Positions 1 to 45,918 of a DNA stretch of 45,918 nt are shown here, in pieces. Each line of letters opens with the position of its first letter. The first letter of the stretch is position 1. Source of the stretch: Paludibacter sp. (lineage in GTDB: Bacteria; Bacteroidota; Bacteroidia; Bacteroidales; Paludibacteraceae); NCBI GenBank assembly GCA_020049335.1, contig JAIFKX010000228.1, forward strand, positions 1-45,918. Reading direction: 5' to 3'. The translations under genes were made by a program, and so were the position numbers. Below the pieces are notes generated by a model, which was not told the origin of the DNA, did not search any database, and was given only the letters and a program-made list of their open reading frames with translations.

Positions 1-285
1 GGTAAAAATTTGATTGATAGCGCTTTGCTCGAAAAACAAAAAGCGGAAGGCGTAAGCCGTAAATTGGTTCGTTTTGAACTTAGTGAGCGTGGCATTCCGC
101 GTCATGGTTACGATATTACAAACTTACAGGGCGAAAAGATAGGAGAAGTTACGTCGGGCTGTATGATTCCGGGCACAAAAACAGGAATTGGCATGGGTTA
201 TGTGCAGGCAGCTTATTCAAAAGCCGGTTCGGAAATCGGAATTCAGATTCGAAACAACAATTTAAAAGCGGTAGTTGTAAAATAA
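1..285 (+). CDS. gcvT: Aminomethyltransferase (glycine cleavage system T protein), C-terminal part, truncated by window edge
   Basis: Frame 1 is open from base 1 ([13 protein letters not shown]...). [17 protein letters not shown]...[21 protein letters not shown] matches the GcvT C-terminal domain. Confidence 0.9.
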
Positions 286-294
286 AACCACTTT

Positions 295-1335
295 TTATTC
301 GATAAAACCACCGCCCAAAATCCTATTATTCAGGTAAAAAACAGCTGACTGGCCAGGAGCAATGGATTCGAGCGGTTCGTGGAGCAGTACTTGTGCACGG
401 TTATCGGATAGAAAATGCACACGGCAAGCGGTATTTTGTTTTCGGTAGCGAATGCGACAATATATGTCGGTTTCGCTGCCGAAAATTGTTTTATCCACTA
501 CATTCACCGAATGAATTGTAAATTCGGTTTTGTACATAGCCGAAAGTGGCGCTAAGACTACTTCGTTTTTTTCGGGTAAAATCTGCTTTACAAAAACTTT
601 CCTATTGAGGTGTATCAGTCCGCGTCGCTGTCCAACGGTGTACAAAGCAAAGCCATTGTGCCTACCGAGCACATTTCCGCTTTCGTCCACAAAATTTCCG
701 GCATAAATGTACTCGTCGGGATTCGTTAATTGCGACTTGAGAAAAGGGCGATAATCCCCTTGACAAAAACAAGCTCCGAGACTGTCTTTTTTTTCGGAAA
801 CTTTCCGAAAACCATGTTCAGCAGCTATTTTGCGAACATCTGTTTTGTAAAAACCTCCCAATGGAAATACGATTCGAGCCAATTGTTGCTGCGTAAGTCC
901 CCACAAAAAGAAAGATTGGTCTTTATCCGGATCTACGCCCTGGCATACAAAATAGTGCTCATTCTCGTTTTCAATCTGTACGTAGTGACCCATAGCTACT
1001 TTCGGACAGCCCAAACGGTCGGCTTCGTCAATCATTAGTTTCCATTTCAACTCGTTGTTGCACTTCACACAAGGGAAAGGAGTTCGACCCGCAAGGTATT
1101 CGTTTACAAAATAACCCACAATTTTTTCCTTAAAAAGCGCACGGGCATCGTAAGTGACGTGCTGAATTCCTAATTGTTGGCACAACTCTTCCGCATCTTT
1201 CAAATGTTGGTTTTCGCCTTCTTCCCAAAACCGAAACGTAATACCCACAACTTCGTAGCCCTGCTGCTGCAAAAGAATGGCAGCTACCGAACTATCGGTG
1301 CCGCCACTCATGCCTAACAAAATGCGTTTATCCAT
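295..1335 (-). CDS. mnmA: tRNA-specific 2-thiouridylase (MnmA family)
   Basis: PP-loop GMSGGTDSSVAA, TPFPCVKCNNELKW, MGHYVQ, and LGACFCQGDYRPFL around the second catalytic Cys; YTVGQRRGL motif. Confidence 0.9.
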   Translation of the reverse strand: MDKRILLGMSGGTDSSVAAILLQQQGYEVVGITFRFWEEGENQHLKDAEELCQQLGIQHVTYDARALFKEKIVGYFVNEYLAGRTPFPCVKCNNELKWKLMIDEADRLGCPKVAMGHYVQIENENEHYFVCQGVDPDKDQSFFLWGLTQQQLARIVFPLGGFYKTDVRKIAAEHGFRKVSEKKDSLGACFCQGDYRPFLKSQLTNPDEYIYAGNFVDESGNVLGRHNGFALYTVGQRRGLIHLNRKVFVKQILPEKNEVVLAPLSAMYKTEFTIHSVNVVDKTIFGSETDIYCRIRYRKQNTACRVHFLSDNRAQVLLHEPLESIAPGQSAVFYLNNRILGGGFIE

Positions 1336-3268
1336 TACTTCGCAATTCTTCTAAGTCCTCGCTTAGCAGTTCCCATTCGTACATTTTATGTTCCAACTCT
1401 CGTTGTTTTTTTTGGAATTTCATAATAAAATCGCTATCGGTTGCAAATTCTGGTAATTGCAATTTCTGACTCATTTCGGCCAAATCAATTTCGTATTTCT
1501 GAATTGCGATTTCCATTTCCTCCACATCTCGTTCGGCTTTTCGAATTTTACGATTCAATTCCTTGCGAGCTTCGTATCCTAATTTATTATCCGAAACCGT
1601 TTTATCTGCCTCCTGAGCCTCTTTCCTTTCAAGTGTTTTAATTTCGAGTTCGCTCAGGTTTTGCATTTTTTTATACTGCAAAAAAGCATAAATACCACCC
1701 AAATGTTCGCGTACTTTTTTATTGCCAAACTCATACACTTTATCAACTAAACCGTCGAGAAATTCACGGTCGTGCGACACGATTATTGCAGTGCCATCAA
1801 AAGTTTTAATCGCCTCTTTGAGCACTTCTTTGGAGCGCATATCCAAATGGTTGGTAGGTTCATCGAGAATCAGTAAATTCACCGGTTCGAGTAAAAGTCG
1901 AATCATTGCCAATCGGCTTCGCTCACCACCCGACAGCACTTTCACTTTTTTGTCGGAAGCTTCGCCTCCAAACATAAAAGCACCCAAAATATCGCGAATT
2001 TTGGTACGAATATCGCCCACAGCTACGTAATCAATGGTTTCGAAAACGGTTTTACTTTCGTCGAGCAACGAAGCTTGGTTTTGTGCAAAATAGCCAATTT
2101 TCACATTGTGTCCGTGTTTGAGCTTTCCCGAAAACTCAATTTCATCCATTATACATTTCACCAAAGTCGATTTTCCTTCGCCATTCTTACCCACCAATGC
2201 TACTTTTTCGCCTCGGTTGATAATTAAACCAATATTATCGAGCACTACATGAGTACCATAAGCTTTAGTCAAATTTTCCACTTCTATTGGGATAATTCCC
2301 GAATGAGGTGCTGGTGGAAATTTAAGGTGTAGACGCGAATTGTCTTCCATATCCACTTCGAGGCGCGCCACCTTATCGAGCTGTTTAATACGTGATTGTA
2401 CCTGAACAGCTTTGGTAGCCTTGTAGCGAAAACGGTCGATAAAATCCTCCGTTTCCTGAATCATTTTCTGCTGATTTTCGTATGCGCGCACCTGTTGCTC
2501 GTGTCGTTCTTTGCGCAGTTCAACGTATTTGGAATAATTGACGTTGTAGTCGTAAATTTTACCCAGAGAAATTTCGATAGTGCGTGTAGTAACGGCATCG
2601 ATAAAAGCCTTATCGTGCGAAACAAGCAGCACTGCACTTCCCGAAGTAACTAAAAAGTTTTCGAGCCACTGTATGGATTCTATATCGAGATGATTGGTAG
2701 GCTCATCGAGCAACAAAATATCGGGGCGCTGTAGCAAAATTTTAGCCAATTCGATACGCATACGCCATCCGCCACTAAATTCGGCACATTGTCGTTCGAA
2801 ATCGGTGCGCAGAAAGCCCAAGCCCAATAATGTTTTTTCTATTTCGCCATAAAAATTACCACTTCCAACAATATTGAGGTGCTCGGTATGATGCGAAAGA
2901 CGGTCTATTAAATCGTGGTACGATACACTCTCATAATCAGTTCGGTCGGCTAATTCCTGACTAATTTTGTCTATTTGCACTTGCAACGAAGTAATATGTT
3001 CGAAAGCTTTTTCAGCCTCCTGCATTACTGTTGTTCCATGATTATGAATCATGTGCTGCGGCAAATAACCGATAGTGAGGTCTTTGGGAATGGTGATTTT
3101 GCCACGCGTAGGAGCTTGAGTTCCGGCAAATACTTTCAATAAAGTTGTTTTTCCGGCACCGTTTTTTCCTACAAGCGCAATTTTATCTTTTTGATTTACC
3201 AGAAAAGTAATTTCGTCGAACAAAGGCGACCCACCAAATTCAATTGTAAGTTGTTCTACTGAAATCAT
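1328..3268 (-). CDS. ABC-F family ATP-binding protein (two ABC domains, linker, C-terminal coiled coil)
   Basis: Two Walker A motifs (GKNGAGKTTL, GKNGEGKSTL), signatures FSGGWRMRIELAK and LSGGERSRLAM, LLLDEPTNHLD twice, no TM segments. Confidence 0.93.
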   Translation of the reverse strand: MISVEQLTIEFGGSPLFDEITFLVNQKDKIALVGKNGAGKTTLLKVFAGTQAPTRGKITIPKDLTIGYLPQHMIHNHGTTVMQEAEKAFEHITSLQVQIDKISQELADRTDYESVSYHDLIDRLSHHTEHLNIVGSGNFYGEIEKTLLGLGFLRTDFERQCAEFSGGWRMRIELAKILLQRPDILLLDEPTNHLDIESIQWLENFLVTSGSAVLLVSHDKAFIDAVTTRTIEISLGKIYDYNVNYSKYVELRKERHEQQVRAYENQQKMIQETEDFIDRFRYKATKAVQVQSRIKQLDKVARLEVDMEDNSRLHLKFPPAPHSGIIPIEVENLTKAYGTHVVLDNIGLIINRGEKVALVGKNGEGKSTLVKCIMDEIEFSGKLKHGHNVKIGYFAQNQASLLDESKTVFETIDYVAVGDIRTKIRDILGAFMFGGEASDKKVKVLSGGERSRLAMIRLLLEPVNLLILDEPTNHLDMRSKEVLKEAIKTFDGTAIIVSHDREFLDGLVDKVYEFGNKKVREHLGGIYAFLQYKKMQNLSELEIKTLERKEAQEADKTVSDNKLGYEARKELNRKIRKAERDVEEMEIAIQKYEIDLAEMSQKLQLPEFATDSDFIMKFQKKQRELEHKMYEWELLSEDLEELRSNG

Positions 3269-3424
3269 TTATTATTTTGATGTGATGATGTGTTGAAGTG
3301 ATAATGTTATGACGTTTTACCGTTGTATAATAATTTTGCAAAGTTACAAAAAAAAACATAGCAATAGAACATACTTAAAATACTTATTAGTGATTCGGGA
3401 TAACTATATAAATATACGCTTTTC

Positions 3425-3619
3425 ATGTCCAAAGAAGGGAGTGTATATGTTCCTATAGAATTTCGGAATAGCCCTGAAAAGGCTTGTTTGAAAGCTGTTG
3501 ATGATTGTGATTTATTCTTAGGAATTATATTTCCACGTTATGGATTAGGTATAACACATAAAGATGTGTTTTGGCATGAACATATTAATCACCTGCATCC
3601 AAGGATTTGTTGGCACTAA
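3425..3619 (+). pseudogene. Truncated DUF4062-like gene remnant
   Basis: ACLKAVDDCDLFLGIIFPRYGLGITHKD resembles the DUF4062 core. Only about 50 aa remain before the frame runs into a copy of the downstream epimerase 5' end. Confidence 0.6.
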
Positions 3620-3656
3620 CTTAGTGCAGGCTTTGAAAGCCAACCAGAGCAATTGA
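3576..3656 (+). pseudogene. Duplicated 5' fragment of the downstream NAD-dependent epimerase gene
   Basis: Translates as MNILITCIQGFVGTNLVQALKANQSN*, versus MNILITGIHGFVGTNLVQALKANHSIYG at 4195; about 85% nucleotide identity by eye. Confidence 0.85.
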
Positions 3657-3750
3657 TGGGGTGGAAATTGAGTTTGTGGTGGTGTTTTTCAGAAATAATA
3701 TTATCTTTGTAATTATTACGATTGTAATTATCCTAAAAAAGCTATAATTT

Positions 3751-4158
3751 GTGTCGGTAAAAAATCCATTTGTCATTAGCGGCTGTATTTCGCCCTATTA
3801 TTTTTGTGATAGGGAAGAAGAGGCAAAAACCTTGGTTCGCTATCTTACCAATAATCGGAATACGGCACTAATTTCTACCCGCAGGATGGGGAAAACTGGC
3901 TTAATTCAGCATTGTTTTCAGATGCCCGAAATTCGTGACTCTTTTCATTGCTTTTTTATTGATATTTATGCCAGTTCAAATCTCCGCGATTTAGCATTCG
4001 TATTGGGCAAAGTTGTATCGGTAAACTCAGCCGATTTTATTCGCAGGCACCAACTACGTTCGGCCAGCTCCATACAAGCAGCTATGAAATACCTGTTAGA
4101 AAAGGACCTAATGACGGTTGAAAATCAGGTGTATTCGGTTTACGATCGTTTTTTTTGA
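3751..4158 (+). pseudogene. AAA-type ATP-binding protein, degenerate (internal deletion, early stop)
   Basis: N-terminal NPFVISG...YFCDREEE...NRNTALISTRRMGKTGLIQHCF (Walker A) is joined directly to a C-terminal helix-turn-helix-like part (SSIQAAMKYLLEKDLMTVENQVYSVYDRFF). Walker B and sensor regions are missing, and the stop falls within what looks like a continuing YDRFF..WLKE tail. Confidence 0.65.
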
Positions 4159-4194
4159 TTTTGGCTGAAAGAGAATTTTTAAAAAATATTGATA

Positions 4195-5271
4195 ATGAAC
4201 ATATTAATCACCGGTATTCACGGTTTTGTAGGCACCAATTTAGTGCAGGCTTTAAAAGCAAACCATAGCATTTATGGATTGGATATTGTTAGCCCCCAAA
4301 AGGAGGGAGTTGTGCATACTTTTGGGTGGAATGACTTGGATGCTTTACCTCCAATTGATGCAATAATTCATTTAGCTGGCAAAGCGCACGATACAAAAAA
4401 TCAGACCGTAGCTCAAACGTACTTCGACATTAACACCGGTCTCACACAGAAAATATACAATTGGTTTAGGGCTTCGTCGGCAACGAAATTTATCTTTTTC
4501 AGTTCGGTAAAAGCCGCTGCCGATAGGGTAGAGGGCATTTTAACCGAAGAAGTGGAGCCTACACCGCTTGGACCTTATGGCGAAAGCAAAATTGCAGCGG
4601 AGAAATATATTCTTGTAGAGACGCAATGCTTTGCGTCTGAAAATACCAAAAAGACGCAAAGCATTGCGTCTGATTCTGAGACGCAAAGCGTTGCGATTGA
4701 TTCTGAGACGCAAAGCATTGCGATTGATTCTGAGACGCAAAGCATTGCGATTGATTCTGAGACGCAAAGCATTGCGTCTCTACGGCAAAATTATTACATT
4801 CTTCGTCCCTGCATGATTCATGGGCCAGGAAATAAGGGAAACCTAAATTTGCTGTACAATGTGGTAAAACGAGGAATACCATATCCGTTGGGTGCTTTCG
4901 AAAATCGTCGTTCGTTTTGTTCTATCGATAATCTGAGTTATGTAATTAATGGGCTAATTGCGAACGATGTGGAAAGTGGAGTTTACAATGTATGCGACGA
5001 CGAAACTGTTTCGACCAACGAGTTGATTGAAATTATTTCATCTTCGCTTGGAAAGGAAAGGCAAATTTGGCATTTAAATAAAAAATTTATTGAATTGGCA
5101 GCCAAAGTAGGTTCGGTTTTGCATCTGCCACTCAACACCGAGCGTCTTCAAAAATTAACAGAAAACTATGTAGTGTCCAATGCTAAAATTAAAAAAGCAC
5201 TTGGTATAAAAGCTATGCCCGTATCGGCATCCGAGGGTTTAATAAAAACGCTGAAGAGTTTTAGGGAATGA
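4195..5271 (+). CDS. NAD-dependent epimerase/dehydratase (extended SDR), with an in-frame repeat insertion
   Basis: MNILITGIHGFVGTNLVQAL Rossmann motif, FFSSVKA, YGESKIAAEKY (YxxxK), RPCMIHGPGNKGN. Start taken at 4195; the ORF track starts at 4189. Confidence 0.85.
   Translation: MNILITGIHGFVGTNLVQALKANHSIYGLDIVSPQKEGVVHTFGWNDLDALPPIDAIIHLAGKAHDTKNQTVAQTYFDINTGLTQKIYNWFRASSATKFIFFSSVKAAADRVEGILTEEVEPTPLGPYGESKIAAEKYILVETQCFASENTKKTQSIASDSETQSVAIDSETQSIAIDSETQSIAIDSETQSIASLRQNYYILRPCMIHGPGNKGNLNLLYNVVKRGIPYPLGAFENRRSFCSIDNLSYVINGLIANDVESGVYNVCDDETVSTNELIEIISSSLGKERQIWHLNKKFIELAAKVGSVLHLPLNTERLQKLTENYVVSNAKIKKALGIKAMPVSASEGLIKTLKSFRE
4615..4783. repeat. 169-bp repeat element with 24-bp perfect terminal inverted repeats, inside the epimerase CDS
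   Basis: GTAGAGACGCAATGCTTTGCGTCT (4615-4638) is the exact reverse complement of 4760-4783. Internal 27-bp direct repeats at 4669-4695, 4696-4722, 4723-4749 and 4750-4776 encode (I/S)DSETQS(I/V)A. Confidence 0.95.
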
Positions 5272-5520
5272 TTTTTTTTTCAGTTAACCCAAAAAAATGA
5301 AAGATAAAGATGTGATTTAGTTATCGAATGAAGCTAATAAAGTTTTTTAGGGGCTGCACTAGTCATATCATATTAGCTACTCATAGATAATTCTTTGTAA
5401 TTAAACAAGCGTATAAAATATTTTTGTAACCTTTAAAAATGTTCAAAAATACATGTTTACACAACATGCTTAATAATTGAACTACTCTTATGTAGAGATT
5501 TCGTTGTTGATAAAGGTTTG

Positions 5521-5560
5521 AAAAATAGGACTATTGGCATACTGCCAATAGTCCTATTTT
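5521..5560. terminator. Bidirectional intrinsic terminator hairpin
   Basis: AAAATAGGACTATTGGC-atact-GCCAATAGTCCTATTTT, perfect 17-bp arms, between convergent genes. Confidence 0.85.
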
Positions 5561-5565
5561 GAGTA

Positions 5566-5596
5566 AAGAGCAAACTCCTTTCGAAAGTTTGCTCTT
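5566..5596. terminator. Second hairpin in tandem
   Basis: AAGAGCAAACT...AGTTTGCTCTT, 11-bp arms, immediately after the first hairpin. Confidence 0.6.
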
Positions 5597-5617
5597 AATT
5601 ATTCCCGTTGGTTCCCC

Positions 5618-8600
5618 TTATTTTAGAAATACTTTTGTCAGTTCATTTTGCGAGTTGATAGTTCTTTTTACTATATAAACCACATTTGCAGGAGCTGAAA
5701 ATTGTATGTTTTCGTTTGCCTTGATAGGTTTAATTCCAATAGTTCTTCCCGAAATGTCGTAAACATATACCGTTCCGTCGGTATTCGAAAAATTCTGAAC
5801 AAATATTTTATTGTCGTAAGTGTATACTTTAGAATAATTAAATTCAGATTCAACATTTTCTGTTTTTTGAGATAAAATTTTAAATCTTAGTTTTGTATTT
5901 GTTTTAGAACTTGCATTAAAAACATATTCTGTTCCTGAAAGTGAAATATCAATTACTCTATTTTCGACTAAATCGTGTAAATAAATTTTAGTATATTTAG
6001 CTAATGTGCTTTCGTCGTGTTTAATAGTCATTTTATATTCGGTATCCTGACCGGCTTGAAATGCTAAAGTAGTATTATTAATGTCGTCGACCGAATTAAT
6101 TTGATAATTTCCATCACTTTCAACGGAATAAAATTGTGGACTAAGCGCATTTCCTGTTAGTTTTTTACCATCAAACCCGTTATCGAAACTGCGCGTATAA
6201 CTTTCGTGACTCATAATCCAAATTCTATCTGCTCCATTTTCACCTTCAATATCAATGGTTGTAGTTGTCTGATTATCAGTTGTAGATGAAGATTTTGTGC
6301 GCTGAAGATCTGTATTTGCCATTGTAACTGTGCTGTAATTAAAGTTTACATAAGATAACTCTGTAGATGCCTGTGCAGCAGGTATGCGAACCATCAGTGT
6401 ACCCATTGAAGGCACTTGACGGGGTATGCCAAATTGTCCTGCTTGATTTTTAGGTACTGCAAAATACTGACCTGGAGCCGAACCGAGTCCTTGTAGTGCT
6501 TGGTCTCTAATATTTCTCCATGCTAAAAAGGTACCCGTTGAATACAAATAGGCAGTAGCTTCAACCCCATCACCAAATTCAATGAGTTTAATATCCATAG
6601 CAGCTGTATAAGGATTAGCAAACAAATGTTGTCCGGGATATAATGCGTCTAAAGTTTTAACAAACTGCCCCGAATTATAATTCGAATTTACTAATTGCCC
6701 TTTAAAAGTATAGAATTTTGGATTTTGCTGACAAAGCTCATAGCCAATAAAAGGCTGAATGGTGGACGTGTTTGTTAGCGACCTCCAGTGGGTTGCCGTA
6801 TCTTTATCGCTCTCGATTAATTCGCGTACATAAGCACCATAGAATGTTGGCAATGTAGGCAAAGAGGAAACTGGTATGCCAAAAAATTGCCATTGGTATA
6901 CATTGTTAAATCCACCTGCCTTATTCCAACTTGCCGGCGAATACATTTCTACCGTTCCATAGGCTTGATTATTTTGAGGATTGTTATATTTCAACGAGCC
7001 ATTTGGTAGATTATCGCTTGCTTTGATAAGAATTAAATCTTCCGCTTTTGTAACAGGCACCGTAACGGGTGGGGTTACATTTATGATATTATTTACAATT
7101 AATGTTAGCGATGGTGGTATAATAAGGCTTCGAATGGTTGCGTTTATTAAACTACCAATGGTTCGGTTTATATCTAATTGTAGATTGCGAACTGCCGCCG
7201 AACCATAATTCGAAACCGTTGCATAAATCACATTATCTCCCGCGGCAGGAACATAGTTCGCTGTCCAGTTTCCAGCTTTTCCCCAATCGGTATCAATGCC
7301 ACCCATCCAGTAATTTACCAATGGTGTTTGCACATTTATAAGCTCTGAGCCATTTACAGGGTTTGGTTGAGCACATGCGATAGAGCTTGTCATTTCGCAG
7401 CTCACAGTCAAACTGCCTGTACCTGTTGGTGTATAACTAAATGTATTATCTGTTTGTCCTAGTTGCTCAACTCCACCAACAAACCATTTATAGCTTGGCG
7501 TAGTACCACCATTTACAGGGGTTGCTGTAAATACAACCGGGGCATTTTGATACACATTTGTTGGCGAATGCGTTACTGCAACCGATGGTGTAACCGATGG
7601 TGCAACTTGTACATTTTGAGTGGAAGTGGCCGAAAGAATTTGTTTAAATACGATGCTATCTAAAGCAAAATCGTTCCCATTAGCATCTGTCGTTTGATTT
7701 ATTAACTCTAAATTGAGAATATTATTTGTTCCTGAAGCAGTATTGTACAAATATTGTGTCCAAATTCCGGTTGATGCAATGGCAGTGTAAATTGGTCCTG
7801 CAATATCGCCATTTACGTAAAGTTGTAATTTCGAAGGAGCCGGATCCGTACCTTTTACCACCGTTTGTAGCCAATAGGTAAATTCATATTCGGAGCCTGG
7901 CACAACAGGTACACTTTGAGTCCAAACTACTGCACCCGCGGTTGTATTTCCATTAATTACCATTTGCTGTGTTCCAATTACAGTTGTATCAGGTACACTA
8001 TTAAAATTGTAATGGACATCACTCGCAAATGTAGTAACTGTGTAGAGTCCTTCGGGAACCAATGCACTTGCTACGGGTGCTGCATAAGCATAGCTGCTGC
8101 TAAAACCAACATTCCCCATTTCGAAATCGCCATTTACAATCAGATTTCCACCTACCGTAACATTTCCGGTTACGGTATAATTGCCCGACATTTGAGTCGT
8201 TGCATTGGTAATAGTTGGATTAGGTAAAATAGAATAATAGCTATTAGGGCCTGTCCAGAATTGATTTTCTACATCAACACCAGTGCTTGTTAAATAAATC
8301 GTTTCGCCTAAACAATAAGTTCCACCACCTCCTGAACTGATTAATGGAGATGCAAATACTTTTCCGGTAAGTGCTACATTTTTCGAACTTGCTCCTGTTG
8401 AACTTGCAACAAGGTTTCCACTAAAGTTTAAAGCAGTTAATCCGGCAGCCAATCGTAAAGTAACTTCGGTGGCATCAACTGTTGTTCCTGTTCGAGTTAA
8501 TGTAATCGGGGTAGTTTGATAAAGACCAGTACTAGGATTTAATATTTCGAAATTTGCTGGAGGTGCTACCGATATATCGTTCGTTAATAGAGCACCACTT

Positions 8601-11600
8601 ACATTTACTTTTTGTGTAACTGATGGTCCTGTACCAAATAAATATCCAAATCCATTCAAGGATGATTTCGAAACTAAAATAGTTGGAGTGTTAGCTACAT
8701 AGCCACTCAAAGCCACGGTTTTTATAACAGCTCCTGTCGAAGATAGACTAACATTTTCGGGCCCATAAGCCACTCCTGCTGTTAAGTTTGCTTTCAGGCG
8801 GGCATACATAGTTTTGTTAACACCATTTCCAACACGAGCAACGGTGAATGCCGTTGAAAACCAAGTTACATTATCCGACGAAAGTTCGAAATTGGTAGGA
8901 GGCGTTACAGTTACATCTGCTGAAAGATTTGTTCCTATCAATTGAAACGATTGACTTGCCGAAGCTCCAACCCCCGAATATATAAAACCTGCCAACCATG
9001 AGGTGCTTGTTGTTAAAGTAGCTACAGGACTTACGATGCCTGTTAATACGACAGTTTTGCTTGTGGCATTCGATGAGGTGCCAACAATATTACCTGAATA
9101 AGATCCAACTCCTAAACCTGATTTTAAACGAACATTTATAGTTGTTTCTGCTAATGTTGAACTCGTTGGCGTTAAGGTAAGCGAAGTAACATATTGAGTT
9201 GCTGTTTGGATTGATGTTTTTATTTCATATCCTGTAGGTGCTGCCAACACTACATTTCCTACTAAATTAGTTCCACTTACAGTGAAATTTTTAGTTGGTG
9301 AAGCCGCTCCACCATAAGTTGCTGTAAAGCCTGAGACAGATACTGGATTGGTAGCAGGATTAGTACTTACTATAATTTCGGGTTGGGCAGTTACAGTACC
9401 CGAACAAGAAACAGTAGCATTTGTAGCTCCAGCAGTCGACAAAATTAAATTTTCGGCCGCCACAGCACCAGTATTTAAGCCTGCTTTCATGCGTACATAA
9501 ACCAACTGATTAACAGCACCTCCCGAAGCGGGAACAGTTACAAAAGGTTGAGACGAAAAAGAAGACCCACCAAACAAAGAAACTTCAAAAGAGTTAGAAG
9601 CGCTAACAATGACATTTTCTGTCAGGTTATTTCCAAAAACCTTAAAGCTCTGAATGGCAGAAGGACCTGCTGTGTAAGGATAAGTAAATGAGCTAATGGA
9701 TGTTGGTGTACACATTAAGTAAGGAGTTCCATTTGGAGTAACAACAAGTGTATAATCTTCCACTTCACCATCAAAACTTGTTTCACAGGCAGTTGGAGCA
9801 ACGCTAAATTTTGCTGAAACTCGCATTCGCGTGTTTCCTAATAATGCTGTGCCTGGCACAGTAATCGTAAGTGGACTTAAGGTAGTTGCACCATCGACTA
9901 TATTTGAAGCTGTACCTAAGTTGTAAACTTCACCCACATCTGTAAAATTCCCATTTTGATTCCAATCAATCCATGCAACAGCATGAATTATATAGTTACC
10001 ATCTGTATTCAAATTAACAGAAAGGTTATATGTGTTATTCTTAGATACTAAAGTTGCTAATCCGGTATTGTCATCATAGCCCGATATTTTTGTCGAAGTT
10101 TTATTAATAGTATTAAATTTTACTAAGGTTATGCTTGTTTGCCAAGTGATATTACCACTTGATGCACAATATATGGGCGATGTTACCGAACCGCTGCAAG
10201 ATATATTCAAAGAAGCTGCATTGGTTGAGGACGCAATAATATTTTGAGAATTATAATCACCAACCGATAATCCTGTTTTTAAACGAACATAAATACTTGT
10301 TGTAGCAACTGTTCCGCCAGTTTGATTTAATGTTATAGGAGTAGATTGAAAACCACTGCCCGAAGTTAACGAAAACTCGTAATTTGTGGGAGAAGTTAAA
10401 GTAATATTGTTTGTTAAATTAGTTCCTTCCACAGTAAAACTTTGCTCAGTAGAAGGGCCATTATTGAATAAATAAGAAAATCCAGTTAACGACGATACAG
10501 AGCTTGTAATTGTGGGTAAGTTTACATTTACAGTAGCAGCATTCGATTCGTTTGTAGCAATGTAAGGATTTGGTGATATATTATTTGAGCTACTCAAAAC
10601 AGCATTTCGGTAAATATAAAAAGTACCTCCAGCATTAAAAGGTGCAACAGTAGCATCTGGTGTAAAAGTTGCACCTGTGGCTCCTGCAATATTTGTACGA
10701 GAACCACCAAGTGTTGTGCTGTATGTCCATTGATAGCCCGTACCCGAAAGTGAAACGCCTGTAGGTAAAGTGCCATAAACATCTCCACTTATGGTTGTGC
10801 CTGTAGTTCCGGTACTTATTGTTTGTGTTGTATTAGTTGTTAATGTATTTGATAAAACAGATATTAAATTCTGAAATACAACTCTGTTTTGTCCACCGTT
10901 TTCGTAAAAATCATAAATCAATGGACTTGAACCTGTCAAACTAATAAGTACGCGTGGCTTTGAAGTATATGCCTGATCACTCCAATTATTATAAACTAAA
11001 TTCCCATCTACATATAGCCTACTTCCATCATCTGCACCTAAGTCCACAATGTACAAACCTTTTTTAGTTGAATTCATTCTATAGCGAACCGAGAAAGATT
11101 CGGTATGAATTGAAAGTGAATTAGCGCCAGATGTGAATCCAAAGCAAGTGTTTTGACCTGAAAACGATTGGTCAAATGTCTCTAATTGTGTTGTAGTGCC
11201 ATAATAAGTATTCAAATTAGTACCATCATAAATATGCCCAATCCAAGAATTTGTTGCAGCAGTTGTTTGGTTGGCAACCGAAGCAGAAGGGAAAGTTGCA
11301 GTAACTTGTGTACGAGCAGTTTCGCAGCCACCTGCATTACTAATCGAAACCCAATAACTCGTTGTAGCACTTATTGTTGGTGTTGTGTAAGTATTATCTA
11401 AATTATTAGTACTTGTTTTGAGCAGAGTTCCAGCTGAGGCAGCAGAATACCATTTGTAAACTTCACCCGATACCGCTCCCGAAGCCGACAAAATTGTTCC
11501 AGATGGAGTGCCAATACAAATAAAGTTACCCGTTGTGGTTGGAGCAGAAGGGAAACTGAAAATTGAAAGGTTCGTTCCGTTGTCAGATCCTGTAATGGCT

Positions 11601-12661
11601 GGTGTGCTACTTACAACACGAATTCGATAGCCCGTACCAGTAGTCGTGTTACTGGGTAGAGTTGCCGAAATACTACCTGCGGCTGTTGATGTAAGCGTTC
11701 CAATACTTACTGGCGAAGCAAAACTTCCTGCCGCATTCGATAATTGCGCTGTAAATACATTGACTCCAACAAAAGCTCCTGTTATAGTAAAAGGAACTGA
11801 AACAGAAGCGCCCGCACAAAATGAAGTACCTGTGATGTCAGTGGTTGTAATGGTTGGCGGTGCGTATTTTAAACTTACACCAGTCATCGATGCCAAGGTA
11901 GCACCGCTTAAAGTTACCGTTGAGACATCAGTTAAATTTGTGCCTGGTATGGAACGCTTTCCTATAGCATTTCTAATACCTAAATCATTACTGGTTTGAG
12001 GAAAATTCAAGGTAGCAGTCTGTTCGTTGTTTATATTCCAACTAGTTCCAAAACCTGTAATAGTTTGAATAGTAGTACTTCCTGTCTGCACCGAACTGAT
12101 AACTTTCAATGCTAAATCGTTTGCATTAACTGTCAGTGCAGTACCAAAAGCAACACTCGATGTAGTTCCCGAACCACTATTAAGAACTTTCGAATCTGTT
12201 ATTGGTGAAGTTTGATCTACGTTGTCGTAAACCGATAAAAAAATACTATTCAATGCCGTTGTTCCACCTGTAACAGCGAAAACCAAAGAAGATGAACCAG
12301 CAGTAGATGCAGCATCTAAACCAGCTTCGTTTAAATAATAAAATTGTGTGTGTTGGCGAGTAGTTGATCCTAAATCGCCATTTATAGCAGTGAGGGTTTG
12401 CGTACCATAAGTCAATGTAATTGATCGAGTTGAGGCAGCTCGAGTAGTAGTCGAAACGGCAACTACTAACAACCTATTTGTGTTCGAACCAGTTGGAACA
12501 GTGTAGTTTGCCGTATAATTGGCAGTTCCATTGTAGGCATTTGTCCATGCATTCAGGGTGCTTATCTGAGCTGATAAGTTCGAAAAACTACTTATCAATA
12601 CAAAAAAAAGTATTGAAAAAATTGTTTTAAAAAATGCTTTGAATGTTGATATTTTTATCAT
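5618..12661 (-). CDS. Giant secreted mosaic surface protein: signal peptide, Ig-like repeats, GEVED domain, carbohydrate-binding-like domain, T9SS type A sorting domain
   Basis: N-terminal signal MIKISTFKAFFKTIFSILFFVLISSFSNLSAQ. Five repeats of the type SLxGFxYxxGxGPSxxQSFxVxGTNLTxxIxxxxPTNYE. SFDGEVEDYTLVV. NGDFEMGNVGF...FTYWLQ. C-terminal VYTYDNKIFVQNFSNTDGTVYVYDISGRTIG...KVFLK. Confidence 0.9.
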   Translation of the reverse strand: MIKISTFKAFFKTIFSILFFVLISSFSNLSAQISTLNAWTNAYNGTANYTANYTVPTGSNTNRLLVVAVSTTTRAASTRSITLTYGTQTLTAINGDLGSTTRQHTQFYYLNEAGLDAASTAGSSSLVFAVTGGTTALNSIFLSVYDNVDQTSPITDSKVLNSGSGTTSSVAFGTALTVNANDLALKVISSVQTGSTTIQTITGFGTSWNINNEQTATLNFPQTSNDLGIRNAIGKRSIPGTNLTDVSTVTLSGATLASMTGVSLKYAPPTITTTDITGTSFCAGASVSVPFTITGAFVGVNVFTAQLSNAAGSFASPVSIGTLTSTAAGSISATLPSNTTTGTGYRIRVVSSTPAITGSDNGTNLSIFSFPSAPTTTGNFICIGTPSGTILSASGAVSGEVYKWYSAASAGTLLKTSTNNLDNTYTTPTISATTSYWVSISNAGGCETARTQVTATFPSASVANQTTAATNSWIGHIYDGTNLNTYYGTTTQLETFDQSFSGQNTCFGFTSGANSLSIHTESFSVRYRMNSTKKGLYIVDLGADDGSRLYVDGNLVYNNWSDQAYTSKPRVLISLTGSSPLIYDFYENGGQNRVVFQNLISVLSNTLTTNTTQTISTGTTGTTISGDVYGTLPTGVSLSGTGYQWTYSTTLGGSRTNIAGATGATFTPDATVAPFNAGGTFYIYRNAVLSSSNNISPNPYIATNESNAATVNVNLPTITSSVSSLTGFSYLFNNGPSTEQSFTVEGTNLTNNITLTSPTNYEFSLTSGSGFQSTPITLNQTGGTVATTSIYVRLKTGLSVGDYNSQNIIASSTNAASLNISCSGSVTSPIYCASSGNITWQTSITLVKFNTINKTSTKISGYDDNTGLATLVSKNNTYNLSVNLNTDGNYIIHAVAWIDWNQNGNFTDVGEVYNLGTASNIVDGATTLSPLTITVPGTALLGNTRMRVSAKFSVAPTACETSFDGEVEDYTLVVTPNGTPYLMCTPTSISSFTYPYTAGPSAIQSFKVFGNNLTENVIVSASNSFEVSLFGGSSFSSQPFVTVPASGGAVNQLVYVRMKAGLNTGAVAAENLILSTAGATNATVSCSGTVTAQPEIIVSTNPATNPVSVSGFTATYGGAASPTKNFTVSGTNLVGNVVLAAPTGYEIKTSIQTATQYVTSLTLTPTSSTLAETTINVRLKSGLGVGSYSGNIVGTSSNATSKTVVLTGIVSPVATLTTSTSWLAGFIYSGVGASASQSFQLIGTNLSADVTVTPPTNFELSSDNVTWFSTAFTVARVGNGVNKTMYARLKANLTAGVAYGPENVSLSSTGAVIKTVALSGYVANTPTILVSKSSLNGFGYLFGTGPSVTQKVNVSGALLTNDISVAPPANFEILNPSTGLYQTTPITLTRTGTTVDATEVTLRLAAGLTALNFSGNLVASSTGASSKNVALTGKVFASPLISSGGGGTYCLGETIYLTSTGVDVENQFWTGPNSYYSILPNPTITNATTQMSGNYTVTGNVTVGGNLIVNGDFEMGNVGFSSSYAYAAPVASALVPEGLYTVTTFASDVHYNFNSVPDTTVIGTQQMVINGNTTAGAVVWTQSVPVVPGSEYEFTYWLQTVVKGTDPAPSKLQLYVNGDIAGPIYTAIASTGIWTQYLYNTASGTNNILNLELINQTTDANGNDFALDSIVFKQILSATSTQNVQVAPSVTPSVAVTHSPTNVYQNAPVVFTATPVNGGTTPSYKWFVGGVEQLGQTDNTFSYTPTGTGSLTVSCEMTSSIACAQPNPVNGSELINVQTPLVNYWMGGIDTDWGKAGNWTANYVPAAGDNVIYATVSNYGSAAVRNLQLDINRTIGSLINATIRSLIIPPSLTLIVNNIINVTPPVTVPVTKAEDLILIKASDNLPNGSLKYNNPQNNQAYGTVEMYSPASWNKAGGFNNVYQWQFFGIPVSSLPTLPTFYGAYVRELIESDKDTATHWRSLTNTSTIQPFIGYELCQQNPKFYTFKGQLVNSNYNSGQFVKTLDALYPGQHLFANPYTAAMDIKLIEFGDGVEATAYLYSTGTFLAWRNIRDQALQGLGSAPGQYFAVPKNQAGQFGIPRQVPSMGTLMVRIPAAQASTELSYVNFNYSTVTMANTDLQRTKSSSTTDNQTTTTIDIEGENGADRIWIMSHESYTRSFDNGFDGKKLTGNALSPQFYSVESDGNYQINSVDDINNTTLAFQAGQDTEYKMTIKHDESTLAKYTKIYLHDLVENRVIDISLSGTEYVFNASSKTNTKLRFKILSQKTENVESEFNYSKVYTYDNKIFVQNFSNTDGTVYVYDISGRTIGIKPIKANENIQFSAPANVVYIVKRTINSQNELTKVFLK

Positions 12662-13180
12662 TTGAGTGGTATAGTTTGCAAATTGTTTGAAATTAGAATC
12701 TAATTTGTAGTAATTAAGTAATTTGGACGAATAAAATTATGCAACATTATTTTATTCCACTTAATAATATCAAAAATAATTAGTTTTGAACATTAAATAA
12801 ACTTTAATTGTTTTTGAGCAACAAATACCAAACCAATAAAATTATTCTGTTGTTAAACAGTATTTTATGTGTTTGTATTCGGTTAGTTTCTATTTAATTT
12901 TAACGAATGCTATTCGATATTGAATAGATTGCTGATATTTTTTCTGTTTTAAATTTTATTTGACTATTAATCAATAAGTTCAAGTATATATTTGTGCTAC
13001 AAAAGTAATACATTTTAAATTTATAACAAAATTTTATATCCAATTTCATATACAAAAATTACGAGAAATTGCAGTATTTAATAAAATGAACTTTTTGACG
13101 CAATTAAGCAACTAACTTATTTTAATACAAGGTATTAAGATCTGATTAGAAAAACAAGTTAAAATTGAATGAAACATTCC

Positions 13181-13210
13181 TTGCAATTATTAGTTTTTTG
13201 CTTATCTTTG
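13181..13210 (+). promoter_or_regulatory. Bacteroidetes-type promoter for tRNA-Lys
   Basis: TTG (13181-13183), 19-nt spacer, TATCTTTG (13203-13210), just upstream of the tRNA. Confidence 0.75.
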
Positions 13211-13223
13211 CAACCTCAAAAAT

Positions 13224-13296
13224 GACTTAGTAGCTCAGTTGGTAGAGCAACAGACTCTTAATCTGTGGGTCGTGGGTTCGACCCCCACCTGGGTCA
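13224..13296 (+). tRNA. tRNA-Lys (anticodon CTT)
   Basis: Complete cloverleaf: acceptor GACTTAG/CTGGGTC, D-arm GCTC/GAGC, anticodon stem ACAGA/TCTGT with loop CTCTTAA, T-arm GTGGGTTCGACCCCCAC. CCA not encoded. Confidence 0.97.
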
Positions 13297-13301
13297 CAAA
13301 T

Positions 13302-13346
13302 AAAAAAGCATAATTACTTAATTAATAAGTTATTATGCTTTTTTTA
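13302..13346. terminator. Hairpin terminator after tRNA-Lys
   Basis: AAAAAAGCATAAT...ATTATGCTTTTTTT, long AT-rich arms. Confidence 0.75.
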
Positions 13347-13412
13347 TATGACTGTTTGCATAAAAAATGCTTCCTAATCAGAACAAATATGTTGTGTATT
13401 TCGCCATTTTTC

Positions 13413-16226
13413 TCAAAATCCTCTTCCACCACCATTTCCATCACCACGTCGGGGGTGGTCTCCGCCGTCGGGACGTCCATACATGCCGGGCATGCGCTGT
13501 GAATCACCTCCTTTGCTATCGCCAAACTTATTGAGCTTATAACTGAAACTAACTATAAAAAAGGATGTTAGGGTATTGAATTTGCTGTACGAAATGTAGT
13601 TGTCGCCAATTATTTGACGTATATTGAGTTTTTGTTGCAATATATCGTTCCACTTCAATGCCACAACCCCTTTGCCTTTAAATAGCGTTTTGTCGATAGC
13701 CGCATTCCAAATTGTTTCGTCCAAATCGAAATTACTGTATCCTTTGCGCGTGGTATAATTTATATCCGAACTGATATTTATACTGTATGGCAAATGCAAA
13801 ACCAAATTTCCACTTCCTGTCCAGTCGTAGGTGGTAGATGGGGTAGGGTTGAGGTTGTTAATTGTGTTTGAGTATTTAATTCCGCCTTTTACACCCAATT
13901 CAATTGCATCGTGGGTAAATGTTAGTGATAATTGTTCTTCAGCGTTAACTCTTCCAGTTTCGCTTAAAGCTCCTAATGGTAAATTTTCAACATCAATTAT
14001 GGTATTATTGTCGCGATCTGTATAGCCATAACGCATATTGTAACCGCCCGAAGTGCTAGTATTAAAATGTAGTCGCTTGGCAATAATAGGTGTGTTAAAC
14101 ATAATATTACCGTTGAAATTATAGGGCTTGTCTTTTGCATTTACCGTTTGACTGTACTGTTTGTTCGTAGTGTCGTAAATGCTATTAGTTACCAAGGCAT
14201 CTTTGGTAATAGAACCACTAAACCATGCATTAAATGATGAAAATTTCTTTTCGTTAAAAGTACTATACATAAATCGTAAGTTTTGATAAAACGAAGGTTT
14301 GAGGTCTGGATTCCCCACTGTTTCATTCATCAAATTTGAATTGTTTAAAACTGGCTGCATTTGCGAAATACTTGGTTGGTCGGTATTTCCACGATAATCG
14401 ATGCGTAGAAATTGTTTTTTACCAAAATTATATTGAAAACGACCATTCGGAGCATAATTGACAACTTCATTTTCATAAGGGCGAACAACGCCATTGTCGT
14501 AAGTGCGGTAGCTATATGTTTGCGAAGGTTCGCCTTTAAATCCCAAGGTCAGGTTGTAATTCTTTTCGGCATACCGATAATTGAGTTCGAGTGTTTCGCT
14601 GTAAAAATTGTTTTTAAAATTGTTGCTGTATGTGCTATCCCTATCGGTATAATTACCTTCAATATCTTTGTTATATTGCGATTTTTCTGATGTATTTACA
14701 GTAGAACGAACTGAAATTGACGTTTCGAGCATGTTTTTTACGTTCCAAAGTGGCTCAACAAACGAAACCCGCAAACTAACATTGTATCTATCTGAAACAT
14801 TTTCGGTAAATTGATTTACTTTTGTCGGTATAGTAGATGTTGCAATGTTCCTATTTGAAATGTTATAACTATCACTGTTGCTGTTCGAAAAAGAAGTGTT
14901 GATATTAGTTGTAAAAGACCTACCTTTTTTAATAGCCGATTTTTTACTGTAAATTAAATTTAAACCACCTGAAATTTTATCAGAAGTTCCTGTATTTTCA
15001 GTAGTACCTGAACTGCGTTTTATACTGTCGGTATAGTATGCGTAATCGCGATTGCTAAAGGTTGTGGAGTTCGAAAAATCCATTGTTGGTTGAATAACCA
15101 ACGTACGTAAAGTGTCAATTTTCCACTCTGCCTCTAAGCGCATATTCGCTGTATATTGATCATTACCTGACGTTTGGTAAGTGGTGTCGTTCGATATTGA
15201 TTCTAATAAATAGCTTTGTTTGTTGGTATTTGTTTCGCTATAATTATTGGAATGATTAAAACCGGCATCGCCACCAATTTTAAACTTATCATTTACAATG
15301 GTATTGTTATTTACGCCAACGTTTTGCGTGGCAGTAATGCCGCCCGAAGGACTGCCACTGCCAAACCGCCCCCTACTACTACGACTTGTGTTAATATTGT
15401 TGCCACCTCCAGTAATGGCCGTTTGCGATTCGCCGCTCATAATGTTTAAAAACATATTGCCATCATAGCGCAATTCGCTATTGGTATCGAAACCAACGCC
15501 GCCATTGAAATTACCAAACATTCCTTTTTTCCGGTTTGGTTTTAATGTTAAGTTTATAATTCGTTCCGTATCCCCATCTTCGAAGCCTGTGAGCAGCGCC
15601 ATATCCGATTTTTGTTCTAATACCTGAATTTTTTCAATCATCTCGGCGGGTAGGTTTTTGGTCGTCATTTCCATGTCTTCGCCAAAAAACTTTTTACCAT
15701 CAACGCGAATTTTTTTCACCTCCTGACCATTAACGGTAATTTTTCCTTCTGACGAAATTTCCACACCGGGCAAACGTTTCAATAAATCTTCGACAACGGC
15801 ATTTTCTTGCGTTTTAAAGGCTGTTGCATTGTATTCGAGCGTGTCGCCCTTCACAACCATTTGAGCAGCAGTGCCTTTCACTTCTACTTCTTTGAGTAGT
15901 TTTACATTTTCGGAAATTAAAATTGATTTTAGAATAATATCCTTTTTATCCATTGTAATATTCCGCATGTAGTCGGTATAGCCTACCGAACTAATTTTCA
16001 GAACATAATTTCCAGATTTTATTTTTGAAAGGATAAAATCGCCTTTCATGCTGGTTTGAGCACCTTGTACAAGTGTTGAATCGGGTAATCGCAACAATCG
16101 AACTGTTGCCATTTCGATGGCAGAATTGTTTTTTGAGTCGAATACGGTAGATTGAATGGAATGTTGAGAAAGAAGTGTGAGTGTGAAAAATAAGTTGACG
16201 ATAGCAAAAAGATACTTTTTGTGCAT
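13413..16226 (-). CDS. Outer-membrane beta-barrel protein (TonB-dependent receptor-like, carboxypeptidase-regulatory-like N-terminal domain)
   Basis: Signal peptide; STVFDSKNNSAIEMATVRLLRLPDSTLVQGAQTSMKGDFILSKIKSGNYVLKISSVGY; plug-like VVEDLLKRLPGVEISSEGKITVNGQEVKKIRVDGKKFFGEDMEM; long alternating beta-barrel. Confidence 0.88.
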   Translation of the reverse strand: MHKKYLFAIVNLFFTLTLLSQHSIQSTVFDSKNNSAIEMATVRLLRLPDSTLVQGAQTSMKGDFILSKIKSGNYVLKISSVGYTDYMRNITMDKKDIILKSILISENVKLLKEVEVKGTAAQMVVKGDTLEYNATAFKTQENAVVEDLLKRLPGVEISSEGKITVNGQEVKKIRVDGKKFFGEDMEMTTKNLPAEMIEKIQVLEQKSDMALLTGFEDGDTERIINLTLKPNRKKGMFGNFNGGVGFDTNSELRYDGNMFLNIMSGESQTAITGGGNNINTSRSSRGRFGSGSPSGGITATQNVGVNNNTIVNDKFKIGGDAGFNHSNNYSETNTNKQSYLLESISNDTTYQTSGNDQYTANMRLEAEWKIDTLRTLVIQPTMDFSNSTTFSNRDYAYYTDSIKRSSGTTENTGTSDKISGGLNLIYSKKSAIKKGRSFTTNINTSFSNSNSDSYNISNRNIATSTIPTKVNQFTENVSDRYNVSLRVSFVEPLWNVKNMLETSISVRSTVNTSEKSQYNKDIEGNYTDRDSTYSNNFKNNFYSETLELNYRYAEKNYNLTLGFKGEPSQTYSYRTYDNGVVRPYENEVVNYAPNGRFQYNFGKKQFLRIDYRGNTDQPSISQMQPVLNNSNLMNETVGNPDLKPSFYQNLRFMYSTFNEKKFSSFNAWFSGSITKDALVTNSIYDTTNKQYSQTVNAKDKPYNFNGNIMFNTPIIAKRLHFNTSTSGGYNMRYGYTDRDNNTIIDVENLPLGALSETGRVNAEEQLSLTFTHDAIELGVKGGIKYSNTINNLNPTPSTTYDWTGSGNLVLHLPYSINISSDINYTTRKGYSNFDLDETIWNAAIDKTLFKGKGVVALKWNDILQQKLNIRQIIGDNYISYSKFNTLTSFFIVSFSYKLNKFGDSKGGDSQRMPGMYGRPDGGDHPRRGDGNGGGRGF

Positions 16227-16316
16227 AAGATTTTTAGCTGAATTGGTTTTATTTTTATTGTTGCAAAATACAAAAAAGTTTTGACTGAAATGTTTGCCTA
16301 AAGTTTAATGTTAAAC

Positions 16317-16358
16317 AAAAAAATGCTCTGATTATTTTAAAATCAAAGCATTTTTTTT
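16317..16358. terminator. Terminator downstream of dnaJ
   Basis: AAAATGCTcTGAT...ATCAaAGCATTTTTTTT, one mismatch. Confidence 0.65.
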
Positions 16359-16380
16359 AAATCAATATTCAAAAAAATAT

Positions 16381-17541
16381 TTATTCAAACATATTTCGTA
16401 CTCTTGAAAAGAAATCACGCGAAGCACTATTGCTTGGTTTTACATTCGGCGATTGACCTAATTTTTCGATAACCGCTTTTTCGTCGCGATTCAAATTTTC
16501 AGGAATGTAAACACCAATATTAATTAGCAAATCGCCTGTTCCGTAGCGATTTACACTCGGTAAACCTTTTCCTCGCAAGCGTAATACTTTACCGGGTTGT
16601 GTGCCTGGATTTATAGTTACTTTTACTTTTCCATCCACGGTTGGAACTTCAATTGAACCGCCAATAATAGCGGTTGGCAATGTAAGTAAAAGATTGTATA
16701 TCAAATCATTTTCGTCACGAATCAATTCTGGATGTGCTTCCTCTTCAATCAATACTAATAGGTCGCCATTCACACCACCACGTCGAGCCGCATTTCCTTT
16801 ACCGCTCATCGAAAGTTGCATACCTTCCATTACGCCAGCAGGGATATTGATGTTAATTACCTCATCCTCACGAACTATTCCTTCGCCATTACAGTAAGTA
16901 CATTTATCTTTAATAATTTTCCCTTCGCCGTTGCAGGTAGGGCATTCCGAAGCAGTTTGCATTTGACCAAGAATGGTTTGTTGCACGCGAGTAACACGTC
17001 CTGAACCATGACAAGTGGTACAAGTAGTTGATTCTGACCCGTGTGCAGCGCCTGTACTATTGCAATGCGAACACATTACAAATTTCTTAACTTTAATTTT
17101 TTTCTCAACACCAGTAGCAATTTCGGCAAGATTGAGTTTTACTTTTACGCGCAAATCGGAGCCTCGTCGCATGCGCTGACCGTTTCCACCACGCTGCCCA
17201 CCAAAGCCACTAAAACCTCCACCACCAAAATGACCTCCAAATACATCGCCAAAGTGCGAAAAAATGTCGTCCATAGTCATGCCACCACCATTGTAACCGC
17301 CACCACCTGACGCTCCACCCACGCCTGCATGTCCAAACTGATCGTAGCGTTGACGCTTTTGAGCGTCGCTCAATATTTCATAAGCCTCAGCAGCTTCTTT
17401 GAAATTTTCCTCAGCTTGTTTGTTGCCAGGGTTCTTATCGGGGTGAAACTCAATCGCCTTTTTGCGATAAGCTTTTTTTATTTCGTCGGCAGTAGCTGTC
17501 TTCGATACTCCTAATATCTCGTAAAAATCTCTTTTTGTCAT
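16381..17541 (-). CDS. dnaJ: Molecular chaperone DnaJ
   Basis: J domain with HPD (FHPDKNPGN), G/F-rich region, four CxxC zinc-finger repeats. Confidence 0.97.
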
Positions 17542-17544
17542 TAT

Positions 17545-18141
17545 TTATTCTCCTACAACAACTTTCGAAAAACGTATTACTTTTTCATTCAATGTGTAAC
17601 CTTTCGACACGCAATCTACAATTTTACCTTTTAAATCTTCGGTAGGAGCGGGGATAGTCGTTATCGCTTCGTGTAAATCGGTATCGAATACTTCGTTTAT
17701 ATCCGAAATTGCTTTTACTCCATTTTGTATCAAAAAAGCAACAAATTTAGTATAAATCAAATCCACACCTTCTTTTATTGCCACAACATCTTCCGATGTT
17801 TCCATTGCTTTGAGGCCACGTTCGAAATCATCGACGAGAGGAAGCATATTAGAAAGCAAGCTTTCGCCAGCTGTTTTTATTAAATCCGTACGCTCTTTCA
17901 GTGTGCGTTTGCGATAATTATCAAATTCGGCCATCAAGCGCAAATTTTTATCATTCAAATCAGCACATTTTTGCGATAGTTCAGCTAGTTGTTGCTCCAA
18001 AGTATCTGAATTTTCGGTCGTATCATCAGCAAGTGGATTTGTATCCGTTTCATTTTCAACTGTTGATTTTTCAACTGATTCATTTTGAGCGGTTTCCTGT
18101 ACTTTTTCAGGCGTTTCGTCGGTATGTTTATTTTTTTTCAT
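17545..18141 (-). CDS. grpE: Nucleotide exchange factor GrpE
   Basis: RLMAEFDNYRKRTLKE, LPLVDDFERGL, HEAITTIPAP..GKIVDCVSKGYTLNEKVIRFSKVVVGE; adjacent to dnaJ. Confidence 0.96.
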   Translation of the reverse strand: MKKNKHTDETPEKVQETAQNESVEKSTVENETDTNPLADDTTENSDTLEQQLAELSQKCADLNDKNLRLMAEFDNYRKRTLKERTDLIKTAGESLLSNMLPLVDDFERGLKAMETSEDVVAIKEGVDLIYTKFVAFLIQNGVKAISDINEVFDTDLHEAITTIPAPTEDLKGKIVDCVSKGYTLNEKVIRFSKVVVGE

Positions 18142-18281
18142 ATCTTTATTATAATGCTTTACTATTTAATTTCCCACACGCATCAATTATTTTGCCATAA
18201 AACGAATGTATTATTAATTGGCAGAAAATGTGGCAGAATGTCAGACTTTTGTTGAATTTAAAGATTTTTTAATGACAAATT

Positions 18282-18959
18282 TTAATCGCAAAGTGCATAT
18301 AAATCTGCTCTCGGATTTATAATCAATAGAGCTAAGTTCGATTTTTGAACTAAATGCAATTCTTTCGGTCCAAAAAGAATATCATCCAAGCCATATTCCC
18401 GCGAGGCGGTGATAAGAACAATTCCTGCATTTATTTCAATGGCTTTATTTAAAGCCTCTTTTTCAACTTTAAAACTATCTTTTTTTGCTTTTTCAACCTG
18501 TACTTTCAACGAAAATTTTTCAAAAAGTTCGCACATTCGGCTTACATTGGTCGTAGCCTTCGATCCGTAGTCGTTTGCCTGTAAAAGGTAAATTTCCGAA
18601 TGACAAAATCGCCCAAAAGCACTTGCAAACTGCGCTTTTTCAACCTCTTCTTCTAAAAAATTTACTGGTACTACTATCTTATCAGTTTGAAGCATCTCAA
18701 AACTGTTTTTAAAAAGCAGGTATGGAATCCGCAAATCGCGACAAGCGCTAAGTAATTTTTGAATTTTACTTCGTTTATTTTCAATTAGTTGAATAAACAA
18801 AAACGATACTTCGTTTGCTTCGCAATAGGAGCTCAAAGTATCGATAGTAGTATCCAAATTAGCTACTTGAAAAGGTTTACCTAAGGAGTTAGCCAGCTGA
18901 GAGGCACTTTCTTCAATTAGCTTGGAAGAATTTTTATCTTGAATGAGACATGCAATCAT
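18282..18959 (-). CDS. Universal-stress-protein-like protein
   Basis: 225 aa; DKIVVPVNFLEEEVEKAQFASAFGRF and NAGIVLITASREYGLDDILFG...SNLALLIINPR resemble UspA-type folds. Confidence 0.5.
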   Translation of the reverse strand: MIACLIQDKNSSKLIEESASQLANSLGKPFQVANLDTTIDTLSSYCEANEVSFLFIQLIENKRSKIQKLLSACRDLRIPYLLFKNSFEMLQTDKIVVPVNFLEEEVEKAQFASAFGRFCHSEIYLLQANDYGSKATTNVSRMCELFEKFSLKVQVEKAKKDSFKVEKEALNKAIEINAGIVLITASREYGLDDILFGPKELHLVQKSNLALLIINPRADLYALCD

Positions 18960-18970
18960 TTTTTTAATTT

Positions 18971-21427
18971 TTATTCTTGAAAATAAACCCGTTTCACACG
19001 ACGCGAGACGCTTGTTAGTATTTCGTACGGAATGGTTTTGAGCCAGCCAGCTACTTCCGAAATGGTGAGGTTGTTGCCAAAAATCTCCACTTTGTCGCCT
19101 TCATTTGCTTCTATGTCAGTTATATCTACGGTTATTAAATCCATCGATACATTGCCAATCACTTTGGCTCGTTTGCCATTAATGAGTACTTCGCCTACAC
19201 CGTTGCTTAGTTTGCGATCGAAACCATCGGCATAGCCAATGGGCAAAATGGCGATAACTTTGTCTTTATCAACTATGCCTTTACGACTGTAGCCAACTGT
19301 TTCACCGGTGTGTACGGTTTTTATTTGTAAAATAATGGTTTTCAATGCGCAAACCTGTTGCAAATTCACATTCGGCAGGCTCGTTATGCCATAGTGCCCA
19401 ATGCCCAACCGAACCATATCCATCTGATATTCGGGGAAGCGCTCTGTACCTGCCGAATTGAGTACATGCCGCATAATTTGATGCGAAAAAGCTTTTTGGA
19501 TTTTATCGGCACAGTGTTGAAATACAGTTACTTGCTGTTTGGTAAAACCATCGAATTTTTGTTCGTCGGCTCCTGCTAAGTGCGAGAATACCGAACGCAC
19601 TTTTACTTGTTGCTGTTTGCGAAGAATGTCAATAAGATTTTCAATGTCATCCTCTTCGAAGCCCAAGCGATGCATCCCGCTATCTATTTTAATATGAATG
19701 GGGTAGTTGGTAATGCCCTGCTTTTCGGCAGCCTGCAAAAAATGTTGTAGCAGTCGGAAACTGTATATTTCGGGCTCTAAGTTATTTTCAAAAATGAGTC
19801 CAAAGCTTCCAAGTTCTGGATTCATTACCGCTATCGGTATACGAATGCCTTCGCGCCGCAGCTCTGCCCCTTCGTCGGCAACAGCCACTGCCAAATAATC
19901 GCAGCGATGGTGTTGCAAAGTGCGCGCTACTTCCACAGCACCACTGCCATAAGCAAAGGCTTTTACCATACACATTACTTTCGTTTCGGGGTGCAAGTGG
20001 GAACGGAAATAATTCAAATTGGCCACTAAGGCATTCAGATTAACCTCCAAAGTTGTTTCGTGCGCAATGAGTTCCAATTTTTCACTTATAGCTTCGAATT
20101 GAAATTTACGCGACCCTTTAATTAGTATCACTTCGTTTTGGAGCTCATACAGTAGCGGCGATTTCAGAAAACTCTCGGTATCGTCGAAAAAAGCATTTTC
20201 CATGAACGAAAATAAATCACTATAGTGCGATAGTTCGATGCCAATACCCACAAATCGCTGAATATCTTTGGTTTTTATTAAGTTTGCAACCGTAGCATAC
20301 AAATCGCTACTTGGCTGTCCGCTTTGCAAAATATCGGATAATATTAAAGTCCGTTTTGTAAGCGAAGTGTTGGATTGTTGATGCAGAAAATCGAGGGCGA
20401 TGCTTAATGAATTTAGATCCGAATTATAACTGTCGTTAATAATCAGGCAGTTGCGAATGCCTTCTTTTACTTCGAGGCGCATGGCTACGGTTTCTAATAG
20501 TTTTATTTTTTCAAAAATAATTGCTGGTCGATATCCTAATAATAAGAGTAACGCCACACATTGAAGCCCATTTTCGATGGAGGCATCGTCGGTAAATGGA
20601 ATTTCTATTTCAAGTTTTTCGTTCGAATAATTTATCCCTACAATAGTTTTATTTCGTCGTTTGTCGATGCTTGTAATCCGCATAAGGGCTTTTTCATTTT
20701 TACCCCAACTGAAAAGTCTGCCTTTGAAGCCCGATTGAGCAATCGTAATTTCGACCACTTTATTGTCTGAATTATAAATGATAGTATCCGAATTTATAAA
20801 AAGTTTTATTTTATCGGCACATTTTTGTTTCAGGCTGTTGAAATTCTCTTGATGGGCATCTCCCAAATTGGTAAAAATGCCTATCGTAGGGTTAATTATT
20901 GGTTGCAGCTTTTCCATTTCGCCGAGCATCGAAATGCCAGCTTCGATAATTGCCAATTGTGTTTGTTCATTCATACCCCAAACCGAAAGTGGCACACCTA
21001 TTTGCGAATTGTAGCTACGAGGTGAGCGGGTAATACGAAAATCATCATGCAGCACTTGGTAGAGCCATTCTTTTACAACGGTTTTGCCATTGCTGCCCGT
21101 AATGCCTATTACAGGTACTTCAAATGCAGCTCGGTGGGCAGTTGCTATCTGTTGTAGTGCCTGCAAGGTATCTGGTACTACCAAAAAAACAGCATCCGTC
21201 ATAGCTGTAAATTCTAAACGCATTTCGCTAACTACAAAATACTTTAGCTGCTGCTGGTAGAGTTCTGTGATATAACTATGTCCATCGTTGCGTTTTGTTT
21301 TTATAGCAAAAAACAAACTCTCCGACGGAAAAGAAAGTGAACGGCTGTCGGTAAGTAGCCATTTAATATCAACGGTGGGCACTTTTTGTGTTGCTCCAAG
21401 TAGTTGTGCTATTTCGGATAAATTCAT
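18971..21427 (-). CDS. murF-alr: Bifunctional UDP-N-acetylmuramoyl-tripeptide:D-Ala-D-Ala ligase / alanine racemase
   Basis: N-terminal MurF (GITGSNGKTVVKEWL, NDSYNSD), C-terminal Alr (EVNLNALVANLNYFRSHL...MVKAFAYGSGAVEVA, RLGIGHYG, PIGYADGF). Confidence 0.95.
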   Translation of the reverse strand: MNLSEIAQLLGATQKVPTVDIKWLLTDSRSLSFPSESLFFAIKTKRNDGHSYITELYQQQLKYFVVSEMRLEFTAMTDAVFLVVPDTLQALQQIATAHRAAFEVPVIGITGSNGKTVVKEWLYQVLHDDFRITRSPRSYNSQIGVPLSVWGMNEQTQLAIIEAGISMLGEMEKLQPIINPTIGIFTNLGDAHQENFNSLKQKCADKIKLFINSDTIIYNSDNKVVEITIAQSGFKGRLFSWGKNEKALMRITSIDKRRNKTIVGINYSNEKLEIEIPFTDDASIENGLQCVALLLLLGYRPAIIFEKIKLLETVAMRLEVKEGIRNCLIINDSYNSDLNSLSIALDFLHQQSNTSLTKRTLILSDILQSGQPSSDLYATVANLIKTKDIQRFVGIGIELSHYSDLFSFMENAFFDDTESFLKSPLLYELQNEVILIKGSRKFQFEAISEKLELIAHETTLEVNLNALVANLNYFRSHLHPETKVMCMVKAFAYGSGAVEVARTLQHHRCDYLAVAVADEGAELRREGIRIPIAVMNPELGSFGLIFENNLEPEIYSFRLLQHFLQAAEKQGITNYPIHIKIDSGMHRLGFEEDDIENLIDILRKQQQVKVRSVFSHLAGADEQKFDGFTKQQVTVFQHCADKIQKAFSHQIMRHVLNSAGTERFPEYQMDMVRLGIGHYGITSLPNVNLQQVCALKTIILQIKTVHTGETVGYSRKGIVDKDKVIAILPIGYADGFDRKLSNGVGEVLINGKRAKVIGNVSMDLITVDITDIEANEGDKVEIFGNNLTISEVAGWLKTIPYEILTSVSRRVKRVYFQE

Positions 21428-21451
21428 ATATTTAGCGTATAAATAAGCTGA

Positions 21452-22225
21452 TTATTTTAAAGGCACTATAAGCCACTCGCGTTCGTCAGTATCAATTATT
21501 TTTTCCGAAACCGAGAGCGAATCGGATACTGTGTAAATTGAATATCCGCCTTTCGGTTCTTTCCCACGAAGGGTGGAGCGGTTTACCAATCCCATAATGT
21601 TATCGTAATTGAGTATAGCATTGCGGTGATAATGACCATTTAATATTGCTTTAACAGCGTAGTTTTGCATAATAGCTGTTGCCGCCTGCCAGTTATCTAC
21701 ATCGCCGGTCAACAAGGGATAATGCGTAGTTAAAAATACTGTTGTTTCGGATTTTTGCTTTGTCAATTCTGCTTTCAACCAAGCTAAATCATGTTCTGCA
21801 ATATGCCCAATGCCATAGTTCGACGTGGGAGCGGTGGTAAAGCCTATAAAAAAGATATTTTGATAAATAAACGAAAATCGGTCGGCACCAAAAATAGCTT
21901 TGTACATTCGATTTTCGGGGCTACTTGTTCGCACATCATGATTGCCAAAAGTAATATAATAAGGTTTTTTAAGCTGGTTCAAAAGGGTTCGGGCGTAGCA
22001 CAGCGATGCTGAATCGCCATCCTGCGTTACATCGCCGCCGATAATGCTAAATTCAATAGAAGTGTTGCTATTTATCTCATTGATAGCATGAAGCAAGTCT
22101 TCGGAAGGCTGCTCCTTCTTGACGTCGATATGCATGTCGGTGATAAAAGCAAACCGAAATGGAGTAATCCCAAAGCTATTAAGCTGAATAAAAAGGAATA
22201 GAGCGAATAAAATAGGTCGTTTCAT
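21452..22225 (-). CDS. Metallophosphoesterase (exported)
   Basis: ITDMHID, IGGDVTQDGD, TFGNHD, TTHYPL, LNGHYHRN calcineurin-like motifs; N-terminal signal peptide. Confidence 0.9.
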   Translation of the reverse strand: MKRPILFALFLFIQLNSFGITPFRFAFITDMHIDVKKEQPSEDLLHAINEINSNTSIEFSIIGGDVTQDGDSASLCYARTLLNQLKKPYYITFGNHDVRTSSPENRMYKAIFGADRFSFIYQNIFFIGFTTAPTSNYGIGHIAEHDLAWLKAELTKQKSETTVFLTTHYPLLTGDVDNWQAATAIMQNYAVKAILNGHYHRNAILNYDNIMGLVNRSTLRGKEPKGGYSIYTVSDSLSVSEKIIDTDEREWLIVPLK

Positions 22226-22521
22226 TTTGAGTACGAATAATTTTTGAAATCAGCGCACAAAGATACAATATTCATCTGTTTGTAGCGGTATTTATTTTTA
22301 TCTAAATTTGGTGAAGTAGATGTATTTTTATCCAAATTTCAAAACCTTTAATTTGCACATTTGTTATAAATATGCGCAAAAAATTGCTTTTTAATCAAAA
22401 TTGTTTTATAAAAAGTATGAATTTGTACTTTTTTTAATAGCATTGTTATGATATATAATTTAAAATGTGCTACTTTTGTGCGATTTATTTTTGGTATAAA
22501 AATCGTACTTCAAATCAAATA

Positions 22522-23559
22522 ATGAAAGAAATTATTCCAGCCATAAACAGGCAGCTAATCAAAAAGGAACTGTCGGGAGACAGATTTTTGAGACCAACCA
22601 ATAAAGCTCACAATGAGATTTACGTTGTGGATGCACATAATTCGCCTAATGTTATGTTAGAAATAGGACGCCTGCGTGAGCTTTCCTTCCGTTCGGGAGG
22701 TGGTGGCACTGGCGAAGAAATTGATACCGACGAATACGATTACATGAAAAAGCCTTATCAACAATTGATAGTTTGGGATCCGCAAGCCGAAGAAATTATT
22801 GGTGGTTATCGTTTTCTCTGTGGCGCCGATGTAACTATCGAAGAGGATGGACAACCTGCTTTTGTCATGGCACACCTTTTTACTTTTAATCAAAAATTCA
22901 TTTCTGATTATCTTCCTTCTACCATTGAGTTAGGGCGCGCCTTTGTGCAGCCCGATTACCAAACATCTAAAATGGGTATTAAAAGTTTATTTGCCCTTGA
23001 TAATTTGTGGGATGGTTTAGGCGCTTTGGTACATTCAGTAAAAGGGGCGAAGTATTTTATAGGTAAAGTTACTATTTATAACAGCTATCCTGTTGTGGCT
23101 CGCGAATTGATTTACTCGTATATGTACAAGTATTTTCCCGACCCCGATGGGCTTATTGTTCCCAAAGAACCGGTGGTGCTAAGTGGTGATACAAGAAAAA
23201 AAGCAAAAAAAATCTTTATTGGTAAAGATTTGAACGACGATTACAAAATACTGCAAAAAGCAATTCGTGCCGAAGGTGAAACTATTCCGGCCATGTTCAA
23301 CGCCTACATTGGGCTTACCGAAACTATGCGTATGTTCGGCTCCATATTCGATGCCGATTTTGGTTCGGTATACGAAACCGGTATTATGGTAAAAATGGAC
23401 GATTTATTAGATACGAAACGTAAGCGCTATATCGACCCATACATCGAATACCTCAAAATAGTATTAGAAGAACATAAAAAGGCAAAAAAAATAGCTCGCG
23501 AAGCAAAAGCGGCTGCCAAACAAGCCAAAGAGGAACTTAAAAAAGCCAAGAAGAATTAA
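22522..23559 (+). CDS. GNAT-family acyltransferase (OlsB/GlsB-like N-acyltransferase)
   Basis: MLEIGRLRELSFR, IVWDPQAEEIIGGYRF, TIELGRAFVQPDYQ. The start at 22522 is preferred because the track's upstream extension overlaps a TAnnTTTG box (TACTTTTG, 22471-22478). Confidence 0.8.
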   Translation: MKEIIPAINRQLIKKELSGDRFLRPTNKAHNEIYVVDAHNSPNVMLEIGRLRELSFRSGGGGTGEEIDTDEYDYMKKPYQQLIVWDPQAEEIIGGYRFLCGADVTIEEDGQPAFVMAHLFTFNQKFISDYLPSTIELGRAFVQPDYQTSKMGIKSLFALDNLWDGLGALVHSVKGAKYFIGKVTIYNSYPVVARELIYSYMYKYFPDPDGLIVPKEPVVLSGDTRKKAKKIFIGKDLNDDYKILQKAIRAEGETIPAMFNAYIGLTETMRMFGSIFDADFGSVYETGIMVKMDDLLDTKRKRYIDPYIEYLKIVLEEHKKAKKIAREAKAAAKQAKEELKKAKKN

Positions 23560-23657
23560 TTTGAAAATTTGAAAATGAAGTAATTTGAAAATGAATATTC
23601 ATTATTCGAGACGCACTTTCTATTATTGCTTTGTATTAAAATAACCTAAGTTACAAA

Positions 23658-24398
23658 TTAATTTATTCCTTCCACAATAGCCTTATGCGTCTTTTCGAAA
23701 AGCGAATTGAAATCTGTTGAAGCTACTTCGATGGGTGGATGCACTGTAAAAGTTATCCGATTACCTATTCCAAGTGGAAATGAACCATAGCGAAATGCCT
23801 TCCACGAATTATTTATCGTAACAGGTATTACCACGGCACTTGGTGCATATTTACATAAAATTTTCAAGCCATTGGGCGCAAATTCTTTGGGCTTACCATC
23901 GCGGGTACGCGTGCCTTCGGGATAAATTATGGTGGAGCGTTTATGCAATTCGATGTATTCGCCCATTTGTTTAAGTAGGGGCAATGCCTGCTTTGGATTT
24001 TGGCGGTCGATAAGCACTGAGCCTCCGTACTTTAGGTTAAATGAAATGCTTGGTATATTATTCCCTAACTCTATTTTACTCACAAACTTGGGATGAAACT
24101 TACGTAGAAACCATGCCATGCCTACAATATCGAAAATACCTTGATGGTTGGCAACAAAAATAATGGGTTTTCCTGCTGGAATAAGGTCAATGTTTTCGCA
24201 ATGCGATGTTGAAAGCAAAAAATGTGGCGTGAGAATAAGAAAAAAATCTAAAAAATCGACACTCACTTTATGTGCTTGGTAGCCAAAAAAGGTATAACAT
24301 ATCCATTGTATAGGTTGAAATAGTACTATGGAAAATAGAAACCAGAAATAGGCTAATATGGAAAAAGGTATTGCAAGTAGTTTTATCATGGTGTTCAA
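23658..24398 (-). CDS. 1-acyl-glycerol-3-phosphate acyltransferase family (PlsC-like)
   Basis: NHQGIFD (HX4D), YPEGTRTRDGKPKEFAPNGLKIL, VIPVTINNSW. Confidence 0.9.
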   Translation of the reverse strand: MNTMIKLLAIPFSILAYFWFLFSIVLFQPIQWICYTFFGYQAHKVSVDFLDFFLILTPHFLLSTSHCENIDLIPAGKPIIFVANHQGIFDIVGMAWFLRKFHPKFVSKIELGNNIPSISFNLKYGGSVLIDRQNPKQALPLLKQMGEYIELHKRSTIIYPEGTRTRDGKPKEFAPNGLKILCKYAPSAVVIPVTINNSWKAFRYGSFPLGIGNRITFTVHPPIEVASTDFNSLFEKTHKAIVEGIN

Positions 24399-24514
24399 CT
24401 ATTTTTACGCAAAAATACGATAAATGTTTCAATTCACAGCTTATTCCTTTAGGATGTTTAGCGTTTTTTGACCATTTGTTGTGTTTTAAATTATCATAAG
24501 TGCTTATTTTTTTG

Positions 24515-24522
24515 TACTTTTG
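24515..24522 (+). promoter_or_regulatory. -7 promoter box upstream of lysS
   Basis: TACTTTTG (TAnnTTTG) 25 nt upstream of the ATG at 24547. Confidence 0.55.
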
Positions 24523-24546
24523 CCGCAATTTTCAACTAATATTTCT

Positions 24547-26277
24547 ATGAGCATTGAATTAAGTGAACAAGAACAATTCAGACGTCAAAGTCTGAACGAA
24601 TTACGCAACCTCGGCATCGATCCTTATCCGGCTGCATTGTATCCAACCGACGCATTCTCTACCGATATAAAAATGGAATTCAACGAAAGTGTTGAACGCC
24701 GAATGGTGTGTGTGGCTGGCCGAATAATGTCGCGTCGTATAATGGGGAAAGCCTCGTTTATGGAATTGCTGGACTCTAAAGGGCGCATACAAGTGTATGT
24801 GAGCCGCGATGACATCAGTACCGAGGACCAACCCGAAATGTACAACACAGTTTTCAAAAAACTCTTGGATATTGGTGATTTTATTGGCATCAAAGGCTTT
24901 GTTTTTCGTACCCAGATGGGCGAAATAAGTGTTCATGCACAGGAGCTTACGGTATTGAGCAAATCGCTTCGTCCGCTTCCTATCGTGAAATACAAAGATG
25001 GCGTGGCTTTCGATGCTTTCGAAGATCCCGAACAACGCTACCGCCAACGTTATGTCGATTTAGTGGTGAACGAAGGCGTAAAAGATATTTTTATCAAACG
25101 TACCAAAGTATATCAGTCCATGCGCAACTTTTTCAATGCCGAAGGCTATTTGGAAGTGGAAACGCCTGTTCTGCAATCTATTCCTGGAGGTGCTTCGGCG
25201 CGTCCGTTTGTTACCCATCACAATGCCTTGGATATGCCGCTTTATTTGCGTGTAGCCAACGAACTGTATCTCAAACGCTTGATAGTTGGCGGTTTTGAAG
25301 GGGTGTACGAATTTTCCAAAAACTTTCGCAACGAAGGAATGGACCGAACACACAATCCGGAATTTACAGCGATGGAAATTTATGTGGCTTACAAAGATTA
25401 TAATTGGATGATGACATTTACCGAAAACATGATTGAAAAAATCTGCTTGGACGTAAATGGTACCAACGAAATTATGGTGGGCGACAAAACAATCAGTTTC
25501 CAAACACCTTTCAAACGCATCACTATGATAGATGCCATTAAAGAGCATACTGGAATAGACATAAATGGTATGGGAGAAGCACAACTTCGCGAAGTATGTA
25601 AATCGTTACACATCGAGGCCGACGAAACTATGGGTAAAGGCAAAATGATTGATGAGATTTTTGGCGAAAAATGCGAAGGAAATTACATTCAACCTACCTT
25701 TATTACCGATTATCCCCGCGAAATGTCGCCACTTTGCAAACGCCACCGCGAAAATCCAGAACTCACCGAACGTTTCGAATTAATGGTGAATGGAAAAGAA
25801 CTTGCCAATGCCTATTCTGAATTGAATGACCCAATTGATCAGTTGGGGCGCTTCCAGGAACAATTAAAATTAAGCGAAAAGGGCGACGACGAAGCTATGT
25901 TTATTGATATGGATTTTGTACGTTCGCTTGAATATGGTATGCCACCAACTTCGGGAATGGGTATAGGTATGGATCGACTTGTGATGCTCATGACCGGGCA
26001 ACAGGCTATTCAGGAGGTGCTTTTCTTCCCACAAATGAAACCCGAGAAAGTAGCCAAAAAAGAAGGTCCCGAAAAGTTTATCGAACTTGGTATTCCGGCT
26101 GAATGGGCGGATATTATTATGAAAATTGGTATTCTAACTGTTGATGCTTTAAAAGGGTTGAACCCAAATAAATTCCATCAAGATATTTGCGGATTCAACA
26201 AAAAACACAAATTGGAGTTGAAAAATCCTACAAAAGAAGAAGTGGAAACTTGGGTGAGTGCTACCCCCAAACCCTAA
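24547..26277 (+). CDS. lysS: Lysyl-tRNA synthetase, class II
   Basis: MELLDSKGRIQVYVSRD, RYRQRYVDLV, ETPVLQSIPGGASARPF, FRNEGMDRTHNPEFT, GMGIGMDRLVML. Confidence 0.97.
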   Translation: MSIELSEQEQFRRQSLNELRNLGIDPYPAALYPTDAFSTDIKMEFNESVERRMVCVAGRIMSRRIMGKASFMELLDSKGRIQVYVSRDDISTEDQPEMYNTVFKKLLDIGDFIGIKGFVFRTQMGEISVHAQELTVLSKSLRPLPIVKYKDGVAFDAFEDPEQRYRQRYVDLVVNEGVKDIFIKRTKVYQSMRNFFNAEGYLEVETPVLQSIPGGASARPFVTHHNALDMPLYLRVANELYLKRLIVGGFEGVYEFSKNFRNEGMDRTHNPEFTAMEIYVAYKDYNWMMTFTENMIEKICLDVNGTNEIMVGDKTISFQTPFKRITMIDAIKEHTGIDINGMGEAQLREVCKSLHIEADETMGKGKMIDEIFGEKCEGNYIQPTFITDYPREMSPLCKRHRENPELTERFELMVNGKELANAYSELNDPIDQLGRFQEQLKLSEKGDDEAMFIDMDFVRSLEYGMPPTSGMGIGMDRLVMLMTGQQAIQEVLFFPQMKPEKVAKKEGPEKFIELGIPAEWADIIMKIGILTVDALKGLNPNKFHQDICGFNKKHKLELKNPTKEEVETWVSATPKP

Positions 26278-26337
26278 AGTGGAGTAAGAAAGGGTATTCA
26301 AAGTGATTTTAATGTAGAAGTTAAAGAAGAAAAAAGG

Positions 26338-26391
26338 TAATTTCTGTTCCCCGCAATTTATCCCGCTATTGGCGGGAGGGGTTAGGGGCAG
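26338..26391. repeat. Dispersed repeat with inserted hairpin core
   Basis: TAATTTCTGTTCCCC-[25 nt]-GGGGTTAGGGGCAG; same flanks as 45850-45883 inverted. Confidence 0.8.
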
Positions 26392-26401
26392 TTATATAAT
26401 T

Positions 26402-27397
26402 ATGAACGAAAAAAGTAAAATAGCGATATTAGGTGGTGGTAGCTGGGCAACAGCAATTGCCAAAATAGCTTTGGTGAATGCGCCAGAGATTAATTGGTAT
26501 ATGCGGCGACAGGATCAGATTGATGAATTTTTGCGTTTAAGTAAAAACCCTTCTTACCTCACAGGAGTCAAGTTCGATACCGACCGTATTAAGTTTACCA
26601 GCAATATAAATCATGTGGTGGCTACCTCGGACGTTCTTATTTTAGCAACGCCTTCGCCTTTCCTCAAGCAACACCTCAAAAAGCTGAAACGAAAATTGGA
26701 TAAAAAAATTATCGTAACAGCTATCAAAGGCATTGTACCAGACGAAAATATGATTGTGTCCGATTATTTCGAACAGTATTATTCAGTTCCGAACGAAAAT
26801 ATTATGGTACTTGCCGGTCCTTGTCATGCCGAAGAGGTGGCTTTAGAGCGGCTTTCGTATCTAACAATTGGCTGTTCCGACCGCAACAAAGCGCGAATCA
26901 TGGCGCAGCGTTTTACGACGAGTTTCGTGAGAACATCTATTAGCGACGACATTTTGGGTATTGAATATTCGTCGGTTATGAAAAATATCTACTCTATAGC
27001 TGCAGGTATATGTAATGGTCTGAAATATGGCGATAATTTTCAGGCGGTACTCATTTCAAATGCCATACAAGAAATTAGTCGTTTTTGCAATGCCGTAAAT
27101 CCACTCCATCGCGACATAAACGAACCCGCATATCTAGGCGATTTATTAGTTACCGCCTATTCCAATTTCAGTCGCAACCGCCTTTTTGGCAATATGATAG
27201 GTAAAGGCTATTCGGTAAAAATGGCACAAATGGAAATGGAAATGATTGCTGAAGGCTATTATGCTACCAAATGTATTCACGAGATAAATGAAAAATACCA
27301 CATCGAAATGCCCATTGTAGATGCCATTTACGAAATTCTTTACAACCGCTCCTCACCACTACTTGAAATTCGCAAGCTTACCGAAAAATTGAAATAA
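26402..27397 (+). CDS. gpsA: NAD(P)-dependent glycerol-3-phosphate dehydrogenase
   Basis: IAILGGGSWATAIAKI, LAGPCHAEEV, KNIYSIAAGICNGLKYGDNFQAVLISNAIQE. Confidence 0.95.
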   Translation: MNEKSKIAILGGGSWATAIAKIALVNAPEINWYMRRQDQIDEFLRLSKNPSYLTGVKFDTDRIKFTSNINHVVATSDVLILATPSPFLKQHLKKLKRKLDKKIIVTAIKGIVPDENMIVSDYFEQYYSVPNENIMVLAGPCHAEEVALERLSYLTIGCSDRNKARIMAQRFTTSFVRTSISDDILGIEYSSVMKNIYSIAAGICNGLKYGDNFQAVLISNAIQEISRFCNAVNPLHRDINEPAYLGDLLVTAYSNFSRNRLFGNMIGKGYSVKMAQMEMEMIAEGYYATKCIHEINEKYHIEMPIVDAIYEILYNRSSPLLEIRKLTEKLK

Positions 27398-27450
27398 ACA
27401 ACAGCCTCACCGCAAGGGTGGCTGGTGTAAGATGGTGGCTAAAGCATAAA

Positions 27451-27485
27451 AAACCCCGTTGAAAATTACTTTTCCAACGGGGTTT
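27451..27485. terminator. Intrinsic terminator between gpsA and the decarboxylase operon
   Basis: AAACCCCGTTG...CAACGGGGTTT. Confidence 0.88.
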
Positions 27486-27511
27486 CTCTTACATATATTT
27501 GAATTACAAAA

Positions 27512-28744
27512 CTAAGTAAGCATACTTAATAAAATACCAGCAGCTACTGCCGAGCCAATTACGCCAGCTACATTAGGCGCCATGGCATGCATCAGCAAGT
27601 GATTGGTTTTGTCGTAATGCAAACCAATTTCCTGCGAAACACGTGCTGAATCGGGAACGGCTGAAACTCCAGCGTTACCAATCAATGGATTAATCTTATT
27701 TCCTTCTTTCAAAAATAAATTCATAAATTTAACAAATAAAACTCCACCAGCTGTTGCAACCATAAATGAAGCAGCGCCTAAACCAAAGATCATCAGGGAC
27801 TGAACAGTTAAAAATTTATCGGCTTGTGTTGATGCGCCTACAGTTAAACCTAAAATTATAGTAACAATATTGATTAATGCAAAGCGAGCAGTTTCGGCCA
27901 AACGTTCTGTTACACCAGATTCTTTCAAAAGGTTACCAAAAAACAACATTCCTAACAACGACATGGCGCTTGGTGAGATAAATGTTGTCAACAATAAACC
28001 AATGACAGGAAATGCAATCTTTTCAAAACGTGTAACCTGACGCGGTGGTTTCATACGAATAACTCGTTCTTTATCAGTTGTAAACAACCTCATTATCGGC
28101 GGTTGAATTACTGGAACCAATGCCATATACGAATAAGCAGCTACCGCAATGGCACCCATCAATTCGGGCGCTAAACGCGACGAAAGGAAAATGGCCGTAG
28201 GACCATCAGCACCACCGATAATACCAATTGCACCACACTGCTCTGGTGTAAAACCTAAGGCATAAGCACCAATAAAGGTTGCAAAAATACCAAGCTGAGC
28301 AGCAGCACCAATAAGCATTAATTTCGGATTTGCAATAAGTGTCGAAAAGTCGGTCATAGCACCAATTCCTAAGAAAATTAGAGGTGGATACCAGCCTGTC
28401 AATACGCCACTGTATAGGATATTCATTACTGAACCCTTTTCATAAATACCAATTTGGTATCCTTCGGTAAAAGGTACATTACCAACCAAAATACCAAAAC
28501 CAATAGGTACTAATAACAAAGGTTCCCAGTTTTTGGCAATACCAAGCCATAAAAATGCAATTCCTATAGCTATCATTATAAGGTACTTAAACTCAAAGTT
28601 TGCAAAAGCAGTATTGCTCCAGAATTTCTGCAAACTATCCATAACGAGCGATGTTTCACCAGCTGTCTGAGCAAAAAGCTCAACCGGCAATAACAAACCC
28701 ATTACGATGAGTAATAAACCTATTTTAAATTTAATATCTCTCAT
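27512..28744 (-). CDS. Na+-translocating decarboxylase beta subunit (OadB/MmdB family)
   Basis: GIIGGADGPTAIFLSSRLAPELMGAIAVAAYSYMALVPVIQPPIMR, multiple TM helices. Confidence 0.95.
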   Translation of the reverse strand: MRDIKFKIGLLLIVMGLLLPVELFAQTAGETSLVMDSLQKFWSNTAFANFEFKYLIMIAIGIAFLWLGIAKNWEPLLLVPIGFGILVGNVPFTEGYQIGIYEKGSVMNILYSGVLTGWYPPLIFLGIGAMTDFSTLIANPKLMLIGAAAQLGIFATFIGAYALGFTPEQCGAIGIIGGADGPTAIFLSSRLAPELMGAIAVAAYSYMALVPVIQPPIMRLFTTDKERVIRMKPPRQVTRFEKIAFPVIGLLLTTFISPSAMSLLGMLFFGNLLKESGVTERLAETARFALINIVTIILGLTVGASTQADKFLTVQSLMIFGLGAASFMVATAGGVLFVKFMNLFLKEGNKINPLIGNAGVSAVPDSARVSQEIGLHYDKTNHLLMHAMAPNVAGVIGSAVAAGILLSMLT

Positions 28745-28758
28745 TATTTTATTTTTAA

Positions 28759-29205
28759 TTATTGAACAAGAAATAAATCAGCATCCTGAAGTACGGAGCT
28801 TCCGGCAGGAGCACATACGGTAACTATAGTACCACTGCGTTCAGCTAGAATATTGTTTTCCATTTTCATCGATTCCATTACCATAAGCACATCGCCTTCT
28901 TTAAACGTGTCGCCTTCTTTTACCATCACTTTGATAATACTACCAGGTAGTGGTGATTTAATGGCTTTAGCACTTGGTTTCGAGCTATTCGAAACAGGAC
29001 TAAGGTTCTCGATAATGCGTTTGTCGGCCGATTTGCTCTGACCTTCTTTGCGAACTAAAATCGGTGTTTTCGAAGTTTTTATTTCTTGTTTTACCTTCAC
29101 CGAATAAGGCGTACCATTCACTTCAATTTCAGCTATATCACCTTCAACCGATTTGATATGAACTTGATAATCGTCGCCATTTATATTAAAATCAAATTTT
29201 TTCAT
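28759..29205 (-). CDS. Biotin carboxyl carrier protein of the decarboxylase
   Basis: SPLPGSIIKVMVKEGDTFKEGDVLMVMESMKMEN (biotinylation EsMKM motif). Confidence 0.93.
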   Translation of the reverse strand: MKKFDFNINGDDYQVHIKSVEGDIAEIEVNGTPYSVKVKQEIKTSKTPILVRKEGQSKSADKRIIENLSPVSNSSKPSAKAIKSPLPGSIIKVMVKEGDTFKEGDVLMVMESMKMENNILAERSGTIVTVCAPAGSSVLQDADLFLVQ

Positions 29206-29207
29206 TA

Positions 29208-29552
29208 TTATCTACGAATTGTATTATTTAAACCATAAATTTTAGAATTCCAAGGAGAATAACGTCGTTCGATACGTTTAATCGTAATAACGTTACTTTC
29301 TTCGTCGTGCATTTCGTTCATAAACAAATGCAAAGCCATAGAAATTGCAGCAATCTCATTTGCCGAAACATCTACAATTTCCTCTTCTTTTTTTCCAGCT
29401 TTAACCATTTTCTTTTTACTTGAATTTAAAACAAGATATTGAATTAAATCAAAAAGCAAAACTAAAATAATAAGAGCAACAAAAACAACAACCATTCCAA
29501 TTACTGAACCTATCAGCAACTCACTCCATGAGTTAATTTTAAGTAGTACCAT
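29208..29552 (-). CDS. OadG-family small membrane subunit
   Basis: Single TM helix; DVSANEIAAISMALHLFMNEMHDEESNVITIKRI; position in operon. Confidence 0.85.
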   Translation of the reverse strand: MVLLKINSWSELLIGSVIGMVVVFVALIILVLLFDLIQYLVLNSSKKKMVKAGKKEEEIVDVSANEIAAISMALHLFMNEMHDEESNVITIKRIERRYSPWNSKIYGLNNTIRR

Positions 29553-29554
29553 AA

Positions 29555-31114
29555 TTACAATGGAATATTACAATGCTTGCGCAATGGATTTACTACTTTT
29601 TTGGTTTGCAAAGCCTGGAATGCACGAATAATGCGGAAACGGGTATTGCGTGGTTCAATTACATCGTCGATATAACCATAAGAAGCTGCCTGATATGGGT
29701 TTGCAAATTTCTGGTTGTATTCGGCAACTTTTTCAGCAATGTATTTTGCTTTTTCTTCGGGGTCGGTAATGGCGTTGATAGCACGTCCTTCCAATACTTC
29801 GATAGCACCGGCAGCACCCATTACAGCAATTTCGGCTGTTGGCCAAGCGTAGTTAAAGTCGCCACGGAGTTGTTTACAGCTCATTACATCATGTGCTCCA
29901 CCGTACGATTTACGTAATGTAACCGTCACTTTAGGCACTGTAGCTTCGCCATAAGCAAACATTAATTTAGCTCCGTGAATTATTATACCTGAATACTCCT
30001 GACCTGAACCAGGAAGGAATCCCGGAACATCAACAAGCGTAAGAATTGGAATATTAAATGCGTCGCAGAAACGAACAAAACGAGCTGCTTTACGCGAAGC
30101 ATCGCAGTCGAGTACACCTGCAAGGAAGTTGGGTTGATTGGCAATAATACCTGTCGAAGCACCATTAAAACGTGCAAAACCAACAATGATATTACGTGCA
30201 TAATTACGATGTACTTCAAGAAATTCGCCATTATCAACAATAGTATGAATTACATTTTTCATATCGTACGGTTGGTTCGGATTGTCAGGAACCATCGTGT
30301 TCAAAATATCTTCAATACGGTCGATTGGGTCATGCGTTTCAACAAGTGGTGTTTCTTCCAAATTATTTTGTGGTAAATACGATAATAATTTGCGAATGAG
30401 CAACATACCTTCTTCTTCGTTTTCGGCTTTGAAATGCGCAACACCCGATTTTCCGGCATGTACATCGGCTCCACCAAGGTCTTCGGTCGAAATATCTTCG
30501 CCTGTAACCGATTTCACTACTTTTGGTCCGGTAACGAACATGTACGAATTATCTTCGGTCATCAACACAAAGTCGGTGAGGGCAGGAGAGTACACAGCAC
30601 CACCAGCACAAGGGCCATAAATAGCCGAAATTTGTGGGATAACACCCGAAGCCATAATGTTGCGTTGGAAAATTTCGGCATAACCAGCTAATGAAGTTAC
30701 ACCTTCCTGAATACGTGCGCCACCCGAATCGTTGACACCAATAACGGGGCAACCCATATTCATGGCCATATCCATTACTTTACAAATTTTAAGCGCCATA
30801 GTTTCCGACAGCGAACCACCAAATACGGTGAAATCCTGTGCAAACAAAAATACGGTACGCCCGTCGATTGTTCCATGACCGGTGATAACACCGTCGCCAA
30901 GGTACTTTTCTTTTTCGAGTCCGAAGTTGTTGCAACGATGCGTTACAAACATATCTAACTCTTCGAAACTACCGTCGTCGAGCAACATTTCGATGCGCTC
31001 ACGAGCAGTAAATTTGCCTTTTGCATGTTGCGAGGCAATGCGTTTTTCGCCACCACCCAACTTGGCTTGTACGCGCAAGTCGATGAGGTTTTTTACTTTT
31101 TGTTGATTTTCCAT
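29555..31114 (-). CDS. mmdA: Methylmalonyl-CoA decarboxylase / acyl-CoA carboxylase carboxyltransferase subunit
   Basis: [66 protein letters not shown]. Confidence 0.92.
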
Positions 31115-31194
31115 AAAAACTTTTTTTTATTAATGAATTCATTATCAATGCAACAGGATCACATGCCATGCCACACAATAACGAAATTTGTTTT

Positions 31195-31605
31195 TTATTT
31201 ACTCGGATCTTCGCACAATTCTGTCAATACTCCGAATGTCGATTTTGGGTGTAAAAATGCGATATTTAATCCTTCAGCACCTTTGCGTGGAGCTTTATCG
31301 ATTAAAGTTACGCCACCTTCGGCAACTAAATCCAATGTTTCCTGCAAGCCTTTTACTGCAAAAGCAATGTGGTGAACACCTTCGCCTTTTTTCTCGATAA
31401 ATTTGCCTACAGGGCCTTCTGGGTCGGTCGATTCCAACAATTCGATTTTTGTTTGACCAACTTTGAAAAAAGCTGTTTTTACTTTTTGTTCGGCAACTTC
31501 TTCAACTGCATAACAAGTTAATCCCAATACATTTTCGTAATAAGGAATAGCAGTTTCAAGACTTTTTACGGCAATGCCAATGTGTTCGATGTGCGTAAGA
31601 TTCAT
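31195..31605 (-). CDS. mce: Methylmalonyl-CoA epimerase
   Basis: HIEHIGIAVKSLETAIPYYENVLG, VGQTKIELLEST, EGVHHIAFAV, FLHPKSTFGVLTELCE. Confidence 0.93.
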   Translation of the reverse strand: MNLTHIEHIGIAVKSLETAIPYYENVLGLTCYAVEEVAEQKVKTAFFKVGQTKIELLESTDPEGPVGKFIEKKGEGVHHIAFAVKGLQETLDLVAEGGVTLIDKAPRKGAEGLNIAFLHPKSTFGVLTELCEDPSK

Positions 31606-31826
31606 AAACGTAAGTATTTTATATGTTTTAAATTTATTTTGAATATGTTTTTGGACAAAAGAGAGGGGGAATTTTTATAAAATAAAAAATTAAAGAAATA
31701 TTTCTCTAATTTTCAATTCGCGCACAAAATTAGTATAAATATTTCTCATTATCAACGAAATAAGTAATTATTTTACAAATAATTTTTAAGTGCTGATTTA
31801 CAGAAAGATAACTGATTTGGAGGTAA

Positions 31827-32240
31827 TTACTTACTCGAAAGTCTTTTTCCTTTTTCGCCTAAATAAAAGGCAATTAGCACCACATTTTCAAATCCGTTGT
31901 TCGTTCCATTGTGAAGAAGGTCTATAACCTCAGGAAACGAAGTTCCAGCAGCAAATAATTTGGGTTTCAAATTCTCAAATTCCACAGTCAAAACTCCTTG
32001 CAGAATATAGGCAAAAACAGGAATGTTATGCCTATGCCAACCGGTAGACTCACCGGGCTCAATAGTTATTTTTGCAATGGTAACCTCGCTGTTTTCGAAA
32101 TGCGGATAGTTGATTTTTTGACCTATAGAAGTCGTATCTGTTTTAAGCAGAGTTTCAACGATAGCTCCCTTATTGTATTGCTGTGCATTTAAAACTATAC
32201 AAAAAAACATACTTAAAACTATGATTGAAATATGTCTCAT
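31827..32240 (-). CDS. Secreted cupin-domain protein
   Basis: Signal peptide; TIEPGESTGWHRHNIPVFAYILQGVLTVEF. Confidence 0.85.
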   Translation of the reverse strand: MRHISIIVLSMFFCIVLNAQQYNKGAIVETLLKTDTTSIGQKINYPHFENSEVTIAKITIEPGESTGWHRHNIPVFAYILQGVLTVEFENLKPKLFAAGTSFPEVIDLLHNGTNNGFENVVLIAFYLGEKGKRLSSK

Positions 32241-32246
32241 AACTGT

Positions 32247-34289
32247 TTATTTATTAAAACGTTGTATAAGATTGTATGCCTGATAAATGCCAAGTTCGCC
32301 TGCTTTGCTCAAATCGGAAATGCCCTGTTTATCTTGTCCGGTAAATAAGTAAGTCAAGCCGCGGTTGAAGTAAGCTTCAGCAAAATCGTTGTCGCATTCA
32401 ATGGCTTTTGTATAGTTCGTAATGGCTGTTTTGTAGTCTTTTTGAACGCACAGAATATTGGCTTTGTTGTAATAAGCAAAAGCAAATGTGGGTTGCTGTT
32501 CAATTACTTTATCCAAATCGCGCATAATCATTTCCACTTCAAATTTGTATTTGTTTTCGCTCAAAATACGATTACTCCGATCGGTAGAATTTTCAAACTT
32601 ATAACTGTCTGTTTCGGTTACAGTGCTTTTGTTATATTCCACCAACTTGTAGCGAATAGTTGCACGACTAAAATAAGCCAACGAAAAATCGGGTCGAATA
32701 GCAAGTGTGCGATTTAAATCTTCTATTGAGCTATTAAAATCCTGAACCATAGCAAATTCGAGCGAACGATTAAAGTAAAGGTCGGCATCGTTTTCGTAGC
32801 CCGAGAGTTTATTCGTTATGTTATTAATGGCTTCGAAATGCCGATTTATTAACTCGGAAGTAAGCGCAATTTCGTTATTTGTAATTTTTAAAATGGTACT
32901 TAATTTTTTTAGTTTATTATAATCTTCCACAATTGGCTGATACAGGTTTGTGCGGCGAATTTCGTCGTTTTTGGCATAATATGTTAGTACAAAATTTTTC
33001 TCGTTTATAACGTCGGTGTATTTATCCTGAATCGTTCCACGCTTCGAATCGCCATATTTAGTTTCGGTTTGCGAGTCGTCGATGTTTTGCGTTACAAATC
33101 GGTTGAAGAGTTCGGTTTTTTTGTTGGTGCTCGATTTAGGAGCGTTTTTATCTATCTTATTATCAGCTACCAGTTCATCTTTTTGTTTTTTGGGTTTATT
33201 CTCATTGTTTTTTTCAATATTGTAAGCCATTTGTTGGTATCTAAATGCTTCTTTTTTGTTTTTCAAACCATTGTATGCTTCTGCAATTCCCCAATAGGCG
33301 GGTAAAAAATTGGGATACTTTGCTCTGATTTTTTCAAAGTCAGCAATAGATTTTTTGTACATTTTAAGGCTGTTTTGCAACATTGCTTTGCGGTAAAAAG
33401 CTTCAATTTGGGTTGTATCCAACGAAACTACTTTTTCTAAATCGGCCAATGCATTGTTGTTATCGCCCAAGTTGGCACGCAATAAACCACGGTTGTAGAA
33501 GGCCAGCGGGCTACTTTTATCCATCGAAATAGCTTTATCGTAATCTTTCAAGGCTTCGCGGTAGTTTTTGCGTTGCACGTTTACAATACCTCGATTTATA
33601 TAATCGCCTGGATTGGTGCTTTTCAGCTTAATTGCCTGACTGTAATTGGTATACGCACCTTCGATATTGTTTTTTTGTAATTTAAGTAATGCTAATGCAC
33701 TCCAGGCCTGTGCGTTGGTACTGTCGGTTTTTGCATAATCGGTAAATGCTTTTTCGGCACTTACAGTATCTTTCATAAATAAATAAATGACTCCTTTTTC
33801 GTATAATAATTGTTTGTTTTTGGCACTTTGTCGGTTGTAAGTCGTCAAATCGGCCATGGCATCCTCGTATTTCTCGAGTCGAATAAAGGCATCCATTCGG
33901 TTAAGCAATAAATTGAGGCTATTAGGACTAAAATCGTAAGCGGTGGAAAAGTCTTTTACAGCATCCGAGTAATTTCCGGCACGGCGGTGTGCAAATCCGC
34001 GAATGTAATAGGCTTCGGGCAGAAAAGGATTACGTTCGATGGCTTCGGTAGCATCTAATTCTGCGCCTTTGTCGTCGCCCAATTGCACTTTAGCCATGGC
34101 GCGATACATGTAAGGTTCTGCTAAATAAGGTTTTATTTTTATAACCTGATTAAAATACTGTATAGAAAGCACATAATCTTCAAAATACAACGCATTCCGA
34201 CCAATGGTCAGAATGCGTTCGGTATTCCATTGCCCAAAAGCAATGAATTGAATTGCACTAAAAACAAAAAGTACTAAATATTTTTTCAT
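32247..34289 (-). CDS. TPR-repeat protein (exported)
   Basis: Signal peptide; many 34-aa TPR units, e.g. PLAFYNRGLLRANLGDNNNALADLEKVVSLD and AEAYFNRGLTYLFTGQDKQGISDL. Confidence 0.92.
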   Translation of the reverse strand: MKKYLVLFVFSAIQFIAFGQWNTERILTIGRNALYFEDYVLSIQYFNQVIKIKPYLAEPYMYRAMAKVQLGDDKGAELDATEAIERNPFLPEAYYIRGFAHRRAGNYSDAVKDFSTAYDFSPNSLNLLLNRMDAFIRLEKYEDAMADLTTYNRQSAKNKQLLYEKGVIYLFMKDTVSAEKAFTDYAKTDSTNAQAWSALALLKLQKNNIEGAYTNYSQAIKLKSTNPGDYINRGIVNVQRKNYREALKDYDKAISMDKSSPLAFYNRGLLRANLGDNNNALADLEKVVSLDTTQIEAFYRKAMLQNSLKMYKKSIADFEKIRAKYPNFLPAYWGIAEAYNGLKNKKEAFRYQQMAYNIEKNNENKPKKQKDELVADNKIDKNAPKSSTNKKTELFNRFVTQNIDDSQTETKYGDSKRGTIQDKYTDVINEKNFVLTYYAKNDEIRRTNLYQPIVEDYNKLKKLSTILKITNNEIALTSELINRHFEAINNITNKLSGYENDADLYFNRSLEFAMVQDFNSSIEDLNRTLAIRPDFSLAYFSRATIRYKLVEYNKSTVTETDSYKFENSTDRSNRILSENKYKFEVEMIMRDLDKVIEQQPTFAFAYYNKANILCVQKDYKTAITNYTKAIECDNDFAEAYFNRGLTYLFTGQDKQGISDLSKAGELGIYQAYNLIQRFNK

Positions 34290-34446
34290 TCGAAAATCTT
34301 AATTCGTAACGATACAAAACGCTAAATTAAGATGATACAGGCAAATTATCCTTTTTGTATTCAAATATTTAAGTATATTTTATGTATTATGTATCTTATT
34401 GAGAGTTTTACCTCCACCTCACCCCCAAAAATTTTATATATAAAAA

Positions 34447-34475
34447 GCCCCAAACCCCTAAAGGGGATTTAAAGA
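34447..34475 (+). repeat. C/G-rich REP-like repeat, copy 1
   Basis: GCCCCAAACCCCTAAAGGGGATTTAAAGA. Confidence 0.75.
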
Positions 34476-34534
34476 GCGGTATTAAAAGCATTTCAGAATA
34501 TCATGAAGTGTGTGAATTTTGGAGACGAAAGTAA

Positions 34535-35935
34535 CTACACATCGCCTTTAGGGGCTTGGGGCAGTACTACTACTTCGCCAAAAAGTGTTGCCGACGACGC
34601 CGAAACAATTTTCACATGAATAAATTCACCTATTTTACGACCTTCGCGTGGAAAAATAACGACTTTACTCTGCGAAGTGCGTCCAAATAGCTGCTCTTTT
34701 GAGCGCTTCGAAAATCCTTCTACCATCACTTCAAAAATTTTACCAATGTCATTTTGGTTGCTTTGGTTGGCTATTTCGTTTTGCAATTTAATAATTTCGT
34801 CTAACCTGCGGAGTTTAACTTCTTCAGGTACATTGTCTTCCATTCGCTTAGCAGCAACTGTTCCAGGACGTTCGGAGTATTTAAACATAAATGCCATATC
34901 GAATTTTACTTCGCGCATTAAATCCAGCGTTAGTTGATGGTCTTCTTCTGTTTCGTCGGAAAAGCCACAAAATACATCGGTGCCAATAGCCACATCTGGA
35001 ATCATGCGTCGCATGGCTGCAACCCTGTCCAAATACCATTCGCGGGTATATTTGCGATTCATTAGTTGCAATATCTTATTGCTACCCGACTGCACAGGCA
35101 GGTGAATAAAACGACAAATATTAGGATATTTGGCAATAACGGCAATGGTTTCGTCGGTCATATCTTTGGGATGAGGCGAGGTAAACCGAATGCGCATATC
35201 GGGCACCATTTCGGCAATAATGCTTAAAAGTTCAGGAAATTCAATTACTTTACCATCCTCTTGTGTAAATTTATAAGAGTTTACTGTTTGTCCGAGCAAG
35301 GTAACTTCTTTGTAATTTTTGGCTTTTAAATCCTGTATTTCTTTTAAAATGCTTGATACATCGCGGCTACGCTCACGTCCACGGGTATAGGGAACAATAC
35401 AATAGGTGCAAAATTTGTCGCACCCACGCATAATCGAAACAAAGCCCGAAATAGAAGCGCCAATGCGGGTTGGCATTACATCTTTATAGGTTTCGGTTTT
35501 CGAAAGTTCAACATTAATCGCTTTTTCGCCATTTTCTACCGTATTAATAAGGTTGGGAATATCCAAATAAGCATCGGGACCTACCACAATGTTTACGCCG
35601 TGGTCGGTAATCAATTCGTCTTTCACACGCTCAGCCATGCAACCTATAACGCCAACTATCAGCCCTTTCTTTTTGCGCTTGAGCGAATTATAATATTTTA
35701 AACGTTGAATTACTTTTTGTTCGGCATTATCGCGCACCGAACAAGTATTTACAAAAATAGCGTTGGCATCGGTAATGTTGTCGGTTAGTTCAAATCCGTC
35801 CATTTCCATGATAGAAGCCACCACTTCGCTATCAGCCACATTCATTTGGCAGCCATAAGTTTCAATAAAGAGCTTTTTGTCGTTCAAAGCGGATTTAGAG
35901 TCCGTCGAAACAACTTTTTGTTCCATTTTTTCCAT
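34535..35935 (-). CDS. miaB: tRNA-2-methylthio-N6-dimethylallyladenosine synthase MiaB
   Basis: ETYGCQMNVADSE, GCDKFCTYCIVPYTRGRERSR radical-SAM motif, C-terminal TRAM domain. Confidence 0.96.
   Translation of the reverse strand: MEKMEQKVVSTDSKSALNDKKLFIETYGCQMNVADSEVVASIMEMDGFELTDNITDANAIFVNTCSVRDNAEQKVIQRLKYYNSLKRKKKGLIVGVIGCMAERVKDELITDHGVNIVVGPDAYLDIPNLINTVENGEKAINVELSKTETYKDVMPTRIGASISGFVSIMRGCDKFCTYCIVPYTRGRERSRDVSSILKEIQDLKAKNYKEVTLLGQTVNSYKFTQEDGKVIEFPELLSIIAEMVPDMRIRFTSPHPKDMTDETIAVIAKYPNICRFIHLPVQSGSNKILQLMNRKYTREWYLDRVAAMRRMIPDVAIGTDVFCGFSDETEEDHQLTLDLMREVKFDMAFMFKYSERPGTVAAKRMEDNVPEEVKLRRLDEIIKLQNEIANQSNQNDIGKIFEVMVEGFSKRSKEQLFGRTSQSKVVIFPREGRKIGEFIHVKIVSASSATLFGEVVVLPQAPKGDV
34541..34562 (-). 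repeat. C/G-rich REP-like repeat, copy 2, within the 3' end of miaB
   Basis: Minus strand GCCCCAAGCCCCTAAAGGCGAT, inverted relative to 34447-34475. Confidence 0.7.
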
Positions 35936-35966
35936 AAATAATTAATTTGTTTGTATTTAGCAATTA

Positions 35967-35974
35967 CAAAGGTA
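35967..35974 (-). promoter_or_regulatory. -7 promoter box for miaB
   Basis: Minus-strand TACCTTTG (TAnnTTTG) about 32 nt upstream of the miaB start. Confidence 0.5.
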
Positions 35975-36119
35975 CGATTTATTCGTTTATGACAGAATAC
36001 AGAATTGAATTTATACCATTATTTAACGCAATTTGGAAAAAGTCAATTAACTTGTTTTGGTTTTTTTAACACATTTTTTTATGCTACTTAAATATTTGAT
36101 TATTAATGAACTAAAATAT

Positions 36120-36145
36120 TTATATACCTGTCGACAGGTATATAA
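36120..36145. repeat. 26-bp perfect palindrome
   Basis: TTATATACCTGTCGACAGGTATATAA, followed on + by TGAC and two T-tracts. Confidence 0.95.
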
Positions 36146-36178
36146 TGACTTTTTTTTCGGTTTTTTTTAAGTCAACTA

Positions 36179-36209
36179 TTGTGCAGTATAAAAATACGCC
36201 TTATCTTTG
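36179..36209 (+). promoter_or_regulatory. Bacteroidetes-type promoter
   Basis: TTG (36179-36181), 20-nt spacer, TATCTTTG (36202-36209). Confidence 0.65.
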
Positions 36210-36264
36210 CAGAGTAAACAAACAGATAAATTTTTCATAGTTAAGGTTTAGGTTAAAATGTGGC

Positions 36265-36297
36265 AAAGGGGCGCTGTGAAGCGGCCCTTTGTTTTTA
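36265..36297 (+). terminator. Hairpin with U-rich tail (terminator or attenuator)
   Basis: AAAGGGgCGC-tgtgaa-GCGgCCCTTT followed by GTTTTTAT. Confidence 0.6.
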
Positions 36298-36360
36298 TAT
36301 CTATTCGAGATTAAATTTTGCGTATATTTGCATCTCAAATCAATACAAGCACTAAAATTT

Positions 36361-37041
36361 ATGATCGGAACTATTGTCAATACACTCGCCGTCGTAGCAG
36401 GCGGAACTATCGGAATACTACTTAATAAAAGCCTGCACCCACGTTTCAAACAAATTTATTTTCAAGCCACCGGGTTATTTACCATTGCCATTGGGATACT
36501 TATGATGAAGGACATGCAAAATGTGCTAATCGTTGTTGCATCTATAGCTGTGGGAGCATTGCTTGGCGAGTGGATGCGTCTTGAAGATAGGGTAGAGGTG
36601 TTGAGTGAATTACTCAAAAAACGTTTGAAAATTGGTAACGAACGCTTTACAGAAGGATTGGTAACGGCTTTTATGCTTTTTTGTGTGGGAGCTATGACCA
36701 TTGTTGGGGCGGTGGACGAGGGTATCGGACGCTCATCCGAAGTGTTGCTTACAAAATCGTTGATGGATGGATTTTCATCCATTTTATTAGCTTCAGCCTT
36801 TGGTGTGGGAGTTGTTTTTGCGGCAATTCCTTTATTTTTATTTCAGGGCGGTATAAGTTTGGTTGCTATGTATGCCGCTTCGTTTTTTAGTGCCGAAATT
36901 ATTCAGGGATTAAGCTCCGTTGGCGGAGTATTATTAATAGGACTTGGAATAAATATATTAGAATTGAAGAAATTGCGTATTGTAAATATGCTTCCTGCAC
37001 TCTTATTGGTAGTTTTATTTTTGTGGATAAGAGCTATTTAA
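36361..37041 (+). CDS. DUF554 family membrane protein
   Basis: MIGTIVNTLAVVAGGTIGILLNK, GLFTIAIGILM, FCVGAMTIVGAVDEGI, KSLMDGFSSILLAS. Start moved to 36361, downstream of a TATATTTG box at 36323-36330. Confidence 0.9.
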   Translation: MIGTIVNTLAVVAGGTIGILLNKSLHPRFKQIYFQATGLFTIAIGILMMKDMQNVLIVVASIAVGALLGEWMRLEDRVEVLSELLKKRLKIGNERFTEGLVTAFMLFCVGAMTIVGAVDEGIGRSSEVLLTKSLMDGFSSILLASAFGVGVVFAAIPLFLFQGGISLVAMYAASFFSAEIIQGLSSVGGVLLIGLGINILELKKLRIVNMLPALLLVVLFLWIRAI

Positions 37042-37415
37042 GATACAATCTCTAACTCATTTATTCTTTGAAAATGTTTCAAATTTAGAGTTGCCAATGG
37101 TAATTTATAACTCATACTGGTTGCAGCAATCAAAATATCAGCCAAATCAATCATTTTGTTTTTCTTTCTTAGCTGTTTATAAATTTCAATTGCTTGAAGA
37201 GAAGATTGCAAATCAAAATCTATTACTTCAATGGAATCCAAAAATTCATTCCAAAAAGAATCTTGTTGTTTATTGCTACCCGAAAAGATTTCGAAATGCG
37301 TTATAATAGAAATTGCAAAATCATTTTCTGTAGAAGCTAATTTATAGAAATACGTGCTTTCTTTATTGACAGCTCGAAATAATTCAATTAATACTGAAGA
37401 ATCTAAAAGTATCAT
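37038..37415 (-). CDS. vapC: PIN-domain RNase toxin (VapC-like)
   Basis: MILLDSSVLIELF, SIITHFEIFSGS, MIDLADILIAATSMSYKLPLATLNLKHFQRI. Confidence 0.85.
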   Translation of the reverse strand: MILLDSSVLIELFRAVNKESTYFYKLASTENDFAISIITHFEIFSGSNKQQDSFWNEFLDSIEVIDFDLQSSLQAIEIYKQLRKKNKMIDLADILIAATSMSYKLPLATLNLKHFQRINELEIVS

Positions 37416-37645
37416 GCTAATCTCGATTTATTAATAAGCTGTCTGATTGATTGGTATTCATCATATTCCACATCTGACCATGTTGGTGCTTTTAAAATCA
37501 AGGATTGTAAAGTGCTTGTCTTTGCTTGTTTCTTTGTAATAATCTCATTGTTAATGGTTGTATTCAACCTTTTTAGTTCAGAAACCGGAAGTTGCTTTAC
37601 AATCGTTACTAAATCATTGTAGGCAATATTTAAATTTACATGCAT
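37412..37645 (-). CDS. Putative antitoxin of the PIN toxin
   Basis: 77-aa ORF overlapping the toxin start by 4 nt (ATGA); guilt by association. Confidence 0.7.
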   Translation of the reverse strand: MHVNLNIAYNDLVTIVKQLPVSELKRLNTTINNEIITKKQAKTSTLQSLILKAPTWSDVEYDEYQSIRQLINKSRLA

Positions 37646-37868
37646 GAGTCAATATTTTTTTTTTCAATGTTTTTTCGTTGCAAATATACAAAACTTCTAT
37701 TTGATTGTATAACAAAACACATTTAAATATTGTTTGCAGATAAAAACCAGCTACGCTTTAAGTGGATTTTGAAACGAAGCTGGTAGTTTTTTTGTGGATA
37801 AAAGCCATTTACTAACTTTATCAACAGCTTGTTGAAACTTTTTTTATGGCTGTATCAAATTAGTTTTG

Positions 37869-37876
37869 TATTTTTG
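37869..37876 (+). promoter_or_regulatory. -7 promoter box for a dnaB transcript
   Basis: TATTTTTG (TAnnTTTG) directly upstream of the 16-bp array; -33 element not clear. Confidence 0.45.
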
Positions 37877-37889
37877 GTCTCCGATTTTG

Positions 37890-37985
37890 GTTCATCTGTT
37901 GATTGGTTCATCTGTTAAATAGTTCATCTATTAAATAGTTCATCTGTTAAATAGTTCATCTGTTAAATAGTTCATCTGTTGATTG
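37890..37985 (+). repeat. 16-bp tandem array, six units
   Basis: GTTCATCTGTTGATTG / GTTCATCTGTTAAATA / GTTCATCTATTAAATA / GTTCATCTGTTAAATA x2 / GTTCATCTGTTGATTG. Confidence 0.97.
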
Positions 37986-38029
37986 GTTAATATAGAAATC
38001 TGGAAAAAGTAAAATGTTATTAGAATTAA

Positions 38030-38222
38030 TCAATCAATCAACCAATTAATCAATTAATCAATCAACCAATTAACCAATCAACCAATTAACCAATCAACCA
38101 ATTAACCAATCAACCAATTAACCAATCAACCAATCAACCAATCAACCAATCAACCAATCAACCAATCAACCAATCAACCAATCAACCAATCAACTAATTA
38201 ACCAATTAACTAATTAACCAAT
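38030..38222 (+). repeat. 8-bp (locally 16-bp) tandem array AATCAACC/AATTAACC
   Basis: Eight consecutive perfect AATCAACC units at 38124-38187; alternating AATTAACC-AATCAACC upstream; degenerate edges. Confidence 0.97.
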
Positions 38223-38243
38223 CACAAATCACTAACAAAAAAT

Positions 38244-39782
38244 ATGGCCGAAAAGCGCAATTATTCAAAAAAAAATACCATTCAGCCTGTTCCTGCGAAT
38301 GAATATGGCAAATTACCACCGCAAGCTCCCGAATTGGAAGAGGCTGTTCTTGGGGCTATTATGCTCGAAAAAGATGCTTATTCCATTGTTTCGGAAATTC
38401 TGAAGCCAGATTGTTTTTACAAAATGACGCATCAAAAGATTTTTGAAGCCATAATGACACTCGCTTTGCATCAAGAACCGATTGATATGCACACCGTTAC
38501 GGAACAATTGCGCAAAAATGGTAATATCGACGATGTGGGAGGGGCATATTATATTACTTTGCTTACTGCTAAAGTTTCGTCAGCAGCTCACTTAGATTAT
38601 CATGCACGTATTATTGTACAAAAATACTTAGCACGTGAGTTAATTCGTGTTTCTTCGGAAATTCAAACCAAAGCTTTTGACGACAAAACAGATGTGGACG
38701 ATTTGATGCAGGAAGCGGAAGGTATGTTGTTCGAACTGTCGCAAAATAGTCAGAAAAAGGATGTTACCCAAATAAATCCGGTTATCGAAGAGGCTCGTAA
38801 ACGTATGCAAATTGCTGCTACAAAGCAAGGAGCAAGTGGTGTGGCGAGTGGTTTTCATGCGTTAGACAAAATTACTTCGGGCTGGCAACGCTCCGACCTA
38901 ATTATCATCGCTGCTCGTCCAGCAATGGGGAAAACGGCTTTTATTCTATCCATGGCAAAAAACATGGCGGTAGATAATAAAGCGCCTGTGGCTGTTTTTT
39001 CGCTCGAAATGTCGAATGTGCAATTGGTTAATCGTTTGATAATGAATGTGTGCGAACTCGAAGGGGAGAAAATTAAAAACGGTCAGCTAGAAAAATTCGA
39101 ATGGGATAAATTTGACCGTGATATTAATAACTTGTTAGATGCGCCTGTTTTTGTAGACGATACGCCCAGTTTGTCGGTTTTCGAATTGCGAAGCAAAGCG
39201 CGCCGCCTAGTAAAAGAGCACAAAGTACAATGTTTGATTATTGACTATTTGCAGTTAATGAATGCCAGCGGAATGAGTTTCGGCAGCCGTGAACAGGAAG
39301 TAAGTATTATTTCCCGATCGCTCAAAGGTCTGGCTAAAGAGTTGGATATTCCGATTATTGCCCTATCGCAGCTAAATCGTGGTGTAGAGGGACGTACGGG
39401 ACACGAAGGAAAACGTCCGCAATTGTCCGACCTTCGCGAATCGGGTGCTATTGAGCAGGATGCCGATATGGTGTGCTTTATTCACCGCCCTGAGTATTAT
39501 AAAATTACCGAAGATGCGCAGGGAAATTCATTGATTGGTTTAGCCGAAATTATTGTGGCAAAACACCGTAATGGTGCAACTGGCGATGTATTGCTCAAGT
39601 TTAAAGGAACTTATGCCAAATTTATGAATAAAGATGATATCTCTGGCGACGACCAAGATAGCGGCTATCAAACTATTCCATCCAAAATGAATGACACATC
39701 GTTTTATGGTGAGGGACAGAAAAGTAATCCGGCTGCTTTGTTGGGTGGCAGTAGCAGCAGTATGGATGAACCTCCATTTTAA
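38244..39782 (+). CDS. dnaB: Replicative DNA helicase DnaB
   Basis: PPQAPELEEAVLGAIML, AARPAMGKTAFILSMAKN, VFSLEMSNVQLVNRL, IIDYLQLM, LSQLNRGVEGR. Confidence 0.97.
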   Translation: MAEKRNYSKKNTIQPVPANEYGKLPPQAPELEEAVLGAIMLEKDAYSIVSEILKPDCFYKMTHQKIFEAIMTLALHQEPIDMHTVTEQLRKNGNIDDVGGAYYITLLTAKVSSAAHLDYHARIIVQKYLARELIRVSSEIQTKAFDDKTDVDDLMQEAEGMLFELSQNSQKKDVTQINPVIEEARKRMQIAATKQGASGVASGFHALDKITSGWQRSDLIIIAARPAMGKTAFILSMAKNMAVDNKAPVAVFSLEMSNVQLVNRLIMNVCELEGEKIKNGQLEKFEWDKFDRDINNLLDAPVFVDDTPSLSVFELRSKARRLVKEHKVQCLIIDYLQLMNASGMSFGSREQEVSIISRSLKGLAKELDIPIIALSQLNRGVEGRTGHEGKRPQLSDLRESGAIEQDADMVCFIHRPEYYKITEDAQGNSLIGLAEIIVAKHRNGATGDVLLKFKGTYAKFMNKDDISGDDQDSGYQTIPSKMNDTSFYGEGQKSNPAALLGGSSSSMDEPPF

Positions 39783-39912
39783 AAACCTATTGATAAAATC
39801 TCTTGATATATTGATAAACATTGGCTGTAAAAATGCAAAAAAATGACTAATTTTGCAGCTTTAAAACATAAAAGTATTAATTTAGAAATAAAACATTAAA
39901 AATCAATTAAAT

Positions 39913-41436
39913 ATGAGCAAAAAAGCATTGCTGATGATACTCGATGGCTGGGGATTAGGAAATGGTTCGAAAGCCGACATTATTTCAAACACACCAACTC
40001 CTTATTGGGATTCGTTGATGGCAAATTATCCAAATTCACATTTGCTTGCTTCGGGCGAGGATGTAGGTTTGCCCGATGGACAAATGGGAAACTCCGAAGT
40101 AGGACATTTAAATATTGGTGCAGGACGCGTTGTTTATCAGGATCTTGTGAAAATAAATATTGCTTGCCGCGATAATAGTATTCTGCAAAACCCCGAAGTG
40201 GTGAATGCTTACAGTTATGCTCGCGACAACAATAAGAAAATTCATTTCTTAGGGCTCGTTTCGGATGGCGGTGTACATAGCTCGCTCGACCATTTGCTCA
40301 AATTGGTGGATATTGCCAACGATTACAAGGCAGAGGCTTATGTTCATTGCTTTATGGACGGTCGCGATACCGACCCTAAAAGCGGAAAAGGATTTATCGA
40401 ACAATTAGATAATTATACCCAAGGTACAACAACAAAAATTGCTTCGGTAATTGGTCGTTATTACGCTATGGACCGCGATAAACGTTGGGAACGTGTACGC
40501 AAATCGTATGATTTAATGGTCAATGGAGTGGGAGAGAGCGTTACCGATGTGGTGGCTGCCATGCAGGCTTCGTACGATGCGGGTGTTACCGACGAATTTA
40601 TAAATCCTTTTGTTGTAGTTGATGCTAATGCAAATCCAGTAGCCAAAATTGAAGCGGGCGATGTGGTTATTTTCTTCAATTATCGCAACGACCGTGCTAA
40701 GGAGTTAACTGTTGTGCTTACGCAACAAGATATGCCTGAGGCAGGTATGAAAACCATTCCATTGGAATATTATTGTATGACTCCTTACGATTCGTCGTAC
40801 AAGGGTTTGCATGTGTTTTTTAACAAAGATAATGTGCAAAATACACTTGGCGAATATGTTTCGAGCTTAGGAATGAAACAATTGCGTATTGCCGAAACAG
40901 AAAAATTTGCCCACGTTACCTTCTTTTTCTCTGGTGGTCGCGAAAGTGAATTCGAGGGCGAAGAACGTATTTTAGTTCCTTCACCCAAAGTGGCAACCTA
41001 CGATTTGCAACCAGAAATGAGCGCCCCCGAAGTGGCTGAAAAACTGATTGCAGCCATTAAAACTCAAAAATTTGATTTTATTGCCCTCAACTTTGCCAAT
41101 GGCGATATGGTAGGACATACAGGCATTCGCGAAGCTATTGTAAAAGCCGTTGAAACAATTGACAAGTATATGGGGCAAGTTATTGAAGCTGCCAAAGTCA
41201 ATGATTATGAGGTAATTGTAATAGCCGACCACGGTAATGCCGACAATGCCGAAAACGCTGATGGTTCACCAAATACGGCTCATTCGCTCAATCCGGTACC
41301 GTTTATTTATGTAACGGACAACGAAGCTGCAAAAGTAGAAAATGGTATTTTGGCTGATGTGGCTCCTTCTATTTGTACTATTTTGGGCATTCCAAAACCA
41401 GTTGAAATGACGGGTCGTAGCCTAATTGTAAAGTAA
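39913..41436 (+). CDS. gpmI: 2,3-bisphosphoglycerate-independent phosphoglycerate mutase
   Basis: [63 protein letters not shown]. Confidence 0.97.
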
Positions 41437-41470
41437 AACCAATAGGCGAGTAGAGCCTAAAGCAAAATTT

Positions 41471-41512
41471 AAAAAACCACTGTTGGCTTAATGGCTTGCA
41501 GTGTTTTTTTTT
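41471..41512. terminator. Terminator between gpmI and the DUF4105 gene
   Basis: AAAAAACCACTG...CAGTGTTTTTTTTT, imperfect arms. Confidence 0.6.
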
Positions 41513-42728
41513 ATTGTTTAATTTTGAATTTCGATTTACGCATAATTTTTTTCTTGGTACGATATATCCACGAAGAATAACGAAAGAGTAAGAGCGCAAT
41601 GAAAATAAAGGCTGCTTGATTGAATGTTTGTACCGAAATAGCTACTGCCACTAACGCCAACGCTACTAAAATGAGGTTAAATAGCTGGTAAAAAAAGATT
41701 TGAATACGCCATTTAGAAAACCAAATCATAAAAGCTGCAACTATATTTAGCGGATTGAGCCAAAGAATATTAAAATTGAATTTTACCAATGGATGAGTAG
41801 AAAAAAACATTAGAAAAAACACAATTGTTCCAGCAAGGCCAGTTGCCAAAAGTAAAAATGAATCAAAAATGGTATTGTATTTTTTATCAAAAACAATTTC
41901 GTAGGCCGATAGCAAAGCAATGAAAATGAGCAAAATAGAAAAAACATAAAATGGTTTGCTAAATAATCCTACTACCTCTTCTTCTTTCGATTCGGTTGAA
42001 ACCAATATAGTTGTTTTGGCTATAAGTGGCCTTGTTTCGGTATTTTGATTGTTCGAAATACGCGCATTCAAAAATTCGTATTTAAGTATTTCGGGCAAAA
42101 ACATACTTTGTAGTTGGGGCATGGTTTTATCAGCCTGAAAGCCAAAAATTAAATCGATACCAAAATGTAACCAAGTATCGTCGCCAATATAGTTCCCAAT
42201 AGCCTGTCGGTAGGTTTTTGATTCGAACGACGATTGAAAAACAACGCGCCCATCTACGGCTCCCATTACTACGTCGCGTGGGCGGGTGGCGCAATTGTCG
42301 AAAACAAAATTGTAACGATATTGGCGGTTTTCGGGCTTGTAGTTCTGCAATAATTGTTCTATTAACCGTTTCGTTTCGCTGGGACGTAAATTTAAAATAT
42401 GCTCCCAAACTACAGAATTACGACTTTTATATTCGGGTAAAAAATCGGACGTGTTTTGTACGCCTAACAAATAATCGGTTTTGCCGCGAATAAATTTGTA
42501 ATAAAAATTTTCGGTATTAAAACTAAAAAGTCCCCAATTAAAAATAAAGTCGTAACCATTCAGTTTATCAACTACGCGTATGCCCGAATGTCCAAATTTT
42601 GCATATACCTCAGCACCTGGCGAGCAGGTAATTAAGCTTACTTGCAGCGAATCACTAAATGCAATTTCTTGTGCTTTTAGTTGCATTGCAAATAAGGCAA
42701 TTAATAGAATTATGGTAATTTGTTTCAT
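41511..42728 (-). CDS. DUF4105 / Lnb-type membrane protein
   Basis: SLITCSPGAEVYAKFGHSGIRVVD, FNWGLFSF, YRYNFVFDNCATRPRDVV, followed by C-terminal TM helices. Confidence 0.85.
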   Translation of the reverse strand: MKQITIILLIALFAMQLKAQEIAFSDSLQVSLITCSPGAEVYAKFGHSGIRVVDKLNGYDFIFNWGLFSFNTENFYYKFIRGKTDYLLGVQNTSDFLPEYKSRNSVVWEHILNLRPSETKRLIEQLLQNYKPENRQYRYNFVFDNCATRPRDVVMGAVDGRVVFQSSFESKTYRQAIGNYIGDDTWLHFGIDLIFGFQADKTMPQLQSMFLPEILKYEFLNARISNNQNTETRPLIAKTTILVSTESKEEEVVGLFSKPFYVFSILLIFIALLSAYEIVFDKKYNTIFDSFLLLATGLAGTIVFFLMFFSTHPLVKFNFNILWLNPLNIVAAFMIWFSKWRIQIFFYQLFNLILVALALVAVAISVQTFNQAAFIFIALLLFRYSSWIYRTKKKIMRKSKFKIKQ

Positions 42729-42846
42729 GCGTAATTTGTTCGAATCTGTAACTATTTGTTTTACAAAAGTATGTAATTTAATTTGTTTTTTAAAATATAA
42801 GTAATCTAAATCTAATAATGTTATATTTCTTAAATACTATTTTTTC

Positions 42847-42874
42847 GACCCCCAAACCCCCAAAGGGGGCTAAA
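42847..42874 (+). repeat. C/G-rich REP-like repeat, left member of an inverted pair
   Basis: GACCCCCAAACCCCCAAAGGGGGCTAAA. Confidence 0.85.
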
Positions 42875-42925
42875 TACTGCAAATATGAGGTTATATGGGT
42901 TATAATAAATTATATAGAATTGGTC

Positions 42926-42954
42926 TTAAAGCCCCTTTCGGGGGTTTGGGGGTC
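42926..42954 (-). repeat. C/G-rich REP-like repeat, right member of an inverted pair
   Basis: Minus strand GACCCCCAAACCCCCGAAAGGGGCTTTAA. Confidence 0.85.
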
Positions 42955-43040
42955 ATATTCAAAATATATCATTAAATACTATTTATTACTTGCACTACGA
43001 AATACAAAAATGTTTGCTTCAATTAAAACACAAAAATACT

Positions 43041-43991
43041 TTAAATCCTATTTTCCAAAAAAGGATATTTATTCATTAATTCTTGTTTTTTAGAAATTAA
43101 ATGCTTTTTAAAATTCTCATAATCAGTAGTTTCTGTATGAATAGGGCGATGCGAAAGTGCATTTTTATACTGATTTACTTCATTCATACATATTTCAGTT
43201 GTGTTTTCAAAAAAAGTATTCGAAAACCGATTAAAAATATAATCTACAGCCACTTGTGAGGGATGAAGCATATCAGGAGCATAGAAACGATAGTCGCGCA
43301 ATTCGTCCATTACCAGTTCGTACGCCGGAAAATAATGTGTATTTTTATTGGTCTTAACAATTTCTTGTATGGCTTGTAAAAGAATTCCTTTGCTTATGTT
43401 GTTTTCCGTAGGTCCATCCTTCCAATGGCGTACTGGACTAACTGTAAATATGATTTTTAGCTGCGGATTTAGTATAGATAGCTCCGCAATAATATTTTTA
43501 TACTGTTCCACAATTAGCTCTGGGCTCAATCTTAACCGCCTAAAATTTGCAGCTGGTACTTTGTGACAGTTCGCCACAACTTGTTCGTTTTCAGCTTGTT
43601 TATATATCCAAGCTGTTCCAAAAGTGAGAATCAGAAAATCAACATTTTTTAAATTTTGGGCTGCTAATGCAAGTCGATTATTTATTTTTTCCAAACAACT
43701 CGCTGCCTTTATATCCGAAAACAGTGTACTATGCATATAGCTGCCCCATAGTGAGTTATGTAGAAATAAGTCCTTTTGAGTAAACACTTTATTTTGTATC
43801 AAAAATTGAATAGCTTCGGCAATAGAGGCCGGATTAAACAGCACGCCAAACGGATTGATATCTACATCGAAACACGCATTTTGAAGTTTCATCCCTATAT
43901 TTTCGGAAAAACAAGATCCTAAGGTAATTATTTTAGATGCGTAATCAATTTTATTTGCCGAAGGCTGAATATCGATTTTTGTAGTGAACAT
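43041..43991 (-). CDS. GSCFA-domain protein
   Basis: KIITLGSCFSENIGMKL (GSCFA), FGTAWIY, IIFTVSPVRHWKDG. Start at 43991 preferred; the track starts at 44012. Confidence 0.9.
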   Translation of the reverse strand: MFTTKIDIQPSANKIDYASKIITLGSCFSENIGMKLQNACFDVDINPFGVLFNPASIAEAIQFLIQNKVFTQKDLFLHNSLWGSYMHSTLFSDIKAASCLEKINNRLALAAQNLKNVDFLILTFGTAWIYKQAENEQVVANCHKVPAANFRRLRLSPELIVEQYKNIIAELSILNPQLKIIFTVSPVRHWKDGPTENNISKGILLQAIQEIVKTNKNTHYFPAYELVMDELRDYRFYAPDMLHPSQVAVDYIFNRFSNTFFENTTEICMNEVNQYKNALSHRPIHTETTDYENFKKHLISKKQELMNKYPFLENRI

Positions 43992-44111
43992 GTACGCTGT
44001 TTTTTTATACAAAAGTAATAAAATTAATTAAATGCGATTTTATAATTTGAACATTCAAGGTTCTACACTGTTTAGGTTACTGTTAGTTTAAAAATTTAAG
44101 TTTATAAAAAT

Positions 44112-44747
44112 ATGTCTTTATTAGAAGCATTTAATTGGCGCTACGCCACCAAAAAGTTTGATTCGACAAAAGTTGTTGATAATCAAATTGTTGAAAACAT
44201 TATAGAAGCAGCCCGATTGGCACCTACTTCATCAGGCTTACAGCCATTTCAGGTTTTCGTTATTACCAATCAAGAATTAAAAGAAAAAATTGTACCCATT
44301 TCGTATGGACAAGAAATGTCGGCGCAATGCTCTCATTTATTGGTATTTGCCGTGTGGGATAATTATACCGACGAACGCATTGATAAAATTTACAAATACA
44401 CAACCGAAGAGCGCAATATGCCTGCCGACCGATACGATGCGTATAAACAACGCCTCAAAGAAGGTTTTGCCAAACGTACTGCCGAACAAAACTTTGAACA
44501 TGCAACGCGTCAAACCTATATTGCTTTGGGCTTTGCAATGGCCGAAGCAGCTGTAAGTAAAGTTGATACAGTTCCAATGGAAGGTTTTATGCCCAACGAA
44601 CTCGATATTCTTTTGAGTTTAAAAGAAAAGGGCTTGAAAAGCGTTTGCATGTTGCCATTGGGTTATAGAGATACAGAAAACGATTGGTTGGCTACGCTCA
44701 AAAAAGTGCGTCACCCCAAGTCGGAATTTGTAACATATATCGATTAA
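44112..44747 (+). CDS. Nitroreductase-family NAD(P)H-dependent oxidoreductase
   Basis: FNWRYATKKFD, ARLAPTSSGLQPFQVFVI, MLPLGYRDTENDWLATLKKVR. Confidence 0.92.
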   Translation: MSLLEAFNWRYATKKFDSTKVVDNQIVENIIEAARLAPTSSGLQPFQVFVITNQELKEKIVPISYGQEMSAQCSHLLVFAVWDNYTDERIDKIYKYTTEERNMPADRYDAYKQRLKEGFAKRTAEQNFEHATRQTYIALGFAMAEAAVSKVDTVPMEGFMPNELDILLSLKEKGLKSVCMLPLGYRDTENDWLATLKKVRHPKSEFVTYID

Positions 44748-44883
44748 GAATAGCTGAAATTAGATTTTTATTTAATTGTTACTGATTTTTTGTATCATTG
44801 CATGCAACATAAAAGCATTGTAATCCATCAATAAGTTGTAAGATTTATTTTTTTATCAAAAACAATTAAAAATTAAATAAAGT

Positions 44884-45630
44884 ATGAAACGGATATTTTT
44901 GTTTGCATTACTTTCTACGGCATTATTTGCTTGTAAAAAGGAAGACGCAATAACAGAGGCAACAGTAGTAAAAATGGGAACCATTGAGAATCCATCTCAG
45001 TTGACTAATTTTTATTTGAATCAAGACGATAGCGTTCGTGTATGGATTCTCAATAGCGAAATAAAGTATTATCGACCCAAAAATAATCAACGGGTTATTA
45101 TGGAGTACGTTATTCTTTCGAATAAGGCAACGGGAAGCAGTTACAGTCATGATGTAAAACTAAATGATGTGTATGAGGTGCTTACCAAAGGTATTTTCGA
45201 TGTTACTACTGCTACACAAGATAGTATTGGAAACGACCCCGTAGTGATAAACGATATGTGGGTTTCGGGCGATTATTTGAATGTTGAATTTATTTATCCG
45301 GGATATTCGAAAACGCATTTTATCAATTTGGTTAGCGATTCGATTAAAAACAAAACTTATACGGATAATAAGGCTCATGTTGAATTTCGCCACAATGCCA
45401 ACGACGATTATCCGTCGATAAATATAAGTGGAATTGTAAGTTTCAATATCAGTAAATTGAAAGTTGTAGGTGTAAATAGTGTTGATTTTGTGGTACATAC
45501 CAACGAATTTGGTAACACTACAACCAACAGAACCTATAATTTTACTTATAAATATGGTGCTGCTTCGGCTGTACCATACACATCGACTAAACGATTGACA
45601 ATTCCAACTCGAAAAGCGGTTGTTCGGTAA
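44884..45630 (+). CDS. NigD-like lipoprotein
   Basis: Lipobox-like LLSTALFACKKE; MGTIENPSQLTNFYLNQDDSVRVWILNSEI resembles the NigD N-terminal region. Confidence 0.6.
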   Translation: MKRIFLFALLSTALFACKKEDAITEATVVKMGTIENPSQLTNFYLNQDDSVRVWILNSEIKYYRPKNNQRVIMEYVILSNKATGSSYSHDVKLNDVYEVLTKGIFDVTTATQDSIGNDPVVINDMWVSGDYLNVEFIYPGYSKTHFINLVSDSIKNKTYTDNKAHVEFRHNANDDYPSINISGIVSFNISKLKVVGVNSVDFVVHTNEFGNTTTNRTYNFTYKYGAASAVPYTSTKRLTIPTRKAVVR

Positions 45631-45655
45631 ATTGTTCGTTTAATTTTGCAAAATG

Positions 45656-45686
45656 AAAGTCCGTCAAATTCGTTTGCACGGACTTT
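45656..45686. terminator. Intrinsic terminator
   Basis: AAAGTCCGT...ACGGACTTT followed by TATTTTTTAT. Confidence 0.8.
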
Positions 45687-45849
45687 TATTTTTTATACCA
45701 AGATATTTTGTATATTTGCAGGTAAGTAATGGGACGAATATAATATACCATTTTTAATATTTACCTCACCCTAACCCTCTCCTTGAGGACATAGCCGTCA
45801 AGCTAAGAAATATTTTTAAGAAGGGGTTATTTCATTTAGTGGTTTATTT

Positions 45850-45883
45850 ACTGCCCCTAACCCCTAAAGGGGAACAGAAATTA
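45850..45883. repeat. Dispersed repeat, short-core copy
   Basis: ACTGCCCCTAACCCCTAAAGGGGAACAGAAATTA. Confidence 0.8.
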
Positions 45884-45918
45884 GTATTGATAATTACAAT
45901 ATCAGATTGGTTGTTTTT

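Follow-up and report, generated by a model that had tools for sequence, protein, structure and literature searches.

Oriented octamer repeats of a Paludibacter genome and their two-armed occurrence upstream of dnaB

Introduction

Intergenic tandem repeats with a preferred orientation towards the neighbouring genes have so far been described separately, in Xanthomonas and Nostoc in connection with quadruplexes (PMC4692102) and in Beggiatoaceae in connection with a binding protein (PMC4679880). The former are quadruplex-forming heptamers, GGGNATC and GGGGA(C/T)T (Rehm et al. 2015, PMC4692102). Scattered through the genome, they seldom fall in coding sequence. In the 50 bp upstream of ORFs, the G-rich strand is the antisense one, and around stops, again within 50 bp, it is the sense strand; some repeats overlap the stop codon, the adjoining genes have no particular function and increased stability has been reported (PMC4692102). 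The latter are TAACTGA direct repeats of marine Beggiatoaceae, mostly in 2-6 copies, which also occur in a few Bacteroidetes, among them Paludibacter propionicigenes (MacGregor 2015, PMC4679880). They stand mostly 'forward' and immediately upstream of the starts of genes without recognisable Shine-Dalgarno sequences, essential genes included; one stop-adjacent set is reversed in Flexibacter litoralis, and contigs often end in the repeats (PMC4679880). As cited in the same paper, long simple sequence repeats (Mrazek et al. 2007) and the AGAT repeat of Moraxella uspA2 are slippage-prone, and uspA2 is an example of a gene whose expression can be tuned by a repeat that separates the promoter from the start codon. 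Bacteroidota lack Shine-Dalgarno sites and need an open initiation region, and extra AUGs are under-represented near their starts (PMC3155529, PMC6847099).

Here we analysed a stretch of 45,918 nt from a Paludibacter sp. genome (contig JAIFKX010000228.1), hereafter the window, in which a long G-free repeat precedes the gene of the replicative helicase DnaB. Repeats of the dnaB type extend the known oriented intergenic repeats by a unit other than the classical quadruplex-forming ones, two opposed arms and a rapid change of units between species. Our literature searches returned no description of the AATYAACC unit or of AATCAACC arrays in Paludibacter.

Results

Direct reading of the window confirmed the tract given in the preliminary description, which is devoid of G on the + strand and abuts the dnaB start (Table 1). 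The flanking Gs are found at 38023 and 38246, the latter being the third base of the dnaB ATG (38244-38246). Within the tract, TRF reports a period of 8, 89% matches to the unit AATCAACC and 24.6 copies, a copy number that is provisional in this draft assembly; the eight perfect consecutive units reported earlier occupy 38124-38187. The dnaB product has homologues of 97% identity in G004, the closest relative, and of 95% in G021. The length of the tract is not due to chance. No longer G-free tract exists in the 584 kb sampled from its own genome (G000), which contains, at another site, a tract of 219 nt made of the same AATYAACC-type repeat. Across 99 Bacteroidales dnaB leaders, G-free runs that extend to the ATG have a median length of 6 nt, the longest apart from the present one measuring 36 nt.

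Table 1. Positions of the dnaB locus features in the window and of the 11-mer arrays in genome G005
Feature	Position	Strand	Remarks
Putative dnaB promoter -7 element, TAGTTTTG TATTTTTG, Bacteroidota TAnnTTTG type	37861..37876	+	motif match
Left, G/T-type arm, GTTCATCTGTTAAATA / GTTGATTGG units	37887..37991	+	TRF period 16 at 37890-37980
Linker between the two arms	37992..38023	+	promoter-like element absent from linker
G-free tract	38024..38245	+	AATCAACC/AATTAACC array inside, 38028-38224
dnaB, replicative DNA helicase, 512 aa	38244..39782	+	Pfam DnaB_C 1.7e-104, DnaB N-domain 1.8e-31
11-mer arrays of G005	L113:10048-10159; L123:13835-13970; L124:18073-18173; L126:15384-15503		

Upstream of the tract lies a divergent G/T-type arm that the preliminary description had missed. 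It is inverted relative to the AATCAACC array and 70-82% complementary to several registers of it. Both arms are preceded by a promoter-like block, TTATCAACAGCTTGTTGAAA followed by TTTTGTATTTTTG, which aligns across species; a 32-mer of this block, around the palindrome described below, is identical between the window and G021. The TAnnTTTG element represents the only such + strand sites between 37017 and 39107. In 27 of 28 same-genus loci, T(A/T)nnTTTG is located 30-82 nt before the dnaB ATG; in the window, the distance from the promoter element to the ATG amounts to 375 nt. In G021 it is only 82 nt, and the leader carries another repeat of 9 nt, AACTTTACA. G004, whose dnaB contig ends at the gene, gave no match to the conserved dnaB promoter. 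Judged from the motif, transcription would start near 37881-37884. Given that the promoter motif lies upstream of both arms and is conserved in relatives, the array most likely resides in an expanded dnaB 5' leader of ~360 nt. Such a leader would be unusually long compared with the roughly 25-75 nt of relatives. That the tract belongs to the dnaB leader, as the preliminary description considered, is probable, but the leader would begin ~360 nt upstream and include the complementary G/T arm. An arrangement of the uspA2 type, with the repeat between promoter and start codon, may apply here, a genus-conserved promoter motif lying upstream of the array; unlike dnaB, uspA2 is a phase-variable surface-protein gene.

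Further upstream, the palindrome TCAACA-GCT-TGTTGA (37821..37835) overlaps a DnaA-box-like sequence, TTATCAACA. Since the form TCAACA-N3-TGTTGA occurs upstream of dnaB in 14 of the 29 same-genus loci scanned, it is a candidate operator. A PIN-domain gene (37041-37415, - strand) lies just upstream of dnaB, with a small ORF on its own upstream side. A stretch 87% identical to this pair is found on another G004 contig (C79), separately from the dnaB promoter, which suggests a mobile unit resembling a toxin-antitoxin system.

Folding predictions bear on the earlier claim that the leader would have almost no self-structure. The claim applies to the G-free tract with the start of dnaB, which shows practically no fold (MFE -0.9 kcal/mol), but probably not to the full leader of ~360 nt, which is predicted to be structured (MFE -50.7 kcal/mol, z -4.4) with its last ~40 nt before the ATG unpaired. 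Opening the region -30..+10 in the full leader costs 2.8 kcal/mol, and 10.1 kcal/mol after an in silico flip of the array. Flipping the start-side family arrays in the same way raised this cost in 26 of 27 cases (median from 3.7 to 11.8 kcal/mol) and the number of start-like codons from 32 to 405, an outcome that is largely a consequence of G content. The sole exception is the only array that is natively of the G/T type, which stands 26 nt away from the start codon. In Prevotella bryantii, a hairpin 20 nt upstream was found to leave expression unreduced, according to the literature; the arms lying upstream in the dnaB leader would thus not have to do damage.

The array is not specific to dnaB. 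It is one of a family of intergenic octamer repeats, AATYAACC and close variants, that is lineage-specific and had likewise been missed. In ~0.58 Mb of the own genome examined there are 39 family runs, on many contigs; family hits number 93 in G000, 240 in G005, 125 in G009 and 33 in G004, with 0-7 in other genomes and none in G021. Like the repeats of Rehm et al., they are intergenic tandem units of 6-9 nt with a genome-wide distribution, none of the 118 family runs in the sampled stretches of G000, G005 and G009 being coding. They fill many spacers beside varied genes, including those between co-directional genes, which removes the reason for calling the position before an essential gene unusual. 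Unlike those heptamers, the unit is an octamer, AATYAACC/GGTTRATT, found in Bacteroidota in up to 24 units and more. Judged from the sequence, the arrays also lack quadruplex G tracts, the GGTTGATT unit having GG pairs only, and their sizes range widely without the four-unit mode.

The family follows a strong orientation rule. Arrays detected by TRF were each attributed to the closest gene end, provided that this lay no more than 30 nt away. The sense strand is of the A/C type beside start codons (25:0) and of the G/T type beside stop codons (37:1), as in the placement rule of the heptamers. The contrast yields a pooled Fisher p of 1e-16, arrays within one genome not being independent, and holds in three genomes (G000, G005 and G009) and on both gene strands; in 200 kb of G016, arrays were too scarce for a statistical evaluation. 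These statistics rest on ~1.5 Mb from the three genomes, with G000 contigs partly selected for arrays and genes called by a simple longest-ORF rule with ATG starts only. Convergent spacers conform, with G/T in four of four stop-side arrays. In co-directional spacers, the median distance between A/C arrays and the start is 6 nt, which resembles the short tandem units of the TAACTGA type oriented towards starts; for G/T arrays, the median relative to the stop is -0.5 nt, with 16 of 32 overlapping the stop codon, and none lies within 25 nt of a start. Repeats with other units adhere to the rule less closely (GC p 0.03, AT p 0.001). Simple local base composition was rejected as the cause, above all at stops: array-free spacers show a weak skew at the start side (C>G 0.13-0.20) and about zero at stops. 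A search for C-type arrays hidden inside gene 3' ends, which would have biased ascertainment, found none. Among the 59 spacers with at least two arrays, 34 are arranged G-first/C-last and 5 C-first/G-last. The dnaB locus follows the former plan, the 5' end of its leader standing where the stop codon would be.

Comparison of orthologous spacers revealed a patchy occurrence of the arrays. At L062, the G000 array is missing from G004 and G021, both of which have shorter G/T 9-mer-like repeats instead. At L068, both arms exist in G004 with different units, and a short version in G021. The genes flanking the L067 spacer overlap in G021 and are 2 nt apart in G002; other species carry various repeats there, for example AAAATTG in G035, whereas G016 has AATCAACC opposed by a G/T stretch and G014 has TGTGATGA followed by AAACACGAAACGCG. 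From the differing repeats at these three sites, spacers thus appear to be rewritten quickly, and orientation tends to persist. At L302, L307, L308 and L067, the palindrome CCCGATAGCTATCGGG or close variants of it recur across several species in one and the same spacer, upstream of an ABC-permease-like gene.

Discussion

We consider it probable that the G-free tract is a tolerated repeat expansion, that is, spacer DNA grown by slippage and filtered for orientation by Shine-Dalgarno-independent initiation. At dnaB, the tract would be the right-hand A/C arm of a two-armed repeat grown between the conserved promoter and the start codon. The starting points are the observed family, its exclusion from coding sequence, the orientation rule, the patchy presence and varying units of the arrays at orthologous sites, and the place of the dnaB array with respect to the promoter motif. 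In the proposed mechanism, arrays would gain or lose units through slippage or unequal exchange and would persist only at sites where the damage is small. Beside a start codon, the A/C strand as mRNA would keep the initiation region open and add no AUG, GUG or UUG. It would be tolerated there because initiation in Bacteroidota does without Shine-Dalgarno pairing and requires the start region to be open. Since flipping closes the modelled start region, we infer growth by slippage together with a filter on orientation. At dnaB itself, the upstream arms could pair with the start codon remaining accessible, and any effect on expression is likely a modest by-product rather than a dedicated switch. 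The homogenised perfect units at dnaB could also reflect selection for length.

The stop-side orientation (37:1, and four of four in convergent spacers) is not predicted by a filter on translation initiation. Stop codons within the arrays could contribute to it, given the 16 of 32 G/T arrays that overlap a stop. GGGNATC repeats obey the stop-side rule as well, yet by our reading the GGGNATC unit holds no stop codon. The start-side orientation fits Shine-Dalgarno-independent initiation, and the stop side is left without a good explanation. That the placement rule also applies in Bacteroidota, to a unit which is no classical quadruplex former, argues for a more general cause. The present family also differs from the heptamers in having often two opposed arms per spacer, in the weaker adherence of other units to the rule, and in a high turnover between species as opposed to the increased stability reported there. 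In contrast to the TAACTGA repeats, its unit is AATCAACC/AATTAACC and not TAACTGA, which has a G, and a two-armed arrangement is not described there as a rule.

Several other explanations address the dnaB locus as a functional site. A hairpin, in which the G/T and A/C arms pair to join the stop (or the 5' end) to the start, or to form a duplex for RNase III or attenuation, is fairly unlikely. It draws on the prevalence of the G-first/C-last plan and on the complementary arms and low folding energy at dnaB. In G005, moreover, arms of one spacer match each other better than arms of different spacers do (p 1e-4), but this signal comes largely from a separate 11-mer family; in G000 no such difference is seen (p 0.63), which speaks against a hairpin under selection, and many spacers have one arm only. 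We regard as unlikely a dedicated tuner of dnaB, in which slippage in unit number would shift leader length, ribosome access or mRNA stability and thereby create heritable variation in the helicase. The array does lie within the probable leader, its homogenised perfect core is typical of slippage, and repeats of other kinds recur upstream of dnaB in relatives: an unrelated 105-nt G-free stretch of TTATACT-type 7-mers close upstream of dnaB in another Bacteroidales genome (L233, contig CASFUX010000135.1) and short arrays of other units at L033, L038, L040, L042 and L053. However, most dnaB leaders are without an array, the same repeats stand beside many unrelated genes and in convergent spacers, and the modelled start region is already open, so that a change in unit number would matter little. 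In the nearest complete relative, the repeat at dnaB has another unit, a 9-mer. The leader is probably long and has two opposed arms; we see no evidence of dedicated control of the helicase, and the proposal of an unwinding or replication element found no support.

Sites for Rho (rut) are usually described as C-containing, G-poor RNA. A reading in which the long C-containing, G-free RNA loads Rho for conditional early termination in the dnaB leader agrees with this description, the tract being G-free with regular C, and the composition (C>G) and absent structure of the isolated tract fit too; in the full leader, part of the tract pairs. A search for Rho gave a homologue of 448 bits, which falls short of the curated cut-off, and avoiding such RNA after stop codons would account for the stop-side rule. 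We nevertheless judge Rho very improbable, for the A/C side sits where translation begins at once and shields the RNA, and the rule also holds in the four of four convergent arrays, where termination would be harmless. A mobile copy-and-paste repeat (MITE- or REP-like) with a fixed insertion orientation would derive the placement from mechanism and not from selection. Independence of gene strand at starts and stops is what a rule at the DNA level would give, and arrays look like insertions at gene junctions that overlap in G021. Still, no fixed ends, fixed length or flanking duplications were noticed at the array sites read, unit length varies between genomes (8, 9, 11 and other nt) and the neighbouring sequence differs from site to site, which makes this origin decidedly unlikely. 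An assembly artefact is hardly credible: the own assembly is fragmented (332 contigs, 83% complete) and the G004 contig stops at the dnaB start, but the same unit occurs on many separate contigs and in other genomes, and repeats are also present at orthologous spacers in G004.

Beyond the tolerated expansion favoured above, a broader proposal would be that orthologous spacers of one genus are repeatedly rewritten with lineage-specific units under an orientation rule independent of the unit, with G/T after the stop and A/C before the start. We hold this to be tentative and rather doubtful. The lineage-specific units concerned are the 8-mer AATCAACC, the 9-mer AACTTTAYA, the 7-mer AAAATTG, TGTGATGA and others. 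If true, units would have to be spread or homogenised by a process active across the genome, and both gene ends would share a strand-specific constraint, of which current models of translation initiation explain the start side only.

Two further kinds of arrays were observed. G005 has a second family with units of 11 nt, e.g., GGTTGGCTGGG and CCCTCGAAACC, in arrays that face each other with 4-12 nt between them; these arrays lie in long spacers, hundreds of bases from genes, and form strong hairpins, many with locus-matched arms. In the window, positions 4652-4776 contain a tandem array of the 27-nt unit AGACGCAAAGCATTGCGATTGATTCTG, with 4.6 copies and 95% matches.
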